A DNA stretch of 64,000 nucleotides from Azospirillum sp. TSA2s (GTDB lineage: Bacteria > Pseudomonadota > Alphaproteobacteria > Azospirillales > Azospirillaceae). The position numbers and the translations under genes were made by a program. The notes below the pieces were generated by a model. The model had not been told where the DNA came from. It saw only the letters and a list, made by a program, of their open reading frames with translations, and searched no databases. This document shows positions 1-64,000 of this stretch, in pieces; position 1 is the stretch's first letter, and every line of letters starts with the position of its first letter. The stretch is taken from assembly GCF_004923315.1 (NCBI RefSeq), contig NZ_CP039650.1:1253501-1317500 (forward strand). Reading direction: 5' to 3'.

Positions 1-645
1 GCCCCAGCGCAGGTCGATCAGCCGCGGTTCGCGCGGGCTGGCGCGGCCGACGGCGTGGATGGCGGGATAGTCGCGGTCGAGCAGGTCCTGCCCGACGATC
101 ACCTCGACCGCCGCGTCGAACTCGGCGGCCAGATCCTGCGCCGCCTGGGCCAGTTCCGCCGGTCCCATGTCGCAGGCGGGGGTGTTCACCAGATCGCGCA
201 CCAGCCAGGTGGCGGTTGCCGCCCGCTCCACCTCGCCGTGGTCGGCCTCCGCCGGCCAGACCAGATTGGCGAACCCCTTCTCCGGCGGCTTCTTGTAGCG
301 GCTGAAGCGGTAGCTGCCGAGCGCCCAGCCCAGCGCCGCCCGCGTCGCCGCCCGCGCGTCCAGCGCCGCGTCGATCCGGTAGGAGCCGGCCGGCAGGGAG
401 GACGGCAGGCCGGCGAAGGCCCACAGGTCGTCGACGGCCGACACGCCGGCCAGCACATGGGCGACGGCGCCGTCCGGCCCCGGCAGGAACACGGTCGATC
501 CGGCCTCGCCGGTGAAGCCCACCGCCTTGACCCAGGAGGCGACGGCCGGCGACTGCCCGGCCAGCCAGTCGGCCAGCCCGGCCTTGGTCACGGGGGTGAG
601 GGCGACGGTGTCCGGACCGTCAACGGCAAGCAGGGTGGCGAGCAA
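1..645 (-). CDS. M17 leucyl aminopeptidase family protein, N-terminal part (cut by window edge)
   Basis: The 215 codons visible encode the N-terminal domain and the beginning of the catalytic domain of a cytosolic zinc-type aminopeptidase that removes N-terminal residues from peptides. The segment RDLVNTPACDMGPAEL, followed by AVGRASPREPRLIDLRWG at the edge, is the typical entry to the M17 catalytic domain. The metal-binding residues lie beyond position 1. No ATG exists in frame after the upstream stop, so I chose TTG at 645, which has GAGAAGG about ten bases upstream. I did not identify a partner gene; the next gene upstream (AlaX-like) is 700 bp away on the same strand. The family call is fairly secure; whether it is PepA-like or PepB-like cannot be decided from this half. 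Confidence 0.8.
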   Translation of the reverse strand, partial: MLATLLAVDGPDTVALTPVTKAGLADWLAGQSPAVASWVKAVGFTGEAGSTVFLPGPDGAVAHVLAGVSAVDDLWAFAGLPSSLPAGSYRIDAALDARAATRAALGWALGSYRFSRYKKPPEKGFANLVWPAEADHGEVERAATATWLVRDLVNTPACDMGPAELAQAAQDLAAEFDAAVEVIVGQDLLDRDYPAIHAVGRASPREPRLIDLRWG

Positions 646-782
646 GACTGGGGAATCCTTCTCACGAGATCACGTTACGCATCCGACACGGATGCCCATC
701 CCCCAAGGATGGCGCGCCGGGCGGCGGCTGGAAAGGGGTGGCATGCGCCGGGCAGGCATGGGCGGGCTGTGAAAGTCGGGGG

Positions 783-915
783 ATGGAACAGGATGGAACG
801 GTTTTCCAGGCATGTTCCACTGTTCCATCGGTCGCCATGCCCCATCCGTCGCGTCGTTTCGACGGGCGCGGATGGAACACCGTGAAACAGCTTTCCGGTG
901 ATGTTCCATTGTTCC
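783..915. repeat. Two spaced copies of a GGAACA...TGTTCC inverted repeat
   Basis: The first copy pairs TGGAACAGGATGGAAC (783-798) with GTTCCACTGTTCCA (813-826), an almost perfect stem with a loop of about 14 bases. The second copy, about 90 bases downstream, pairs GGAACACCGTGAAAC with GTTCCATTGTTCC less perfectly. The loops share TTTCC, so the two copies look like a duplicated unit. The function is unknown. Confidence 0.55.
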
Positions 916-1191
916 CTGCGCCGGGTGGGTCGCGGTTGGGCGATGCCGCCGGAACGGCATAGGGTGATCGGTTGCAATGGAACGGTGGATCGAAGACATG
1001 CCCCTCTCCCCGATTTCATAGGTAAGTTATCCTAACACAGAGAGTGGAGGCCGCCAGTGATTGAATGAACCGGGATAGCGCAGCAAGGAGGGCGCGGCGA
1101 TGCCGGGCACGTTGCGAGTGTCCCTTGCCGACCACTACGGGATGCACGCAACTCAGAGCGATATAAGCCCCTGGAATAAAAAGAACTTTGC

Positions 1192-1274
1192 GTCATCCCC
1201 GCGAAGGCGGGGATCCAGGAAGCTCCGCATTGAAGCGGCTGAAACGGCTGGATTCCCGCCTTCGCGGGAACGAC
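1192..1274. repeat. REP-like palindromic element, copy A
   Basis: The arms GTCATCCCCGCGAAGGCGGG and CCCGCCTTCGCGGGAACGAC face each other around a central part that ends GGCTGAAACGGCTGGATT. The same design recurs at 22738-22819 and 60010-60093, always between genes. The outer arms can form long G+C-rich stems. This is a common type of extragenic palindrome in proteobacteria. Confidence 0.75.
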
Positions 1275-1350
1275 GGCCGAATAGACATCATGATTCCAGT
1301 GGTTTGAAGGCCCATGAGATCTGCGCATCCCGTAAATGCTGCCCTGGGAT

Positions 1351-2028
1351 TTATTCGCTTGTTGGCCGAGGATTGGCCGACGCCTGAGCATCGGCCAGCG
1401 TGATTTCGATCCGCTCCTTGCCCTTGCCGGTGTTGCGACGCTTGAGCGTCAGCGCGCCGATCTCGCCCGTTCGGCGCAGATGCGTGCCGCCGCAGGGAAC
1501 CCGGGCGAATCCGGGGATCTCCCAGAAACGGCGTTCGGCCGCCTCGTCGCTGAAGCCGCTCAGGATGGGGGTGTCGGCGGCGACAATGCGCGCCGCCCGT
1601 TCGGCGAATTCGGGCAGCAGCGGGGTCAGCGGTTCGTTCCAGGCGAAGTCGATGCGTGCCTTGTCGGCGGCGATATGGGCGCCGACCTTGTGGATGCCGG
1701 GCAGGCGGTGCACCACCAGCTCAAGCACGATCTCGGCAGCGAAGTGCAGGCGCATCAGCCGGTAGCGGCGCTCCCAGTCGATCGCCACCGCAACGGCGTC
1801 GCCGGGGGCGAGGCGGTGGCCGGGCGCAAGCCTGTAGCGGATCTCGCGGCCGTCCTTGCGGGCTTCCAGCACCTCGAAGCCGCCGATGGTGCCGGCATCG
1901 CTCTCCTGCCCACCGGAAAGCGCGTAGAGGATGGTGGCCTCCAATATGACCTCGTCGCCGTCCACCCCGGCAATGCGGGTTTCCAGGCGGGTGCGGTAGG
2001 GATCGTCCCAGAACAGTTTCCGGGTCAT
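1351..2028 (-). CDS. AlaX-type alanyl-tRNA editing protein
   Basis: A free-standing homologue (225 residues) of the AlaRS editing domain, expected to deacylate mischarged Ser- or Gly-tRNA(Ala) in the cytoplasm. The beta-barrel part comes first (residues 1-90, with YALSGGQESDAGTIGG, the usual Gly-Gly-Gln turn), followed by the zinc-site part with RLMRLHFAAEIVLEL, GAHIAADKARIDF and CGGTHLRRTGEIG. The last motif carries the Cys/His pair. In the first motif the usual HxxxH reads HFAAE, so the second His is replaced by Glu. Start ATG 2028 has GAGG eight bases upstream and gives MTRKLFWDD; a longer frame to 2091 lacks support. It stands alone, with GST divergent on the other side. Confidence 0.85.
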   Translation of the reverse strand: MTRKLFWDDPYRTRLETRIAGVDGDEVILEATILYALSGGQESDAGTIGGFEVLEARKDGREIRYRLAPGHRLAPGDAVAVAIDWERRYRLMRLHFAAEIVLELVVHRLPGIHKVGAHIAADKARIDFAWNEPLTPLLPEFAERAARIVAADTPILSGFSDEAAERRFWEIPGFARVPCGGTHLRRTGEIGALTLKRRNTGKGKERIEITLADAQASANPRPTSE

Positions 2029-2264
2029 CGAGTGCCTCGCGGAAAGCCACAGATCAACGACGTTTTCCAAATGGATGGCCCATCCACCCATTCAGCCGCC
2101 CATCCAGCTGCTCAGTATAGCCGCTCCAATGAAACATCCGGAGGAGGTTTGTCGCGCGGGTAGGGCAGATGCCTGCCCCGGCGCAACCGGAAGGCTTGTT
2201 GCGGTCCGTGAGGTGGGTCATGCTCACGCCCCCGCTGTTTGCCCGTTTCGAAAGGTGCCGTCCG

Positions 2265-2915
2265 ATGTCCAACCTGACCCTGGTGATTGGGAACAAGACC
2301 TATTCGTCCTGGTCGCTGCGCCCCTGGCTGGCGCTCAAGCACACCGGGCTGGCCTTCACCGAGACCGTCATTCCCCTGCGCCAGCCCGACACCGCCGCGC
2401 GCATCGCGGCGCATTCGCCGTCGGGCCGCGTGCCCACCCTGATCCATGACGGGCTGACCGTCTGGGACTCGCTGGCGATCTGCGAGTATGTGGCGGAACT
2501 GGCGCCCGATGCCGGGCTGTGGCCGGCGGGCCGGGCGGCGCGGGCGGTGGCGCGGGCGGTGTCGGCGGAGATGCATTCCGGCTTCGTCTCCCTGCGCACC
2601 ACTATGTCGATGGATCTCAAGCGCGACCGCAAGGGCCAGGGCATGACCGAGGCGACCGCCGCCGACATCGCCCGGATCGAGGCGCTGTGGGCCGATGCCC
2701 GCACCCGCTTCGGCAAGCCGGCGGGCGGGCCGTTCCTGTTCGGCGCCTTCACCATCGCCGACGCCATGTTCGCACCGGTGGTGACGCGGCTGGAGACTTA
2801 TGGCGTCGCGGTGTCGCCCGAGTCGCGCGCCTATATGGACGCGGTGCTGGCGCTGCCGGCGATGCGGGAGTGGATCGCGGCGGCCAAGGCGGAGCCGTGG
2901 GAATTCGAGCCCTAA
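2265..2915 (+). CDS. Glutathione S-transferase family protein
   Basis: A 216-residue cytosolic GST. The N-terminal thioredoxin-like domain (1-80) begins MSNLTLVIGNKTYSSWSLRP, with the conserved cis-proline in GRVPTL and the glutathione-contacting motif WDSLAICEY. The helical C-terminal domain carries FGAFTIADAMFAPV, the N-capping box of the GST core. The N-terminal SxWSLRPW pattern resembles the YfcF/zeta-like group of bacterial GSTs, but the substrate cannot be read. Start ATG 2265 follows AAAGGTG; the longer frame from 2169 would add 32 residues without homology. It is divergent from the AlaX gene with a 236-bp spacer. Confidence 0.88.
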   Translation: MSNLTLVIGNKTYSSWSLRPWLALKHTGLAFTETVIPLRQPDTAARIAAHSPSGRVPTLIHDGLTVWDSLAICEYVAELAPDAGLWPAGRAARAVARAVSAEMHSGFVSLRTTMSMDLKRDRKGQGMTEATAADIARIEALWADARTRFGKPAGGPFLFGAFTIADAMFAPVVTRLETYGVAVSPESRAYMDAVLALPAMREWIAAAKAEPWEFEP

Positions 2916-3015
2916 CAGGAGAAGGAGGAGGTTCTTAAAAGGAATTGTCAGGGAGGTTGTTCTCCTTCAGATTGATAGGTGGTGGTATTCCACTTGCACT
3001 AGGAGATTTTCTAAT

Positions 3016-3369
3016 ATGACACCTATTGCGTCTGCCCTTTACGATTCACTAAAAACTCACCGTTCGGAGCGAGTTCGTCAATATCCCCAATATAGTGAGT
3101 CAAGAATTAGTCGATACACTATTTCATACGGTGAATTGTGCCGTATGGCTGAAGTTCCAATTCAGCCAATTGGAATTGGCAAGTATCTTGGTGAAGTGGC
3201 AACCCACTGTAATGAACACGGATTTCCTCCCATCAATGCACTTGCGGTCAACGGAGACAGTGGATTGCCTGGTGACAGTTACGATCAAGCGGGAGACGGG
3301 CTTTGCTCCCTTGCTAATTGGCCAAAGGAGCTAGAAAGCTGCATTAATGAACAGAGGCAATACCCATAA
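3016..3369 (+). CDS. Orphan 117-residue protein of low G+C content
   Basis: I do not recognise a characterised family. The protein has no signal peptide or membrane segment. A central segment reads GIGKYLGEVATHCNEHGFPP followed by INALAVNGDSGLPGDSYD and a C-terminal W-x-E-x-x-x-C-I pattern. I have the impression that such ALAVN...PG..YD proteins recur as small orphans in other proteobacteria, without known function. Start ATG 3016 has a perfect AGGAGA nine bases upstream at 3001. Base composition is clearly lower in G+C than every neighbour, and the codons are rich in A/T endings, suggesting recent transfer. It lies 100 bp after GST and ends before a strong bidirectional terminator. Confidence 0.65.
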   Translation: MTPIASALYDSLKTHRSERVRQYPQYSESRISRYTISYGELCRMAEVPIQPIGIGKYLGEVATHCNEHGFPPINALAVNGDSGLPGDSYDQAGDGLCSLANWPKELESCINEQRQYP

Positions 3370-3456
3370 AATAATATTGAATTATATTTTCATGTCTCTG
3401 TAATTTCCTTCATCCTGAAAGCACAGCGCGAGCAGAGTCAAAGAAAGTGCAAAAGA

Positions 3457-3494
3457 AAAACGGCGCGCCGTCCTGCCGGATGGCGCGCCGTTTT
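3457..3494. terminator. Bidirectional rho-independent terminator
   Basis: AAAACGGCGCGCC at 3457-3469 pairs perfectly with GGCGCGCCGTTTT at 3482-3494 around a 12-base loop. The T-run on one strand and the A-run on the other allow it to work both for the plus-strand orphan gene and for gltB reading leftward. Confidence 0.85.
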
Positions 3495-3507
3495 CATGTC
3501 TGACCCT

Positions 3508-3712
3508 CGACTCCCTCTCCCCCTGGGGAGAGGGGCGGGGTGAGGGGGATGCATAGCGTGGGTTTTGTGGGGATCGGGGCGTACGCGGTTCTTGAAGATC
3601 CTCGCTGCGCATCCCCCTCACCCTAACCCTCTCCCCGCTTTCGGCGGATCTTCGATCCGCCTGTCGCGTCAGCGCAAACTTCGTTTGCGCGTGAGCGGGG
3701 GGGAGAGGGGAT
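3508..3712. repeat. Intergenic CTCTCCCC-type inverted repeat block
   Basis: CCCTCTCCCCCTGGGGAGAG, followed by a GTGAGGGGGATGC arm, faces GCATCCCCCTCACCCTAACC and its downstream CTCTCCCC arm about 100 bases later. A further internal hairpin (GCGCAAACTTCGTTTGCGC) lies near 3672-3690. Related blocks occur at 8368-8410, 15323-15480, 47550-47700 and 55618-55795. Confidence 0.65.
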
Positions 3713-3734
3713 TATCCGCTTCATACGGAAGTTT

Positions 3735-6700
3735 TCACTCCGCCGGGATGGCGCGCGGCAGGGTCACCGGCACGGCCAGACGGTGCAGCATCTCCTTCGG
3801 AACCACCTGCCAGAAGTGGCCGAGTTCACGCTGCCAGTCGTTGAGGATCTCGGCGGCGAAACGGCTCTGCGTCTCGGCGACATGCTCCTCGATCAGCGCG
3901 CGGAGCTGGGCCTCGTAATGGGACACCTCGATCCGCTGGAAGATGACGCTTTCCTCGTTGATGTGCAGCGGCAGCGAGTCCTCCGGATCGTACAGGTAGG
4001 CCATGCCCCCGGTCATGCCGGCGGCGAAGTTGTCGCCGACCTTGCCCAGGATGACCGCCGTGCCGCCGGTCATGTACTCGCAGCCGTTGGAGCCGCAGCC
4101 CTCCACCACCACGGTGGCGCCGGAGTTGCGCACCGCGAACCGCTCACCGGCCTGGCCGGCGGCGAACAGCTTGCCGGCGGTGGCGCCGTACAGCACCGTG
4201 TTGCCGATGATGGTGTTCCGGTTCGACTCCAGCGGGCTGCTGGTCGCCGGGCGGACCACGATGGTGCCGCCCGACAGGCCCTTGCCGACATAGTCGTTGG
4301 CGTCGCCCATCACCTCCAGCTTGATGCCCTGGACGGCGAAGGCGCCCAAGGACTGGCCGGCGGTGCCGCGCAGACGGACGGTGATGTGGCCGGGCTGCAG
4401 CCCGAACATGCCGAACTTCCGCGTCACCATCGAGGACAGCCGCGTGCCGATGGCGCGCTGCGTGTTGCGGGCGTTGTAGGCGAGCTGCATCTTCTCGCCT
4501 TCCTCGAACAGCGGGCGGGCGTCGGCGACGATGCGGGCGTCGAGCGTGTCCGGCACCTCGTTGCGGCCCTGCAGGGTGCAGTAGCGGGCGTTCTCGCCGG
4601 GATCGACCTGGGCCAGCAGCGGGTTGAGGTCGAGGTCGTCGAGGTGGGCGCCGCCGCGGCTGACCTGATGCAGCAGGTCGGTGCGGCCGATCACCTCGGT
4701 CAGCGAGCGGAAGCCCAGCTTGGCCAGGATCTCGCGGACCTCTTCGGCCAGGAAGGTGAAGAGGTTGACGACCTTCTCCGGCGTGCCGACGAACTTCTCG
4801 CGCAGCTTCTCGTCCTGGACGCAGACGCCGACCGGGCAGGTGTTGGAATGGCACTGCCGGACCATGATGCAGCCCATGGCGATCAGGCTGGCGGTGCCGA
4901 TGCCGAACTCTTCCGCACCCAGCATGGCGGCGATGACGATGTCGCGGCCGGTCTTCAGGCCGCCGTCGGTGCGCAGCCGCACGCGGTGGCGCAGCTTGTT
5001 CAGCGTCAGGACCTGATGCACCTCCGACAGGCCCATCTCCCAGGGCAGGCCGGCGAACTTGATCGAGGTCTGCGGGCTGGCGCCGGTGCCGCCGGAGTTG
5101 CCGGAGATCAGGATGATGTCGGCATTGGCCTTCGCCACGCCGGCGGCGATGGTGCCGATGCCCGACCGGCTGACCAGCTTCACCGTGACCTTGGCGTCCG
5201 GGTTGATCTGCTTCAGGTCATAGATGAGCTGCGCCAGATCCTCGATCGAGTAGATGTCGTGGTGCGGCGGCGGGCTGATGAGCATGACGCCCGGCGTCGA
5301 GTGACGCAGCCGCGCGATCATCTCCGTCACCTTGAAGCCGGGCAGCTGGCCGCCTTCGCCGGGCTTGGCGCCCTGGGCGACCTTGATCTCCAGCTCGCGG
5401 CACTGGTTCAGGTACTCGGCGGTGACGCCGAAGCGGCCCGACGCCACCTGCTTGATGGCGGAGTTCCAGTTGTCGCCGTTCTTGTCGGGACGGAAGCGCG
5501 CCGGATCCTCACCGCCCTCGCCCGAGTCGGACTTGGCGCCGATGCGGTTCATGGCGACGTTCAGCGTGCCGTGCGCCTCGGGCGACAGGGCGCCCATCGA
5601 CATGCCCGGCGTGATGAAGCGCTTGCGGATGGCGGTGATGCTCTCCACCTCGTCCACCGGGACGGCGGCCTTGGTGGTGCGGAACTCCAGCAGGTCGCGC
5701 AGCTGCATCGGCGGCCGCTTGTTCACCTGCTCCGAATACTTCTTGAAGGTGGTGTAGCTGTCGTTGGTGACGGCCTGCTGCAGGGTGTGGATGATCCCAC
5801 CCTCCCAGCCATGGCGGTCGCCCGACTTGCGGAAGCGGTAGAAGCCGCCGACCGGCAGGGGCAGCGCCTCGCCGGCATAGGCCAGCGCGTGCTGCTCCAG
5901 AACCTTCTTCTGGATGCCGTTCAGGCCGATGCCGGAGATGCGGCTGACCATCGCCGGGAAATGCTCGGCGACCAGGGCGCGGCTGAGGCCGATGGCCTCG
6001 AAGTTGCCGCCGCCGCGGTAGCTGCTGATGACCGAGATGCCCATCTTGGACATGATCTTCAGCAGGCCGTCGTCGATGGCCTTCTTGTAGTTCGTCATCG
6101 CCTTTTCCAGCGACAGCGAACCGAGCAGGCCGCGGCGCTGGCGCTCGGCCACCGCTTCCTGGGCGAGATAGGCGTTGACGGTGGTGGCGCCGACGCCGAT
6201 CAGCACCGCGAAGTAATGGGTGTCCAGGCATTCCGCCGTGCGCAGGTTCAGCGAGGTGAAGGTGCGCAGGTTGGAGCGGATCAGGTGGGTGTGGACCGCA
6301 CCGGTCGCCAGGATGGCCGGGATGGCGGCGCGGGCCGGGCCCATCGCCTCGTCGGTCAGGATGACGTGGTTGGCACCGCCGCGCACGGCATCCTCCGCCT
6401 CCTGACGGATGCGGCGCAGCGCGTCGCGCAGGGCGTCGGGGCCGCCGTCCACCGGGAAAGTGGCGTCGATCACCGCCGCCGTCTCGCCCATATACTCCCG
6501 CATCGCGTGGAATTCGGCGGTGGTCAGCACCGGGCTGTCGAGTTGCAGCAACCGGGTCTGGCTTTCATCCTCGTCCAGGATGTTGCCGAGGTTGCCCAGG
6601 CGCGTCTTCAGGCTCATCACCCGGCGCTCGCGAAGCGAGTCGATGGGCGGGTTGGTGACCTGGGAGAAGTTCTGGCGGAAGAAGTGGTGCAGGCCGCGGT

Positions 6701-8282
6701 ACTTGTCGGACAGCACGGCGATCGGGCTGTCGTCGCCCATCGAGCCGATGGCTTCCTTGCCGTCCTCCGCCATCGGGTGGAGAATCAGCTCCATGTCTTC
6801 CATGGCGAGGCCGAAGGCCATCTGGCGACGGCGCAGCTCCTCCTTCTCCATCTCCGACGGCTCGCCCTTCAGCGCGGCGGACTTCACCAGCTCGTCCAGG
6901 TGCGTGGTGTTCTTGACCCACTGGCCCCAGGGCTTCTGGGAGGCCAGATGGTCCTTCAGCTCACGGTCGTGGAACAGTTTGCCGGCCTGGAGGTCGACGG
7001 CGATCATCTCACCCGGGCCGAGGCGGCCCTTCTCGATCACCTGGTTCTCCTCGATCTTGACCATGCCGGTCTCGGAGCCGGCGATGATCAGGCCGTCGGT
7101 GGTGATGGTGTAGCGCATCGGGCGCAGGCCGTTGCGGTCCATGCCGCCGACGACCCAGCGGCCGTCGGTCATCGCCAGCGCCGCCGGGCCGTCCCACGGC
7201 TCCATGACGGAGTTGCAGTAGGCGATCAGGGCCTTGTGGTTGTCCGGCGTGGTCTGCGAGCTGGTCAGCGCCTGCGGCACCAGCATCATCTTGACCATCG
7301 GCGCGGTGCGGCCGGCGCGGACCATCACCTCGAACACCGTGTCCAGCGCGCCGGAGTCGGACAGGCCGACGCCGATCACCGGCTTCAGGTCGCCCATGTT
7401 GGCGCCGAACACCGGATGCTCCATCCGGGTCTCGTGCGCCTTCATCCAGTTGACGTTGCCCTTCAGCGTGTTGATCTCGCCGTTGTGGGCGAGCATGCGG
7501 AAGGGCTGGGCCAGCGGCCAGGTCGGGAAGGTGTTGGTCGAATAGCGCTGGTGATAGATGGCGAAGGACGACTCGAAGCGGTCGTCGGTCAGGTCCGGAT
7601 AGAAGGTGGACAGCTGTTCGGCCAGGAACATGCCCTTGTAGATGATCGAGCGCGCCGACAGCGAGCAGATGTAGAAGTCGTTGATGCGCTCGTTCTGCAC
7701 CGCCTTCTCGATCCGGCGGCGGATGATGTAGAGGTCGAGCTCGAACTGCTCGTCCGACACGCCCTTCGAATTGCCGATGATGATCTGCTCGATCTCGGGC
7801 CGGGTCGCGTTGGCCTTCTCGCCGATGATGTCGACGTTGATCGGCACCTGGCGCCAGCCATAGATGTAGTAGCCGAAGGCCAGGATCTCGGTCTCAACGA
7901 TGCAGCGGCAGGCTTCCTGCGCGTCCAGGCTGATGCGCGGCAGGAAGACCTGACCGACCGCCAGATTGTTCTCCGGCGGGGTGTGGCCGATGACCTTGAC
8001 GTGGTCCTTGAAGAACTTCTGCGGCACCTGGACATGGATGCCGGCGCCGTCGCCGGTCTTGCCGTCGGCGTCCACCGCACCGCGGTGCCAGACCGCCTTC
8101 AGGGCCTCGATGCCTTTCTCGACCACCGAACGGCGGGGCTTGCCGTCGATCGCGGCGATGAAGCCGACGCCGCAGGCGTCGTGCTCGTCGGCCGGATTGT
8201 AGGCGTGGGCAGTGGTCAGCGCCGCGGCGTTGGCGCGGAAATCGGCGACGAACTGCTCACCCTGGTTCAACTCGGTGGTCAT
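3735..8282 (-). CDS. gltB: Glutamate synthase (NADPH) large subunit
   Basis: The alpha subunit of NADPH-GOGAT. It takes the amide nitrogen of glutamine and transfers it to 2-oxoglutarate to give glutamate, the second half of the GS-GOGAT ammonium assimilation cycle. The 1515-residue precursor has a 36-residue propeptide before Cys37 (ACGVGFIAAIDG), the N-terminal nucleophile of the class II amidotransferase domain (37 to about 460). A central domain, the FMN-binding synthase barrel (about 820-1240, with GEGGEDPARF and SGNSGGTGASPQTS) and the C-terminal GXGXG beta-helix follow. The 3Fe-4S cysteines are in CIMVRQCHSNTCPVGVC, with the third at residue 1149. The start follows GAAAGGG. gltD lies 147 bp upstream in the same direction, so the two are probably cotranscribed. 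Length and sequence agree with A. brasilense GltB as I remember it. Confidence 0.97.
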   Translation of the reverse strand: MTTELNQGEQFVADFRANAAALTTAHAYNPADEHDACGVGFIAAIDGKPRRSVVEKGIEALKAVWHRGAVDADGKTGDGAGIHVQVPQKFFKDHVKVIGHTPPENNLAVGQVFLPRISLDAQEACRCIVETEILAFGYYIYGWRQVPINVDIIGEKANATRPEIEQIIIGNSKGVSDEQFELDLYIIRRRIEKAVQNERINDFYICSLSARSIIYKGMFLAEQLSTFYPDLTDDRFESSFAIYHQRYSTNTFPTWPLAQPFRMLAHNGEINTLKGNVNWMKAHETRMEHPVFGANMGDLKPVIGVGLSDSGALDTVFEVMVRAGRTAPMVKMMLVPQALTSSQTTPDNHKALIAYCNSVMEPWDGPAALAMTDGRWVVGGMDRNGLRPMRYTITTDGLIIAGSETGMVKIEENQVIEKGRLGPGEMIAVDLQAGKLFHDRELKDHLASQKPWGQWVKNTTHLDELVKSAALKGEPSEMEKEELRRRQMAFGLAMEDMELILHPMAEDGKEAIGSMGDDSPIAVLSDKYRGLHHFFRQNFSQVTNPPIDSLRERRVMSLKTRLGNLGNILDEDESQTRLLQLDSPVLTTAEFHAMREYMGETAAVIDATFPVDGGPDALRDALRRIRQEAEDAVRGGANHVILTDEAMGPARAAIPAILATGAVHTHLIRSNLRTFTSLNLRTAECLDTHYFAVLIGVGATTVNAYLAQEAVAERQRRGLLGSLSLEKAMTNYKKAIDDGLLKIMSKMGISVISSYRGGGNFEAIGLSRALVAEHFPAMVSRISGIGLNGIQKKVLEQHALAYAGEALPLPVGGFYRFRKSGDRHGWEGGIIHTLQQAVTNDSYTTFKKYSEQVNKRPPMQLRDLLEFRTTKAAVPVDEVESITAIRKRFITPGMSMGALSPEAHGTLNVAMNRIGAKSDSGEGGEDPARFRPDKNGDNWNSAIKQVASGRFGVTAEYLNQCRELEIKVAQGAKPGEGGQLPGFKVTEMIARLRHSTPGVMLISPPPHHDIYSIEDLAQLIYDLKQINPDAKVTVKLVSRSGIGTIAAGVAKANADIILISGNSGGTGASPQTSIKFAGLPWEMGLSEVHQVLTLNKLRHRVRLRTDGGLKTGRDIVIAAMLGAEEFGIGTASLIAMGCIMVRQCHSNTCPVGVCVQDEKLREKFVGTPEKVVNLFTFLAEEVREILAKLGFRSLTEVIGRTDLLHQVSRGGAHLDDLDLNPLLAQVDPGENARYCTLQGRNEVPDTLDARIVADARPLFEEGEKMQLAYNARNTQRAIGTRLSSMVTRKFGMFGLQPGHITVRLRGTAGQSLGAFAVQGIKLEVMGDANDYVGKGLSGGTIVVRPATSSPLESNRNTIIGNTVLYGATAGKLFAAGQAGERFAVRNSGATVVVEGCGSNGCEYMTGGTAVILGKVGDNFAAGMTGGMAYLYDPEDSLPLHINEESVIFQRIEVSHYEAQLRALIEEHVAETQSRFAAEILNDWQRELGHFWQVVPKEMLHRLAVPVTLPRAIPAE

Positions 8283-8367
8283 GGAACGACCCTTTCACAG
8301 TCTGGACGTTGACCTGGGGGGCCGAAGGGAAGGCCCCCTGGGGTAGACAAGGTCGTGGAGGCGGTGC

Positions 8368-8410
8368 CCCCACCCTAACCCTCCCCCGCTGGGCGGAGGA
8401 GGGGACTGCC
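8368..8410. repeat. CCCCACCCTAACCCTCCCCC-type repeat between gltD and gltB
   Basis: A single arm of the second intergenic repeat family (CCCCACCCTAACCCTCCCCC followed by GCTGGGCGGAGGAGGGG, a weak hairpin) fills most of the 147-base gltD-gltB spacer. The closest match is at 47550-47600. Confidence 0.55.
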
Positions 8411-8429
8411 GCTTCTTCGAAAGGAAGCC

Positions 8430-9878
8430 TTACTCAGCCGCGACGGCCAGCTTGGGCGCGCCGACGGTCTGGGCGTAGGCGTGCATGGCGTCGGAGGCGT
8501 CGCGGCCGTCGCGGATGGCCCACACCACCAGGGATGCGCCGCGGACGATGTCGCCGGCGGCGAAGACGCCGTCCAGGCTGGTCATCTTGGTGCGGTGGTC
8601 GACCAGCAGCGTGCCCCAGCGGGTGACGGTCAGGTCCGGCGAGCCGAACATACCCGGCAGATCCTCCGGCTCGAAGCCGAGAGCCTTGATGACGAGGTCG
8701 GCCGGCTCGGTGAACTCGGAGCCCTCGATCACCTGCGGGGTCTGGCGGCCGGTGGCGTCGGCGACACCCAGATGGATGCGGACGGCGCGGACGCCGGTCA
8801 CCACGTCGTTGCCGGTGAAGGCTTCCGGCGCGGCCTGCCAGACGAACTCGACGCCCTCTTCCTCGGCATGCGCCACTTCGCGCTGCGAGCCCGGCATGTT
8901 CTTGCGGTCGCGGCGGTACAGGCACTTGACGGAGGTCGCACCCTGGCGGATCGCCGTGCGCACGCAGTCCATCGCGGTGTCGCCGCCGCCGAGCACCACC
9001 ACCTTCTTCCCGGCGGCGTTCAGCGAGCCGTCCTCATACGCCGCGACCGAGTCGCCCAGCCCGACCTTGTTGGAGGCGGTCAGGTAATCCAGCGCCGGAA
9101 CGATGTTCTTCAGCCCCGAACCGGGGGCCTTGATGTCGCGGGCCTTGTAGACGCCGGTGGCGATCAGGATGGTGACGTGGCGCTCGCGCAGCTCGGCCAG
9201 CGAGGCGTCGCGGCCGACCTCGAAATTCGGATGGAAGATCACGCCGGCATCGGCCAGACGCTGGACGCGGCGGGCGACGACGTCCTTCTCCAGCTTGAAG
9301 CCGGGGATGCCGTAGACCAGCAGGCCGCCCATGCGGTCGTAGCGGTCGTAGACATGCACCTCGTAGCCCTTGGCGCGCAGCTCCTCGGCGGCGGCGAGAC
9401 CGGCCGGACCGGCACCGATCACGCCGACCGACAGGCCCAGCTCGCGGGCCGGCTTGCGCGGCTTGACCCAGCCGTTCTCCCAGGCGGTGTCGTTGATGTA
9501 CTTCTCGACCGAGCCGATGGTGACGGCGCCGTGGGTCGACTGCTCGATGACGCAGTTGCCCTCGCACAGACGGTCCTGCGGGCAGATGCGGCCGCAGATT
9601 TCGGGGAAGTTGTTGGTGGCCTGGGAGACCTCGTAAGCCTCCTCCAGACGGCCCTCGGCGGTCAGCTTCAGCCAGTCGGGGATGTTGTTGGAGACCGGGC
9701 AATGCACCTGGCAGAAGGGAACGCCGCACTGCGAGCAGCGGTTGGCCTGCTCGACGGCGCGCTCGTCGCTGAAGCGGGCGTAGATTTCCGCGAAGTCGTG
9801 GCGGCGGTCGGCGGCAGACCGCTTGTCGGGCATCTTCTGCGCGGTGTGCACGAAGCCCAACATTTTCTGGTTCGCCAT
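8430..9878 (-). CDS. gltD: Glutamate synthase (NADPH) small subunit
   Basis: The beta subunit (482 residues) that oxidises NADPH and feeds electrons through 4Fe-4S clusters to GltB. The N-terminal part (1-140) carries the cysteine clusters CSQCGVPFCQVHCP and CGRICPQDRLCEGNC, which ligate the two 4Fe-4S centres. The FAD site is GAGPAGLAAAEELRAKG (around residue 155), the NADPH site is VVLGGGDTAMDCVRTAI (around 295), and the C-terminal FAD contact is FAAGDIVRGASLVVWAI. Start ATG 9878 has AAGGAG eleven bases upstream. It is the first gene of the leftward gltD-gltB unit. The 385-bp region before it separates it from the divergent uppP gene. Confidence 0.97.
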   Translation of the reverse strand: MANQKMLGFVHTAQKMPDKRSAADRRHDFAEIYARFSDERAVEQANRCSQCGVPFCQVHCPVSNNIPDWLKLTAEGRLEEAYEVSQATNNFPEICGRICPQDRLCEGNCVIEQSTHGAVTIGSVEKYINDTAWENGWVKPRKPARELGLSVGVIGAGPAGLAAAEELRAKGYEVHVYDRYDRMGGLLVYGIPGFKLEKDVVARRVQRLADAGVIFHPNFEVGRDASLAELRERHVTILIATGVYKARDIKAPGSGLKNIVPALDYLTASNKVGLGDSVAAYEDGSLNAAGKKVVVLGGGDTAMDCVRTAIRQGATSVKCLYRRDRKNMPGSQREVAHAEEEGVEFVWQAAPEAFTGNDVVTGVRAVRIHLGVADATGRQTPQVIEGSEFTEPADLVIKALGFEPEDLPGMFGSPDLTVTRWGTLLVDHRTKMTSLDGVFAAGDIVRGASLVVWAIRDGRDASDAMHAYAQTVGAPKLAVAAE

Positions 9879-10263
9879 GACGTCTGCTCCTTCGCTTCGC
9901 GGCCCCGCTGTCTGCCACGGGACATCGCCTTGCTGGGCCTGACCGGGGGCTGCGGCGTTGGCCTACACCGACCGGCTGGGTTGAAATCGAACGTCCGCAA
10001 AGTGGCGGACGCTCGTCATATAACGCATGAGACGGGCCTGCGAAAGCACAAAAGCGCCGATAGGTCCGGTTTGTTGACCTTTTCCTTCGCAAGGCTGGAA
10101 TGCGTAGGCGTGGCGGTAGGGTGTCACAAAAACGAGCCAGAAAATTAGTCTCGAAACAGGACTATCGCTCGCATAGGAGTACCGAACCCTCGCCATCGCC
10201 AAGCGCGGCCATGCCCTGCTATAAGCGCCGCAACATCCAACCTGCCGAAGGCTGCGTGCCGCG
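9879..10263. other. Divergent regulatory region between gltD and uppP
   Basis: These 385 bases hold no supported gene. They must contain the leftward promoter for gltD-gltB and a rightward one for uppP. I did not find a convincing sigma-70 pair or a TGGCAC-N5-TTGC sigma-54 site. Confidence 0.6.
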
Positions 10264-11064
10264 ATGATGATCGATCAATATCTGGACGCCACACTCATGG
10301 GGCTGGTGGAGGGGCTGACCGAGTTCCTGCCTGTCTCCTCGACCGGCCACCTCATCATGCTGGACGAGTTGCTGGGCTTCCAGGGACCGCCCGGCAAGGT
10401 GTTCGAGGTGGTGATCCAGCTTGGCGCCATTCTGGCGATCTGCGTGGTCTATTTCCACAGGCTGTGGCGTGTTGCCACAGGGCTGAAGGACGATCCGGGT
10501 GCGCGGCGCTTCGTCATGGCGGTGCTGATCGCCTTCCTGCCGGCGATGGTGCTGGGCGCCGGGCTGCACGGCATCATCAAGTCGGTGCTGTTCAACCCGA
10601 CCGTGGTCAGCATCGCGCTGATCCTGGGCGGCATCGCCATCCTGATGGCGGAGCGGCTGATCCCGGTCGCCCGCTATCACCAGATCGAGAATTTCTCCGC
10701 CCCGCTGGCGCTGAAGATCGGCTTCTGCCAGTGCCTGGCGCTGGTTCCGGGCGTGTCGCGCTCGGGCGCCAGCATCCTGGGCGCGCTGCTGATGGGCGTC
10801 GACCGCAAGGCGGCGGCCGAGTTCTCCTTCTTCCTGGCGGTGCCGACCATGGCCGGCGCCACCGTCTACGACCTGTACAAGAACTGGTCGGTGATGAGCA
10901 TGGACAGCGGCCTGCTGATCCTGGTCGGCTTCGTCACCGCCTTCATCGCCGCGGCCCTGGTGGTGAAGACGCTGGTCGATTTCGTCGGCCGCTACGGCTT
11001 CACCCCCTTCGGCTGGTACCGCATCGCCATCGGCACCGGCATGCTGGCGTTCCTGTATCTCTAA
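10264..11064 (+). CDS. uppP: Undecaprenyl-diphosphatase
   Basis: A membrane phosphatase (BacA family, 266 residues) that dephosphorylates undecaprenyl diphosphate at the periplasmic face, recycling the lipid carrier for peptidoglycan and polysaccharide synthesis. The two catalytic motifs are present: EGLTEFLPVSSTGH at residues 16-29 and PGVSRSGASI near 163, with its essential Arg. Seven to eight hydrophobic segments fit the family length of about 265-275. Two ATGs occur in tandem (10264 and 10267), and either could be used. The stop is only three bases from the stop of the convergent MFS gene, leaving no room for a terminator between them. Confidence 0.95.
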   Translation: MMIDQYLDATLMGLVEGLTEFLPVSSTGHLIMLDELLGFQGPPGKVFEVVIQLGAILAICVVYFHRLWRVATGLKDDPGARRFVMAVLIAFLPAMVLGAGLHGIIKSVLFNPTVVSIALILGGIAILMAERLIPVARYHQIENFSAPLALKIGFCQCLALVPGVSRSGASILGALLMGVDRKAAAEFSFFLAVPTMAGATVYDLYKNWSVMSMDSGLLILVGFVTAFIAAALVVKTLVDFVGRYGFTPFGWYRIAIGTGMLAFLYL

Positions 11065-11067
11065 GCG

Positions 11068-12255
11068 TCAGACCGCCTGCCGCGGCACCGCACGGGCCGC
11101 GGCGGCGGCCATCCCCAGCGCCAGCAGCGCGATCAGCGCGAAGGCGGTGGCGAGGCTGGTTGCTTCGGCGATAAAGCCGACCAGCGGCGGACCGGTCAGC
11201 ACGCCGGCATAGCCCATGGTGGACACCGCGGCGACCGCATGATCGGGATGCCCGGTCTCCACCGCGCCCGCCGTGCTGAACAGCACCGGCACCATGTTCG
11301 ACAGGCCGATTCCGGTCAGCCCGAAACCGGCGATCGCCAGCAGCGGCGTCCCGTCCGCGACCATTCCTCCCGCCAATACGAGTCCCAGCCCGGACGCGGC
11401 CAGCAGCCCGCCGGCGCGCATCAGCGTCGCCCCGCCGAAGCGGTGGCGCAGCCGGTCGCCGCTGAACCGTCCCACCGCCATGGCGGCGCAGAACACGCCG
11501 AACCCCATGCCGGCGATCGAGGCCGGCGCGCCAAGGTCGTCGCGCAGGTGGATGGCGCTCCAATCGAGGATGGCGCCCTCGCTCATGAAGGACAGGGCGG
11601 CCAGCAGCCCCAGCAGCAGGGTCTTGCGATCGGGCAGCACCAGCGCGCCGCCGCCGGCATTGCGGTCGGGCAGGAAGCGCCCCTGCAGCAGCAGGAAGGG
11701 CACGAGCAGCCCGGCCGACACCAGCGCGGCCTGCGCCGCCGCCGGCATCAGCGGCAGCAGCAGGCCGCCGAGGCCGGCACCGGCCAGCCCGCCCAGGCTC
11801 CACATCCCGTGCAGCGACGACATGATCGGCCGGCCGAGCCGCCGCTCCACCAGCGCGCCCTGCGCGTTCATGGCGACGTCCATGGTGCCGCCCGACGCGC
11901 CGAACAGCGCCAGCACGATGCACAGCGTCACCACGTCCGGCACCAGCGCCGGCAGCGGCAGCAGCCCGGCGAACAGCAGGGCGGTCACCCGCGTCACCGG
12001 CGCGCTGCCGATCCGCCCCAGCAGCGGGCCGCTGGCGATCATCGCCGTCAGGGCGCCGACGGCAAGGCAGAGCAGAGCCACGCCCAGCACCGCCGGGCTG
12101 AGGTCCAGCCGGTTCTTCAGCAGCGGGATCTGAGTCGCCCAGACGCCGAAGACGGTGCCGTTCAGGAAAAAGGCGGCGACGGTCGCCCAGCGCGCGGCGG
12201 ACGCCTGTTCCACCATCCGCCCCGACACGCCCCGGATATCCTCTGCGCCCGTCAT
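11068..12255 (-). CDS. MFS transporter (YbjJ/fucose-permease-like)
   Basis: A 395-residue major facilitator with about twelve hydrophobic segments. Two six-helix halves can be followed, with GGTMDVAMNAQGALVERRLG after the fourth helix and SLHGMWSLGGLAGAGLGG starting the fifth. The motif ATQIPLLKNRLDLSPAVLG in the first loop is typical of the YbjJ-like subgroup, whose substrates are mostly unknown. Start ATG 12255 follows GGGAACGG; an alternative ATG at 12285 adds ten polar residues. The TSUP permease gene lies about 100 bp upstream in the same direction. The substrate cannot be assigned. Confidence 0.85.
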   Translation of the reverse strand: MTGAEDIRGVSGRMVEQASAARWATVAAFFLNGTVFGVWATQIPLLKNRLDLSPAVLGVALLCLAVGALTAMIASGPLLGRIGSAPVTRVTALLFAGLLPLPALVPDVVTLCIVLALFGASGGTMDVAMNAQGALVERRLGRPIMSSLHGMWSLGGLAGAGLGGLLLPLMPAAAQAALVSAGLLVPFLLLQGRFLPDRNAGGGALVLPDRKTLLLGLLAALSFMSEGAILDWSAIHLRDDLGAPASIAGMGFGVFCAAMAVGRFSGDRLRHRFGGATLMRAGGLLAASGLGLVLAGGMVADGTPLLAIAGFGLTGIGLSNMVPVLFSTAGAVETGHPDHAVAAVSTMGYAGVLTGPPLVGFIAEATSLATAFALIALLALGMAAAAARAVPRQAV

Positions 12256-12357
12256 CGCCGTTCCCGCCACAGTTGAACCGCCCACATGACGGCGCCATGC
12301 CGGGAATTCAAGCGGCGATGGGGCAGGCGAGCCATGCCGGAAACCGGCGGGAACTCT

Positions 12358-13185
12358 TCAGTGCCGCCACATCCGGACGGCCGACAGCAGCAGGATCACC
12401 GCCAGCCCCGGCAGCAGCACCCACTCCGGCACCACGCCCAGCAGCTTCCCGCCGATGAGGGCGCCGGCCAGCGATCCCGCCGCCATCAGCAGGACAAAGC
12501 CGCGCTCCCGGACCAGCAGGGTCAGGCTGCGGTCGCGGGCGTAGCGGGAGAAGCCGACGAGCATGGTCGGCAGGCTGATCGCCAGCGACAGGCTGCCCGC
12601 CAGCTTCACGTCCACCCCGAACAGCAGCACCAGCGTCGGGATCAGCAGCTCGCCGCCGGCCACGCCCAGCAGCGAGGCGACGACTCCGATGCCAAAGCCC
12701 GCGGAGACCCCGGCGATGGTCAGCGCCGGCCCCTCCAGCAGCGGACCCGCCCCTCCAGACAGGCCGTGCCCGAACAGCAGGGCGACGGCGATCAGCGCCA
12801 GCAGAGCGGCCATCACCCGCTGCAGCCGGGCCGCCTCCATCCGCATCGCCCAGCCGGCGCCGATCCAGGCGCCCAGCAGGCTGCCGGCCAGCAGGGTGGC
12901 GACCACCGCGCCATTGGCGGCGACGAGGCCCAGCGGCACCGTCCCGGCGCGCAACGGCAGGGCGGCGGCGACGACGACGAGGCTCATCGCCTTGTTCAGG
13001 ATGACGGCGTCGAGCGCTTTGAGGCGGAAGGCGCCGATCAGCAGCGGCAGGCGGAACTCCGCCCCGCCCAGCCCGATCAGGCCGCCCAGCGTGCCGATGA
13101 CCGCCCCGCAGGCGAAGGCGGCCAGCGCGCGCAGCCTTGAGAACGCAAAAGCCCCGGCGCGGGGGCCGGGGCCTTCGGGTGTCAT
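12358..13185 (-). CDS. TSUP (TauE/SafE, DUF81) family permease
   Basis: A 275-residue integral membrane protein of the sulfite exporter TauE/SafE superfamily, which moves sulfur-containing or small organic anions. The duplicated family motif is visible as GGLIGLGGAEFRLPLLIG (residues 34-51) and VASLLGVAGGELLIPTLVLL (around 168-187), each starting one half of the protein. About eight hydrophobic segments are present. The ATG at 13185 is the only in-frame ATG before the first membrane segment, yet the first 15 codons coincide with a hairpin-plus-T-run terminator of the upstream gene. The true start may therefore be a later GTG/CTG/TTG-type codon or the terminator may attenuate this gene. The substrate is unknown. 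Confidence 0.8.
   Translation of the reverse strand: MTPEGPGPRAGAFAFSRLRALAAFACGAVIGTLGGLIGLGGAEFRLPLLIGAFRLKALDAVILNKAMSLVVVAAALPLRAGTVPLGLVAANGAVVATLLAGSLLGAWIGAGWAMRMEAARLQRVMAALLALIAVALLFGHGLSGGAGPLLEGPALTIAGVSAGFGIGVVASLLGVAGGELLIPTLVLLFGVDVKLAGSLSLAISLPTMLVGFSRYARDRSLTLLVRERGFVLLMAAGSLAGALIGGKLLGVVPEWVLLPGLAVILLLSAVRMWRH
13147..13172 (-). terminator. Rho-independent terminator overlapping the TSUP 5' end
   Basis: Read on the minus strand, GCCCCGGC-CCCCGC-GCCGGGGC is followed directly by TTTT. It sits 30-56 bases after the stop of the NDUFA9-like gene and inside the first codons of the TSUP reading frame. Confidence 0.7.
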
Positions 13186-13202
13186 GGACCTTACCAGCCC
13201 GA

Positions 13203-14189
13203 TCAGTGGGCGTTGTTGGAGCGGGCGTTGTTGGTCGGGCCGCTGTACTTGCCGCCGACGATGAAGCGCGACAGGTAGGTCGGCAGGATCACCTCGCAGG
13301 TCGCCAGCTCGGTGATGCCGAGATCCTTGAAGCCCAGCGCGGTCGGGGAGACGACGTTGTCCCGCTTCAGCAGCGCGACCTGATCGCGGGTCAGCGCCGG
13401 GGCCAGCAGCGGAACCTTCTCCAGGATGCCGCCCAGCGATTCGGCGAAGTTCCAGGGGATGGTCACCAGCGGACGGTGGCGCTGGATGTCCTTCTGGGTC
13501 AGCTCCAGCAGTTCGCGGAAGGTGTAGACGCGCGGGCCGCCCAGCTCATAGGTCTTGCCGCGGCTGCCGTCGCTCTCCAGCGCGGCGACGACGGCGTCGG
13601 CCAGATCGCCGACATAGACAGGCTGGAACAGCGTCTTGCCGCCGCCGATCAGCGGCAGGGCGGGAGCCTTCTGCGCCATCGCGGCGAACTTGTTGAAGAA
13701 GTTGTCCTCCGGCCCGAAGACGATGCTGGGGCGCAGGATCGTCGCCGCCGGGAAGGCCGACAGCACCGCCTGCTCGCCGGCCGCCTTGGAGCGGGCATAG
13801 ACCGACGGCGAAGAGGCGTCGGCGCCGATGGCGGAGACATGGATCAGCCGGTTGACGCCGGCCTTGGCGGCCAGACGGGCGATGCGCGAGGCGGCGTCGA
13901 CATGCACGCCCTGGAAGCTCTGGCTTCCGCGCTCGTACAGCACGCCCAGCAGGTTGATGGCGACATCCGCCCCCTGCAGGGCTCGGGCGACCGACACGTC
14001 GTCGGTGCAGTCGGTGGCGAACGGCACGATCTGGCCGACTGCGCCGGCCGTCTTCAGGAAGGTGGCCTTGCCCGGGTTGCGGGTGGCGATGCGGATGAGG
14101 GCGCCCGACTTGGCGAGGCGCCGGATCAGGTGGCGGCCGATGAAGCCCGAACCGCCGAACACCGTGATAACCTGAGTGCGATAGGACAT
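13203..14189 (-). CDS. NDUFA9-like NAD(P)-binding protein (atypical SDR)
   Basis: A 328-residue Rossmann-fold protein of the complex I NDUFA9/39-kDa group. In alphaproteobacteria this protein is annotated as an accessory NADH:quinone oxidoreductase subunit or assembly factor; the exact role is not settled. The N-terminal dinucleotide motif is GGSGFIGRHLIRRLAKSG (12-29), then DVAINLLGVLYERG, HVSAIGADASSPSVYARSKA (where the SDR Tyr-x-x-x-Lys becomes YARSK) and ILRPSIVFGPEDNFFN. The start ATG gives MSYRTQVITVFGG. The gene is monocistronic or shares a transcript with TSUP below it, subject to the terminator after its stop. Confidence 0.85.
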   Translation of the reverse strand: MSYRTQVITVFGGSGFIGRHLIRRLAKSGALIRIATRNPGKATFLKTAGAVGQIVPFATDCTDDVSVARALQGADVAINLLGVLYERGSQSFQGVHVDAASRIARLAAKAGVNRLIHVSAIGADASSPSVYARSKAAGEQAVLSAFPAATILRPSIVFGPEDNFFNKFAAMAQKAPALPLIGGGKTLFQPVYVGDLADAVVAALESDGSRGKTYELGGPRVYTFRELLELTQKDIQRHRPLVTIPWNFAESLGGILEKVPLLAPALTRDQVALLKRDNVVSPTALGFKDLGITELATCEVILPTYLSRFIVGGKYSGPTNNARSNNAH

Positions 14190-14476
14190 CGACCGTCTCC
14201 CGTGTCGTTGCGCGCCAAATCCAGGGGGGAACCGGGGTTTCCGCGCGGCGGCCTTTCCATGGCCCGCCTCGCGCCCCCCCGCGCGTCGTCCGACTGTGTG
14301 TCGCCTGGATGACTGCTGGAACTGCGGGCATGCTTATAGCGAATGGACCGCCGCCAAGCTAGGGACTGCATCGCCGCGCCCCCTTGCCGTGCGACAAAAA
14401 AATGAAGGGGTCGAAAAAAAGCTGTTGACGCCCTCCGGCCGGATCATTAAACAACCGCCCACACACCGAGCACCGA
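14190..14476. other. Upstream region of tRNA-Leu and NDUFA9-like gene
   Basis: This interval has no supported coding sequence. The right half becomes A-rich and contains the likely tRNA promoter; the left half carries the leftward start region of the NDUFA9-like gene. Confidence 0.6.
14425..14452 (+). promoter_or_regulatory. Probable sigma-70-type promoter of tRNA-Leu
   Basis: TTGACG at 14425-14430 and TTAAAC at 14447-14452 are separated by 16 bases and end 24 bases before the tRNA 5' end, a fitting distance for a short leader. An A-rich tract lies just upstream. Confidence 0.5.
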
Positions 14477-14563
14477 GCCCAGGTGGCGGAATTGGTAGAC
14501 GCGCAGGTTTCAGGTACCTGTGGCAGAAATGTCGTGGAAGTTCGAGTCTTCTCCTGGGCACCA
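14477..14563 (+). tRNA. tRNA-Leu (anticodon CAG)
   Basis: An 87-base type II tRNA. The acceptor arms GCCCAGG and CCTGGGC pair perfectly, followed by A and an encoded CCA. The D-loop region is GGCGGAATTGGTAGACGC. The anticodon stem CAGGT/ACCTG encloses TTCAGGT, giving anticodon CAG (14511-14513), which reads CUG, the dominant Leu codon in this genome. A long variable arm and the TTCGAGT T-loop are present. Confidence 0.97.
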
Positions 14564-14683
14564 TTTCTTTCTACCCGGCTGCGCCGCATGCACAGCTCCT
14601 TCGATTGAGAAGGGGATAGTGCAGAGCGGCGTTCGTCGTTTCTAGGGTCCATGGCCGGGGGCCTGACCACCCGGGAATCGACC

Positions 14684-15310
14684 ATGCCCATCGACCTTCA
14701 TGACGGCGACCTCCCAGACGGCCTCGACCTCGCCGCCGGCGCCCGCGACAACTGCGTGGCCATCGACACCGAGACCATGGGTCTGAACCCCCATCGCGAC
14801 CGCCTCTGCCTGGTGCAGCTGTCGGCCGGCGACGGCGCCGTCCATCTGGTCCAGTTCCGCCCCGGCCAGTACGAGGCGCCGAACCTGAAGCGCCTGCTGA
14901 CCAACCCCGGCGTGACCAAGCTGTTCCACTTCGCCCGGTTCGACGTGGCGGTGATGAAGGCCTATCTCGGGGTCAGCTGCCAGCCGGTCTATTGCACCAA
15001 GGTGGCCTCCAAGCTGGTCCGCACCTTCACCGACCGTCATGGCCTGAAGGATCTGTGCAAGGATCTGCTGGGCGTCGAGATCTCCAAGCAGCAGCAGTCC
15101 TCCGACTGGGGCGCGCCCGAGCTGACCACCGACCAGATGAAGTATGCGGCCTCGGACGTGCTGCACCTGCATGACCTGAAGGCGAAGCTGGACGTCATGT
15201 TGGCGCGCGAGGGCCGCACCCATCTGGCCCAGGCCTGCTTCGACTTCCTCCCCGCCCGCGGCGAGCTGGACCTCGGCGGCTGGGAAACCCCGGACATTCT
15301 GGCGCACTGA
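14684..15310 (+). CDS. rnd: Ribonuclease D-type 3'-5' exonuclease (short form)
   Basis: A 208-residue DEDDy exonuclease expected to trim tRNA 3' ends. Exo I is AIDTETMGLNPHRDRLCLVQ (Asp-x-Glu), Exo II is LFHFARFDVAVM, and Exo III is DQMKYAASDVLHL with the Tyr-x3-Asp pair. The protein ends after the catalytic fold and has no HRDC domains, whereas E. coli RNase D is about 375 residues. Such short forms are common in alphaproteobacteria. Start ATG 14684 is preferred over 14651 because the protein then begins MPIDLHDGDLPDGLD, as in relatives; the ribosome binding site GGGAA is weak. It lies 120 bp behind the tRNA gene, in the same direction. Confidence 0.87.
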   Translation: MPIDLHDGDLPDGLDLAAGARDNCVAIDTETMGLNPHRDRLCLVQLSAGDGAVHLVQFRPGQYEAPNLKRLLTNPGVTKLFHFARFDVAVMKAYLGVSCQPVYCTKVASKLVRTFTDRHGLKDLCKDLLGVEISKQQQSSDWGAPELTTDQMKYAASDVLHLHDLKAKLDVMLAREGRTHLAQACFDFLPARGELDLGGWETPDILAH

Positions 15311-15616
15311 TCGCGCGATCCATGCCCTCTCCCGTCCCGGGAGAGGGAGGGGACCCACGAAGTGGGGAGGGTGAGGGTTGATCCAAGCATCCCGAAGCGC
15401 ATGGCTTCGTGCCTAACCCCTCACCCTTCCCACCGCTTCGCGGCGGGCCCCTTCCCTCTCCCGGGACGGGAGAGGGAGCCACCTGCGACACCTCACCCCC
15501 TGACCGGCCGTGGATTTGACCCGGCGTCCGCCGGGGGGCATACTGCACGCCGCGCCTGCCGGGAGTACTCCGGGCAGGCGCCGTGTTTGTGAACGGCCCG
15601 CGGACGGGCCTTTTGA
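15311..15616. other. Repeat-filled gap between rnd and kdsD
   Basis: Most of the gap is the inverted repeat at 15323-15480. The last 100 bases precede kdsD and contain the GCC-rich hairpin GCGCCTGCCGGGAGTACTCC with the facing GGGCAGGCGCCG, around 15552-15582. No gene is supported. Confidence 0.6.
15323..15480. repeat. Large inverted repeat of the CCCTCTCCC family
   Basis: CCCTCTCCCGTCCCGGGAGA (a hairpin by itself) starts the block. The block ends with the matching arm CCCTCTCCCGGGACGGGAGA. Inner arms GGGGAGGGTGAGGGTT and AACCCCTCACCCTTCCC also face each other, so the whole 158 bases could fold into one long stem. The first hairpin may serve as the rnd terminator. Confidence 0.65.
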
Positions 15617-16657
15617 ATGGAAGGCATGACAGCCTTGACCAGCGTTATCACCTCCAGCCTGACTGGCAGCCTGACCGACGGCTCCACCGCTTCGACGGAA
15701 GTGGAGAACCGCGATCTCGCCTGCGCCACCCGCGTCCTGCGGACCGAGGCCGATGCGCTGGTCGCGCTGGCCGGCAGCCTCGACGGGGAGTTCCTGCGGG
15801 CGCTCGACATCCTCCAGGGCATCCAAGGCCGCGTCGTCGTTACCGGCATGGGCAAGTCGGGACATGTCGCCCGCAAGATCGCCGCGACCATGGCCTCCAC
15901 CGGCACGCCGGCCCTCTTCGTCCATCCGGGCGAGGCGAGCCACGGCGACCTCGGCATGATCGCCAGGATCGACGCGGTGGTGGCGCTCTCCAACTCCGGC
16001 GAGACGCACGAGCTGGCGGACATCATCGCCTACACCCGCCGCTTCGGCATCCCGCTGATCGGGATGACGCGCCGCGCCGCCTCCTCGCTGGCCGAACAGT
16101 CGGACGTGGCGCTGGTGGTCCCCCCGGAGCCGGAAGCCTGTCCGCTGGGTCTGGCGCCCACCACCTCCACCACGATGATGCTGGCGCTGGGCGACGCGCT
16201 GGCGGTGGCCCTGCTGGAGCGGCGCGGCTTCTCCGCCGCCGATTTCCGCGAGTTCCACCCCGGCGGCCAGCTCGGCCGCGCATTGCTGAAGGTCACCGAC
16301 ATCATGCACAAGGGCGATGATTTGCCCCTGTGCCGCCTTGACTCGCCGCTGTCCGACGTCATCTTCGAGATGACGGCCAAGCGGCTGGGCTGCGTCGGGG
16401 TGACCGACGAAGCCGGGGCGCTGGTCGGGATCATCACCGACGGCGACCTGCGCCGTCATCTGACGCCGGAGCTTCTGGCGGAACGCGCGGACAGCATCAT
16501 GTCGCCGCGGCCCAAGACCATCCGCCCGAAGGCGTTGATCGTCGAAGCGCTGCGCGAGATGAACGACAAGAAGATCACCACCCTGTTCGTGATCGAGGCA
16601 GACCGGCCGCTCGGCATCGTGCACATCCACGATGTCCTGCGCGCCGGTGCCGCCTGA
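15617..16657 (+). CDS. kdsD: D-arabinose-5-phosphate isomerase (KpsF/GutQ family)
   Basis: Interconverts ribulose 5-phosphate and arabinose 5-phosphate, the first step toward Kdo for lipid A core. The 346 residues have a SIS sugar-isomerase domain (about 45-190, with VTGMGKSGHVARKIAATMAS, VHPGEASHGDLGM and LSNSGETHEL) and a tandem CBS pair (about 215-340, with DIMHKGDDLPLC and IITDGDLRRHLT). Start ATG 15617 gives a 40-residue N-terminal extension rich in Thr/Ser; the downstream ATG at 15626 is also possible. It begins a run of cell-envelope genes leading into lptC 52 bases downstream, so Kdo supply and LPS export share an operon-like arrangement. Confidence 0.93.
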   Translation: MEGMTALTSVITSSLTGSLTDGSTASTEVENRDLACATRVLRTEADALVALAGSLDGEFLRALDILQGIQGRVVVTGMGKSGHVARKIAATMASTGTPALFVHPGEASHGDLGMIARIDAVVALSNSGETHELADIIAYTRRFGIPLIGMTRRAASSLAEQSDVALVVPPEPEACPLGLAPTTSTTMMLALGDALAVALLERRGFSAADFREFHPGGQLGRALLKVTDIMHKGDDLPLCRLDSPLSDVIFEMTAKRLGCVGVTDEAGALVGIITDGDLRRHLTPELLAERADSIMSPRPKTIRPKALIVEALREMNDKKITTLFVIEADRPLGIVHIHDVLRAGAA

Positions 16658-16709
16658 CGCCGTTCCCACCCATCATGGAAGCCAAGCGCCGAGCCGGAGG
16701 GACGAAGAG

Positions 16710-17459
16710 TTGAGCCTGGACGACCTGCGCAGCCCCGACCGTACAGCAACCGGCCGCACCGCACCCGCCCCGACCGCCGGCGGGCAGGGTGGGGCCAAGC
16801 CCGCCCCGGTTCACGCCCTGGCGGAGCCGCCGGCGGTTCTGCGGGCGCACCGTCGGCGCGACACCCGTCCGGTCAGCCGGGTCTACAGCCGCTTCGTCTC
16901 GGCCATGAAGTTCGTGCTGCCGGCGGCGGCGCTGGCGATGGTGGCTCTGCTGGCCGCCTGGCCGTCGCTGAACAGCCCGCCGACGCCGCGCGTCTCCGCC
17001 GACGCCGGGCAGAGCGAGATGCTGAAGCCGCGCTATTTCAGCCTGGACGAACACAACCAGCCCTTCTCGCTGGTGGCGGCCAAGGCCGACAAGTCGGCTG
17101 ACCAGCCCGACATCGTCCTGCTGGACGAACCGCAGGCGGAGATGACCGAGAGCACCGGCACCTGGGTGACGATGCGCTCCGACAAGGGCTGGTACAACCA
17201 GAGCACCGGCATCCTGCTGATGCGCGGCAACGTCCATGTCCTGCGCGACGACGGCAACGAGTTCACCACCAGCGAGGCCGAGGCCGACATCCGCAAGGGC
17301 AACGCCTGGGGCGAGCAGGCGGTGACCGGCCAGGGTCCGCAGGGCGAGATCAACGCCAAGGGCTTCCGCATGACGGACCGCGGCAAGAACGTCGTCTTCC
17401 TCAACCAGTCGAAGGCCGAGGTCCAGGCCGCCGAGCGCCCCGGGAGCAAGAAGCCGTGA
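16710..17459 (+). CDS. lptC: LPS export system protein LptC
   Basis: The bitopic inner-membrane component that passes lipopolysaccharide from LptBFG to LptA. The 249-residue product has a polar N-terminal tail of roughly 65 residues rich in Pro/Ala, one membrane segment (KFVLPAAALAMVALLAAW) and a periplasmic beta-jellyroll of the LptC/OstA type. The tail is longer than in E. coli LptC (191 residues in total). I chose TTG 16710 because GGAGG lies nine bases upstream; the in-frame GTG/ATG-like alternatives at 16632 overlap kdsD. Its stop overlaps the GTG start of lptA by four bases (GTGA), indicating translational coupling. Confidence 0.85.
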   Translation: MSLDDLRSPDRTATGRTAPAPTAGGQGGAKPAPVHALAEPPAVLRAHRRRDTRPVSRVYSRFVSAMKFVLPAAALAMVALLAAWPSLNSPPTPRVSADAGQSEMLKPRYFSLDEHNQPFSLVAAKADKSADQPDIVLLDEPQAEMTESTGTWVTMRSDKGWYNQSTGILLMRGNVHVLRDDGNEFTTSEAEADIRKGNAWGEQAVTGQGPQGEINAKGFRMTDRGKNVVFLNQSKAEVQAAERPGSKKP

Positions 17460-18324
17460 CGTCCAAACGGTCGCCATTCCGTACCGTCTTGACCCTGTCG
17501 GCCATCCTGGCCGGCGGGTTTTTCTCTTTCGTACCTCTGGTTCCGGGGCATGCCTTCGCCCAGGGGCTGCCCGGCATGGGCGGCAAGCAGCCGGTGGAGA
17601 TCAACGCCGATCAGGCGATCGAATGGCACCAGGACGTCCGCGCCTATGTGGCGCGCGGCAACGCGTCGGCCAAGCGCAACGACTCGACCGTCTTCGCCGA
17701 CGTGCTGACCGCCTATTACCGCGAGGTGCCCGGCAAGGGGAACGAGGTGTTCCAGCTGGTGGCCGACGGCAATGTCCGCATCGTCAGCCCGACCCAGCAG
17801 GTGTTCGGCGACCATGCCGTCTATGACGTCGACAAGCAGGTGGCCGTCGTCACCGGCAAGGACCTGAAGCTGGTCACCACCAAGGACGTGGTCACCGCCC
17901 GCGACAGCCTGGAATATTACGAGGCGCAGGACCTGACCGTGGCGCGCGGCGACGCGGTGGCGGTGCGTGGCAACGACCGGCTGCGCGCCGACGTGCTGAT
18001 CGGCCGGCTGAAGAAGATGCCGGACGGCACCACCCAGATGGAGCGGATCGACGGTTCCGGCAACATCGTCGTCACCACGCCCACCGACGTGGCGCTGGCC
18101 GACAAGCTGGTCTATTCCGTCGCCGACAACGTCGCGGTGCTGATGGGCAACGTCAGGATCACCCGCGGCGACAACCAGCTGAACGGCGAAGCCGCCGAGA
18201 TGAACATGAACACCAAGATCAACCGCGTCATCGCCGGCCGCGATGCCGGCGGCCGGGTCAGCGGCCTGCTGATTCCCGGCGAAAAAAATGAGGGCGGCAA
18301 GAGCGCCGCCGCGGGCAAGAAGCC

Positions 18325-18328
<4 letters not shown>
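17456..18328 (+). CDS. lptA: LPS transport periplasmic protein LptA
   Basis: A 290-residue OstA/LptA-fold protein that forms the periplasmic bridge carrying LPS from LptC to LptD. A signal peptide is seen in the first 36 residues (hydrophobic stretch LTLSAILAGGFFSFV, cleavage likely after AFA). The mature part repeats the beta-jellyroll pattern with INADQAIEW, YVARGNASAKRNDSTVFAD and VLMGNVRITRGDNQLNGEAA. It is longer than E. coli LptA (185 residues), with one extra domain-like stretch, and it ends in a Lys-rich tail. The start is GTG inside the lptC stop; the stop overlaps lptB in the same way. Confidence 0.88.
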
Positions 18329-19116
<788 letters not shown>

Positions 19117-19149
19117 CCCTCCGTTCCCACTGGTCCCGGTTCCACAGCC

Positions 19150-20766
19150 ATGGCGCTTGCTCAACGTCTCGACCTTCGACAAGCCCAGACACTGGTGATG
19201 ACGCCGCAGCTGCAGCAGGCCATCAAGCTGCTGCAGCTGTCGAACATCGAACTGTCGGACTTCGTCGACCGCGAGATTGAGCAGAACCCGCTGCTGGAGC
19301 GCGACAGCGGCCCGAGCGACGGCGGCAGCGACCCCGTCGGCGACGGTGCCGGCGGCGAGGCGCCGGGCGGGCTGGACGGCCCCGGCGGCATGGAGGCGAA
19401 CGGCCTCAGCGTCGACGGGCTGAACGGACGCGACGACGGGCCGGCGCTGGCGCCGACCGACGGGCGCACCCGCGACACCGTGGAGATGACCTCGTCGGAC
19501 ACGATGGCCTCGTCGTCGGAGGCGCCGCTCGACACCGATTTCGAGAATGTCTATGGCGACGACCGCTTTTCCGACGGCTCGGACGGCGGCAGCGAGGTCT
19601 ACGGCTCCTATGGCGAGCGCGGCGGCCGCAGCGGCTTCGACGATGACGACAGCAACCTCGAAGCGACGCTGACCAGCGAAAAGAACCTGCGCGACCATCT
19701 GACCGAACAGCTGAAGATCGACCTGCCCGACCTCGGCGACCAGCTGATCGGGCTGGCCCTGATCGACATGCTGGACGAGGCCGGCTGGCTGGTCGGCTTC
19801 GACGCCCAGGCGATGGCCGAACAGCTGGGCTGCGGCGTGGAGCGGGTGGAGCGGGTGCTGGCCGCCTGCCAGCGCTTCGACCCGCCCGGCATCTTCGCCC
19901 GTTCGCTGAAGGAATGTCTGGCGATCCAGCTGCGCGAGAAGAACCGGCTCGACCCGGCGATGGCGGCGCTGCTCGACAATCTGGAGCTTCTGGCCGCGCG
20001 CAACCTGCCGGCGATCATGAAGGTCTGCGGCGTCGATGCCGAGGACGTCGCCGACATGGTCGTCGACATCCGCAAGCTGAACCCGAAGCCGGCGCTGGCC
20101 TTCGACCACACGCCGGCCCAGCTGGTCACCCCCGATATCCTGATGCGCGCCAATCCCGGCGGCGGCTGGCTGATCGACCTGAACCCGGACACGCTGCCGC
20201 GGGTGCTGGTCAACCACCGCTATTTCGCCCGCATCTCCGACAGCGCCCGCAACAAGGCCGACAAGGAATACATCTCCGAACGCTTCCAGTCGGCGAACTG
20301 GCTGGTGAAGTCGCTGCATCAGCGCGCCACCACTATTTTGAAGGTGGCGAGCGAGATCATCCGCCAGCAGGATGCGTTCTTCATCCATGGCGTCTCGCAC
20401 CTGCGACCGCTGATCCTGCGTGACATCGCAGAGGCCATCGGCATGCATGAGAGCACCGTCAGCCGCGTCACCACCAACAAGTTCATGGCGACGCCGCGTG
20501 GCGTCTTCGAGCTGAAATACTTCTTCACCTCCGCCATCCAGGGTGCGGACGGCCAGGCTTCCCATTCCGCGGAAGCGGTTCGGCACCGCATCAAGACCAT
20601 GATCGATGCGGAAAAGCCGGAAGACGTGCTGTCCGACGACAAACTGGTGGAGATTCTCCGTGCAGAAGGGATCGACATTGCGCGGCGGACGGTCGCGAAG
20701 TATCGTGAAGCTATGAAAATACCGTCATCGGTGCAGCGACGACGTGCCAAGATGTCACGCATGTAG
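19150..20766 (+). CDS. rpoN: RNA polymerase sigma-54 factor
   Basis: Directs polymerase to -24/-12 promoters of nitrogen fixation, nitrogen assimilation and motility genes. The 538 residues show the Gln/Leu-rich region I (LVMTPQLQQAIKLLQLSNIE, 17-36), an unusually long acidic, Gly/Asp-rich region II (about 50-180), the core-binding domain, the HTH segment (HESTVSRVTTNKFMATPRG) and the RpoN box ARRTVAKYRE at 511-520 near the C-terminus. Region II is longer than in E. coli RpoN (477 in total). It is positioned between the lpt genes and hpf-ptsN, the conserved order in proteobacteria, and it may share transcripts with both sides. Confidence 0.97.
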   Translation: MALAQRLDLRQAQTLVMTPQLQQAIKLLQLSNIELSDFVDREIEQNPLLERDSGPSDGGSDPVGDGAGGEAPGGLDGPGGMEANGLSVDGLNGRDDGPALAPTDGRTRDTVEMTSSDTMASSSEAPLDTDFENVYGDDRFSDGSDGGSEVYGSYGERGGRSGFDDDDSNLEATLTSEKNLRDHLTEQLKIDLPDLGDQLIGLALIDMLDEAGWLVGFDAQAMAEQLGCGVERVERVLAACQRFDPPGIFARSLKECLAIQLREKNRLDPAMAALLDNLELLAARNLPAIMKVCGVDAEDVADMVVDIRKLNPKPALAFDHTPAQLVTPDILMRANPGGGWLIDLNPDTLPRVLVNHRYFARISDSARNKADKEYISERFQSANWLVKSLHQRATTILKVASEIIRQQDAFFIHGVSHLRPLILRDIAEAIGMHESTVSRVTTNKFMATPRGVFELKYFFTSAIQGADGQASHSAEAVRHRIKTMIDAEKPEDVLSDDKLVEILRAEGIDIARRTVAKYREAMKIPSSVQRRRAKMSRM

Positions 20767-20918
20767 GCGGGTCGGGCGGGGGAGGGCTCGATTGACAGTC
20801 CGGTGACCCTTGCTTATCGTCCCGGCCCGCAAGCGGCGGACCAGCATCTTCGAACCCGGCATCTTAGAACGTCGTGTCTACACCGTCCCCAGCGGACCAA
20901 TATTGGAAACGTTCCACC

Positions 20919-21509
20919 ATGCAACTCTCCGTCAAAGGCAAGCAGCTCGATGTGGGCGACGCTCTGCGCACCCATGTGGCCGATAGCCTGAACGCCGTGG
21001 TCGGCAAGTACTTCGACAAGCCGATCGAGGCGAATGTCGTCCTGACCAAGGACGCGCATCTCTACAAGGCCGATATCCAGGTCCATGTGGGCCGCGGCAT
21101 CGTCCTGCAGAGTGCCGGCGACGCCACCGAACCCTACCCGGCCTTCGACATCGCCTGCGAGAAGCTGGCCAAGCGCCTGCGCCGCTACAAGCGCCGCCTG
21201 CGCGACCACCACGCCGCCGAGAACGGCGCCGCCGTCCCGGCCAGCTACCGCGTGCTGGAAGCCGAGACCGAGGAGCATCACGACGAGGCCGAGGCTTCCG
21301 CCGACGGCGTCGCCAACCCGATGGTCGTCGCCGAGATGGAGACGAGCATCGCCACGCTTTCGGTCAGCGAGGCGGTGATGCGCCTTGAGCTGGCGCAGGC
21401 CCCCGCCCTGATGTTCCACAACGGTGCGCATGGCCGCCTGAACATGGTCTACCGCCGCGCCGACGGGAACATCGGCTGGGTCGATCCGGCGGAGAAGGCC
21501 GGCGCCTGA
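20919..21509 (+). CDS. hpf: Ribosome hibernation promoting factor, long form
   Basis: Binds and dimerises 70S ribosomes into inactive 100S particles in stationary phase. The N-terminal S30AE domain (1-105) starts MQLSVKGKQLDVGDALRTHV and has the basic helix KLAKRLRRYKRRLRDH. An acidic, Glu/Ala-rich linker is followed by the C-terminal dimerisation domain (about 140-190, with SVSEAVMRLELAQAPALMF and NMVYRRADGNIGWVDP). Length 196 fits the long HPF class, so no separate RMF is needed. Start ATG 20919 has GGAAA ten bases upstream and is preferred over 20874, which would add 15 residues. It lies between rpoN and ptsN. Confidence 0.93.
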   Translation: MQLSVKGKQLDVGDALRTHVADSLNAVVGKYFDKPIEANVVLTKDAHLYKADIQVHVGRGIVLQSAGDATEPYPAFDIACEKLAKRLRRYKRRLRDHHAAENGAAVPASYRVLEAETEEHHDEAEASADGVANPMVVAEMETSIATLSVSEAVMRLELAQAPALMFHNGAHGRLNMVYRRADGNIGWVDPAEKAGA

Positions 21510-21543
21510 CGGCGCCGACCCGTCTCGCTGGTCAAGAAGCGTC

Positions 21544-22002
21544 ATGCTCGACCTCATCTCTCCGCACGCCATCCTCCCGAACCTGAAGGCCGGCAACAAG
21601 AAGCAGGCCCTGCAGGAGATGGCGCGCAAAGCGTCCGAGCTGACCGGTCAGCACGAGCGGGCGATCTTCGACGTGCTTCTGGAGCGCGAAAGGCTGGGCA
21701 CGACCGGCGTGGGCCATGGCATCGCCATCCCGCACGGCAAGCTGTCCAGCCTGGACCGCGTCCATGGCGTCTTCGCCCGCCTGGAGCGGCCCATCGATTT
21801 CGACGCGATCGATGAGCAGCCGGTCGATCTGATCTTCCTCCTCCTCGCCCCGGAGCAGGCGGGAGCCGACCATCTGAAGGCACTCGCCCGCGTCTCGCGC
21901 CTTTTGCGGGACCAGTCCATGTGCGAGAAGCTGCGCGGAGCCGAATCCGGCGACGCGATGTACGCGCTCCTGACCCAGCACGAGCCGACCCCGTCCAACT
22001 GA
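21544..22002 (+). CDS. ptsN: PTS IIA-like nitrogen regulatory protein (EIIA-Ntr)
   Basis: The terminal phosphoacceptor of the nitrogen PTS, which modulates sigma-54-linked metabolism and potassium or carbon responses through its phosphorylation state. The 152-residue PTS EIIA type-2 domain carries the active-site His64 in GHGIAIPHGK. DLIFLLLAPEQAGADHLKAL is the usual beta-strand and following helix. The phosphodonor chain begins with EI-Ntr, encoded by ptsP at 26208-28526 in this window; an HPr/NPr gene is not visible here. It follows hpf by 34 bases and is followed by a terminator at 22033. Confidence 0.95.
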   Translation: MLDLISPHAILPNLKAGNKKQALQEMARKASELTGQHERAIFDVLLERERLGTTGVGHGIAIPHGKLSSLDRVHGVFARLERPIDFDAIDEQPVDLIFLLLAPEQAGADHLKALARVSRLLRDQSMCEKLRGAESGDAMYALLTQHEPTPSN

Positions 22003-22032
22003 CGGGCCGCCGGTGAGGGGCACAGCATGCCG

Positions 22033-22068
22033 AAAGGGCCGCCGCACGTCTGTGCGCGGCCCTTTTTC
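22033..22068 (+). terminator. Rho-independent terminator after ptsN
   Basis: AAAGGGCCGC (22033-22042) pairs with GCGGCCCTTT (22056-22065) around a 13-base loop and continues into a T-rich run. It marks the end of the rpoN-hpf-ptsN segment. Confidence 0.88.
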
Positions 22069-22153
22069 TTTGGCGGCGGATGCGCCAATTGGTGTGGGGC
22101 CGGGTGGGCTGGTACACTTGCTCTGAGCCAGTTTTTTGACGGGAGCCAAGGCC

Positions 22154-22699
22154 ATGGCAGGGGTGTCGCGCAAGCCTTGGATCACGCCGCAGGATTACCT
22201 CGTTGCCGAGCGGGTCGCAGAGGTACGCCACGAATATCTCGACGGCGAGATCTTCGCCATGGTCGGGGAGAGCCGCCGTCACGCGACCATCGTCGGCAAC
22301 CTGTTCGTCGCCCTGCGGCAGGCGGCCCGCGCCCGCGGATGTCATGCCTATGCGAACGATGTGAAGGTCCGGGTCGACGCGGCGAACGCTTTCTACCACC
22401 CCGACCTCGTCGCGACCTGCGCCGGTGGCGACGACGACCCCTATGTCGTCAAGGACCCGGTTCTGGTCGTGGAAGTGCTGTCCGACAGCACCGAAGCCAT
22501 CGACCGCCGCGAGAAGCGGACCAACTACCAGAAGATCCCGTCCCTGCGGGAAATCGTCCTCGTCTCGCAGTCCGAACGTCTGGTCGAGGTCTACCGCCGC
22601 GACGGTAGCGGCTGGACCGTCGATGTCGTGTGCGATGGTCCGGTCATGCTGGCCGCGTTGGACCTCTGTCTGCCGTTGGATGCGGTGTACGAGGATTGA
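22154..22699 (+). CDS. Uma2 family (DUF820) putative restriction endonuclease-fold protein
   Basis: A 181-residue protein of the Uma2 family, a PD-(D/E)XK nuclease-like fold common as solitary genes in cyanobacteria and proteobacteria, with no established role. The core is HEYLDGEIFAMVGESRRH, then VKVRVDAANAFYHPDLVAT (catalytic-type Asp), PVLVVEVLSDSTEAIDRREK (Glu-x-Leu-Ser) and KRTNYQKIPSLREIVLVSQ. The putative active-site residues are therefore all in place. Start ATG 22154 follows GGGAG; an in-frame TTG at 22136 is less likely. It is flanked by the ptsN terminator on the left and a REP-like element on the right, so it is probably an independent unit. Confidence 0.88.
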   Translation: MAGVSRKPWITPQDYLVAERVAEVRHEYLDGEIFAMVGESRRHATIVGNLFVALRQAARARGCHAYANDVKVRVDAANAFYHPDLVATCAGGDDDPYVVKDPVLVVEVLSDSTEAIDRREKRTNYQKIPSLREIVLVSQSERLVEVYRRDGSGWTVDVVCDGPVMLAALDLCLPLDAVYED

Positions 22700-22737
22700 G
22701 AACAATAGGCGCCTTTAAAACCGCATCTCTCTCGGCC

Positions 22738-22819
22738 ATCATCCCCGCGAAGGCGGGGATCCAGGTATCCGGTTCAAGCGCTTGAAACGGCTGGATTCCC
22801 GCATGCGCGGGAATGACGG
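22738..22819. repeat. REP-like palindromic element, copy B
   Basis: ATCCCCGCGAAGGCGGGGAT faces ATTCCCGCATGCGCGGGAAT. The inner part TTGAAACGGCTGGATTCCCG is shared with copy A at 1192-1274. It lies between the convergent Uma2 and ubiG genes and may end transcription in both directions. Confidence 0.75.
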
Positions 22820-22852
22820 TCGAGATGAAGCGGCGTCGGCTTCGGTCGAACC

Positions 22853-23647
22853 TCACCCCCGCTCCGCCCAGCCCATGTAGTTAACGTCCAGATCGCGCGC
22901 ATTCAGCCGGAACTCGTCGCTCAGCGGGTTGTACGTGATGCCGGTCAGGTCGCGTACGCTCAGGCCGTACGTGCGTACGGCGGCGTTCAGTTCGGACGGG
23001 CGCAGGAACTGGCGCCAGTTGTGGGTGCCACGCGGCAGCCAGCGCAGGATGTACTCCGCCCCGACGATGGCCAGCGCGAAGGATTTCGGCGTGCGGTTCA
23101 GCGTCGCCAGGAACAGGACGCCGCCGGGGGCCAGCAGGTCCGACAGCGACTTCAAGAACAGGGGCACGTCGGCGACATGCTCGATCACCTCCATCGCCAG
23201 AACCACGTCGAACTTCTCGCCGCTGGCGGCCAGAGCCTCGGCGGTGGTGGCGCGGTAGTCGACGGTCGTGCCGGTCTCGGCGGCGTGGGTGGCGGCGGTC
23301 TTGATGTTCTTCTCCGACGCATCGACGCCGACCACCGTGGCGCCCATCCGCGCGATCGGCTCGGCCAGCAGGCCGCCGCCGCAGCCGATATCGACCACGC
23401 GCAGGCCCGACAGCGCGTTGGGCGCCAGCGGGTCGCGGCCCAGCCGCTTGCACACCTCATCGCGGATGTAGGTCAGGCGCAGCGGGTTCAACCGGTGCAG
23501 CGGCTTGAACTTTCCGGTCGGATCCCACCATTCGGCGGCGATGGCGGAGAAGCGGGCGACATCCTCCGGGTCCACGGTTCCGCCACCGATTCCACCAGCG
23601 GGGGCGGTTGCGGACGCGTGCGGGAAGGCGGAGGATGAGGCGGTCAT
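22853..23647 (-). CDS. ubiG: Ubiquinone biosynthesis O-methyltransferase
   Basis: A SAM-dependent methyltransferase (264 residues) that performs the two O-methylations of the ubiquinone ring. The SAM pocket is [20 protein letters not shown] with the acidic residue in [10 protein letters not shown], then [19 protein letters not shown]. The stretches [19 protein letters not shown] near the N-terminus and [19 protein letters not shown] near the C-terminus are UbiG signatures. Start ATG 23647 gives a 25-residue Ser/Ala tail before the conserved part; the reading frame stays open far upstream across lysC, but that is an artefact of high G+C. It is divergent from lysC with 183 bp between starts. 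Confidence 0.95.
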
Positions 23648-23830
23648 GGTGAAAATCCGTAAACTGTGAGGCGGGACGGGTGCGGGCAACTTGCCTCGCT
23701 TCCACCGACGGAGTATGGATACGCCGCCCCGCGCCGGCAACGGTGGAGCGGGGGTGCGCTCAGCCGACCCGCATGATCCTGATGGCATGATCCAGATGGC
23801 ATGACCGGGCGGCCAGACATGGTGTGAGGT

Positions 23831-25066
23831 ATGGCGCGGATCGTCCTGAAGTTCGGAGGCACGTCGGTCGGCGACATCGACCGCATCAAGAACGTGGCCC
23901 GGAAGGTCGAGCAAGAGGTGAAGGCGGGGCATCAGGTCGCCGTCGTCGTGTCGGCGATGTCCGGCGTGACCAACCAGCTCGTCAAATACTGCAACGACAT
24001 CGACAAGCTGCACGACGCGCGCGAATATGACGCGGTCGTCGCATCGGGCGAGCAGGTGACCTCCGGTCTCCTGGCCATCGCCCTGCAGTCGCTCGGCATT
24101 CCCGCCCGCTCCTGGGCCGGCTGGCAGGTGCCGATCCGTACCGACGACACGCACGGCAAGGCGCGCATCGTCTCCATCGACACCACCGAGATGGAAAAGT
24201 CCCTGCAGACCGGCGAAGTCGCCGTGGTCGCGGGCTTCCAGGGCGTGTCGGAACAGGGCCGCATCGCCACGCTGGGCCGCGGCGGCTCGGACACCTCGGC
24301 GGTGGCGCTGGCGGCGGCGGTGAAAGCCGACCGCTGCGACATCTACACCGACGTCGACGGCGTCTACACCACCGACCCGCGCATCGTCTCCAAGGCGCGC
24401 AAGCTCGACAAGATCACCTACGAGGAAATGCTGGAGATGGCCTCGCAGGGGGCCAAGGTGCTTCAGACCCGCTCGGTCGAGATGGCGATGAACCACCGCG
24501 TGCGCGTGCAGGTGCTGTCGAGCTTCGAAGCCGCTGCGGGCAGTTCGCTTCCCGGAACCCTGGTTGTTGACGAGGACGAGATCGTGGAAAAGGAAGTTGT
24601 TAGCGGCATCGCCTACAGCCGCGACGAGGCGAAGATCACCCTGGTGGGCGTCGCCGACCAGCCGGGCGTCGCCGCCGCCATCTTCGGTCCGCTGACCGAC
24701 AACGCCGTCAACGTCGACATGATCGTCCAGAACGTGTCGGAAGACGGCAAGTCCACCGACATGACCTTCACCGTCGGCAAGGCGGACATCGCCCGCGCCG
24801 TGAAGGTGCTGGAGGACGCGCAGTCCACCCTGAACTACAAGCGCATCATTTCCGATGCCAACGTGGTCAAGGTGTCGGTCATCGGCGTCGGCATGCGCAG
24901 CCATGCCGGCGTCGCCCAGCGCATGTTCAAGGCGCTGGCCGACAAGGGCATCAACATCCAGGTCATCTCGACCTCGGAGATCAAGATCTCGGTCCTGATC
25001 GCCGAAGAGTATGCGGAGCTGGCGCTGCGCGCCCTGCACACCGCCTACGGCCTGGACGCCGCCTGA
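23831..25066 (+). CDS. lysC: Aspartate kinase
   Basis: Phosphorylates aspartate as the first step toward lysine, threonine and methionine. The 411 residues comprise an amino-acid kinase domain (1-245, with [46 protein letters not shown] and [13 protein letters not shown]) and two C-terminal ACT domains (about 260-400, with [16 protein letters not shown] and [19 protein letters not shown]) that bind feedback inhibitors. The length fits the alpha2beta2-type enzymes of Gram-positive and alphaproteobacteria. Start ATG 23831 gives [12 protein letters not shown]. The next gene starts 54 bases after it on the same strand, so a shared transcript with the flavin oxidoreductase and ptsP is likely. Confidence 0.96.
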
Positions 25067-25119
25067 TTGCAGGTGGCGACCCGGTTGCCGGGGACCGCAA
25101 CAGCAGGGGAGGGCCGGCC

Positions 25120-26205
25120 ATGACCGACGCCACATCGTACGCGGCGGCAGCATCGGCCCGGCTCGACCGGCTCTGGAGACGGGGCCGGGAGTTCCTCGGC
25201 ACCCGCACCGCCGTGATGGGTGGAGCCATGAGCTGGGTGTCCGAACGGCATCTGGTCTCCGCCATCTCCAACGCCGGCGGCTTCGGCGTGCTGGCCTGCG
25301 GCTCCATGGCCCCGGACCAGCTGGCGGTGGAGATCGCCGGCACCCGCGCGCTGACCGACAAGCCGTTCGGCGTCAACCTCATCAACATGCACCCGGCGCT
25401 GGACCAGCTGATCGACGTCTGCCGCGAGCAGCGCGTCGGCCATGTGGTCGTCGCCGGCGGCCTGCCGTCCAGCGCCACCCTGCGCCGGATCAAGGATGGC
25501 GGGGCCAAGGCGATGGCCTTCGCGCCGACGCTGACCGCCGGCCGGCGGCTGGCGAAGCACGGCGCCGACGCTTTGGTGATCGAGGGAACCGAGGCCGGCG
25601 GCCATATCGGCCCGGTCTCCACCACCGTGCTGGCCCAGGAAGTCCTGCCCGAGCTGCGCGAGGTGCCGGTGTTCGTCGCCGGCGGCGTCGGCCGGGGCGA
25701 GACGATCCTCTCCTATCTGGAACTGGGGGCGGCCGGCGTGCAGGTCGGCACCCGCTTCGTCTGCGCCACCGAATGCGTGGCCCATCCCAATTTCAAGCAG
25801 GCCTTCATCCGGGCGTCGGCCCGCGACGCCCAGCCGTCGGTGCAGATCGACCCGCGCTTTCCCGTCATCCCGGTGCGCGCGCTGACGAACGAGGCGTCCA
25901 AGCGCTTCATGGAATTCCAGCGCGACGTCATCGCCAGGGTCGATTCCGGCGTCATGAGCCGCGACGAAGGCATGCTGGAGATCGAGCATTTCTGGGCCGG
26001 GGCGCTGCGCCGCGCGGTGATCGAGGGCGACGTGGAGAACGGCTCCCTGATGGCCGGGCAGAGCGTCGGTCTGGTCACCCGCGAACAGCCGGTGGCCGAC
26101 ATCCTGGCCGAATTGATCGCCCAGGCGGAATCGGCACTGGCCCGGCGGACGATGGATGAGGCATCGTTAAGCCTGATGGCGGAGCCGCCCGTGGGAGCGC
26201 TGTAG
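25120..26205 (+). CDS. Nitronate monooxygenase-like FMN oxidoreductase
   Basis: A 361-residue TIM-barrel flavoprotein of the 2-nitropropane dioxygenase/nitronate monooxygenase family. Visible signatures are [20 protein letters not shown] near the N-terminus, [29 protein letters not shown] (with the His placed like the catalytic one) and the FMN phosphate loop [19 protein letters not shown]. The C-terminal part is longer than in fungal enzymes. In alphaproteobacteria this gene commonly lies beside lysC and ptsP. The physiological substrate is unproven; related proteins include quinone reductases and enoyl reductases. It sits between lysC and ptsP, with ptsP starting two bases after its stop. 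Confidence 0.85.
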
Positions 26206-26207
26206 CG

Positions 26208-28526
26208 ATGACCGACACCCTCGACACGGCAACCGGTGGCGGCGGTATGGAGGGGGGAATGGACGTCCGTTTCGACGGCACCTCGTCGCGCCGGCTGCTC
26301 GCCCGGCTGCGCGACATCATGGCCGGGTCGGGGTCGGGGCAGGACCGGCTGGACAAGATCGTCACGCTGATCGCGGCGGAGATGAAGGCCGACGTCTGCT
26401 CCTGCTACGTCATGCGCGCCGGCGAGGTGCTGGAGCTGTTCTCCACCGAGGGCCTGAACAAGACCGCCGTCCACAACACCCGCCTGCGCGTGGGCGAGGG
26501 CATCGTCGGCTACATCGCCGGCCACGCCCGCCCGGTGGCGCTGGACAATGCGCCCTCCCACCCCAGCTTCGCCTACCGCCCGGAGACGGGCGAGGACCCG
26601 TTCCAGTCGCTGGCCGGCGTGCCGATCCTGCGCGGCAGCAAGGTGCGCGGCGTGCTGGTGATCCAGCACAAGGACCGCCGCCGCTATGTCGAGGAGGAGG
26701 TGGAAACCCTCCAGACCATCGCCATGGTCGTCGCCGAACTGGTGGCCCAGAGCGAACTGGTCAACCCGGTGGAGGTCACCACCACCGGCGACCCCGTGCT
26801 GCTGCCGGCCCGCCTGTCGGGCACGGCGATGAGCGCCGGGCTGGCCATAGGCCTTGCCGTCATCCACCGGCCGCAGCTGACCGTCCGCCAGATGGTGGCG
26901 GAGGATGCCGATGCCGAGCTGGAGCGGTTCAACACCGCGCTGCAGACCATGCACAGCGCCATCGACGACCTGCTGGAAGCGGCGTCGCTGGCGGGCCTCA
27001 GCGAACCGCGCGACATCCTGGAAACCTACCGGATGTTCGCCGAGGACCGCGGCTGGCTGTCGCGCATCCGCGAGGCGATCCGCGTCGGCCTGACGGCGGA
27101 GGCGGCGGTGCAGCAGGTGCAGAACGACACCCGCGCCCGCATGAGCCACCTGACCGATCCCTACATCCGGGAACGGTTGATGGATTTCGAGGACCTGACC
27201 AACAGGTTGCTGCAACATCTGGCCGGCAAGACCACCGGCACCGACAGCGCGACACTGCCGGACGACATGATCCTGGTCGCCCGTTCCATGGGGCCGGCGG
27301 AACTGCTGGATTACGACCGCACCCGCCTGCGCGGCCTGCTGCTGGAGGAAGGATCCCCGGCCAGCCATGTCTGCATCGTCGCCCGCGCGCTGAACATCCC
27401 GGTGGTGCAGGCGGGCGACGCGCTGAACCGGATCGAGCCGCTGGACCAGCTGATCGTCGACGGCGACCATGGGCAGGTCTTCATCCGCCCGGCCGAAGAC
27501 ATCCAGATGGCCTTCGGCGAAGCGGTGGCGTTGCAGCACCGCAAGGAGCAGATGTATGCGGAGATCCGCAAATTCCCGTCGGTGACGCGCGACGGGGTGC
27601 CGATCTCCATGCATCTGAACTGCGGCCTGCTGATCGACCTGCCGCACCTGACCGCCAGCGGGGCGGAGGGCGTCGGTCTCTACCGCACCGAAATCCCCTT
27701 CATGGTCCGCGCCTCCTACCCCGACGTGAAGGCGCAGACCGACCTCTATTCCCGCATCATGGACGAGGTCGGCGAGAAGCCGATCGTCTTCCGCACGCTG
27801 GATGTGGGCGGCGACAAGATGCTGCCCTACATGACCGGCGGCGAGGAGGAGAACCCGGCGCTGGGCTGGCGCGCGGTGCGCATCGGGCTCGACCACCCGT
27901 CGCTGCTGCGCCAGCAGTTGCGCGCCCTGCTGCAGGCCGCCGCCGGCCGGCCGCTGTCGGTGATGTTCCCGATGATCGCCGAGGTCGCGGAGTTCGACGG
28001 CGCCCGCCGCCTGCTGGCGCTGGAGCTGAAGCGGCTGGCCGCCCAGGGTATCGAGCCGCCCAGCAGCCTGCGCGTCGGCACGATGCTGGAGGTGCCGTCG
28101 CTGTTGTGGCAACTTCCGGCATTGCTGCCCAAGCTGGATTTCCTGTCGGTCGGCTCCAACGACCTGACCCAGTATCTGTTCGCCGCCGACCGCGGCAACC
28201 CGCGCACCTCGACCCGCTACGACCCGCTTTCGCCGTCGATGCTGTGCGTGCTGCGCCGGCTGGTCGACGAATGCGCCCGGCACAAGGTGTCGCTCAGCAT
28301 CTGTGGCGAGATGGCCGGCCGGCCGCTCGATGCCATGGCGCTGATCGGCGTCGGCTTCCGCACTTTGTCGATGTCGCCGCCATCGGTCGGTCCGGTGAAG
28401 ACGATGCTGCGCTCGCTCGAGGTGGCGGCGTTGCGGGATTACATGAGCGGGCTCTACACCGGGGCCGACCACAGCCTGCGCGACAAGCTGAAGACCTTCG
28501 CCAAGGACCATGGCGTGATCATCTGA
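26208..28526 (+). CDS. ptsP: Phosphoenolpyruvate-protein phosphotransferase with GAF domain (EI-Ntr)
   Basis: The first enzyme of the nitrogen PTS; it takes phosphate from PEP onto a histidine and passes it to NPr and then EIIA-Ntr (ptsN in this window). The 772 residues show an N-terminal GAF domain (about 35-175, with VGEGIVGYIAGHARPVALDN), which in EI-Ntr senses glutamine or 2-oxoglutarate. The PEP-utiliser domain follows, with phosphorylated His387 in EEGSPASHVCIVARALNIP. The TIM-barrel PEP-binding domain (about 480-760) has GVGLYRTEIPFM, FRTLDVGGDKMLPYM, FLSVGSNDLTQYLFAADRGN and the Cys of SICGEMAGRP. It is followed by a strong terminator at 28566. Confidence 0.96.
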   Translation: MTDTLDTATGGGGMEGGMDVRFDGTSSRRLLARLRDIMAGSGSGQDRLDKIVTLIAAEMKADVCSCYVMRAGEVLELFSTEGLNKTAVHNTRLRVGEGIVGYIAGHARPVALDNAPSHPSFAYRPETGEDPFQSLAGVPILRGSKVRGVLVIQHKDRRRYVEEEVETLQTIAMVVAELVAQSELVNPVEVTTTGDPVLLPARLSGTAMSAGLAIGLAVIHRPQLTVRQMVAEDADAELERFNTALQTMHSAIDDLLEAASLAGLSEPRDILETYRMFAEDRGWLSRIREAIRVGLTAEAAVQQVQNDTRARMSHLTDPYIRERLMDFEDLTNRLLQHLAGKTTGTDSATLPDDMILVARSMGPAELLDYDRTRLRGLLLEEGSPASHVCIVARALNIPVVQAGDALNRIEPLDQLIVDGDHGQVFIRPAEDIQMAFGEAVALQHRKEQMYAEIRKFPSVTRDGVPISMHLNCGLLIDLPHLTASGAEGVGLYRTEIPFMVRASYPDVKAQTDLYSRIMDEVGEKPIVFRTLDVGGDKMLPYMTGGEEENPALGWRAVRIGLDHPSLLRQQLRALLQAAAGRPLSVMFPMIAEVAEFDGARRLLALELKRLAAQGIEPPSSLRVGTMLEVPSLLWQLPALLPKLDFLSVGSNDLTQYLFAADRGNPRTSTRYDPLSPSMLCVLRRLVDECARHKVSLSICGEMAGRPLDAMALIGVGFRTLSMSPPSVGPVKTMLRSLEVAALRDYMSGLYTGADHSLRDKLKTFAKDHGVII

Positions 28527-28565
28527 GGGACTGTCGCCTCGATCACATCGACCTTGTCGTAAAGT

Positions 28566-28600
28566 AAAAAGGGCGGAGCCGTTGTGGCGCCGCCCTTTTT
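28566..28600 (+). terminator. Rho-independent terminator after ptsP
   Basis: AAAAAGGGCGG (28566-28576) pairs with CCGCCCTTTTT (28590-28600) around a 13-base loop. It closes the lysC-flavoprotein-ptsP unit and can also act leftward. Confidence 0.88.
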
Positions 28601-28761
28601 CATTGGCCGCTCTTGCCGAAAAAATAGGCTGAGAAATAGAAGGGGCAATCAGCGGGGTGCCGGCGTAATCCATTCGCGCCGCGATCCGAGGTGAAGCAAA
28701 ATCACGAAAACGTGAAGAAGTGCGCGCGAAGCCTGATATGCTTTTTCATCGGAGGGCCTTC

Positions 28762-29571
28762 ATGCGCATTCGCCTGGGTTACCGGCTGAATTTCAGCTTT
28801 CCCGCCCCCACACCGATGATCGTGATGCTGAACGTGCATTACACGCGCGTCGGCGATCTGGAGCGGCCCGACCACATCGTCACCAGCGTACCGGCGCCGA
28901 TCCAGGGCTATCGCGACAGCTTCGGCAACTGGTGCAGCCGGCTGGTCGCGCCCGCCGGCCCCGTCACCATCAGTGCCGACAGCATCATCCGCGACAGCGG
29001 CGCGCAAGACCCGGTGAACCACGGCGCCGTGCAGCACCGCGTGGACGAGTTGCCGGCCGACACCCTGCTGTTCCTTCTGGGAAGCCGCTATTGCGAGACC
29101 GACGTCCTGTCGGACGAGGCTTGGCGGCTGTTCGCGGGCACCCCGCCGGGCTGGGCGCGGGTCCAGGCGATTTGCGACTTCGTCCACGGGCATGTGACGT
29201 TCGGCTACGAGCATTCGCGCCCAACGCGGACCGCCGCCCAGACCTATGCCGAGAAGCGCGGGGTCTGCCGCGACTATGCCCATCTCGCCATCGCCTTCTG
29301 CCGCGCCATGAACATTCCCGCGCGCTACTGCACCGGCTATATCAGCGACATCGGCCAGCCGCCGCCCTATGCGTCGATGGATTTCGCCGCCTGGATGGAG
29401 GTATATCTGGGCGGCCGCTGGCATGTCTTCGACCCGCGGAACAACGCTCCCCGGATCGGGCGCATTCTGATCGCGCAGGGACGCGACGCGGCCGACGTGC
29501 CGCTCACCCACACCTTCGGTCCCAACACCCTGACGGAATTTCAGGTCTGGACCGACGAGGTGACCGCCTGA
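28762..29571 (+). CDS. Transglutaminase-like superfamily protein with altered His position
   Basis: A 269-residue cytoplasmic-type protein with an N-terminal beta domain (1-110) followed by a transglutaminase-like core. The nucleophile motif RGVCRDYAHLAIAFCRAMN is present, with the downstream Asp in GGRWHVFDPRNNAPRIGRI. Between them, where relatives often have DFHAW, this protein reads MDFAAWMEVYL, so the expected His is Ala. Without that His it may be non-proteolytic or use another residue. Start ATG 28762 has a clean GGAGGG six bases upstream; the ATG at 28720 would add 14 residues. It is monocistronic, and a convergent small gene ends 19 bases after its stop. The cellular substrate of this group is unknown. 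Confidence 0.82.
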   Translation: MRIRLGYRLNFSFPAPTPMIVMLNVHYTRVGDLERPDHIVTSVPAPIQGYRDSFGNWCSRLVAPAGPVTISADSIIRDSGAQDPVNHGAVQHRVDELPADTLLFLLGSRYCETDVLSDEAWRLFAGTPPGWARVQAICDFVHGHVTFGYEHSRPTRTAAQTYAEKRGVCRDYAHLAIAFCRAMNIPARYCTGYISDIGQPPPYASMDFAAWMEVYLGGRWHVFDPRNNAPRIGRILIAQGRDAADVPLTHTFGPNTLTEFQVWTDEVTA

Positions 29572-29590
29572 TCCGCGTCCGTCCTTTCGT

Positions 29591-29947
29591 TTATGCCTGG
29601 CCCACCGCCACTTGGGCCGCCGTGGCGTCCAGTGCCGGGGAGGATGGCGGGACGGGCGTACGGGCCCGTTCGCGTCGCGGAAGCTGTGCAATCCGGTGCA
29701 AATCCGTTACCCAGGGCGACGGGTAGCTGTCGGTGCCGAAGACCCAGACGGCATCGACGACGCCATCCGGCTTGCGCAGCAGCACGCGGGCGTCGTGGCC
29801 GTCCTTTCCGGCTTGGTTGGCGGCCTGCACCGCGGCGATCAGCGCGCCGGCCTGTCCACTGGGGAAGGGGCCATAGCGCTCCCCCTCGAACCGGATGAAC
29901 CAGCCGTCCGTTCGGCACGACACGATGTAATGGGCTGAAAGGCTCAT
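29591..29947 (-). CDS. Small DUF2188-like protein
   Basis: A 118-residue protein starting MSLSAHYIVSCRTDGWFIRF. A first half of short beta strands (IVSCRTDGWFIRFEGERYGP, then a helix rich in Ala and VLLRKPDGVVDAVWVFG) is reminiscent of the DUF2188 fold, a small alpha-beta domain of unknown role; this is a shape-based guess. The second half is Pro/Arg-rich and low in complexity. Start ATG 29947 has AAGGAG ten bases upstream. The upstream partner stops four bases before it, so the two small genes probably form an operon. It ends tail-to-tail with the transglutaminase-like gene. Confidence 0.6.
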   Translation of the reverse strand: MSLSAHYIVSCRTDGWFIRFEGERYGPFPSGQAGALIAAVQAANQAGKDGHDARVLLRKPDGVVDAVWVFGTDSYPSPWVTDLHRIAQLPRRERARTPVPPSSPALDATAAQVAVGQA

Positions 29948-29951
29948 AAGA

Positions 29952-30191
29952 TCACTGCTCCTTGAAGGCGGTCGCGCCGGCGGCACGGGCCATGGTGAGA
30001 CGGGTCAGCAAGGCGCCCCGTGGCAGGCCGGCATGGCCCTGTGGCGGAAAAGCGGGGGGAAGCCGGCCAGCCTCCGTGCCCTGGGGCAGCGGATGCCAGC
30101 GGCGCTCGGCATTGGTCCAGCGCAGTTGCTCGCGCAGCAGGTCGGCGCCATGGGGGCATTGCCCCTCGATGGAGTGGAGCGGGGATGTCAT
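29952..30191 (-). CDS. Hypothetical 79-residue protein
   Basis: I do not recognise it. It begins MTSPLHSIEGQCPHGADLLR and is mostly polar with many Pro, Gly, His and Arg and no membrane segment; the composition would also fit a chance frame. In its favour, ATG 30191 has GGGGG seven bases upstream, and the stop is four bases before the well-supported start of the next gene, which suggests coupling. An ATG six bases further upstream (30197) is the alternative start. Confidence 0.4.
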   Translation of the reverse strand: MTSPLHSIEGQCPHGADLLREQLRWTNAERRWHPLPQGTEAGRLPPAFPPQGHAGLPRGALLTRLTMARAAGATAFKEQ

Positions 30192-30696
30192 GGCCATTCC
30201 CCCGGCCGGGATGTCAGAATGAAGAAGGCAAGGCTTGTCCCTGCGTCCATGGGTGCTCTCCGACACTGTTCTCCGACGATGGCCGGATGATCGGCAAGAT
30301 CGGTGGTCATGCCGTCCGGATGGAGTCACGCCAGGAAAACGCTTCGGATGCACCATCCTCGGCAAAGAGGAAGCAAGCCTGGAGTGGCTTCGGTAAATTT
30401 CAAATGGTGATCCGCTGAGAAAATTGCAATGAATGTTTTAAATGTACCGTGAGTTTCTTGGTCAGCCAAATCGAGAACAAAGGTATTTTTGCCGGGGTTT
30501 TATGGGATCATTCTCTGGTTTCATTGTAATTTCCTGTGGAAGACGAGGCTGGTTGTCCGGACATCTGCAGGAGTCCGGACAGCCAGCGCGCCTTCGGCCG
30601 GCCGCTCCACGCCTGCGTCTGCTGCAACGCTGCGCCGCCGCCGATGCCGCCGCCCTCCTGCCCGGACGCTGGTCTGAACGGGGCGTGATTCTGCCA
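30192..30696. other. Gene-free interval, partly A+T-rich, with one strong inverted repeat
   Basis: No convincing gene is seen in these 505 bases. Positions 30400-30540 are markedly richer in A+T than the surroundings. The inverted repeat at 30549-30586 is the only clear structure. A plus-strand open frame crosses it from 30442 to 31332, but over most of its length it mirrors the exported protein gene on the other strand. Confidence 0.6.
30549..30586. repeat. 14-bp inverted repeat with TGTCCGGAC core
   Basis: CTGGTTGTCCGGAC (30549-30562) faces GTCCGGACAGCCAG (30573-30586) with one mismatch and a 10-base loop. No T-run follows on either strand, so it could be an operator or an RNA hairpin rather than a classical terminator. 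It lies 111 bases past the stop of the 30697-31296 gene. Confidence 0.55.
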
Positions 30697-31296
30697 TCAA
30701 TGACTGAACTCCCCTCTCGCCATGGCGAGGTGGTGCATCTGGTGGTGGCCTCCCTGGGCCATGATGCCGATGAACCCAAGTCCCCGGATATGGGCCGTCT
30801 GCTTCGGGTCGGCGGCGGTGACGGTCAGCGAGACGCCGTTCGGCAAAGGCTCGGCCTTGACGGTCCAGCCGTTCGTGCCATCGATCTCGTGAGCGTGCGC
30901 CGGGACCATGCGGCGGATCGCTTCCAGGGTCCGCCCGTCTCCGGTGACGGCATAGATGGCTCCGCCGTCCACCGGGGTCGCAACGGCCGTCGCGTTGAGC
31001 GTGACTTCGTTCATGTCGACGAGGTGCCGGCGCAGCGCCTCGATGTCCACCCGGGACCAGTCGGTGGCCGGGTCGGCCTCCAGGATGCGGACGATCTCCT
31101 GAATGGTGCCGAAGGCATCCTGGCCGGGCATGGTCGGGACCGCGCCGGATGGCGGCATGGCGGTGCCGGCATGCTGGGTGCCATGATGGGCGGTGTGGTC
31201 CATCGGCATCGCGGTCTGAGCCGCGGCTCTCCCAAATCCGATGCCAAGTCCAACGGCGGTGACGAGGGCGAGGGTGGCGGCGGTGCGGATCGGCAT
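30697..31296 (-). CDS. Exported His-rich protein of unknown function
   Basis: A 199-residue protein with a signal peptide (MPIRTAATLALVTAVGLGIG, cleavage probably after AAA). Next comes a His/Met-rich stretch (MPMDHTAHHGTQHAG) and then a soluble domain that starts DAFGTIQEIVRILEADPATD. The C-terminus is again His-rich (GGHHQMHHLAMARG). I have a vague memory of similar unnamed proteins in other alphaproteobacteria, without a known role. The His/Met pattern suggests metal binding in the periplasm. Start ATG 31296 has a perfect AGGAGG five bases upstream. It is transcribed away from the Crp/Fnr gene, with the 26-bp palindrome 52 bases upstream of its start, so it is a likely target of that regulator. 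Confidence 0.75.
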   Translation of the reverse strand: MPIRTAATLALVTAVGLGIGFGRAAAQTAMPMDHTAHHGTQHAGTAMPPSGAVPTMPGQDAFGTIQEIVRILEADPATDWSRVDIEALRRHLVDMNEVTLNATAVATPVDGGAIYAVTGDGRTLEAIRRMVPAHAHEIDGTNGWTVKAEPLPNGVSLTVTAADPKQTAHIRGLGFIGIMAQGGHHQMHHLAMARGEFSH

Positions 31297-31347
31297 GGGA
31301 TCCTCCTGGTGGGTGACTTCCTCGGACGGTAGCCGGACTCCCTGCGA

Positions 31348-31373
31348 CGCCATATGATTGCAATCATATGGCG
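31348..31373. promoter_or_regulatory. 26-bp perfect palindrome, likely Crp/Fnr-type operator
   Basis: The centre is ATGATTGCAATCAT, extended symmetrically by AT-CAT-GGC on each side to 26 bases without a mismatch. The core ATGAT-N4-ATCAT has the same spacing as FNR/FixK boxes (TTGAT-N4-ATCAA) with one base changed per half-site. It sits between the divergent starts of the exported His-rich protein (31296) and the Crp/Fnr gene (31396), fitting auto- and cross-regulation. Confidence 0.7.
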
Positions 31374-31395
31374 GAGAATTCCGGGTGAGGCGGTT

Positions 31396-32037
31396 TTGGG
31401 AAAGCTGGGGGCAAGCGCATGGGTCGGACTCGTCGAACCGCAACGGCTCCATCGCCGAAGCCTGAAGCTGGGCGAGGTGTTGTTCCGGCAGGGCGATCCG
31501 ACCGTGGCGGTGTTTCATGTCGGCCGGGGCCGGGTGCGCCTCGTGCGGCACCTCGAAGACGGTTCGTCGGTGACGCTGCACGTTGCCCGCACCGGTGAGA
31601 GTTTTGCCGAGGCCGCCCTGTGGGCGGAGGCCTACCACTGCGATGGCGTCGCCGAGACGCCATCCGAGGTCACGGTGATCCCGAAGCCGGACCTGCTCGC
31701 CGCCCTGGAGGACAACCCACAGGCCGCGCTTGCGCTGGCCCGTGGGCTTGCGTCCCATGTCCGCGACCTGCGCAGCCGGCTGGAACTGCGGAACATCCGG
31801 TCGGCGCCGGAGAGGGTCGTGGCGTGGCTTCGGCTCCAGGTGTCGGGCGACCCGCCGATGCTGCGGCTCGACCGGCCTTGGACGGAGATCGCCGCCGAGA
31901 TCGGGCTGACGCACGAGGCCATTTACCGGGCCTTGGCCGTCTTGGAGCGCACGGGGCGGCTTGTCCGTGAGAATGGGGTGGTGACGCTCTCCGCCGGTTC
32001 GGGAACGATCGAGGACGCTGCCCGAAAGGATCGGTGA
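31396..32037 (+). CDS. Crp/Fnr family transcriptional regulator
   Basis: A 213-residue regulator with an N-terminal cyclic-nucleotide-type beta-barrel (about 15-110, with LKLGEVLFRQGDPTVAVFHV and GESFAEAALWAEAYHCDG) and a dimer helix. A C-terminal winged HTH follows (about 150-200), with recognition segment EIGLTHEAIYRALAVLERTG. It lacks the N-terminal cysteines of [4Fe-4S] FNR and contains almost no Cys, so it does not sense oxygen in that way; the effector is unknown. I prefer TTG 31396, preceded by GTGAGG. The ATG at 31354 lies inside the palindrome and would put the operator in the coding sequence. Neighbouring respiratory and metal-related genes are possible targets. Confidence 0.83.
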   Translation: MGKLGASAWVGLVEPQRLHRRSLKLGEVLFRQGDPTVAVFHVGRGRVRLVRHLEDGSSVTLHVARTGESFAEAALWAEAYHCDGVAETPSEVTVIPKPDLLAALEDNPQAALALARGLASHVRDLRSRLELRNIRSAPERVVAWLRLQVSGDPPMLRLDRPWTEIAAEIGLTHEAIYRALAVLERTGRLVRENGVVTLSAGSGTIEDAARKDR

Positions 32038-32164
32038 CGGACCGAGCGCCGCCGTACCGTTGCCCAGTCGCCAACCGGGGCCGCCCGTGTTGGAATACGG
32101 GGCGCCGTTCAGGCGTCGATCAGGCGGCCCGCATTTCCGCGGACCGCAAAACGGGAGGAACACC

Positions 32165-32416
32165 ATGCTCAGGAACGTCGCTTTGGCAGCCGTCTTCGCC
32201 GTCGCCCTGACCGGTCCGGCGCTCGCCAACAGCTGTCCCAAACACATGGCCGCCATCGACCAGGCCCTGGCGGCCAACCCGAAGCTGAGCGCTGACCAGA
32301 TGACGCAGGTGAAGAAGCTCCGCGCCGATGGCGAGACGTTCCATAAGCAGGGCAAGCATGCCGAGTCGGAGGCGACGCTCGCCCAGGCTGAAACCATCCT
32401 CGGCATCAAGAAGTGA
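32165..32416 (+). CDS. Small exported protein (83 residues)
   Basis: It has a clear signal peptide (MLRNVALAAVFAVALTGPAL, cleavage after ALA, maturing at NSCPKHM) and a short helical, Lys/Gln-rich mature part (CPKHMAAIDQALAANPKL). The mature chain is about 60 residues with one Cys. I do not recognise a named family; similar small helical exported proteins occur in Azospirillum-like genomes. Start ATG 32165 has GGGAGGA eight bases upstream. It lies 127 bases after the Crp/Fnr gene on the same strand and is convergent with the oxidase operon; no terminator is evident in the short gap. Confidence 0.7.
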   Translation: MLRNVALAAVFAVALTGPALANSCPKHMAAIDQALAANPKLSADQMTQVKKLRADGETFHKQGKHAESEATLAQAETILGIKK

Positions 32417-32491
32417 TACAGGGTGCCATGGGGGCGGAGCGATGCTCATGCCCCCATGGCGCCCCCTTTTATGGCACCGTCGTGCAGCGGT

Positions 32492-32683
32492 TCAGCCCCT
32501 GGGCGCCTTCCGGCTGACGGCGACCAGCACTCCGGCGAGCCCCAGGAACAGCATCGCGCCGCCGCCCCAGACCCGGACGTAACCGGGCATCCCAAGACTG
32601 GGGACCAGGGCGTAGACGGCGGCGAGCACCGCCCATACGGCGGCGATGACGACAACGAGCCAAAGCTCTTCGTTCATTCTCAT
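32492..32683 (-). CDS. Small membrane protein, probable third subunit of the oxidase-like complex
   Basis: A 63-residue protein with two hydrophobic helices (LWLVVVIAAVWAVLAAVYAL and a second one around GGGAMLFLGLAGVLVAVS) joined by a short polar loop. It starts 30 bases after the stop of the subunit I-like gene and has AGGAGA upstream of ATG 32683. Small one- or two-helix subunits of this kind accompany many heme-copper oxidases. I infer membership from position and topology only. Confidence 0.65.
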   Translation of the reverse strand: MRMNEELWLVVVIAAVWAVLAAVYALVPSLGMPGYVRVWGGGAMLFLGLAGVLVAVSRKAPRG

Positions 32684-32713
32684 GACGGGTCTCCTGCGCT
32701 CAGTGGCCGTCGC

Positions 32714-34405
32714 TCAGTGGCCGTGCCCGCCGCCGATCACGATGATCGGCAGCGACTGGATCAGCTGGAACGCGACGATGGTGAAGACGTACATGGCGGC
32801 GACCAGGGCCGCGACCGACAGCGGCCCGGTCCAGGCCGGGGCTGTGCCGACGCCGCGCGAGCCGGTCCGCCAATCGACCACCGGCGCCTGCTCGATCGAC
32901 GGGCGTAGCGACAGCAGCGTGCGGATGACGCCGTAGACGCTGACCGAGATGGCGATGGCGAAGATTGTGGCGCCGACGCCGACCAGGGCCATCAGCACCG
33001 GCCATGCCGCCGGGGCCATACCGCCGTAGCTGAGGTCGAAGACGCGGCGCGGCACCCCCATGAACCCGGCGGTGATGCCGGCCGCGCCGAAGATCAGCAG
33101 GCCGAGTGTCACGACGGCCGGCATGCGCCGCAGCAGGTCCGGGCGCCACAGGCTGCCTCCGCCAAGTGCCGGCAGGATCACCATCAGCGCCGCCAGGAAG
33201 GTCTGGGTCAGCACGCCGACGGCGAAGAAGTGGAAATAGCCGGGGACGAAGACGGTATCGCTCAGCATCGGCGCCAGCTTCTCCTGGATCAGGACGAAGG
33301 CGAAGGTGATGCCCAGCATCATGTTCACCACCGCCCAGCCCATGGTCGCCATCGCCGGATTGTGCCAGGGCAGCCCCCGCATCCAGCCGAAGAAGCCGGT
33401 GGCGCCGCGCGCCCGGGCGCTGGCTTCCAGCGAGGAGACGATGATGGCGAAGGCCGCCAGGGTCGGCACCGAGACGAACAGCGACAGCAGCGAGCCGACG
33501 ACCCGCAAGCTCTCCGACAGGGTCGGCTCCAGGAACATGTGGTAGAGGCTGGTCGGCGGCACGAAGACCAGATAGGCGGCGAAGACGATCTTCGACAGGC
33601 GGGCGCCGTGGATCGACGTCACCCCGGTCAGGTGTTCGCTCAGCACGTACCACACCAGCACGGTCGCCATCAGCGGCAGATAGTGCAGGTTGTGGAACAG
33701 GATGTGCCACTCGGTGCCGTGGTCGGCCGGGAACGGTCCCGTGCCGAGCGCCCACAGCAGGCCGGGCAGGAAGGCGTTGGTCGCGGCGATCGCGCTGACG
33801 ACCAGGAACCCCGCCCAGGCGAACAGGGCGAAGCCGATGGAGGTGAACTCGCTGGCCTCGCCACGCAGCCGGGGCTGGAGCACGGTCGCGATGCCGCTGA
33901 TGGCGGACGCCACCAGCCCTGCCGAAAGCAGCAGGTAGCCGAGCGCGAAGACCCCGACGGAGCGCGGGTCGTCCGCGGCCAGTTCGGGGCTGCCGTCGTA
34001 GAGCAGCGGCGTGCCGGTGGCGGAGATCCACTCGCTGACGCCGAAGCCCGCCAGCATCAGGGCGGCACCGAGCCATGCCAATGGGCGCAGGGCGAGGCCT
34101 CGGCCGTTCTCGGCCGCCGCCAGCACCAGCAGCAGGGCTGCCTGGATCAGGTAGAGCCAATAGAAGAACACGGACACGCCGTGCAGGGTCAGGATGCGGT
34201 AGGCGTCATCCGGAAAGACGGTGAGCGCCCCGGCGCGGGCGAGCGCAGTCACGAAGCCGCCAACCAACCCCAGCACAAGCGCCAGCAGGGCGGCGCCGAA
34301 CAGCAGCGTGAGAAGGGCCTTGTCGGCCGACGGCAGGGAGGCAACCCGAGCCGTGAGGCGCGAGCGCGAGCCGACAGGGGCGACGGAGGTCGAAATGGTG
34401 TCCAT
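32714..34405 (-). CDS. Heme-copper oxidase subunit I-like protein with altered active-site ligands
   Basis: A 563-residue membrane protein with about 13-14 helices, resembling B-type (ba3) oxidase subunit I. Low-spin heme ligands appear intact: His75 in LTLHGVSVFF and His392 in PGYFHFF. The CuB/Tyr segment reads WHILFHNLHYLPLM, where His238 and Tyr242 have the spacing of the His-Tyr pair of ba3 enzymes. The usual HH pair in helix VII becomes Tyr288-His289 (TSLYHMFLEP), and the high-spin heme His before His392 is Tyr390. It may therefore be a degenerate oxidase, a reductase with a rearranged metal site, or a heme-b electron carrier. Start ATG 34405 follows GAGGAGG. Subunit II is 17 bases upstream, so the genes are cotranscribed. 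Confidence 0.8.
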   Translation of the reverse strand: MDTISTSVAPVGSRSRLTARVASLPSADKALLTLLFGAALLALVLGLVGGFVTALARAGALTVFPDDAYRILTLHGVSVFFYWLYLIQAALLLVLAAAENGRGLALRPLAWLGAALMLAGFGVSEWISATGTPLLYDGSPELAADDPRSVGVFALGYLLLSAGLVASAISGIATVLQPRLRGEASEFTSIGFALFAWAGFLVVSAIAATNAFLPGLLWALGTGPFPADHGTEWHILFHNLHYLPLMATVLVWYVLSEHLTGVTSIHGARLSKIVFAAYLVFVPPTSLYHMFLEPTLSESLRVVGSLLSLFVSVPTLAAFAIIVSSLEASARARGATGFFGWMRGLPWHNPAMATMGWAVVNMMLGITFAFVLIQEKLAPMLSDTVFVPGYFHFFAVGVLTQTFLAALMVILPALGGGSLWRPDLLRRMPAVVTLGLLIFGAAGITAGFMGVPRRVFDLSYGGMAPAAWPVLMALVGVGATIFAIAISVSVYGVIRTLLSLRPSIEQAPVVDWRTGSRGVGTAPAWTGPLSVAALVAAMYVFTIVAFQLIQSLPIIVIGGGHGH

Positions 34406-34422
34406 GGTGGAGCCTCCTCGGG

Positions 34423-35049
34423 TCAGCCGACGATGATGCGGCCGTGCATGGCGTCATGCGCCTGGCCGCAATAGACGGTGCAGTAGACGAGGTACTCGCC
34501 CGGCTTGGTGAAGGTGATCGTCTGCTCGGTGACGACGTTCGGCCGCAGGCGGATGATGCGGCTGGCGGATCCCAGCTGGATCGACGCACCATGCGTGATG
34601 TCGTCCGCCATCATGCGGAACCGGTAGGCTTGGCCGAGCTTGAGCCGGAGAACGTCCGGGCTGTAGGCGAATTTCTGCGCCATCAGGTAGACGTCGACCG
34701 GCTCGGCAGACGCCATCTCCACACCGTGGTCATGGCCGGCATCGGTATGACCATGGCCGCTATGGGCGTCCGCATCGGCGAGTGGATTCACGCTCCCGTC
34801 CTTCTGCGCGTATTTCCGGACGAAGAAGTCGTGCTCGAAGCGGAACTCCTCGGGCGCCATGCCCTCGGCCGCGCCGTGGCCGCCATGGCCGTGTGCGGCG
34901 GCTTCCGGAGCGGCGTCCTTGTGTCCGGTGTGTCCGCCGAAGGGAAGCGGGGCGGCGCCATAGGCTGCCCAGGCGCCGTACAGGGAGACGGCGCCGAAGC
35001 CCAGCGCGGCGATGAAGCCGCGGCGGGTCGTGAAATGCCTCTCGGACAT
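34423..35049 (-). CDS. CuA-containing oxidase subunit II-like protein
   Basis: A 208-residue protein with a twin-arginine-like N-terminus (TTRRGFIAALGFGAVSLYGA) that probably anchors it. A long His/Gly/Asp-rich linker follows (about residues 38-112, including HGHGGHGAAEG and HSGHGHTDAGHDHG). The C-terminal cupredoxin domain has the CuA ligands in CTVYCGQAHDAMHG (Cys190, Cys194, His198, Met201) and His153 in DDITHGAS. The CuA set is thus complete, implying electron entry from a cytochrome c or cupredoxin. The His-rich linker is unusual for subunit II and may gather copper or zinc. Start ATG 35049 follows AGAGGA. It is the first of three tightly spaced genes (subunit II, subunit I-like, small membrane protein). 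Confidence 0.85.
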   Translation of the reverse strand: MSERHFTTRRGFIAALGFGAVSLYGAWAAYGAAPLPFGGHTGHKDAAPEAAAHGHGGHGAAEGMAPEEFRFEHDFFVRKYAQKDGSVNPLADADAHSGHGHTDAGHDHGVEMASAEPVDVYLMAQKFAYSPDVLRLKLGQAYRFRMMADDITHGASIQLGSASRIIRLRPNVVTEQTITFTKPGEYLVYCTVYCGQAHDAMHGRIIVG

Positions 35050-35151
35050 GATGAGAGTCCTCTGATCGCGTGGTCGGAATCGCTTGCGCACGCCGCCGGT
35101 CAGGCGGCGCATGGCCGGGCGTCCGACGCAGGCGTCAGGGCGCTCGGCCGA

Positions 35152-35511
35152 TCAGAGGCTGGTCTTCGGAGGGGGCGTGTCCGGTGTGATGTCCCGGGCG
35201 TTCGGGACGAAGCCGGCCCGCGGGTGCCAGGATGCTTCGACCATGGTCACCGGGATGGCGATGCTGTGCCGAACCGGAGCCTCGGCCGCCGGGCAGCAGG
35301 TCGCCGCGACGGCGAGGGCGGCCTTGTGGTGGCTCTGTGATGGCGCCGAAGGTGACGGGGTGTGATGAGAGCCATGATGGCCCGTCGAACCGGCGGGCAT
35401 CTCCACATTCGCCCCTACATTCGCCACGGCTCCGCCCGCCGCGCCCATCAGGAGCGCGAAGACGAACGCCAGAATGACGAGGATGTGGCCCAACCGCTTC
35501 ATGCCGACCAT
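35152..35511 (-). CDS. Exported His-rich small protein near copper-type genes
   Basis: A 119-residue protein with a signal peptide (ILVILAFVFALLMGAAGG), a His/Ser-rich stretch (GHHGSHHTPSPSAPSQSHHK), a Cys pair (TCCPAAEA) and a C-terminal Pro-rich tail ending PDTPPPKTSL. The signal-His-CysCys-Pro architecture resembles small exported proteins found beside copper resistance genes; I cannot name a family. Two starts are possible (ATG 35511 or 35502), both with weak ribosome binding sites. It lies 102 bp upstream of the subunit II gene on the same strand and may be the first gene of that transcript. Confidence 0.6.
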   Translation of the reverse strand: MVGMKRLGHILVILAFVFALLMGAAGGAVANVGANVEMPAGSTGHHGSHHTPSPSAPSQSHHKAALAVAATCCPAAEAPVRHSIAIPVTMVEASWHPRAGFVPNARDITPDTPPPKTSL

Positions 35512-35555
35512 TGCTTTGAACGACCCGGATCCGTCCGGGCCGACACAACCATAGT

Positions 35556-35569
35556 CCCCCCGTGGGGGG
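35556..35569. promoter_or_regulatory. CCCCCCGTGGGGGG dyad in the divergent region
   Basis: A six-base C-run and a six-base G-run face each other around GT, in the 280-bp region between the two divergent His/Cys-rich protein genes. It could be an operator or simply a G+C extreme. No known regulator site is matched. Confidence 0.35.
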
Positions 35570-35634
35570 CGGCCATTGATGTCCGTCAACCGACGCCGCC
35601 GATCGACCGGCATTGCCATCGAGCGCTTTTGATA

Positions 35635-35665
35635 TTGACCCTCCCACCGCTGGAGGGTCGATGTT
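35635..35665 (+). promoter_or_regulatory. CueR/MerR-type copper-responsive promoter
   Basis: TTGACC (-35, 35635-35640) is followed by 19 bases containing the dyad ACCCTCC...TGGAGGGT and then by GATGTT (-10, 35660-35665). The layout, with the dyad between the hexamers and a 19-base spacer, is that of MerR-family promoters. The sequence ACCCTCC-CACCGC-TGGAGGGT closely resembles the CueR operator (ACCTTCC...GGAAGGT). It reads toward the 35792-38588 genes. No merR/cueR gene lies in the window. Confidence 0.72.
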
Positions 35666-35791
35666 CGCCTGACGCGGCCGGTCATCGGGACGAACGTGCC
35701 GTTGCAGGGACCAGGGAATGGTCTTACGGTTGCGGGAGGGGCCGGTGGGCGCGCAGGTGCCGCCCGGCCTCGGGCAAGGAAGGCAATCGCC

Positions 35792-36190
35792 ATGTGGCGT
35801 GGGGATTGGTCGACGGTGAGGAGAGCGGTGGTGAGCCTGCTGATGCTGGCCACGCTGCTCGTCTACGCCGTGCCGAGCCACGCCGGTCTGCCGCCTCACC
35901 AGCACTCCCCGGCGCCTCATGAGGATGCCCTGGTCGACACGCAGGACGATGGTGTCGCCGCGGTGGCAGACCATGAGCACAAGCAGGATCTCTGCAAGCA
36001 CCTGGGTGTGCGCGGTGACGATGCCTGCTGTAGCGTCACCCAGTGCGCGACCATGCACTGCGCCCTCCCCGTCGATGCCGTCGCAGCCTTCATTCCGGCC
36101 ATCGACCGGGCGGACCATCTGCCGGCCCTGGCCACGCCCGAAGGCGTCGACAGCGACCCCGCACTGCGTCCCCCCTCTCTGATCCTCTGA
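35792..36190 (+). CDS. Exported Cys/His-rich small protein
   Basis: A 132-residue protein with a signal peptide (hydrophobic part VVSLLMLATLLVYAVPSHA). The mature part carries HQHSPAPHE, HEHKQDLCKHLG and DDACCSVTQCATMHC, giving five Cys and many His in about 60 residues, a likely periplasmic metal site. I cannot name a family; it has the look of small proteins accompanying copper operons. Start ATG 35792 has AAGGAAGG nine bases upstream and lies about 120 bases after the MerR-type promoter. The next gene (Spy-like) starts 146 bases downstream on the same strand. Confidence 0.68.
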   Translation: MWRGDWSTVRRAVVSLLMLATLLVYAVPSHAGLPPHQHSPAPHEDALVDTQDDGVAAVADHEHKQDLCKHLGVRGDDACCSVTQCATMHCALPVDAVAAFIPAIDRADHLPALATPEGVDSDPALRPPSLIL

Positions 36191-36336
36191 CGCCACGAGT
36201 CTGTCCGCATCCGACCTGAGCTTCGGCTCGGCAACGGGTGCCGGTTCCAGTCTTCGTGCGGTCGGCCCTTTTCATCCCGGCGCTCCCGCGTGGAGTCCGT
36301 CCGGGACGGCTCGAACCAGATGATCAGGAGGACGCC

Positions 36337-37053
36337 ATGTCGTCATTCACCCGCAAGATGCTTCCGGCCTTTGCGCTCGTCGCCATGATGTCGGCTGCCC
36401 AGGCCCAGACCGCCGCCACTCCCGACCAAAATCAGGATCACCAGGCCCACCACCCAGCCGGCGCCACGACCACCCAGGTTCAGCCCGCTCCGGCCCCGAC
36501 GCCTGCCCAGCCGTCCCAGGGAGGCCAGCCCGCCATGCCCGGCATGATGATGAACATGGACCAGATGCGCCCGATGATGGGCGGCATGATGGGTCAGCAG
36601 AGCGGCCAATCCAACAGGGTGGGGTCTGGCATGATGGGGTCTGGCATGATGGAGCAGATGATGCCCATGATGCGCCAGATGATGATGGGACAGCAGGGTG
36701 GCATGAGTGCTATGGGCGCCATGGGCCTGCCGTTCGAGCATGTCGAGGGCCGCATCGCCTTCCTGAAGGCGGAACTTGGGATCACCGACGCCCAGGCGCC
36801 GCAGTGGAATGCCTTCGCCGACACCCTGCGGTCGAACGCCAAGGCCCATCAGGCCATGCACGAGCAGATGACCAAGGGCGGCCTGCCGTCCGCGTGGCCG
36901 GATCGGCTGGCCGTTCAGCAGAAGGTCCTGGAGACCCGGCTCGACGCCATGAAGGCCATTGAGGCCGCCGCCAAGCCGCTCTATGCCGTGCTGACCGACG
37001 ACCAGAAGAAGGCCGCCGACCGGCTGTTCGCCAGCCCGATGGGAATGATGTGA
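36337..37053 (+). CDS. Spy/CpxP-like Met-rich periplasmic protein (LTxxQ family)
   Basis: A 238-residue exported protein. The signal peptide (MLPAFALVAMMSAAQA) is followed by a Gln/Pro/His-rich linker. Next is a Met-rich segment (about 68-130, with MPGMMMNMDQMRPMMGGMM and many more Met), a candidate Cu(I)-binding region. The helical C-terminal domain has two repeats of the Spy type: FLKAELGITDAQAPQWNAFA and PLYAVLTDDQKKAADRLF (the LTxxQ motif). Spy-like proteins act as periplasmic chaperones or metal-stress sensors. Start ATG 36337 has AGGAGG six bases upstream. A perfect 15-base tandem duplication (36621-36650) encodes GSGMM twice. The gene lies downstream of the CueR-type promoter. Confidence 0.82.
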   Translation: MSSFTRKMLPAFALVAMMSAAQAQTAATPDQNQDHQAHHPAGATTTQVQPAPAPTPAQPSQGGQPAMPGMMMNMDQMRPMMGGMMGQQSGQSNRVGSGMMGSGMMEQMMPMMRQMMMGQQGGMSAMGAMGLPFEHVEGRIAFLKAELGITDAQAPQWNAFADTLRSNAKAHQAMHEQMTKGGLPSAWPDRLAVQQKVLETRLDAMKAIEAAAKPLYAVLTDDQKKAADRLFASPMGMM

Positions 37054-37143
37054 GAGGCCGCCCGGCACGGGCCCGTCGCCGCGGTTGGAGCGAGGACCCG
37101 GAAGCCGTTACGGTCGTCATGGTCGATGCAGGGATCGAGCAGC

Positions 37144-38112
37144 ATGCCGATGGTCCGTCTCAATGAACGGCAGCGCCGCCGCCACAAGTTCCGGAATCTG
37201 GGGCAATCCATCCTGCTGGTGGGCAGCCTGGGTCTGCTCGTGGCGGCGATCGGCTGGCTGCTCTCCGGATGGTTCGGCGTCGTCTGGTCAGCCATCCTCA
37301 TCGGTGCGACGGTGGCGTTCAGCCCGACCGTATCGCCGCGGACGATCCTGCGGCTTTACGGAGCCCGGCGCCTCGGCCCTTACGACCTTCCCGAGGTCCA
37401 GCAGGCCACCCGGCTGCTGGCCCGGCGTGCCGGGCTGCCCAGCGTTCCCGAGTTGCACTATCTGGCGACCCCGGTGCCGAACGCCTTCACGGTCGGCTCC
37501 TCGTGCGGCAGCGCCATCGTCCTGACCGACGGGTTGCTGCGAGCGATGAGCCTGCGTGAACTGGCGGGGATCCTGGCCCACGAGATCAGCCATGTCCGCA
37601 ACCACGATCTCTGGACCATGGGTTTGGCCGACATCATCAGCCGGGTCACCAGCGCCATGGCGACGACCGGAGTCGTCCTTCTGCTCCTGAGCCTGCCGCA
37701 GACGATGGAGCGGCACGGCACGGTCAACTGGCCGCTGATCGTGCTTCTTTGGGCGGCACCCCCCATCAACACGCTCATTCAGCTGCGGCTCTCGCGCACT
37801 CGGGAGTTCGACGCCGATCTGGATGCCGCCGACCTGACCGGCGACCCGGAGGGTCTGGCATTTGCCTTGGCGAAGCTCCAGCGATACGATCCCGGCTTCT
37901 GGGAGCGTATTCTCTGGCCAGGACGGCGAAATCCGCATCCGTCCGTGCTGCGCACCCATCCCGAAATCGAGGAACGCATCGGGCGCCTGCTCTCGCTTCA
38001 GCAGGCCGACGAGGCGTTCCCCACCTCCGAAGCCCGCATGGTCGGGCTCCCCACCCATTGGGCGCGGCCGGCCCATCGGCCCCGCTGGCGCGCATCCGGT
38101 CTTTGGCATTGA
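37144..38112 (+). CDS. M48 family metallopeptidase (HtpX-like)
   Basis: A membrane zinc protease of about 322 residues. The N-terminal part has two hydrophobic helices (ILLVGSLGLLVAAIGWLLSG and the one after it). The active-site HEISH in AGILAHEISHVRNHDLWTMG supplies the two His and the Glu; the third ligand is probably in SRTREFDADLDA, 60-70 residues later. A central hydrophobic stretch (VVLLLLSLPQ) may be a third helix. The fold is that of HtpX, which degrades misfolded membrane proteins, but the sequence is not canonical HtpX. ATG 37144 follows GGGATCGAG; ATG 37126 is an alternative. It stands between the Spy-like and cytochrome c genes, suggesting a role in envelope or copper stress. Confidence 0.85.
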   Translation: MPMVRLNERQRRRHKFRNLGQSILLVGSLGLLVAAIGWLLSGWFGVVWSAILIGATVAFSPTVSPRTILRLYGARRLGPYDLPEVQQATRLLARRAGLPSVPELHYLATPVPNAFTVGSSCGSAIVLTDGLLRAMSLRELAGILAHEISHVRNHDLWTMGLADIISRVTSAMATTGVVLLLLSLPQTMERHGTVNWPLIVLLWAAPPINTLIQLRLSRTREFDADLDAADLTGDPEGLAFALAKLQRYDPGFWERILWPGRRNPHPSVLRTHPEIEERIGRLLSLQQADEAFPTSEARMVGLPTHWARPAHRPRWRASGLWH

Positions 38113-38120
38113 GGTTCAAC

Positions 38121-38588
38121 ATGCGTTTTTCCAGAACGGCGGCGATCGGCATCGGCTTTGCCTTGGCCGCCGTGGTCGCGGTGGCCGGCGCGATCATGCT
38201 CGTCGGCCCGAAGGCGGGCGCCGATCCGGCGGATGCCGCGCAGGTCGCCCGCGGGAAGGTGGTGTATGCCGAGCAGTGCGCGTCGTGCCACGGGGCCCGG
38301 CTCGAAGGCCAGACGAACTGGCAGAGCCGCAAGGCCGACGGCCGTCTGCCCGCGCCGCCTCACGATGCGTCCGGCCATACGTGGCACCACCCGGACGCGG
38401 ATCTCTTCAAGATCACCAAGCTGGGCATCGCGGCCTTCGCCCCGCCCGGCTACAGCAGCGATATGCCTGCGTTCGGCGCCAAGCTGAGCGACGCAGACAT
38501 CTGGGCGGTTCTCGCCTTCATCAAAAGCTCCTGGCCGGAAGACATCCGCCGCCGCCACGCCGCCATGAGCGAGCGGTCGAAGAACTGA
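38121..38588 (+). CDS. Membrane-anchored class I cytochrome c
   Basis: A 155-residue c-type cytochrome. An N-terminal helix (FALAAVVAVAGAIMLVG) forms a signal anchor. The heme motif CASCHGARLEGQ is at residues 53-64 and the Met ligand is in SSDMPAFGAKLSDADIW. It is monoheme, as there is one CxxCH. It is the last gene of the copper-linked set (nine bases after the M48 stop). Physically it is the only soluble-type electron carrier near the oxidase-like operon and could donate electrons to its CuA site, although it is on the opposite strand. Start ATG 38121 follows GAGGTT. Confidence 0.88.
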   Translation: MRFSRTAAIGIGFALAAVVAVAGAIMLVGPKAGADPADAAQVARGKVVYAEQCASCHGARLEGQTNWQSRKADGRLPAPPHDASGHTWHHPDADLFKITKLGIAAFAPPGYSSDMPAFGAKLSDADIWAVLAFIKSSWPEDIRRRHAAMSERSKN

Positions 38589-38610
38589 GGAGAGGCAGCG
38601 CAAACAGAAA

Positions 38611-38635
38611 GGGCGGAGCCTTCGCGGCCCCGCCC
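38611..38635. terminator. Bidirectional terminator between cytochrome c and gyrB
   Basis: GGGCGG (38611-38616) pairs with CCGCCC (38630-38635), extended by GCC/GGC, with an A-run on the left and a T-rich stretch on the right. It sits in the 95-base gap between two convergent genes. Confidence 0.7.
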
Positions 38636-38683
38636 TCTTCTTGCTCTCCGGTTACGGAGAGCGAACCGACCGCACCACCCGCA

Positions 38684-41257
<2,574 letters not shown>

Positions 41258-42442
41258 CTATCCGGGGCGGATGTGGGCGTCTTCGATGCGGAACCGGCGG
41301 GCATCCTCGCCAAGCGGGTCGAAAACCCCCTCGTCGGTGCCGGTCATCCAGGCCTGGGCGCCCAATGCCAGGATTTCGCCGAACAGCGCGGCGCGCCGTT
41401 CGGGGTCGAGATGGGCGGCCACTTCGTCCAGCAGAAGGATGGGTGCCGCCCCGCGTTCGGCCGCCAGCAGCCGGGCGTTGGCCAGCACGATGGCGATCAG
41501 CAGGGCCTTCTGCTCGCCGGTGGAACACAGCGCCGCCGGCATGTCCTTGGGCGCGTGGCGGACGGCGAGGTCGCTCTTGTGCGGTCCCGCCAACGCGCCG
41601 CCGCCATCGGCATCGGCGCGGCGGCCGATGCGCAGACTGTCGCGCAGCGCATCCTCCGCTGCCAGCGCCGGACCTTCGTCCAGCCAGCGTTCCACCGTGC
41701 CGGCGACGGCAAGGTCGGCGCCGGGAAAGGGACCGACCGAGCGGGCGCAGGCGGCACGGAGCCGCTGCACCACCTCCCGCCGCGCCGCGGCGACGGCGAT
41801 GCCGGTGGTCGCCATCTGGTCCTCAAGCGCGCCGAGCCAGCCCTCGTCGAAGCGGCCGTCGCGCAGCAGCCGGGCGCGTTCGCGCAGCGCATGTTCATAA
41901 CGGGACAGCCGCCCGGCATGGGCGGGATCGAAGCCGAAGACCAGCCGGTCGAGGAAGCGCCGCCGTCCGCTCGACCCTTCAAGGAACAGGCGGTCCATCT
42001 GCGGGGTCAGCCAGACCATGGCGACATGATCGGCCAGCGCCGTCTGGCCCTTGGCCGGATGGCCGTCGATGCGGACCAGCCGGCGGTCGCGGTCGGAGGT
42101 GCGGTTGCCGTCATGGGGTTCGCGGCCGGTGCCGATCTCCACCGGACCCATCGGGGTGTCGAGCATGGCCGCCACCGCCCAGCCGGCGCCGGGGGGCGAT
42201 CCCAGCCGCTCCACCTCGGCCAGTCGGGCGCCGCGGATGCCGCGGCCGGGGGCGAGGAAGCTGACGGCTTCCAAAAGGTTGGTCTTGCCGGCCCCGTTCG
42301 GGCCGATCAGGGCGACGGGCCGGCGGTCGGGCTCCAGCCGCGCGGAGTCATAGCCACGGAAGCGCGTCAGCGTCATCCGCCGCACCGCCAAAGCGGGGGC
42401 CAAAGCCTGGGTTGGGGCGGACACCGGGGGGCCGCCGCTCAT
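41258..42442 (-). CDS. recF: DNA replication and repair protein RecF
   Basis: An SMC-like ATPase that helps load RecA at gapped DNA. The 394 residues show RMTLTRFRGYDSARLEPDRR, Walker A GPNGAGKTNLLEAVS, the ABC-like signature region CSTGEQKALLIAIVLANARL and Walker B PILLLDEVAAHLDPERRAAL. A GTG at 42514, overlapping the dnaN stop (GTGTGTGATG), would add 24 non-conserved residues and might represent translational coupling. I chose ATG 42442, which is closer to the family start but has a weak ribosome binding site. The N-terminal Ala/Pro-rich stretch of about 20 residues before the conserved part is unusual. Confidence 0.92.
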   Translation of the reverse strand: MSGGPPVSAPTQALAPALAVRRMTLTRFRGYDSARLEPDRRPVALIGPNGAGKTNLLEAVSFLAPGRGIRGARLAEVERLGSPPGAGWAVAAMLDTPMGPVEIGTGREPHDGNRTSDRDRRLVRIDGHPAKGQTALADHVAMVWLTPQMDRLFLEGSSGRRRFLDRLVFGFDPAHAGRLSRYEHALRERARLLRDGRFDEGWLGALEDQMATTGIAVAAARREVVQRLRAACARSVGPFPGADLAVAGTVERWLDEGPALAAEDALRDSLRIGRRADADGGGALAGPHKSDLAVRHAPKDMPAALCSTGEQKALLIAIVLANARLLAAERGAAPILLLDEVAAHLDPERRAALFGEILALGAQAWMTGTDEGVFDPLGEDARRFRIEDAHIRPG

Positions 42443-42506
42443 CGAAACTGCCGTGTGCTGCAACTGGTCCGTTCCGCCTGGGGCGGGGACGATCCCCGCA
42501 GCCCCA

Positions 42507-43637
42507 TCACACACGCATCGGCATCAGGACATAGAGCGCGGTGGAGTCGGCAACGTCGCGGATGATGGTCGGCGACGCGGCGTCGGCCAGCGTGAACTGG
42601 GCGCCCTCGCCCTCGATCTGCTGCGTGATGTCCAGCAGATAGCGAGAGTTGAAGCCGATTTCCAGCGGGGACTCGGCGTAATTGACCTCCAGCTCCTCGG
42701 TGGCGCTGCCCGATTCCGGGCTGGTGGCCGACAGGGTCAGCGCGCCGCGGACCAGGGACAGCTTCACCGCCCGGCTCTTTTCGGTGGAGATGGTGGCGAC
42801 GCGGTCGACGGCAGCGGCGAACAGCTTGGCGTCCACCTCCATCACCTTGTCGTTGCCGACCGGGATCACCCGCTCATAGTCGGGGAAGGTGCCGTCGATC
42901 AGCTTGGAGGTGACGACGACGCTGTCGAAGCCGAAGCGGATCTTGTTGTCGGACAGCGACAGCTCGATGCGGTCGGCGGCCTCGTCCACCAGCTTGCGGA
43001 TCTCGTTGACGGTCTTGCGCGGGATGATGACGCCGGGGATGCCCTCCGCCCCGTCCGGCAGCGGCATCTCGACCCGGGCCAGCCGGTGGCCGTCGGTGGC
43101 GACGGCGCGCAGCACCGGCGTCTCCAGGCTGCCCATCTTGCTCTTGGCGGCGTGCAGGTAGATGCCGTTCAGGTAATAGCGCGTCTCCTCGGTGGAGATC
43201 GCGAAGCGGGTGCGGTCGATCAGCCCGCGCAGATCGGCGGCGGCGACCGAGAAATTGTGCTTCAGCTCGCCGCTGGACAGCTGCGGGAAATCCTCCACCG
43301 GCAGGCAGGACAGCTTGAACTGCGAGCGGCCGGCGCGCAGCGTCAGGATGGTGCCGTCGCCGCCGATGTCCAGCTCGACCTGGCTGCCGTCGGGCAGCTT
43401 GCGGACGATGTCGAACAGGGTGTGGGCGGGGGCGGTGGTGCCGCCGGGGCGCCCGACCGTCGCCGGGACGGTCTCGACGATCTCCAGATCCATGTCGGTG
43501 GCGGCCAGCGACAGTTCGCCGTCGCCCGCGCGCAGCAGGACGTTGGACAGGATCGGAATGGTGTTCCGCCGCTCGACCACACTCTGCACGTGACCCAGGG
43601 AACGGAGAAGGGCGGCGCGTTCGATGGTGATGTTCAT
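42507..43637 (-). CDS. dnaN: DNA polymerase III sliding clamp (beta subunit)
   Basis: Forms the ring-shaped dimer that holds polymerase III on DNA. The 376 residues fold as three similar domains: MNITIERAALLRSLGHVQSV begins domain I, and the second and third begin near RGLIDRTRFAISTEETRYYL and VIPVGNDKVMEVDAKLFAAA. The C-terminus ends YVLMPMRV, the usual MPMR(V/L) ending. Start ATG 43637 gives the conserved MNITIERA; a longer frame to 43682 has no support. dnaA does not precede it; instead a 579-residue orphan gene lies 158 bases upstream on the same strand. Confidence 0.96.
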   Translation of the reverse strand: MNITIERAALLRSLGHVQSVVERRNTIPILSNVLLRAGDGELSLAATDMDLEIVETVPATVGRPGGTTAPAHTLFDIVRKLPDGSQVELDIGGDGTILTLRAGRSQFKLSCLPVEDFPQLSSGELKHNFSVAAADLRGLIDRTRFAISTEETRYYLNGIYLHAAKSKMGSLETPVLRAVATDGHRLARVEMPLPDGAEGIPGVIIPRKTVNEIRKLVDEAADRIELSLSDNKIRFGFDSVVVTSKLIDGTFPDYERVIPVGNDKVMEVDAKLFAAAVDRVATISTEKSRAVKLSLVRGALTLSATSPESGSATEELEVNYAESPLEIGFNSRYLLDITQQIEGEGAQFTLADAASPTIIRDVADSTALYVLMPMRV

Positions 43638-43795
43638 GCTGGCGTCGTCTCGGCGGGAGGAGTGACTGAAAAGCGGGACCACCGGGGTTGCGGGCCGTTG
43701 TCCGGCCGTCCCGCCCCGAGCGGGCGCGCATCATACCACATCGATGGTTGCGTCGAACCAAATTGTTGCGGCCAAGGCCTTCGGCCGAGAGGGAG

Positions 43796-45535
43796 TCAGC
43801 CCTCCCCCCGCCGCCTGCCCTCATGCAGCCGCAGGATGTCGACGAAATCCGCGCTCTGCCAGTTGCGCGACCGGCTCAGTTCGCTGCGGACGCTGGCGAC
43901 GAAGGCGTCGATCACCGCCCATTCGTCGTCGGCGATCTCCCCGACATCCTCAAGATAGCGGAAGACGACCCGGTGCAGGCCCTGGCTGACCGGGCTGATC
44001 CAGCCGTCCACCGTCTCGCCCATCGCCGCCATCAGCCGGCGGATGCGCAGCATGTGCGCCATGCGGTGGGCGGGCTTCTCCTGCGGTTCGGCCTTCATTG
44101 CTTGGATGAAGGCGAGGCGGCCGGTCTCCACCGCATAGAGGCGCAGCGACTTCAGCTCCGGGTTGGCGTAGCCGGCATTGCCGAGATAGCGGCCCCAGCG
44201 CCAGACCAGTTCCAGCAGCCAGACGATGTCCTCATGGTCGGGCACCGGGGCGTGGCGGGCGTTCATCGCCGCCTGCAGCCGGGCGGCCAGCGCCGGCATC
44301 ACCGTGCCGGTCAATTCGCGGCTGACCGCCGCCAGCTCCGCCCGCAGCGCCGGGCCGGTGGAGCGGCTGGCGAGGAAGCCGGTGCCGGACAGCGCCGTCA
44401 GCGCCCGGTCGAAGCGCTCCACCGCTTCGTGCAGCAGGGCGCGGGTCGGGGCGGGGGCGGACAGGACCCCGCCGTCCTGGATGTCCATGTCGCCGAACAT
44501 GCCGTCCACCACCTCGCGGATGGTGGTGCAGGCGGCGTTGAAGTGGCAGAGCAGGGCGCGCAGCAGCGGGTGCGACTCGCGCACGGCCGGGCCGCCCGAA
44601 CCGACATGCTCGCGCACATGGCGCAGGAACACGTCGTAGCGCCGCTTGACGTTCAGCCCGTAGAGCGGGGCGAACCAGGCCAGCACCTGCGACTGGTCGC
44701 GGAAGGGCAGGCCGAGATCGCGCACCCGGCGGACGAAGCCGACCATCAGCGCCGACTGGCAATCGACCTCGGCGGACCGGGGATCGCCGGCGCCCTGCAT
44801 CTCCTCAATGTCGCGGCGCATCCGCTCGGTCAGCGGCACCAGCACCTCGTTGTGCTCCAGCAGGGCGCGGACGAAGCCCAGCAGGTCGCCGTCGATCGGC
44901 GCCTTGCGGCCGAGATACTGGGTGCGCAGCCGGGCGTCGTGGTGCGCCTCCTCATTCGCCAGCGCCAGGAAGCGGTCGGTCAGCTTGCGGTCGCCGACCA
45001 TGGTGTAGAGGAAGTCCAGCGCCTCTTTCCGCATCAGTTCGCGCATCACCATGGCATCGGGACTGGCCAGCACGGCGTCCAGCATCGCCTCGCGCGCCAT
45101 CGCGTCCAGCCGGCTCTGCACCTCCGCCGCAAGGCCGGGAAAGGCATAACGGGTCAGCGCCGCCCAGATGCCGCCCATGTCCACCCGCTGGATCAGCGCC
45201 GGCACCGACTCAGGCGAGCGGTAGAGGATCGGGTCGTCGACCAGGAAGGGTTCGAACAGGCTGGTGAACAGCCGCCGTGCCTTCATCGGCCGCAGCCGGT
45301 TGAAATGGTCGACCAGCGCGTCGCGCAGATGCCGTGCCCGCTCGCCGTTCGGGCTGGGAGCCCCTTCAACCGCGTCCAGCACGGATCGGATGGCGTGCAT
45401 GGGGATGCGGGCGACGACCTCGTCCATCTGGCGGCGGAAGGCGGTGGCATCCATCATGTCCCTGGCCGCCATGTCCCTGGCCGCCGGAAGACCGGCGGAG
45501 GGGAGGGAGGTCGTGACCGTCGGCGTGCTGCTCAT
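43796..45535 (-). CDS. Large hypothetical helical protein (579 residues)
   Basis: I do not recognise any domain. The protein is mostly alpha-helical by composition, with many Arg/Glu/Leu/Ala and repeated patterns such as RMRRDIEEMQGAG and ALLCHFNAACTTIREVVDG. There is no signal peptide, membrane helix or zinc motif. It contains about ten His and a few Cys, and no nucleotide-binding loop. Start ATG 45535 follows GAGGTG; the alternative at 45577 adds 14 residues. A perfect 15-base tandem duplication near the start encodes AARDM twice. It is upstream of dnaN on the same strand, where some bacteria carry dnaA. Conservation outside close relatives is unknown. Confidence 0.75.
   Translation of the reverse strand: MSSTPTVTTSLPSAGLPAARDMAARDMMDATAFRRQMDEVVARIPMHAIRSVLDAVEGAPSPNGERARHLRDALVDHFNRLRPMKARRLFTSLFEPFLVDDPILYRSPESVPALIQRVDMGGIWAALTRYAFPGLAAEVQSRLDAMAREAMLDAVLASPDAMVMRELMRKEALDFLYTMVGDRKLTDRFLALANEEAHHDARLRTQYLGRKAPIDGDLLGFVRALLEHNEVLVPLTERMRRDIEEMQGAGDPRSAEVDCQSALMVGFVRRVRDLGLPFRDQSQVLAWFAPLYGLNVKRRYDVFLRHVREHVGSGGPAVRESHPLLRALLCHFNAACTTIREVVDGMFGDMDIQDGGVLSAPAPTRALLHEAVERFDRALTALSGTGFLASRSTGPALRAELAAVSRELTGTVMPALAARLQAAMNARHAPVPDHEDIVWLLELVWRWGRYLGNAGYANPELKSLRLYAVETGRLAFIQAMKAEPQEKPAHRMAHMLRIRRLMAAMGETVDGWISPVSQGLHRVVFRYLEDVGEIADDEWAVIDAFVASVRSELSRSRNWQSADFVDILRLHEGRRRGEG
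45455..45484. repeat. Perfect 15-bp tandem duplication inside the 579-residue gene
   Basis: CATGTCCCTGGCCGC occurs twice in a row (45455-45469 and 45470-45484). Translation on the minus strand gives AARDM-AARDM without a frame change, consistent with slippage in a non-critical N-terminal tail. Confidence 0.8.
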
Positions 45536-45704
45536 GCGCCCAACACCTCGCAGGATCGTCGTCGCCTGGACGCTCATGATCCCGGGAGATTATTAAATAA
45601 CCTTTGCTATTTCCATGCGTGTCTTCGGCCGAGTTTTATGATTATCGGAATATGACAGGCAATTGCTTTGTAATCTCAGGTTTACCTTTTTACCGAGTCT
45701 TCGA

Positions 45705-46580
45705 CTAAAGCCCGGCCGCCAGCTGCGCCTCCAACCCGGCGCGGTAGTCGGGATAGGTCAGGGTGACGCCAAGCTGGCGCTTGATGCGGTCGTTCTTCAC
45801 CCGGCGGCAATCGGCGTAGAAGCTGGCGGCCATCGGCGACATTTCCGCCTGATCGAAGGGCACCAGCGGCGGCGGCTCCACCCCCAGCAGGCGGCAGGCA
45901 TATTCCACCACCTCGTGCGACGGGCTGGGCAGATCGTCGGCGACGTTGTAGATGGCGCCCAGCGTCGGCCGCGCCATCGACGCGCGCAGCGTGTTGGCGA
46001 TGTCGTCGACATGGATACGGCAGAAGACCTGACCCGGCTTGTCCACCCGCTTGGCGATGCCGTCGCGCACGGAATCGATGGCGCTGCGGCCGGGGCCGTA
46101 GATTCCGGCCAGCCGGAACAGATGCATCGGCACACCATACTGGCGGTACAGGTTCAGCCAGCCGCGCTCCGCCTCCACCCGCCGCTTCTGCCGCTCGCCG
46201 GTCGGCTTCAGCCAGGACGCCTCGCTGACCCACTCGCCGCCGGTGTCGCCATAGACGCCGGTGGTGGACAGGTAGCCGGCCCAGTCCAGCGTGCGCAGGT
46301 CGGCCAGATCGCGGGCATGCTGGTCCAGCACCGGGTCACCCTTGCCGTCGGGCGGGATGCTGACCAGCAGATGGGTGGTGCCGGCCAGCGCCGCCTTGGC
46401 ATCGGTCAGCGGCCGGCCGCGGTCGAACAGGAAAGGCTCGATGCCGTGGGCCTCCAACTCCGCCTTCTTCTCCTCGCTGCGGCAGGTGGCGGCGATGCGC
46501 CATCCCTCGGCGCGCAGCCGGTCGGCGAAGACGCGGGCGGTATAGCCGGGGCCGAAGACGAACAGGCGGGGATCGGTCAT
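45705..46580 (-). CDS. YeeZ-like NAD(P)-binding SDR protein
   Basis: A 291-residue extended short-chain dehydrogenase resembling E. coli YeeZ. The N-terminal nucleotide motif is FVFGPGYTARVFADRLRAEG. The substrate-side segments are STTGVYGDTGGEWVSE and the GIYGPGRSAIDSVRDG motif typical of UDP-sugar epimerase relatives, although the usual Tyr-x3-Lys is not clear (ERQKRRVEAERGW). C-terminal CRIHVDDIANTLRASM is a strand-helix pair close to the active site in this family. No substrate is known. Start ATG 46580 is preferred over 46655. It is followed on the minus strand by a 125-base A+T-rich gap before the orphan gene. Confidence 0.82.
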   Translation of the reverse strand: MTDPRLFVFGPGYTARVFADRLRAEGWRIAATCRSEEKKAELEAHGIEPFLFDRGRPLTDAKAALAGTTHLLVSIPPDGKGDPVLDQHARDLADLRTLDWAGYLSTTGVYGDTGGEWVSEASWLKPTGERQKRRVEAERGWLNLYRQYGVPMHLFRLAGIYGPGRSAIDSVRDGIAKRVDKPGQVFCRIHVDDIANTLRASMARPTLGAIYNVADDLPSPSHEVVEYACRLLGVEPPPLVPFDQAEMSPMAASFYADCRRVKNDRIKRQLGVTLTYPDYRAGLEAQLAAGL

Positions 46581-46687
46581 CGCGGGCGTTCCGGTTGGGG
46601 CGGTGAACGGTGTAACGCCGGGCTCGGCCACCGAATTGGTGTGGGGGGCTTGCACCCTGCCCGGCGATGGCGGAGTGTAAAGGCACC

Positions 46688-47533
46688 ATGACCCGACGCA
46701 ATCTTTACCTTTCCGCCGCCCTCGCCCTGGGGCTTCTCGCCGTCCTGCCGGCGCCCTCGCCGGCCGCGCAGGCGGCCTCCGCCGGGCCGTCCTCTGGGCC
46801 GTCCTCCGGCCTCGACCGCAACCGCGAACTCCAGGCCTGCGCCGCCAAGGCGGAGGCCAATCCCGACGGCGCCAAGGCCGACGCCAAGCGCTGGCAGGAG
46901 CAGGGCGGCGGCGACTTCGCCAAGCTCTGCTACGCGCTGGCGCAGTTCCATGCCGGCGAGTTCAAGGCGGCCGGAACCCAGATGGAGGCGCTGGTGCCGA
47001 CGCTGGGCAAGGACGACCCCAGGGCCGCCGCCTCGCTGCTCGGCCGGGCCGGCTGGGCATGGCTGCGTGCCGGCGACCAGGGGCGGGCGGAACGGCTCTA
47101 CAGCGCGGCGCTCGACAAGACGCCCGGCGACATCGACCTGCTGATCGACCGCGCCTTCGCCCGCGCCGAGGGTGAACGCTTCTGGGACGCCATCACCGAC
47201 CTCGACGCCGCGCTGGCCCGCGATCCCCGCCGGGCGGACGCCTATCTCTACCGCGCGACCGCCAATAAGGCGCTGTCCAACTACCGGCAGGCGCTGTCCG
47301 ACATCGACCATGCGCTGGAACTGAAACCCGGCGATCCGGAGGCGATCCTGCTGCGCGGCAACGTCAAGGCGCTGGGCGGCAACCTGCCGGCGGCGCGCGA
47401 CGACTGGTCACTGACCCGCCGCGTCTCCCCCGACAGCGAATGGGGCCGCGCCGCCGCCGACAACCTCGCCCGGACGGCGGAACTGGCGGGGGCTGCGGGT
47501 AAGGGCAAGGCGAAGGAGAAGAAGGTGCAGTGA
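46688..47533 (+). CDS. Exported tetratricopeptide repeat protein
   Basis: A 281-residue protein with a signal peptide (LYLSAALALGLLAVLPAPSP) and a set of about five TPR-like helix pairs. Recognisable repeats are WAWLRAGDQGRAERLYSAAL, AFARAEGERFWDAITDLDAA, AYLYRATANKALSNYRQALS and AILLRGNVKALGGNLPAARD. TPRs are protein-interaction scaffolds; the partner is unknown. Start ATG 46688 follows AAAGGC. It is divergent from the SDR gene and ends in a Lys-rich tail (GKGKAKEKKVQ). No operon partner follows on its strand. Confidence 0.8.
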   Translation: MTRRNLYLSAALALGLLAVLPAPSPAAQAASAGPSSGPSSGLDRNRELQACAAKAEANPDGAKADAKRWQEQGGGDFAKLCYALAQFHAGEFKAAGTQMEALVPTLGKDDPRAAASLLGRAGWAWLRAGDQGRAERLYSAALDKTPGDIDLLIDRAFARAEGERFWDAITDLDAALARDPRRADAYLYRATANKALSNYRQALSDIDHALELKPGDPEAILLRGNVKALGGNLPAARDDWSLTRRVSPDSEWGRAAADNLARTAELAGAAGKGKAKEKKVQ

Positions 47534-47549
47534 GGGGGGTGTCGGCTTA

Positions 47550-47700
47550 CGATGCCCCCACCCTAACCCTCCCCCGCTGGGCGGGGGAGGGAACTGCCGC
47601 CGCCTTGCAAACTTACCCTCTACCGCGAAGCGGGGGAGGGAGGGACCCGCGGCGAAGCCGTGGGAGGGAGGGGGCCAACTATGGCGCCCCCACCACCCCC
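47550..47700. repeat. CTAACCCTCCCCCGCTGGGC-type intergenic repeat block
   Basis: CCCCACCCTAACCCTCCCCC plus GCTGGGCGGGGGAGGG forms a hairpin. A second GAAGCGGGGGAGGGAGGGAC arm and a GCCGTGGGAGGGAGGGGGCC arm follow. The first 45 bases nearly match the gltD-gltB spacer repeat at 8368-8410. Confidence 0.6.
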
Positions 47701-47704
47701 AACG

Positions 47705-47742
47705 AAAAAGCCCCGCCGCGGCGACCGCGGGCGGGGCTTTTC
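47705..47742. terminator. Bidirectional terminator between TPR gene and trxA
   Basis: AAAAGCCCCGC pairs with GCGGGGCTTTT around an inner CGCGG/CCGCGG stem. The A-run and T-run on the two strands fit the two convergent genes. Confidence 0.85.
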
Positions 47743-47763
47743 CTTACCTGCAACTCAGACCGC

Positions 47764-48087
47764 TTACAGCGCCGAGTCGACCCACTGGAACAGCGCACCC
47801 TTGGGCAGGGCGCCGATCTTCGTGGCGGCGACGCTGCCGCCCTTGAACAGCATCAGCGTCGGGATGCCGCGCACGCCGTACTTGGTCGGGGTGTCCGGGT
47901 TCTCGTCGATGTTCAGCTTGGCGACGGTGACCTTGCCGTCATACTCGCCGGCCAGCTCGTCGAGCGCCGGGGCGATCATCTTGCAGGGGCCGCACCATTC
48001 CGCCCAGAAATCGACCAGGACCGGGCCGGTGGCCTTCAGGACGTCCTGCTCGAAGCTGTCGTCGGTAACCTTGATGGTGGTGCTCAT
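47764..48087 (-). CDS. trxA: Thioredoxin 1
   Basis: A cytosolic disulfide reductase of 107 residues. The active site is [11 protein letters not shown], with Cys32 and Cys35; the cis-Pro is in [14 protein letters not shown] near residue 76. The length and all fold elements match the family. It lies downstream of addA on the same strand, 149 bases away; the addB-addA-trxA order is familiar in alphaproteobacteria. The start ATG gives [12 protein letters not shown]. Confidence 0.97.
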
Positions 48088-48236
48088 GTGACCTCTTGCC
48101 TGGATTCGGAAGCGCCGCGGACCGGTTGTGGAAGGCCGGCGGCCATCGCCCCGTCAGTGGAATTGAGCAAAATGTAGGGCGGAGGCGCCCGGCCGGTCAA
48201 GTCACCCCATCTTTCGGGTGAGCCGCCGGCCGCTCC

Positions 48237-51200
48237 TCATCCCACTCTTGGTGCCAGTCCGGCCGCCGCCGCGTCCAGCACCGAGGGCGGCAACTCCATG
48301 GTGTAGGGGCCGTCGGTCCACAACAGCACGCAACGCACCCGGCGGCCTGGGTAAACGGCGCGCAACGCCTCGCGGTAGGCTGCCATCTGGCGCCGGTAAA
48401 CCATTGGCACGTCTTCCAGATCCCGCGGCGGCGGCCGGTTGGTCTTATAGTCGACGATCCACACCGTATCGCCGGTCAGCGCCAGCCGGTCGATGCGGCC
48501 GGCCAGCGCCCGGCTGCCGTCGCCCAGCGCCACCACGCCGACCAGCGGCACCTCCGCCCGCGAGTCCGGGCCGAACAGATGCGCGAACTCCGCATGGCTC
48601 AGCACCGCCAGCGTCTCGCGCGCGATGGCGTCCTGCTGTTCCGGCGTCAGCTTGTGCGCCGGCCGGGCCAAGAAGCGGCGGCAGGCGGCATCCCGCGCCT
48701 CCCCGGCCAGATTGGGCAGGGTCTGCAACAGCCGGTGGACCAGCAGGCCGCGGCGGAAGCGCTGGCCGTCGTCGTTGCCGAGCGGGGAGCGCACCGCTGG
48801 TTCCTCGCCGTCCGGCCGGGACGGAGTCAGCGGCCGCGACGGTTCCGGCTCGCCCGGCGCCGGTTCGGCGATCCAGGGCGGCGGCGGCTCGGCCGATGCG
48901 CTTTCCTCCGTCTCGACATGGCGGGGCACCGCGGCAGTCTGGGGGCCGATCAGCCGCCAGCCGTCGCCGGCCCAGCCGTCGGGGCAGAGGCCGGTGAAGT
49001 CGAAGTCGTGCGGCACGCCGTTCTCGCGCATCGCCTCCTCGACCAGCCGGTACCAGCAATCGTCGGACGGCTCGCGCTTGCCCTGGTGGCCGCAGATGTA
49101 GAGGCGGTCCTCCGCCCGCGTCAGCGCGACATAGAGCAGCCGGCGGAATTCCTGGTCGCGCCGCCGGTTGGCCCGCGCTCGCGCCTCGGCGCACAGCGCG
49201 TCCTCCTGGGACCGCCGGGCGGCGAACAGCGGCACCGGACAGTCGTCGTCCGGCCACAGGATCGGCGGGCTCTGCGTCGGGCTGCCCAACGTGTCGGGCA
49301 GGAAGACGATCGGCGCCTGCAAGCCCTTGGAGCCGTGGACGGTCATGATCCGCACGGTGCCGCCGCCCTGTTCCAGCTCGCGCTTGATCTCCGCGTCGCT
49401 GGCCGCCAGCCACGCCAGGAAATTTTGCAACGACGGCGGTTCCGTCTTCTCGAAGGCGAGGCAGACGGCCAGGAACTCCTCCAGCGGGTCCTGGGCGTCG
49501 GGGCCTAGCCGCTTGAGGATCGCGCGCCGTCCCGACCTGTCGTCGGCCGGGCAGGGCCGGTTCAGCAGACCGGCGAACAGCTCGTACGGTGCCGAGAAGT
49601 CGGTGCGGGCCAGCAGATCGCCCAGATAGCGCCGGGCCGGGCGGAACTCCGGCTCGGTCTCCGCCAGGGCCACCAGCGAGCGCCACAGCGTGCCGCGCCG
49701 GCCGTGGGCGACGCGGAACAGCTCCTCCTCCGTCAGCCCGATCAGCGGACCCTTCAGCACGGTGGCGAGCGTCAGATCGTCGTCGGGCAGCAGCAGGAAG
49801 TCGGCCAGCGCCACCAGATCCATCACCGCCAGCTGTTCGGTCAGCACCATGCGGTCGACGCCGGCCACCGGCACGCCGCGGTCCTTCAGCGCGCGCACCA
49901 GCTCGGTGACGAAGGCGGTGCGGCGGCGGACCAGCACCATCACATCGCCGGGCTGGACCGGCCGTCCCTTGGCCTCCAGCGTCTCGCCGCTGTCGATCCA
50001 GCGATGCACCGTCGCCGCGATGACCGAGGCGAGGCGGGCCGACGGCGAATCGGCGGACTCGCGCGCCACCGGCGGCGCCCAGGCCGGCGTCTCCGTCGCC
50101 TCCACCGGCTTCACCGGCGGCCACAGCTCGACCAGACCGGCCTGCCCGCGGCGGAAGGCGCGGTGGCGGATGACCGGGCTGGCGTCGGACGCCACGCCGT
50201 CGCGGGCTCGGTCGATGGCGAAGACGGCGTCCACCGTCTCCAGCACCGCGGCGGTCGAGCGGAAGGAGATGTCGAGATCGACCCCGGCCCACAGCCGCTC
50301 GGCCGATTCCGCCTTGTCCTGGAAATGGCGGCGCATGCGGGCGAATTCGGCCGGATCGGCGCGCTGGAAGCTGAAGATCGACTGCTTCTCGTCGCCCACC
50401 GCGAAGACGGTGCGGATCTTGCCGTCGGGGGCGGCGGCCTCCAGTTCGGCGAAGAACTCGCCGGCCAGCGACGCGACGATGGACCACTGGTCGGGGTTGG
50501 TGTCCTGCGCCTCGTCGATCAGGATATGGTCCAGGCCGCCGTCCAGCTTGTACAGCACCCAGGGCACCCGCGGTGCCATGCCGTCGCCGCCGCTCAGCAG
50601 CCGGTTGGCCGCCAGGATCAGGTCGTCGTAATCCAGCAGCGCGCGCGCCGCCTTGCGGTCGCGATAGGCGTCGAGCATCGCCTGCGCCAGCGTCAGCAGC
50701 GCGGTGGTCGAGGCGGCGACCCCGGCGGCCTTCACCCGCTCCGAGATCTCCACCAGCCGCTCCGCCTCCTTCTGCAGGGACAAGAGCGCCTGCGGGTAGG
50801 CGGTGGCCGGCTTCTTGGTCATCAGCGTCTTGCGCGGGCTGCCCTCGGTGGTCAGGAACAGCCGCTTGTAGGCCTCGAAGGCGCGCACCCGGCGGTCGGC
50901 GGCGTCGAGCCAGTGCTGGATGGCGATGCCGCGCTCCTGGTCGCCGGCGCTGCCGCCCGACAGCGCCCGGCAGGCCTCGCGCAGGGCCGGCGGGTCGCAC
51001 TGGTCGTCGTGGCAGGCGTGGGTGAGGATCGACTCCTCGGTCACGCCGGGGGGCACCCCCAACCTGTCGTGGATGGCGTCGATCAGCCCGTCCAGCCCGT
51101 GGAAGTCCTTCAGCAGCCGTTCCACCTGCCCGCGCTGGCTCGCCAGCTCCGCCAGCAGCCCGGCGAAATCCTCGGCGTTCAGGTCGCCGGTCAGCCGGCC

Positions 51201-51761
51201 CATGGCGCGGCCGAGCGGGCTGTCCGGTTCGGTGCGGCCGGCATGCAGCACGGCGTCGCGCGCCTCGGTCAGCAGACCGTCGGCGGCGCGGTCGTCCATG
51301 ACGTCGAAATGCGGCGCCAGTTCGGCTTCCAGCGGGAAGCGGCGCAGCAGCGACTGGCAGAAGGCGTGGATGGTCTGGATCTTCATGCCGCCGGGGCAGT
51401 CCACCACCTGGGCGAACAGCCGCCTTGCGTTCAGCCGCGCCTCCATCGACGGCCGCTCGCCGCACAGGTCGGCCAGCCGGTCCTCCAGCGACTCGTCGGG
51501 CAGGGTGGCCCACAGGCCGAGCGTCCGGTTGATGCGGATCGCCATTTCCGCCGCCGCGGCCTTGGTGAAGGTCAGGCAGAGGATGCGCGCCGGCGGCGTG
51601 CCGGACAGCATCAGCCGCAGCACCCGGTCGGTCAGCACCTTGGTCTTGCCCGAGCCGGCGGACGCGCCAACCCACACCGACGCCGTCGGATCGGACGCCC
51701 GCCGCTGCGCCACGTTGGGATCGAGCGGCAGGGTACGGGGGGGCAGGTCGGTCATGGTCAT
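48237..51761 (-). CDS. addA: Double-strand break repair helicase AddA
   Basis: The helicase-nuclease subunit of AddAB (the RecBCD equivalent), which resects double-strand ends and loads RecA at Chi-like sites. The 1174 residues carry a UvrD-type helicase: Walker A in GASAGSGKTKVLTDRVLRL near residue 32, ILCLTFTKAAAAEMAIRI, DHILIDEAQDTNPDQWSIV (Walker B), FAVGDEKQSIFSFQRADP and IMTVHGSKGLQAPIVFLPD. The C-terminal RecB-type nuclease motif is DTVWIVDYKTNRPPPRDLED. Start ATG 51761 is followed by a second ATG six bases later; both are possible. addB is upstream, separated by the BrnTA module, an unusual interruption. Confidence 0.96.
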   Translation of the reverse strand: MTMTDLPPRTLPLDPNVAQRRASDPTASVWVGASAGSGKTKVLTDRVLRLMLSGTPPARILCLTFTKAAAAEMAIRINRTLGLWATLPDESLEDRLADLCGERPSMEARLNARRLFAQVVDCPGGMKIQTIHAFCQSLLRRFPLEAELAPHFDVMDDRAADGLLTEARDAVLHAGRTEPDSPLGRAMGRLTGDLNAEDFAGLLAELASQRGQVERLLKDFHGLDGLIDAIHDRLGVPPGVTEESILTHACHDDQCDPPALREACRALSGGSAGDQERGIAIQHWLDAADRRVRAFEAYKRLFLTTEGSPRKTLMTKKPATAYPQALLSLQKEAERLVEISERVKAAGVAASTTALLTLAQAMLDAYRDRKAARALLDYDDLILAANRLLSGGDGMAPRVPWVLYKLDGGLDHILIDEAQDTNPDQWSIVASLAGEFFAELEAAAPDGKIRTVFAVGDEKQSIFSFQRADPAEFARMRRHFQDKAESAERLWAGVDLDISFRSTAAVLETVDAVFAIDRARDGVASDASPVIRHRAFRRGQAGLVELWPPVKPVEATETPAWAPPVARESADSPSARLASVIAATVHRWIDSGETLEAKGRPVQPGDVMVLVRRRTAFVTELVRALKDRGVPVAGVDRMVLTEQLAVMDLVALADFLLLPDDDLTLATVLKGPLIGLTEEELFRVAHGRRGTLWRSLVALAETEPEFRPARRYLGDLLARTDFSAPYELFAGLLNRPCPADDRSGRRAILKRLGPDAQDPLEEFLAVCLAFEKTEPPSLQNFLAWLAASDAEIKRELEQGGGTVRIMTVHGSKGLQAPIVFLPDTLGSPTQSPPILWPDDDCPVPLFAARRSQEDALCAEARARANRRRDQEFRRLLYVALTRAEDRLYICGHQGKREPSDDCWYRLVEEAMRENGVPHDFDFTGLCPDGWAGDGWRLIGPQTAAVPRHVETEESASAEPPPPWIAEPAPGEPEPSRPLTPSRPDGEEPAVRSPLGNDDGQRFRRGLLVHRLLQTLPNLAGEARDAACRRFLARPAHKLTPEQQDAIARETLAVLSHAEFAHLFGPDSRAEVPLVGVVALGDGSRALAGRIDRLALTGDTVWIVDYKTNRPPPRDLEDVPMVYRRQMAAYREALRAVYPGRRVRCVLLWTDGPYTMELPPSVLDAAAAGLAPRVG

Positions 51762-51858
51762 GGGTGATGCTTCCGGTGCCGGGGCAGGGCCGGATGCTGG
51801 TCCAGATGCCGGTGCCAGGGCAAGGGCGAAAGATCAGGTGAGCGGATCGGGCTAACCG

Positions 51859-52167
51859 TCAATTCGACAGACCGGCCGCTTGGCGCAGAGCGGCGTTGAT
51901 GCGTGTCTGCCAACCTGGCCCGGTGTCCCGGAAATGCTTCAGCACGTCGGCATCCAGCCGAAGCTTGATCGCTTCCTTGGGCGCTTCGGCCGGCGGGCGA
52001 CCGCGGCGGGCCGGCTTGCCGCCGTCCATCACCGTGCCGCGTGCGAACATCTCTTCCGTGATCTCCGGGATTTCGTCGTATTCCTCGGGTTGGATGACAT
52101 GCTCGTCAACCTTCACCAAGTCGCTCTTCACAGAGTCGCTGCCCAAAGCGCGTTTGCTCCCGGTCAT
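51859..52167 (-). CDS. brnA: BrnA-type antitoxin
   Basis: A 102-residue DNA-binding antitoxin expected to neutralise BrnT and repress the module. The N-terminal half is polar (VIQPEEYDEIPEITEEMFAR). The C-terminal half carries a ribbon-helix-helix of the BrnA type: RRGRPPAEAPKEAIKLRLDA followed by DVLKHFRDTGPGWQTRINAA. The GRPPxxxPKExIxLRLD motif is a strong family marker. Start ATG 52167 has GAGGAAGG upstream. The gene overlaps the end of brnT by 62 bases. It is 97 bases upstream of addA. Confidence 0.87.
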   Translation of the reverse strand: MTGSKRALGSDSVKSDLVKVDEHVIQPEEYDEIPEITEEMFARGTVMDGGKPARRGRPPAEAPKEAIKLRLDADVLKHFRDTGPGWQTRINAALRQAAGLSN

Positions 52168-52399
52168 TGGCCTTCCTCATCGAAATGATGCGGCGACCGC
52201 CTTCCGTCTGCGTCCCGACCACGATCACCATCCGCCCTCGCAGATGCCCGACCGATATGATGCGGGTCTCGCCATAGTCGAACCGCTCGTCCGGAATATC
52301 GATCGTTCTGCCGGCGAAAACCTCACCTGAGTCGGCGAAGTCGAGGCCACGCTCACGCAGGGTCCGGTCACGTTTGGCGGGATCGAATGTAATTTTCAG
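52106..52399 (-). CDS. brnT: BrnT-type ribonuclease toxin (start uncertain)
   Basis: A roughly 97-residue type II toxin, an RNase of the BrnT/RelE-like fold that inhibits translation. The N-terminus reads KITFDPAKRDRTLRERGLDF and is followed by ADSGEVFAGRTIDIPDERFD and the RRIISMRKAND segment, the usual R-I-I-S-x-R-K-A ending. No ATG, GTG or TTG lies where the family starts; I placed the start at CTG 52399, the codon before KITF. A TTG further upstream would add about a dozen residues, and a chance ATG at 52570 would add 57 unrelated ones. An inverted repeat lies just upstream. It overlaps brnA by 62 bases. Confidence 0.78.
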   Translation of the reverse strand: MKITFDPAKRDRTLRERGLDFADSGEVFAGRTIDIPDERFDYGETRIISVGHLRGRMVIVVGTQTEGGRRIISMRKANDREQTRFGQRLCEERLGEG

Positions 52400-52407
52400 G
52401 AGAATTA

Positions 52408-52455
52408 TCGTACCCCCGTAAAATCCCGGCAGCAAGGGATATTGTGGGGGTACGA
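52408..52455. promoter_or_regulatory. 10-bp inverted repeat, likely brnTA promoter/operator
   Basis: TCGTACCCCC (52408-52417) and GGGGGTACGA (52446-52455) are perfect mirror arms 28 bases apart. On the minus strand the repeat is followed at once by GATAATT, a good -10 candidate, only a few bases before the CTG of brnT. This fits autoregulation by BrnA and a very short or absent leader. Confidence 0.55.
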
Positions 52456-52622
52456 AAAATCGGATTGCGGCAACCTCACCGACGCCGTCGCGGTCGGTCG
52501 TGAGATGCCTTGCCCCGTTCCTCAGCCCGTCCGGTCGCTGTGCTGCCGGAAATTGAACAGCTACGTACAAGTGTATGGAATTGGGGAAGTCGACTCAACC
52601 TCCGGATTGGTTTCAGGAAGAC

Positions 52623-55598
52623 TCACTCTCCCTCCCCGCCGCCGGACGACCATTCCTGGACGCGGGCGAGATGCGCATAGTCGGTGTAGCGCGGCGCCAT
52701 TGCCGGCCGCGGGCGGGAGCGGTAGGGGGTGTTCGGGTCGTCGAACTGCGCGATCAGCGCCTCCAGACCGGCCCGTGCCTCTTCGCCCAATGCCGCCGGG
52801 TCGCCCTTCACCGGCTTTTCCTCGCCGGCCGGATCGCCGCCGGACAGGCGCCAGAAGGTCAGTTCGGCCACAGCTCCCTTGTCCACGCCGCTGAACCCGC
52901 CCGCCGCCGCGATGGCGGCCTCTAGTGGCAGCTGCGGGGCGAAGCCAAGCTCGATCTCCCGCGTGCTCGGCGGGGTGCCGGTCTTGTAGTCGATCACCAC
53001 CAGCCCGTCGGGGCCACGGTCGATGCGGTCGGCCTTGGCGGTCAGGGTGAAGGGGCCGCCGGGGCCGGACAGCTCCAGCCGGCCCGGCACCTCGGTCGCC
53101 AGCGGACGCAGGCGGGGACGGCGCTCGCGCTCCAGATCGACGAACCAGCCGGCCACCCGCTCGAAGCGCGGCCACCAGAAGGCCCAGACGTCGGGATGGC
53201 TGCGCAGCAGCGGCCCGAAGCGCTCCCGCCCCAGCGCGATCAGCCGGTCGAGCGCGTCATGCGGCAGCGGCCCCGGATACTCGCGGACGAAGGCGTCGAG
53301 CGTGTCGTGGATGATCTGGCCGCGGTCCGACGCCCCCGGATCGGCGGCGATGGGGTCGAGTGCGCGCAGCCGCAGGGCATGGCGGGCGTAGATGGCGTAG
53401 GGATCGCGCATCCAGGTCTCGATCTCGGTCACCGACAGCTTGCGCGGCCGGGCGGTCAGCGGCGGGCGCGGTTCGGGAGCGGCCACCGGCTGCACCCGGT
53501 CCGGCTCGTCCAACCCGCGCGCCCAGCCGAGCCAGCAGGCGCCGCGCTCCTCGATCACGCCGTCCAGGTTCAGCGCCTTCAGCACGGTTTCCAGCCGCAG
53601 GAGCCAGCGCGACGGCACGGTCGGCGTGCCCTCCACCCGCGCGGCGCGGGTCAGCACCACCTCCGGCGCACCGCAGGCGTGGGCGAAGTCGTGGGCCGAC
53701 ATGCCGACCAGCCGTTCCGGGCTGGGCAGGCCAAAATCGCGCCGCATCGGCCGCGACATCCACGGATCGGCGGATGCCGCCGGCGGCCATGTCCCCTCGT
53801 TCAGCCCGCCCAAGATGGTCAGGTCGAGATGCTGGAGGCGCGCCTCCATCGGACCCAGGATGAACAGGCGTGGGTGCAGGCCATAGCGGGGACGCACTGC
53901 CCGCGCGCTCATCAGCGCATCGAGCAGCGCCGGGTAATCCTTGGCCGGGATCGCCGGGAAGCCTTCGGCCGCGTCGAGCAGGTCGTGGACGAAGCGCGCC
54001 GCCTCCTCGCCGTCATCCTGGCGCCACAGCCGCTCCGCCCCGGTCAGTTCGTCGTCGGCGGCCAGCGATTCGCAGAAGGCGACATGGGCGCGGACGAGGT
54101 CGGCCAGCGGCGTGTCGGCGGTCAGCGCCTCAAGGAAGGGGGCGGCGCGCTGGCCGATGTCGACCAGCCATGTGCGCAGGAACTCCTGCTGCTCCTCGTG
54201 GTCGAAGCGCTCGGCCTGCTCCAGTGCGGCGAGCACGCCGTCGAAGCCCTCGGCCGGTCGGGGGCCGCGCAGCACGATGCGCTCCAGCGCGCGGGCGGCG
54301 GAGCGGAAATCCGCCGAGTCGCGGCCGCCCGCCGCCATCGGATGCTTGGCCAGCGCCAGCAGGGCCAGCGGGTGGACGCGGCTCGCCACCAGCTCCGCCG
54401 TCAGCCGCAGATAGGTGCCGACCGCGGTGTGGGCGAGCGGCTGGCCGCCCGAGTCGTTGACCAGAATGCCCCAGCGCGCCAGCGCCATGGCGACCCGCCG
54501 GCCCAGGTTGCGGTCGGGGGTGATGAGGGCGGCGGTCCTGGTCGGCGTTTCCAGCGCATGGCGCATCAGCAGCGCGATGACCTGCGCCTCCTCCTCCGAA
54601 GTGGCGGCGTCGATGCGGGTCAGCCCGTCCAGCGCCGAGGCATCCACCCCCGACAGCTCGCGCCAGCCTTCGGTGGTCGCCGCCGGGCGCATCGCCTCGG
54701 CGATCAGGCGGGCGCGGGCGCCGCGCGGCTCGGTCGCGTCGGTCCAGGGCTGCACCTCGGCGCGGGTGACGCCCAGCAGATGGATCAGTTGGGACAGGCC
54801 ATGCTGCGGGTGGGATTCGTCGCCGGCGATGGCGTCCCAGATCGTGTCGTCGGCCCCGGTGTCGAGGCCGGGCAGCACCACCGCCCCCTGCGGCAGCCGG
54901 GCGATGACCGACAGCAGCTCCGTCGTCGCGGCGATGGAGCCGGTGGAGCCGGCGGCGATCACCATGCCCGGCGGCGGAGTGGCCTGCCACAGGGCGGCCT
55001 GCGTCTCCAGCGCCAGATTGCGGCGCTTGGCCGGGTCGGTCTCGCCGGTCGACTCGAGGATGGCGGGCCAGACCTCGGTGATGATGCGCAGGAATTTAAG
55101 GGTGACCTGCCAGTGCTCGGCATAATCCTCCGGCACCAGCGACTCGAGCTTCTCGAAGCCGGCGCGCTCGGTCCACACCGCGTCGATCAGCCGGCCAAGG
55201 TCGGCGCCCAGCCGCACCGCCTGCGCCGTCGTTGCCGACAGCCCGTCGGCCCCCAGGATCAGCCGCGCCAGCGTCATCTGCCGGTTCAACGGCGAGATCG
55301 CTTCCGGCAGGTCGAGCGGGACCTCGGGCAGTTCCTCCTCGGTCAGGCTGAGGTCGCCGGCATCCAGTTCGCCGAGCGGCGCCATCCGCGGCAGCAGCGT
55401 CGGCTGCCCGCCGGAGCGACGCAGGAAGGCCGCCTGCAGCGCCCGGCAGGCGCGCCGCGTCGGCAGCAGCACGGTGACCCCGGCCATCGCCATCGGGTCG
55501 CCGCCCACCCGCTCCATGATCCCCGCCGCCAGCATGTCGACGAAGGGAGCGCCTGCGGGGATGCTGTAGACTTTGGGGGTGGAGCTATCGGGAAGCAT
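52623..55598 (-). CDS. addB: Double-strand break repair protein AddB
   Basis: The nuclease/scaffold subunit of the alphaproteobacterial AddAB complex. In 991 residues the N-terminal part resembles an inactive helicase (VTVLLPTRRACRALQAAFLR near residue 45, then TRTAALITPDRNLGRRVAMA). The C-terminal RecB-type nuclease has VVIDYKTGTPPSTREIELGF and the downstream QLPLEAA. KPRKLSVTEIETWMRDPYAI is the entry to the nuclease domain. Start ATG 55598 has a weak ribosome binding site. It follows the nucleotidyltransferase gene by 225 bases of repeat DNA. The partner helicase addA is downstream beyond the brnTA insertion, which lengthens the gap to about 860 bases. Confidence 0.94.
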   Translation of the reverse strand: MLPDSSTPKVYSIPAGAPFVDMLAAGIMERVGGDPMAMAGVTVLLPTRRACRALQAAFLRRSGGQPTLLPRMAPLGELDAGDLSLTEEELPEVPLDLPEAISPLNRQMTLARLILGADGLSATTAQAVRLGADLGRLIDAVWTERAGFEKLESLVPEDYAEHWQVTLKFLRIITEVWPAILESTGETDPAKRRNLALETQAALWQATPPPGMVIAAGSTGSIAATTELLSVIARLPQGAVVLPGLDTGADDTIWDAIAGDESHPQHGLSQLIHLLGVTRAEVQPWTDATEPRGARARLIAEAMRPAATTEGWRELSGVDASALDGLTRIDAATSEEEAQVIALLMRHALETPTRTAALITPDRNLGRRVAMALARWGILVNDSGGQPLAHTAVGTYLRLTAELVASRVHPLALLALAKHPMAAGGRDSADFRSAARALERIVLRGPRPAEGFDGVLAALEQAERFDHEEQQEFLRTWLVDIGQRAAPFLEALTADTPLADLVRAHVAFCESLAADDELTGAERLWRQDDGEEAARFVHDLLDAAEGFPAIPAKDYPALLDALMSARAVRPRYGLHPRLFILGPMEARLQHLDLTILGGLNEGTWPPAASADPWMSRPMRRDFGLPSPERLVGMSAHDFAHACGAPEVVLTRAARVEGTPTVPSRWLLRLETVLKALNLDGVIEERGACWLGWARGLDEPDRVQPVAAPEPRPPLTARPRKLSVTEIETWMRDPYAIYARHALRLRALDPIAADPGASDRGQIIHDTLDAFVREYPGPLPHDALDRLIALGRERFGPLLRSHPDVWAFWWPRFERVAGWFVDLERERRPRLRPLATEVPGRLELSGPGGPFTLTAKADRIDRGPDGLVVIDYKTGTPPSTREIELGFAPQLPLEAAIAAAGGFSGVDKGAVAELTFWRLSGGDPAGEEKPVKGDPAALGEEARAGLEALIAQFDDPNTPYRSRPRPAMAPRYTDYAHLARVQEWSSGGGEGE

Positions 55599-55617
55599 GA
55601 AAGGTCCGTGTATCGCT

Positions 55618-55795
55618 TGCCCCCACCCCAACCCTCCCCCGCTCTCGCGGGGGAGGGGGTAAGTGCTTGGGCGGGAGAGTGGCGGCAGTCTCCTCCCCCG
55701 CCCAGCTCTCGCACAAAGCTTCGCTTTGTGCTGACGCGGCAGGCGGACCGTAGGTCCGCTGAGAGCGGGGGAGGATCAAGGTGGGGGCAAAACTC
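55618..55795. repeat. CCCTCCCCCGCTCTC-type inverted repeat block upstream of addB
   Basis: CCCCACCCCAACCCTCCCCC followed by GCTCTCGCGGGGGAGGG is a hairpin at one end. GAGAGCGGGGGAGGATCAAG followed by GTGGGGGCA closes the block at the other end, so the whole piece can form one stem. An inner hairpin GCACAAAGCTTCGCTTTGTG (55709-55731) parallels the internal hairpin of the block at 3508-3712. Confidence 0.65.
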
Positions 55796-55823
55796 CCCAT
55801 CAATTGTACCTTATTCTACTCCC

Positions 55824-56576
55824 TCAATGCGCCACCGCCCGCACGCCGCCGATGGCCAGCAGATCCTCCGCTTCCCGAAGTCCGGCGGGCGTGCCGATGT
55901 GGAACCACAGCCCGTCATGGGCGAGGCCGAACAGCCGCCCCGCCGCCTGCGCGCGGTCCCAGATCAGGTTGGTGGAGAAGGCGCCGTCCGGCGTGTCGGC
56001 CGCGAACAGCTCCGGCTTGACGATCTGCACCCCGGCATAGACGAAGGGCGCCAGCTCGCGCTCGCCCCGGCGGGTCAGGCCGCCCAGCGGGTCCATGTGA
56101 TAGTCGCCGAGCCCGTCATAGCCGACCGACTTGGTCGTCGCCATCAGCAGGAGCAGCGCGTCCATCTCCGCCGGGTTCCAGTGCGCGGCGAGGCGGCGCA
56201 GAGCGGGCACCGGCCCGTCCAGCCAGAAGATGTCGGCGTTCACCGTATAGACCGGCGCCGTACCCAGATGGGGCAGGGCCTTCTTCACCCCGCCGCCGGT
56301 CTCCAGCAGCGTGTCCTCCGGCGACAGGGTGATGGCGGGGGAGGTCCGGTCCTTCAGATGCTCCCCGATCATGGCGCCGAGATAGTGGCTGTTGACCACT
56401 GCCCGGCCGACACCGGCCTCGGCCAGCCGGTCCAGCGCATGGTCCAGCATCGGCTTGCCCAGCACCGGGATCAGCGGCTTCGGCCTGTGGTTGGTCAGCG
56501 GGCGCATGCGCAGACCCTGGCCGGCGGCCAGCACCATGGCCGTTTGGGGCGCAGTATCGGGAATGGTCACGGTCAT
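55824..56576 (-). CDS. murU: Nucleotidyltransferase (MurU-like, N-acetylmuramate-1-P uridylyltransferase candidate)
   Basis: A 250-residue sugar-phosphate nucleotidyltransferase. The activating loop AMVLAAGQGLRMRPLTNHRP, then KPLIPVLGKPMLDHALDRL, and the metal-site Asp in YTVNADIFWLDG are in place. Next to an AmgK-like kinase, the most likely role is MurU: converting MurNAc-1-P to UDP-MurNAc in the cell-wall recycling bypass. A related GDP-mannose or dTDP-glucose type activity cannot be excluded from sequence. Start ATG 56576 lies one base past the upstream stop (TGAGATG), so the pair is translationally coupled. The longer frame to 56714 is rejected. Confidence 0.83.
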   Translation of the reverse strand: MTVTIPDTAPQTAMVLAAGQGLRMRPLTNHRPKPLIPVLGKPMLDHALDRLAEAGVGRAVVNSHYLGAMIGEHLKDRTSPAITLSPEDTLLETGGGVKKALPHLGTAPVYTVNADIFWLDGPVPALRRLAAHWNPAEMDALLLLMATTKSVGYDGLGDYHMDPLGGLTRRGERELAPFVYAGVQIVKPELFAADTPDGAFSTNLIWDRAQAAGRLFGLAHDGLWFHIGTPAGLREAEDLLAIGGVRAVAH

Positions 56577-56577
56577 C

Positions 56578-57618
56578 TCAGAGCGTCTCCGGAACGACGA
56601 AGGCGGCGCGGGCCTCGGGCGGCAGGTGGCGGTCGAACCAGGCGGCGACCGGTGCAAGCTCCGGCTTCGCCAGCTGGGCTTCCAGCAAGCGCCAGACCCG
56701 CGGCAGATGGACAAGGTAGGACCGCCGGCCCTGGCTCAGCGCCAGACGGACGAAGATGGCGACGATCCGCGTGTGGCGCGCCGCCCCCAGCACCGCCATG
56801 GCGCGGCGGAAGGCGGCGGCATCGGTTTCGGGGAAGGCGGCGAGATAGCGCGCGACCATCGCCTCCGCCAATTCGGGCGCCACGTCTCGCCGCGCATCCT
56901 CCAGCAGGGAGACCAGATCGTAGGCCCGCGGCCCCCAGCCGGCGCTCTGGAAGTCGATCAGCCCGGCGGCCTTCCCCCCCGGCCGATCCAGCCGCATCAG
57001 GTTGTCGACGTGATAGTCGCGTAGAAGAAGCGACGGCGCCCCCGCGCAGACCGGGTCCAGCACCGTCCGCCAAGCCGCTTCGAAGGCCAAACGATCCGCG
57101 TCGCTCAGGGGCCGCCCCAGCGCCACCGGCACATAGGCGTCGATGAACAGGCGGGTCTGTGCAATGAACAGCGCCGGATCGTAGACGGGCAGGGCCAGCC
57201 GCTGCGCCGCTCCCTCCGGCCAGCCGCGGTGGATGGTGATCAGCGCGTCGGTCGCCATCTCGTAGAGCGGCTGCGGATCGGTGCCGTCGGCCAGCAGGCG
57301 GGAGAATGTTTCGCTTCCGAAATCATCCAGGATCGCCAGTCCTCGTTCCACATCCGCCGCAAGCACGGCGGGAACCGACAGCCCGATGGCCGCCAGTTCG
57401 GCGCCGATGGCGATGAAGGGCGCGAGGTCGTCGGCGGGGGCGGGCGTGTCGACCAGGATCAGGGTTTCGCCGTCCGCCTTGCGGAGGCGTTCGTAGCGGC
57501 GGGCGGAGGCATCGCCGGCCAGCGGCTCCCGCGCCGCGCCGGACAGGCCGTTGGCGGCGAGGAAGGCGGCGATCTCGGCTTCCCGCGCAGAAGAGACGAC
57601 GGACATTACAGGGGGCAT
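56578..57618 (-). CDS. amgK: AmgK-like sugar kinase (aminoglycoside phosphotransferase fold)
   Basis: A 346-residue kinase that probably phosphorylates N-acetylmuramate (and GlcNAc) at the anomeric carbon, the first step of the AmgK/MurU recycling pathway. The APH-type fold shows PLAGDASARRYERLR (nucleotide loop), the Brenner motif LLLRDYHVDNLMRL with catalytic Asp, and the metal-binding Asp in AAGLIDFQSAGWGPRAYDLV. The C-terminal helical part has a Pro/Glu-rich end. A GTG at 57621 or ATG at 57606 could also start it; I chose ATG 57618, which overlaps the tsaE stop (TGATG). tsaE-amgK-murU form a tight operon reading into addB. Confidence 0.85.
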   Translation of the reverse strand: MPPVMSVVSSAREAEIAAFLAANGLSGAAREPLAGDASARRYERLRKADGETLILVDTPAPADDLAPFIAIGAELAAIGLSVPAVLAADVERGLAILDDFGSETFSRLLADGTDPQPLYEMATDALITIHRGWPEGAAQRLALPVYDPALFIAQTRLFIDAYVPVALGRPLSDADRLAFEAAWRTVLDPVCAGAPSLLLRDYHVDNLMRLDRPGGKAAGLIDFQSAGWGPRAYDLVSLLEDARRDVAPELAEAMVARYLAAFPETDAAAFRRAMAVLGAARHTRIVAIFVRLALSQGRRSYLVHLPRVWRLLEAQLAKPELAPVAAWFDRHLPPEARAAFVVPETL

Positions 57619-58100
57619 CACAGCGTCCAGTCGGCGGCGGCCACCCGCGCCGCCAGCGCGCCATGGCCGGTCAGCGTGGCGCGGCGGGCGTCGGGGCCGT
57701 CATGCTCCATCGTCACCTCGACCCGGTCGGGCGGCAGCAGCGGACCCAGCCGATCCGGCCATTCGACCAGCGCCACCGCCTCGGCCCGCGCGTCGTCCCA
57801 GCCCAGCTCATACACCTCGTCCGGCCCCGACAGGCGGTAGAGGTCGAAATGCCAGACCGGGCCGATGGCGGTGTCGTAGGTCTGCACCAGGGTGAAGGTG
57901 GGGGACGGCACCTCGGCGTCCTCATGGGTGACGCTGCGGATCAATGCCCGCGACAGCGCCGACTTGCCGGCGCCGAGGTCGCCGCGCAGGGCCACGAGGT
58001 CGCCCGGCCGCAGCATCGCGCCCAGCCGGCGGCCCAGCGCCGCGGTGGCGGTCTCGTCCGGCAGCGGGAGGGTGACGGTATGGTGGGGAGTGTCCGACAT
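57618..58100 (-). CDS. tsaE: tRNA threonylcarbamoyladenosine biosynthesis ATPase TsaE
   Basis: The ATPase that supports TsaB-TsaD in making t6A at position 37 of ANN-decoding tRNAs. The 160 residues show a Walker A GDLGAGKSALSRALIR (about 41-56), SPTFTLVQTYDTA (switch region), the WHFDLYRLSGPDEVYELG stretch with its conserved Asp-x-Tyr-Arg, and VEWPDRLGPLLP. The start ATG gives MSDTPHHTVTL. It is the first gene of the tsaE-amgK-murU unit, about 100 bases after the orphan gene upstream. Confidence 0.94.
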   Translation of the reverse strand: MSDTPHHTVTLPLPDETATAALGRRLGAMLRPGDLVALRGDLGAGKSALSRALIRSVTHEDAEVPSPTFTLVQTYDTAIGPVWHFDLYRLSGPDEVYELGWDDARAEAVALVEWPDRLGPLLPPDRVEVTMEHDGPDARRATLTGHGALAARVAAADWTL

Positions 58101-58168
58101 GGCGCGGATACTGTGCGAAGCCGCCGCCCGCCCGCAAGCCGGAAAGAGGGGTGGGTCGGCGGCAGGCC

Positions 58169-58210
58169 TACCGACCGATCTTTACCGACCGATCCTTACC
58201 GGCCGATCCG
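58169..58210. repeat. Three tandem copies of a 14-bp unit
   Basis: TACCGACCGATCTT, TACCGACCGATCCT and TACCGGCCGATCCG follow each other without gap. They cover the 3' end of the hypothetical gene at 58196 and its downstream spacer, so the last copy is coding and the first two are not. Confidence 0.8.
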
Positions 58211-58624
58211 CCGCTTGGGCGACAGCCGGTCCGCCGCTCCCGATCCGGCGCCTTCTGCCGCGCCGGCCACCACCAGCCGCGGCGCCTTGTTGAAGTTCAT
58301 GGTGATCATCAGCGTCAGCGCACCGTTGATCAGGTGCAGCATCTTGTCGGACGCCACCGGCAAGGGGATGCGCCGGCCCATGCAATAGCCGACCAGCGCC
58401 GCCGTCACCTCGGTTTCGGCCAGCACCAGCTCGGTCACCGCACCGTCGTCGTCGGTGATGCTCAGGCGGGTTTCGATGCCCTCCTGCTCCGGCCCCTCGT
58501 TGCGGTGATAAACGATCTTGGACACGGTGCCGACCGGCAGTGTGTCCTTCACCCGCCGCCGGCGGTCCAGCACCGCCCGCACCACCTCCTGGTCGGTGAA
58601 GACCAGACACCGAAGTTCCTTCAT
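58196..58624 (-). CDS. Hypothetical conserved-looking 142-residue protein
   Basis: I do not recognise a family. It begins MKELRCLVFTDQEVVRAVLD, mixes helix and strand with ETRLSITDDDGAVTELVLAE and a central MGRRIPLPVASDKMLHLING, and ends in a Gly/Ala/Arg-rich tail that may be disordered. There is no signal peptide or membrane segment. Start ATG 58624 has GGAGG eight bases upstream, a strong sign of real translation. It lies between tsaE and the divergent ferredoxin-NADP reductase gene (288-base spacer). The end of the gene falls in the 14-bp tandem repeat. Confidence 0.62.
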   Translation of the reverse strand: MKELRCLVFTDQEVVRAVLDRRRRVKDTLPVGTVSKIVYHRNEGPEQEGIETRLSITDDDGAVTELVLAETEVTAALVGYCMGRRIPLPVASDKMLHLINGALTLMITMNFNKAPRLVVAGAAEGAGSGAADRLSPKRRIGR

Positions 58625-58912
58625 TCCGGGCCTCCACCCGACCGGCCTCCAGGCAAGGAAAGCCCGGCCATCCGCCGCCGCCCTTCACTTTCCGCCTCGC
58701 CACTGCCGCGTGCAATCGACAAATTTAAGCGAATTTATGCGAAATTGTTGCTCGGCTTCGACGGTCCGTCGTTCTGCCTCGCACGCGACACAGCACCGCT
58801 TTCCCCTTGCGGGGGGTTGACCCGGCCGGGAAATGCGGACAATGGAAGGATTGTTCGCCGACCCTTCCGCATCATCCTCCACCCGGCACCCCGTCTCAAG
58901 GAATTGGCTTTC

Positions 58913-59950
58913 ATGTCGCAGACCGCCTCCAGCCACGATGTCCTCACCACCGATGTCGTCATCGTCGGCGCCGGCCCCGTCGGGCTGTTCGCCGTGTTCG
59001 AATGCGGCATGCTGAAGATGCGCTGCCATGTGGTGGACGCGCTGGACATGGTCGGCGGCCAGTGCACGGCGCTCTACCCGGAAAAGCCGATCTACGACAT
59101 TCCGGCCCATCCCTCCATCGAGGCGGCCGACCTGATCGACCGGCTGGCGGAGCAGGCCGCCCCCTTCTCGCCCACCTATCACCTGGGCCAGCAGGTGGAG
59201 AAGCTGACGCGCCAGGACAGCGGGCGCTGGCTGGTGGAGACCAGCATCGGCACCAAGATCGACACCCAGGCGGTCATCATCGCCGCCGGCAGCGGCGCCT
59301 TCGGCCCCAACCGCCCGCCGCTCGACGGGCTGGAGGCGTATGAGGGCAAGTCGGTCTTCTACATGGTGCGCCGCCGCCAGGACTTCGCCGGCAAGAAGGT
59401 GGTGATCGCCGGCGGCGGCGACAGCGCCGTCGATTGGGCCATCTCGCTGGCCGACGTGGCGGAGCGCGTCTATGTCGTCCACCGCCGGCCGAAGTTCCGC
59501 GCCGCGCCCGAAAGCGTCGCCCGCATGGAAGCGTTGGTGCGCGAGGGGCGGGTCGAGATGGTGGTGCCCTACCAGCTGTCCGGCCTGGACGGCGAGAACG
59601 GCCAGCTGAGCGCGGTGCGCGTCGCCACGCTGGACGGCGAGGAAAAGGCGCTGCCGGCCGACGCGCTGCTCGCCTTCTTCGGACTGTCGATGAATCTCGG
59701 TCCCATCGCCGACTGGGGCCTGGATCTGGAGCGCAGCCACATCGCGGTGGCGCAGCCCGGCTGCGCCACCAACGTTCCGGGCGTCTTCGCCATCGGCGAC
59801 ATCGCGACGTATCCCGGCAAGCTGAAGCTGATCCTCTGCGGCTTCGCCGAAGCGGCGCAGGCCGCTCACGCCATCCGCCCGCTGGTCTATCCCGGCGAGG
59901 CGCTGCACTTCGAATACTCGACCTCGAAGGGCGTGCCGGGCGCCGCGTGA
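58913..59950 (+). CDS. Ferredoxin-NADP(+) reductase, thioredoxin-reductase-like type
   Basis: A 345-residue FAD protein of the TrxR-like ferredoxin-NADP reductase group (YumC/type 2), passing electrons between NADPH and ferredoxin. The FAD motif is DVVIVGAGPVGLFAVFECGM near the N-terminus, the NADPH motif is VVIAGGGDSAVDWAISLADV near residue 165, and the second FAD contact is FAIGDIATYPGKLKLILCGF. The redox-active CxxC of true thioredoxin reductase is missing, which separates it from TrxB. ATG 58913 follows AAGGAA, and the open frame continuing upstream to 58151 is not part of the gene. The end is convergent with the DivL-like kinase gene, with a REP-like element in between. Confidence 0.94.
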   Translation: MSQTASSHDVLTTDVVIVGAGPVGLFAVFECGMLKMRCHVVDALDMVGGQCTALYPEKPIYDIPAHPSIEAADLIDRLAEQAAPFSPTYHLGQQVEKLTRQDSGRWLVETSIGTKIDTQAVIIAAGSGAFGPNRPPLDGLEAYEGKSVFYMVRRRQDFAGKKVVIAGGGDSAVDWAISLADVAERVYVVHRRPKFRAAPESVARMEALVREGRVEMVVPYQLSGLDGENGQLSAVRVATLDGEEKALPADALLAFFGLSMNLGPIADWGLDLERSHIAVAQPGCATNVPGVFAIGDIATYPGKLKLILCGFAEAAQAAHAIRPLVYPGEALHFEYSTSKGVPGAA

Positions 59951-60009
59951 GCGGCGTTCCAATCCTTGCGGCTGCCGAGGGAGGCTCGAATCTCGAACCT
60001 TTCTCGGCC

Positions 60010-60093
60010 GTCATTCCCGCGAAGGCGGGAATCCAGCCGGTTCAGCTGCTTATGTGCTGAGTTTCCTGGTTCCCCGCCTTCGCGGGGATGACG
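60010..60093. repeat. REP-like palindromic element, copy C
   Basis: GTCATTCCCGCGAAGGCGGG faces CCCCGCCTTCGCGGGGATGA. The central part differs from copies A and B. It lies in the gap between convergent genes. Confidence 0.75.
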
Positions 60094-60125
60094 GCCGAAG
60101 ATCGTCCGGTAAGGACTGAGCTACT

Positions 60126-62444
60126 CTACTCCGCCTTCACCCCGTTCACCGGGGCCCGCACCGGCATGATGCAGCGGACATGGGCGCTGCGGTAGACCCC
60201 GGCGGCGCCGGTCTCGTCCAGCTCCAGCCGGCCGCCATGCAGTTCCACCACGTTGCGGGCCAGCGACACGCCCAGCGCCGCCGCACCCTGCGGGTCGGCA
60301 TCGGGCGCGGCGGCGCCGCTGACCGACAGGGTGATGCTGCCGTTCAGCCGCTCGCCGGCCAAGCGGATGCGGCGGTCGGACGGCGGGTTGCGGATGGCGC
60401 CCACCACCAGGGTGAACAGCGCCTGCTTCAGCCGCTTGCCGTCGCCCTCCATCTCGCCCAGCGCCTCGGGCGCCACCACCTCCAGCCGCAGCCCCTCGCG
60501 CCGCGCCCAGTCGCGGGTCAGGCCGGCCACCGACTCGAGCAGGTCGGGCAGGTTGACCGCGCCGCGGTCCAGCGTGGTGACGCCGGCCCCCAGGCTGGTC
60601 AGATCGACCACGTCGTCGATCAGCTCCAGCAGGCGCTGGCCGGCCGTCAGCATGCTGCGGACATACTCCATCTGGCGGTCGTTCAGTTCGCCGAAATACT
60701 GGTTCGCCAGCATCTCGGCGAAGCCGATGATGCCGTTCAGCGGCGTGCGCAGATGGTGGGAGACGTTGGCGATGAACTCGCTCTTCAACTGGTCGGCGGC
60801 CTCCAGCGCCGCGTTGGAGGCGCGCAGCGCCGTCTCCAGCCGGGCGCCGTCGGTCACGTCCAGATAGCTGTTCAGCACAGCACCATCGGGCAGCGGCAGG
60901 GTGGAGAACTCCACCACCGACCCGTCGCTGCGCTCCACCCGGCCGGAGCGGACGCTGCGCTCCAGCGTGGCGCCGATCAGCTCCTCCTTCAGCGCCTCCC
61001 AGGTGGCGGCCTCTCCCGGCCGATCCGCACCCTTTTCCGCGATCTTGTCCGCAACCTTGTCCGCAGGTGGCATCTCCAGCAGCGGGCGCATTCGTTCGAT
61101 TACGTCTGCGATGTGCGGTGCGCTGTGCAGGTCACCGTCGGCCAGATCCCAGATGCGGGCGAAGGCCGGGTTGGACAGCTTCAGCCGGCCGTCGCCGCCG
61201 AACACGGCGATGCCTTCCGCCAGATTGTCCAGCGTCTCCTGCTGCACCGCCATCAGCGTGTTGTAGGAGGATTCCAGCGCCAGCGTGTTGGTCACGTCCT
61301 CCAGGATGGTGATCAGCCCGCCCTGCGGATGCGGTGCCGCCAGATGGCGCAGCGTGGTGCCGTCCGGCAGGTGCAGCATCTCCTCCACCGGCTCGACCAG
61401 ATGGGTGTAGCGGGTCAGCCGCTCGCGCTTGAACGTCTGGTAGTCGGCATATTCCGGCAGGCGTCGGCGGGCGCGCAGCTCCTCCAGCAGTTCGGCGTTG
61501 GTCGGTTCGGTGCGCAGCCACGCCTCGTCCAGCTCCCACAGCCGGGCGTAGGCCTGGTTGAAGAAGGTCAGGCGGGTGTCGGGGCCGAAGATGGCGATGG
61601 CGGTGCCCAGCCGCTCCAGCACCTCCGCATGGGCGGTCAGGTGGCGGTCCAGCTCGCCGCGCAGCTCCTCCAGCGGGGTGAGGTCGAGGGCATAGCCGAC
61701 CACCAGCGTGCCGCCGCCGTCGGTCAGCGGCAGCGGCGCCTCCGTCACCTCCAGCAGGCGGCGCTCGGTGCCGATCACCACGGGCGCGCGGTCGGACTGG
61801 GCGAAGCCGCCGCTGCGCGCCCGTTCGGCCAGCGCCCGGCCGGCGGCGGTCAGCTCCCGCCCCTCCGTCACCACAATGTCGGGATCGCCGTCGACGGCGC
61901 GGGCATAGGCGCGGTTGCACCAGGACAGCCGCAGCGAGCGGTCGCGCATCCACACCGGCACCGGCAGCGCATCGGCCATCGCCTGCAGTTCGGCAAGGCG
62001 GGAGCGCGCGGCTCCCGTCGCCTGCTCCTGACGCCGCGTGGCATCGCTGGCGGCGTCGCGGGCGACGGTCACATCCTCGATCCACACCACGTCGCAATGG
62101 GTATCGCCGGCCCGTCCACGCCGGCCGGTCAGCACCAGTCGCCGCCCGTCGGGCGCCACCGCCTCGCAGCGGAAGGGCTCGCCGTCCCGGCGCAGGCGGG
62201 AGAGGGCGGGGCCGAGGTCCGGCACCGTCAGGCAACCGCTCAGCTCGTCGGCACTGGAAATGCCCAGAAGGGCCGCGGCTTCGTCCGATAACGCGCTGTC
62301 GCCCTGGTCCGTCCAGACGCACCAGGGGTGCGGCGCGGCGGCCAGCATGGCCCGCCAACGGTCACGGTCTGCTGCGGCGTGATCGGCTTGGCGCCGGGAT
62401 TCCTTGTTCCAAAAGAAGCCAGCGAGACCGACCACGCTTTTCAC
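60126..62444 (-). CDS. divL: DivL-like PAS-domain sensor histidine kinase with degenerate ATPase domain
   Basis: A 772-residue sensor kinase with several PAS domains (roughly 25-140, 150-270, 275-400 and 410-535), one of them with FGPDTRLTFFNQAYARLWEL. The dimerisation helix has the phospho-His motif EFIANVSHHLRTPLNGIIGF, with His563 where Caulobacter DivL has Tyr. The C-terminal ATPase domain is degraded: the N-box reads LKQALFTLVVGAIRNPP instead of ...NLLxNA..., the DxGxG G1 box is missing, and the last glycine loop is GAAALGVSLARNVVELHGG. The genes downstream on the strand (the orphan, tsaE, amgK, murU, addB, addA, trxA) match the divL neighbourhood I know from other alphaproteobacteria. 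There is no clear membrane helix. The start may be GTG 62444. Confidence 0.82.
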   Translation of the reverse strand: MKSVVGLAGFFWNKESRRQADHAAADRDRWRAMLAAAPHPWCVWTDQGDSALSDEAAALLGISSADELSGCLTVPDLGPALSRLRRDGEPFRCEAVAPDGRRLVLTGRRGRAGDTHCDVVWIEDVTVARDAASDATRRQEQATGAARSRLAELQAMADALPVPVWMRDRSLRLSWCNRAYARAVDGDPDIVVTEGRELTAAGRALAERARSGGFAQSDRAPVVIGTERRLLEVTEAPLPLTDGGGTLVVGYALDLTPLEELRGELDRHLTAHAEVLERLGTAIAIFGPDTRLTFFNQAYARLWELDEAWLRTEPTNAELLEELRARRRLPEYADYQTFKRERLTRYTHLVEPVEEMLHLPDGTTLRHLAAPHPQGGLITILEDVTNTLALESSYNTLMAVQQETLDNLAEGIAVFGGDGRLKLSNPAFARIWDLADGDLHSAPHIADVIERMRPLLEMPPADKVADKIAEKGADRPGEAATWEALKEELIGATLERSVRSGRVERSDGSVVEFSTLPLPDGAVLNSYLDVTDGARLETALRASNAALEAADQLKSEFIANVSHHLRTPLNGIIGFAEMLANQYFGELNDRQMEYVRSMLTAGQRLLELIDDVVDLTSLGAGVTTLDRGAVNLPDLLESVAGLTRDWARREGLRLEVVAPEALGEMEGDGKRLKQALFTLVVGAIRNPPSDRRIRLAGERLNGSITLSVSGAAAPDADPQGAAALGVSLARNVVELHGGRLELDETGAAGVYRSAHVRCIMPVRAPVNGVKAE

Positions 62445-62609
62445 CCCCGGGACCGCCGGGCTTGTCGCTGGCCCGGTCGAATCTGTCGAAATGAATCAAG
62501 AGGCGCAGAGTAGTTCAGCCCTCTCCCACCGACAAGCGAACACCCGTCCGCTTTGCGCCTTTTCGAGGTTTCCTTCCCGCCCAGGTAGTTTTCGCTCCGG
62601 CACGTCCGG

Positions 62610-64000
62610 TTACGCCATGGTCTCTTCCGGGCTGGGCACCGTCTCATTCGTGTGACGCAGGTCGTGAATCGCCTTTTCGACCTTCGGGAAGGCGGCGGCC
62701 ATCGCGCGGGCGTGCCGCTCCACATCCGACGCGCGCGCCTCGACGATGGCGCGTTCCAGCGCGCTGCAGGCGGCGGCCAGCGCCCGCGCCCCCGCCGTCC
62801 GCGCCGCACCCGCCGCCGAATGGACCGCGGCCCGCGCCTCCTCCATGTCCCCGGCATCGAGGGCCCGCCGCACCCGCTCCAGCGTCGGCCGCGTCGTCTC
62901 GATGAAGAAGTCCATCATGTCGAGCGTGCCGGCATCCAGCCCGCTCCCTCCCATGCCGCCGCCCCCCGTGCATCCAAAGGTCTCGCGCACATGGTCGAGG
63001 TCGAGCACCGGCAGCGCCTCCTCCTCCACTATCGGTGTCGGCTGCGGCTTCGGCGTCCGCGGCTCCGGAGCCGCGCGGGGGTCGAGCCAGCGGGCGAGCA
63101 CGCGCGAGAGCTGGGCCAGCGTCACCGGCTTGGCGAGGTAATCGTCCATGCCGGCGGCAAGGCAGCGCTCCATCTCGCCGGACAGGGCGTTGGCGGTCAT
63201 GGCGACGATGGAGGTGTGCCGCTGTCCGCCGTCCCGCTGCCCGTCATCCTCTTCCGCCCGGATGCGGCGGGCCAGTTCATAGCCGTCCATCGCCGGCATG
63301 TGGCAGTCGGTGATGACCAGCCGGTGCCGTCCACGCCGCCATGCCTCCAGCGCCTGCTCGCCATCGGCCGTCAGCTCCGCCGCATAGCCCAGGCGGCGGA
63401 GTTGGCGCAGCACGACCTGCTGGTTGGTCGGGTGGTCTTCCGCCACCAGGATCGGGCCCGATTCGGCAGGAACCGGCGACGGCAGACAGGAGGGCAGACA
63501 GGGGGCCTCCACGGCGGGGCCGGCGGCGTCGGGTGCGCTGCGGCCGGTCAGGATCGCGGCGGCACGGATCAGGGCGGTGCGGTGGACCGGCTGCACCAGT
63601 CCCGCCATCTGGCCCGAAACCGTGTGGGGAGAGGCGACCGTACCGCCGCCTGCCGGCCCCGCCCCGGAGGCTCCCTGCCGCCCGTCGCCCAGCAGAAGCC
63701 GCGGCAGGCCGGGACAGCGGGCGCCGGCCAGCGGCTCCAGCCGCCCGGCCAGCGCCGTGGTGGTGACCAGCAGCCCGAATCCGCCGCGCCCAAGCTTCGA
63801 TGCGGCATCGGCCATCATGGCGGCGGTCGTCACGGTCGCGCCGCCCTGCTCCAGATAGCGGGCCAGCACCGCGCGCTGCACCTCGTCCTCGTCGACGACC
63901 AGAACGGACAGGCCGTCCAGCGGCGCCGGAGCGGGCGATGGGGTGGGCGCCGGCTCCACCGCGCGCGGCAGGTCCACCGAGAACCAGAAGGTCGACCCGC
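62610..64000 (-). CDS. Hybrid histidine kinase, C-terminal part (REC-REC-Hpt; cut by window edge)
   Basis: The last 463 codons of a multidomain sensor kinase. At the edge, GSTFWFSVDLP is the usual end of the ATPase domain. Next comes a receiver-like domain (LSVLVVDEDEVQRAVLARYL) in which the phosphorylatable Asp strand reads FGLLVTTTALAG, with no Asp. The second receiver is canonical (ILVAEDHPTNQQVVLRQL, VITDCHMPAMDGYELARRI and the Lys of DYLAKPVTLAQL). The C-terminal Hpt domain has the motif EARAAVHSAAGAARTAGARA with a His candidate. The phosphorelay order resembles BarA/ArcB-type kinases. The DivL-like kinase gene lies downstream by 165 bases on the same strand; a functional link is not shown. 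The sensory part is outside the window. Confidence 0.87.
   Translation of the reverse strand, partial: GSTFWFSVDLPRAVEPAPTPSPAPAPLDGLSVLVVDEDEVQRAVLARYLEQGGATVTTAAMMADAASKLGRGGFGLLVTTTALAGRLEPLAGARCPGLPRLLLGDGRQGASGAGPAGGGTVASPHTVSGQMAGLVQPVHRTALIRAAAILTGRSAPDAAGPAVEAPCLPSCLPSPVPAESGPILVAEDHPTNQQVVLRQLRRLGYAAELTADGEQALEAWRRGRHRLVITDCHMPAMDGYELARRIRAEEDDGQRDGGQRHTSIVAMTANALSGEMERCLAAGMDDYLAKPVTLAQLSRVLARWLDPRAAPEPRTPKPQPTPIVEEEALPVLDLDHVRETFGCTGGGGMGGSGLDAGTLDMMDFFIETTRPTLERVRRALDAGDMEEARAAVHSAAGAARTAGARALAAACSALERAIVEARASDVERHARAMAAAFPKVEKAIHDLRHTNETVPSPEETMA

What the first reader, a model, noticed from the sequence alone, without database searches (positions are those of the whole stretch)
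32492..35049. Heme-copper oxidase-like operon with an intact CuA but replaced binuclear-centre ligands
Seen: subunit II keeps all CuA ligands (Cys190, Cys194, His198, Met201, His153). Subunit I keeps the low-spin heme pair (His75, His392) and a His238-x3-Tyr242 pair. The helix VII HH pair is Tyr288-His289, and the His two residues before His392 is Tyr390. Knowledge: ba3-type oxidases use H-x3-Y, HH and H-x-H at these places for CuB and the high-spin heme. Inference: the complex receives electrons through CuA but may not reduce oxygen in the usual way. It could bind one heme only, use extra His residues (234, 238, 241, 289) for another metal, or reduce a different substrate. A His-rich linker in subunit II and nearby copper-type genes add weight.
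Basis: partly seen in the sequence, partly recalled or inferred. Interest (0 to 1): 0.75.

Follow-up and report, generated by a model that had tools for sequence, protein, structure and literature searches.

The report
Oxidase-like complex with rebuilt metal site
A bacterial membrane complex built like the enzymes that breathe oxygen has, in every relative examined, two key metal-holding residues swapped for tyrosines, and it often sits among copper-resistance genes, so it probably does a different, copper-related job that has yet to be tested.

Summary
The window (an Azospirillum relative) holds a three-gene operon: a CuA subunit II with all ligands, an HCO-fold subunit I and a small membrane protein. 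In subunit I the ba3 CuB ligand H282 is Tyr288 and the heme-a3 proximal H384 is Tyr390. Both Tyr are fixed in 49 of 49 distinct family proteins readable there (Alpha- and Gammaproteobacteria), which form one clade (100/100). Also fixed: a new His241 at ba3 V236, and Ala378/Ser382 where ba3 has D372/H376 beside the a3 propionate. The altered site is the most conserved part of the protein, so it is repurposed, not decayed. His234 is not fixed. CopA-like Cu-ATPases lie within 8 kb in 7 of 23 genomes (0.21 expected) and within 15 kb in 10 of 23 (0.37 expected), but not beside the intact window locus or in four gammaproteobacterial genomes. The window genome's two decayed copies do sit near Cu-ATPases. 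Most likely: a CuA–heme b complex without an ordinary high-spin heme, its copper site kept by ligand swap (H282 lost, H241 gained), serving copper tolerance. The chemistry is untested. A new variant of the HCO superfamily.

The parts
34423..35049 (-). Subunit II: Tat-like signal/anchor (TTRRGFI), His-rich linker, CuA cupredoxin domain with H153, C190, C194, H198, M201
   Evidence: HMMER match to the ba3 CuA domain, 6e-12; ligand numbering; CuA motif intact in 29 of 29 loci; RRxF in 27 of 29
32714..34405 (-). Subunit I: HCO fold; keeps H75, H392 (low-spin heme), H238, H289 (CuB) and Y242; has Y288, Y390 and a new H241
   Evidence: Pfam COX1 1.2e-30; ba3 alignment; AF2 model pLDDT 87.7, pTM 0.90; structural Z 34.9 to ba3 1ehk; family conservation
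32492..32683 (-). Small membrane protein (63 aa, apparently two membrane spans), third gene of the operon
   Evidence: Translation; a small ORF in this place in 28 of 29 loci, in three BLAST groups of 18, 6 and 4 loci; no Pfam or NCBIfam match
35152..35502 (-). Small secreted-type protein with a His-rich stretch, upstream of subunit II on the same strand; possibly part of the operon
   Evidence: Translation; similar ORF in the same place in 15 of 41 loci, all of them among the close (83% identity or more) relatives; no family match
36238..37053 (+). LTXXQ (Spy/CpxP-like) periplasmic protein, divergent neighbour
   Evidence: Pfam LTXXQ 2.2e-22; similar gene in 16 of 41 loci, and beside both decayed copies in the own genome
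35696..36190 (+). Small protein of unknown family that travels with the LTXXQ gene
   Evidence: 12 of 41 loci; beside both decayed copies in the own genome
38121..38588 (+). Monoheme cytochrome c (155 aa); possible electron partner, inference only
   Evidence: CxxCH in the translation; 89.7% DNA identity to the cytochrome c next to a Cu-ATPase on own contig 10; similar protein in only 3 of 41 loci, of which L052 is 1.9 kb away at 51% identity
31354..32037 (+). Crp/Fnr-type regulator, convergent neighbour; link to the operon unproven
   Evidence: Pfam cNMP_binding 1.1e-17; found in only 2 of 41 loci

Best explanation
A clade of the heme-copper oxidoreductase superfamily whose O2/NO site has been rebuilt. 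Shown by sequence: CuA ligands, the low-spin heme His pair (H75, H392), two CuB His (H238, H289) and the neighbouring Y242 are kept; Y288 replaces H282, Y390 replaces the proximal His of the high-spin heme, and H241 is new; the altered site is the most conserved part of the protein; many alphaproteobacterial members lie close to copper-resistance genes. Inferred: the ordinary high-spin heme is gone, because its axial His, the D372/H376 pair beside its propionate and a small Gly of its pocket are all replaced; a copper remains at a CuB-like site held by H238, H289 and, by ligand swap, H241, with Y242, Y288 and Y390 around it. Inferred function: electrons from periplasmic Cu(I) or a cytochrome c enter at CuA, pass through the low-spin heme and reach this copper/Tyr site, where O2 or another oxidant is reduced. 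The complex would serve copper tolerance, for example as a membrane-bound cuprous oxidase, rather than main respiration.
For: HCO fold and CuA. Fixed ligand set: Y288, Y390, H289, H392 49 of 49; H238, H241, Y242 50 of 50; H75 47 of 47. The three least variable 12-residue windows of subunit I are 381-392, 281-292 and 236-247. D372 to A, H376 to S, N377 to D in 25 of 25 rows, 49 of 49. The helix IX Gly present in all A-, B-, C- and eNOR-like rows shown is Ala/Ser in 31 of 31, followed by Phe in 30 of 31. One clade, 100/100. CopA-like ATPase within 8 kb in 7 of 23 genomes against 0.21 expected, within 15 kb in 10 of 23 against 0.37; multicopper oxidase, cupredoxin, CusF, LTXXQ, MerR, DUF305 neighbours. 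Both decayed own copies lie 8-9 kb from a Cu-ATPase. Other COX1-family proteins in 23 of 23 genomes.
Against: No CopA-like gene lies near the intact window locus, nor within 15 kb in 13 of 23 genomes, including all four gammaproteobacterial ones. The loci with CopA fall in two clades of the tree, so they are not independent. Part of the Gly-rich helix IX is kept (Gly365 31 of 31, Gly366 17 of 31), so a second heme is not excluded. ba3 itself tolerates some changes at D372 and H376. The Met/His-rich linker is poor in these residues in four gammaproteobacterial rows. No CueR-like box was found. No expression or mutant data were found.
Confidence: 0.42

Rival explanations
1. The high-spin heme is kept but ligated by tyrosinate Y390, as in catalases, with an altered CuB. 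The complex reduces O2, NO or peroxide at a Tyr-heme/Cu site.
For: Y390 stands exactly at the axial-ligand position and is invariant; Tyr is a known heme ligand in catalases (recalled). Gly365 and, in 17 of 31 rows, Gly366 of the helix IX pocket are kept. The nearest relatives on the tree are eNOR-like proteins.
Against: D372, H376 and the pocket Gly369 are also replaced. A Tyr-ligated heme has a low potential (recalled), which suits CuA-fed reduction badly. Two steps of the ba3 K proton path are missing in 31 of 31 rows.
Confidence: 0.25
2. No catalysis at the old site: the complex is an electron-transfer, copper-binding, sensing or assembly protein that uses CuA and the low-spin heme only.
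For: Canonical catalytic ligands are gone. Subunit II often carries a His- or Met-rich linker. Every genome examined has other COX1-family proteins.
Against: The stretches around the altered site are the least variable of the whole protein, which is not expected of an abandoned site; Y242 and two CuB His are kept in all readable rows.
Confidence: 0.22
3. It is an ordinary B-type oxygen reductase or eNOR with harmless substitutions.
For: HCO fold, CuA, low-spin heme pair and the Tyr at the cross-link position.
Against: Two metal ligands and the His equivalent to H376, which is present in all A-, B-, C- and eNOR-like rows shown, are replaced in the whole clade. No row outside the clade that was printed has Tyr at these two places.
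Confidence: 0.04

Closest known systems
ba3-type (B-family) cytochrome c oxidase, Thermus thermophilus
   Same: Fold (Z 34.9, rmsd 2.5 over 469 residues, 23% identity), CuA subunit II, low-spin heme His pair, H233 and H283 of CuB, Tyr237
   Different: H282 to Tyr, H384 to Tyr, V236 to His, D372 to Ala, H376 to Ser, N377 to Asp, K-path Y244 and T312 lost
eNOR (Gln-type nitric oxide reductase), here as eNOR-like proteins
   Same: Joined to the family in the tree, 99/96; CuA-type or cupredoxin subunit II is known for the class (PMC8756737, passage)
   Different: eNOR-like rows have Gln at the Tyr position, the HH pair and, except one row, HFH; this family has Tyr, YH and YFH
'Degenerate B-family' oxidases of alphaproteobacteria (PMC6431628, passages)
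   Same: B-related subunit I with an altered active site and unknown function
   Different: Those are described as lacking the catalytic Tyr; this family keeps it and lacks two metal-binding His instead
Nitrous-oxide reductase NosZ, CuA domain
   Same: The best NCBIfam hits of subunit II are NosZ CuA domains (2.4e-07), and subunit II has a Tat-like RRxF signal
   Different: No CuZ domain, 29.5 bits against a cut-off of 625, encoded beside an HCO subunit I
Copper-resistance determinants (CopA ATPase, two-domain multicopper oxidase, CusF, Cus-type RND)
   Same: Recurrent neighbours in relatives and beside the own decayed copies
   Different: An HCO-like complex is not, to my knowledge, a recognised part of such clusters (recalled); role untested

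Membership tests
Heme-copper oxidoreductase superfamily | COX1 fold of subunit I | tested here: met
   Pfam COX1 107 bits, cut-off 34.8; structural Z 33-35.5 to solved HCOs
Heme-copper oxidoreductase superfamily | Two His for the low-spin heme | tested here: met
   H75 47 of 47, H392 49 of 49 readable rows
Heme-copper oxidoreductase superfamily | Proximal His of the high-spin heme | tested here: not met
   Tyr390 in 49 of 49
Heme-copper oxidoreductase superfamily | Three His at CuB/FeB in canonical positions | tested here: not met
   H238 and H289 kept, third is Tyr288 in 49 of 49
B-type oxygen reductase | Tyr at the cross-link position (ba3 Y237) | tested here: met
   Y242 in 50 of 50; the cross-link itself cannot be seen from sequence
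B-type oxygen reductase | K proton path Y248, T312, Y244, S309 | tested here: not met
   Y253 kept 31 of 31, S309 is Thr 31 of 31, Y244 and T312 lost in 31 of 31
B-type oxygen reductase | O2 reduction to water | not testable with these tools
   Needs the purified complex
eNOR | Gln at the active-site residue in place of Tyr | tested here: not met
   Y242 in 50 of 50; the Gln rule is from Table A4 of PMC8756737 (passage)
sNOR, gNOR, nNOR, bNOR and B1-9 subfamilies | Match to the published subfamily profiles | not testable with these tools
   Profiles are not held; papers not held. Active-site residues N (sNOR, CuANOR) and D (gNOR) in Table A4 differ from Tyr
CuA-bearing subunit II | CxxxCxxxHxxM plus upstream His | tested here: met
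   29 of 29 loci
Copper-resistance determinant | Genomic link to copper-resistance genes | tested here: met
   10 of 23 genomes within 15 kb of a CopA-like ATPase, 0.37 expected; but two clades only, and not at the window locus
Copper-resistance determinant | Induction by copper and sensitivity when deleted | not testable with these tools
   Needs experiment

The most novel reading that the evidence does not exclude
A heme-copper oxidase lineage has given up its high-spin heme and rebuilt the active site as a heme-free copper/tyrosine centre (three His by the swap of H282 for H241, plus three Tyr), fed by CuA and one low-spin heme, and uses it as a membrane cuprous oxidase or copper-stress oxidase.
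Probability: 0.28. Interest if true: 0.9.

Novelty: new variant of a known kind. Interest (0 to 1): 0.7.

Why it matters
The heme-copper binuclear site defines the superfamily behind aerobic respiration and NO reduction. A whole clade that keeps the electron entry (CuA, low-spin heme) but has replaced the catalytic ligands, under strong conservation and often beside copper-resistance genes, would show that this fold was recruited to different chemistry, and would let one test what O2 or copper chemistry is left without an ordinary high-spin heme. It also warns that COX1-family hits in genomes are not all oxidases.

Tried and rejected
Rejected: an alignment artefact (the motifs align the same way in HMMER, MAFFT auto and MAFFT L-INS-i). 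Rejected: pseudogene or decay of the window copy (dN/dS 0.12-0.25; altered site most conserved). Rejected: His234 as a fixed ligand (45 of 49). Rejected: sole terminal oxidase of its hosts (other COX1-family proteins in the own genome and in 22 of 22 others).

Led nowhere: a CueR-box pattern search (one strand, near-palindromic pattern) in window 30001-38000 and upstream of 20 loci gave no site. A pooled Pfam scan of 146 neighbour ORFs from 18 loci gave few recurrent families, P-type ATPase domains leading with 5-6 members. The window's Crp/Fnr, M48 and cytochrome c neighbours are not widely shared: 2, 0 and 3 of 41 loci; the cytochrome c query was out of frame and its zero is void, so it was redone. 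A sample of 398 genomes of the phylum gave no further family member at E 1e-40 besides the own genome, only two weaker eNOR-like matches. The papers that classify B-type NORs and HCO subfamilies (one DOI recalled, one PubMed id taken) are not held, so whether this clade is listed there could not be checked. The literature searches (listings and abstract starts; passages of seven papers read) did not turn up this clade; that is no proof that it is undescribed.

Rows dropped or partial: no usable subunit I was extracted for L019, L071 and L075; L035, L066, L089 and L090 are partial. A2 uses 31 rows and A3 41 rows of the 90 loci then held. Picking A- and C-type outgroups took two tries: one search chose wrong frames; one search kept 4 of 7 own-genome proteins. 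Structural families not listed are not excluded.
Full report
OBSERVATION. The three genes lie on the minus strand in the order subunit II (34423-35049), subunit I (32714-34405), small membrane protein (32492-32683). The genome is 8.1 Mb in 10 contigs; the nearest named records are Azospirillum. Subunit I matches Pfam COX1 with 107 bits, and its best solved relatives are Thermus ba3 oxidase chains. The alignment puts H75, H238, Y242, H289 and H392 on ba3 H72, H233, Y237, H283 and H386, and Y288 and Y390 on H282 and H384 (ba3 numbers recalled). Subunit II matches the ba3 CuA domain (6e-12) and has H153, C190, C194, H198 and M201.

FAMILY. A scan of the collection of 84,980 species genomes gave 41 loci; genus and class samples gave more. 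Sixty-six loci with at least 47% identity to the window protein give 51 distinct proteins, partial ones and the window's own included. They come from Azospirillum, Roseomonas-labelled strains, Paracoccus, Stagnihabitans, and MAGs named Tabrizicola, Rhodobacter, Devosia, Aestuariivirga, Hyphomicrobiaceae, Rhodospirillales and Gammaproteobacteria. In a sample of 385 genomes of the class, 28 matched; six of these, the own genome included, are family members and the other 22 are weaker matches. The scan used two peptide patterns drawn from five sequences, so more distant members may have been missed.

FIXED SITE. Among readable rows, Y288, H289, Y390 and H392 are 49 of 49; H238, N239, H241 and Y242 are 50 of 50; H75 is 47 of 47; H234 is only 45 of 49. 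In a 31-row alignment the three least variable non-overlapping 12-residue windows of the protein are 381-392, 281-292 and 236-247, which carry the altered site; the fourth is 75-86. dN/dS against nine close orthologues is 0.12-0.25. The site is under strong constraint.

WHAT ELSE CHANGED. ba3 D372, H376 and N377 are Ala, Ser and Asp in 25 of 25 family rows of A3; the two oxidase rows keep all three, and the 14 eNOR-like rows have Asn, His, Asn. The His equivalent to H376 is present in all A-, B-, C- and eNOR-like rows displayed. [quoted passage not shown] ba3 tolerates some point changes there, while others such as H376A and H376D slow turnover (PMC10766771, passage). On helix IX a Gly present in all A-, B-, C- and eNOR-like rows displayed is Ala/Ser in 31 of 31 family rows, and the next residue is Phe in 30 of 31; but Gly365 is kept in 31 of 31 and Gly366 in 17 of 31. 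K-path residues Y244 and T312 are lost in 31 of 31, Y248 is kept, and S309 is Thr (path from PMC3141039, passages). Together these suggest that the high-spin heme is absent or bound differently.

LIGAND SWAP. H241 lies at ba3 V236, three residues after the kept CuB ligand H238, on the helix face recalled to look towards the binuclear centre; several V236 mutants of ba3 have been solved. One CuB His is lost (H282) and one His gained nearby, so a three-His copper site could survive. This is a hypothesis.

FOLD AND TREE. The AF2 model has mean pLDDT 87.7 and pTM 0.90. The best structural matches are 7deg (Z 35.5, rmsd 2.4, 474 residues) and ba3 1ehk (Z 34.9, rmsd 2.5, 469 residues); rows within Z 1 are tied, and A-type oxidases score close behind. 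In a 55-row tree the family is one clade (100/100) on a stem of 2.3 changes per column, joined to eNOR-like proteins (99/96) and then to B oxidases. Holding it together with the B oxidases gives AU p 0.029; holding eNOR-like with B oxidases gives 0.034. The family stays one clade when eNOR-like or A/C rows are left out. Long branches meet, so the sister relation is unsure. The label eNOR-like rests on the Gln rule in Table A4 of PMC8756737 (passage). PMC6431628 (passages) describes 'degenerate B family' oxidases of alphaproteobacteria that lack the catalytic Tyr; this family keeps that Tyr, so it is another kind.

OPERON AND CONTEXT. Subunit II precedes subunit I in 29 of 29 loci examined, with the CuA motif intact in 29 of 29. 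A small ORF follows in 28 of 29, in three BLAST groups. RRxF at the start of the signal or anchor, like a Tat signal, is present in 27 of 29 (Tat consensus recalled). The linker of subunit II is 4-26% His+Met (median 12%) against 5-9% in three B-type subunits II, and low in four gammaproteobacterial rows. CPC-motif P-type ATPases were seen in 5 of 24 loci (L045, L046, L048, L053, L058). L049 has an OEP, a multicopper oxidase, a cupredoxin and CusF; L052 a multicopper oxidase, cupredoxin, CusF, cytochrome c and LTXXQ; L045 a MerR regulator; L046 DUF305, DUF302, a CbtA-like protein and a two-component pair; L053 a DUF2933 protein. LTXXQ genes occur in 16 of 41 loci. Counting CopA-like ATPases against genome size, 7 of 23 genomes have one within 8 kb (0.21 expected) and 10 of 23 within 15 kb (0.37 expected). 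By the tree these ten fall in two clades, so they are not independent events. The intact window locus, the four gammaproteobacterial genomes and eight others have none within 15 kb. CusF was found in 5 of 23 genomes, close to the locus in two.

OWN GENOME. It has nine COX1-family matches, two of them this gene and its truncated copy. The truncated copy on contig 7 (99% identical over 871 bases) sits with the same small-protein/LTXXQ block, followed by OEP, CusB/HlyD-like and RND genes, 9.0 kb from a Cu-ATPase. A remnant on contig 10 lies with the same block, a DUF2933 protein, a close relative of the window's cytochrome c and a YHS/HMBD Cu-ATPase, 7.9 kb away. The block around the window operon is thus related to copper islands, although no Cu-ATPase lies near the window copy itself.

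FUNCTION. All 22 other genomes and the own genome hold further COX1-family proteins, so this is unlikely to be the main oxidase. I hold most likely a CuA-heme b complex with a remade copper/Tyr centre that serves copper tolerance, perhaps by oxidising Cu(I). Electron entry at CuA and the low-spin heme follow from conserved ligands and established knowledge of the superfamily; the single heme, the copper site and the substrate are inferred. A Tyr-ligated high-spin heme and a non-catalytic role remain open.

NOVELTY. The superfamily is known. I found no account of a clade with this ligand set in the searches, but the main classification papers are not held. I rate it a new variant of a known kind.

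The cytochrome c query was out of frame; one search replaced its result (3 of 41 instead of 0). The probabilities are near those first drafted: best explanation 0.42 (drafted 0.45 in my working), novel case 0.28 (0.30), because the kept Gly residues, the poor linkers and the copper-free loci are now stated in full.

Noticed in passing
L113 8585-9455 (own genome contig 7) against window 32977-33847: A truncated second copy of subunit I, 99% identical over 871 bases, inside a copper/metal efflux island; the near identity suggests recent duplication or gene conversion.
   Followed up: partly
L114 7372-7592 (own genome contig 10) against window 32492-32528 and 32794-32996: A remnant of the operon (stop codons inside) beside a related small-protein/LTXXQ block, cytochrome c and Cu-ATPase; similar remnants occur in genome G005 of the same genus.
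   Followed up: partly
L040 9901-10293 and the same place in L038, L039, L041-L043: In gammaproteobacterial MAGs the small third protein is about 128 aa; in L040 it looks like a tandem duplication of the two-span unit.
   Followed up: no
window 34423-35049 and family subunits II: The CuA subunit carries a Tat-like RRxF signal in 27 of 29 loci and its best NCBIfam hits are NosZ CuA domains.
   Followed up: partly
L110 (Thermus thermophilus plasmid pHB5018d), CDS 1898-3580: An eNOR-like subunit I in which helix X reads GHFK instead of GHFH, so a low-spin heme ligand is replaced by Lys; another HCO with an altered ligand set.
   Followed up: no
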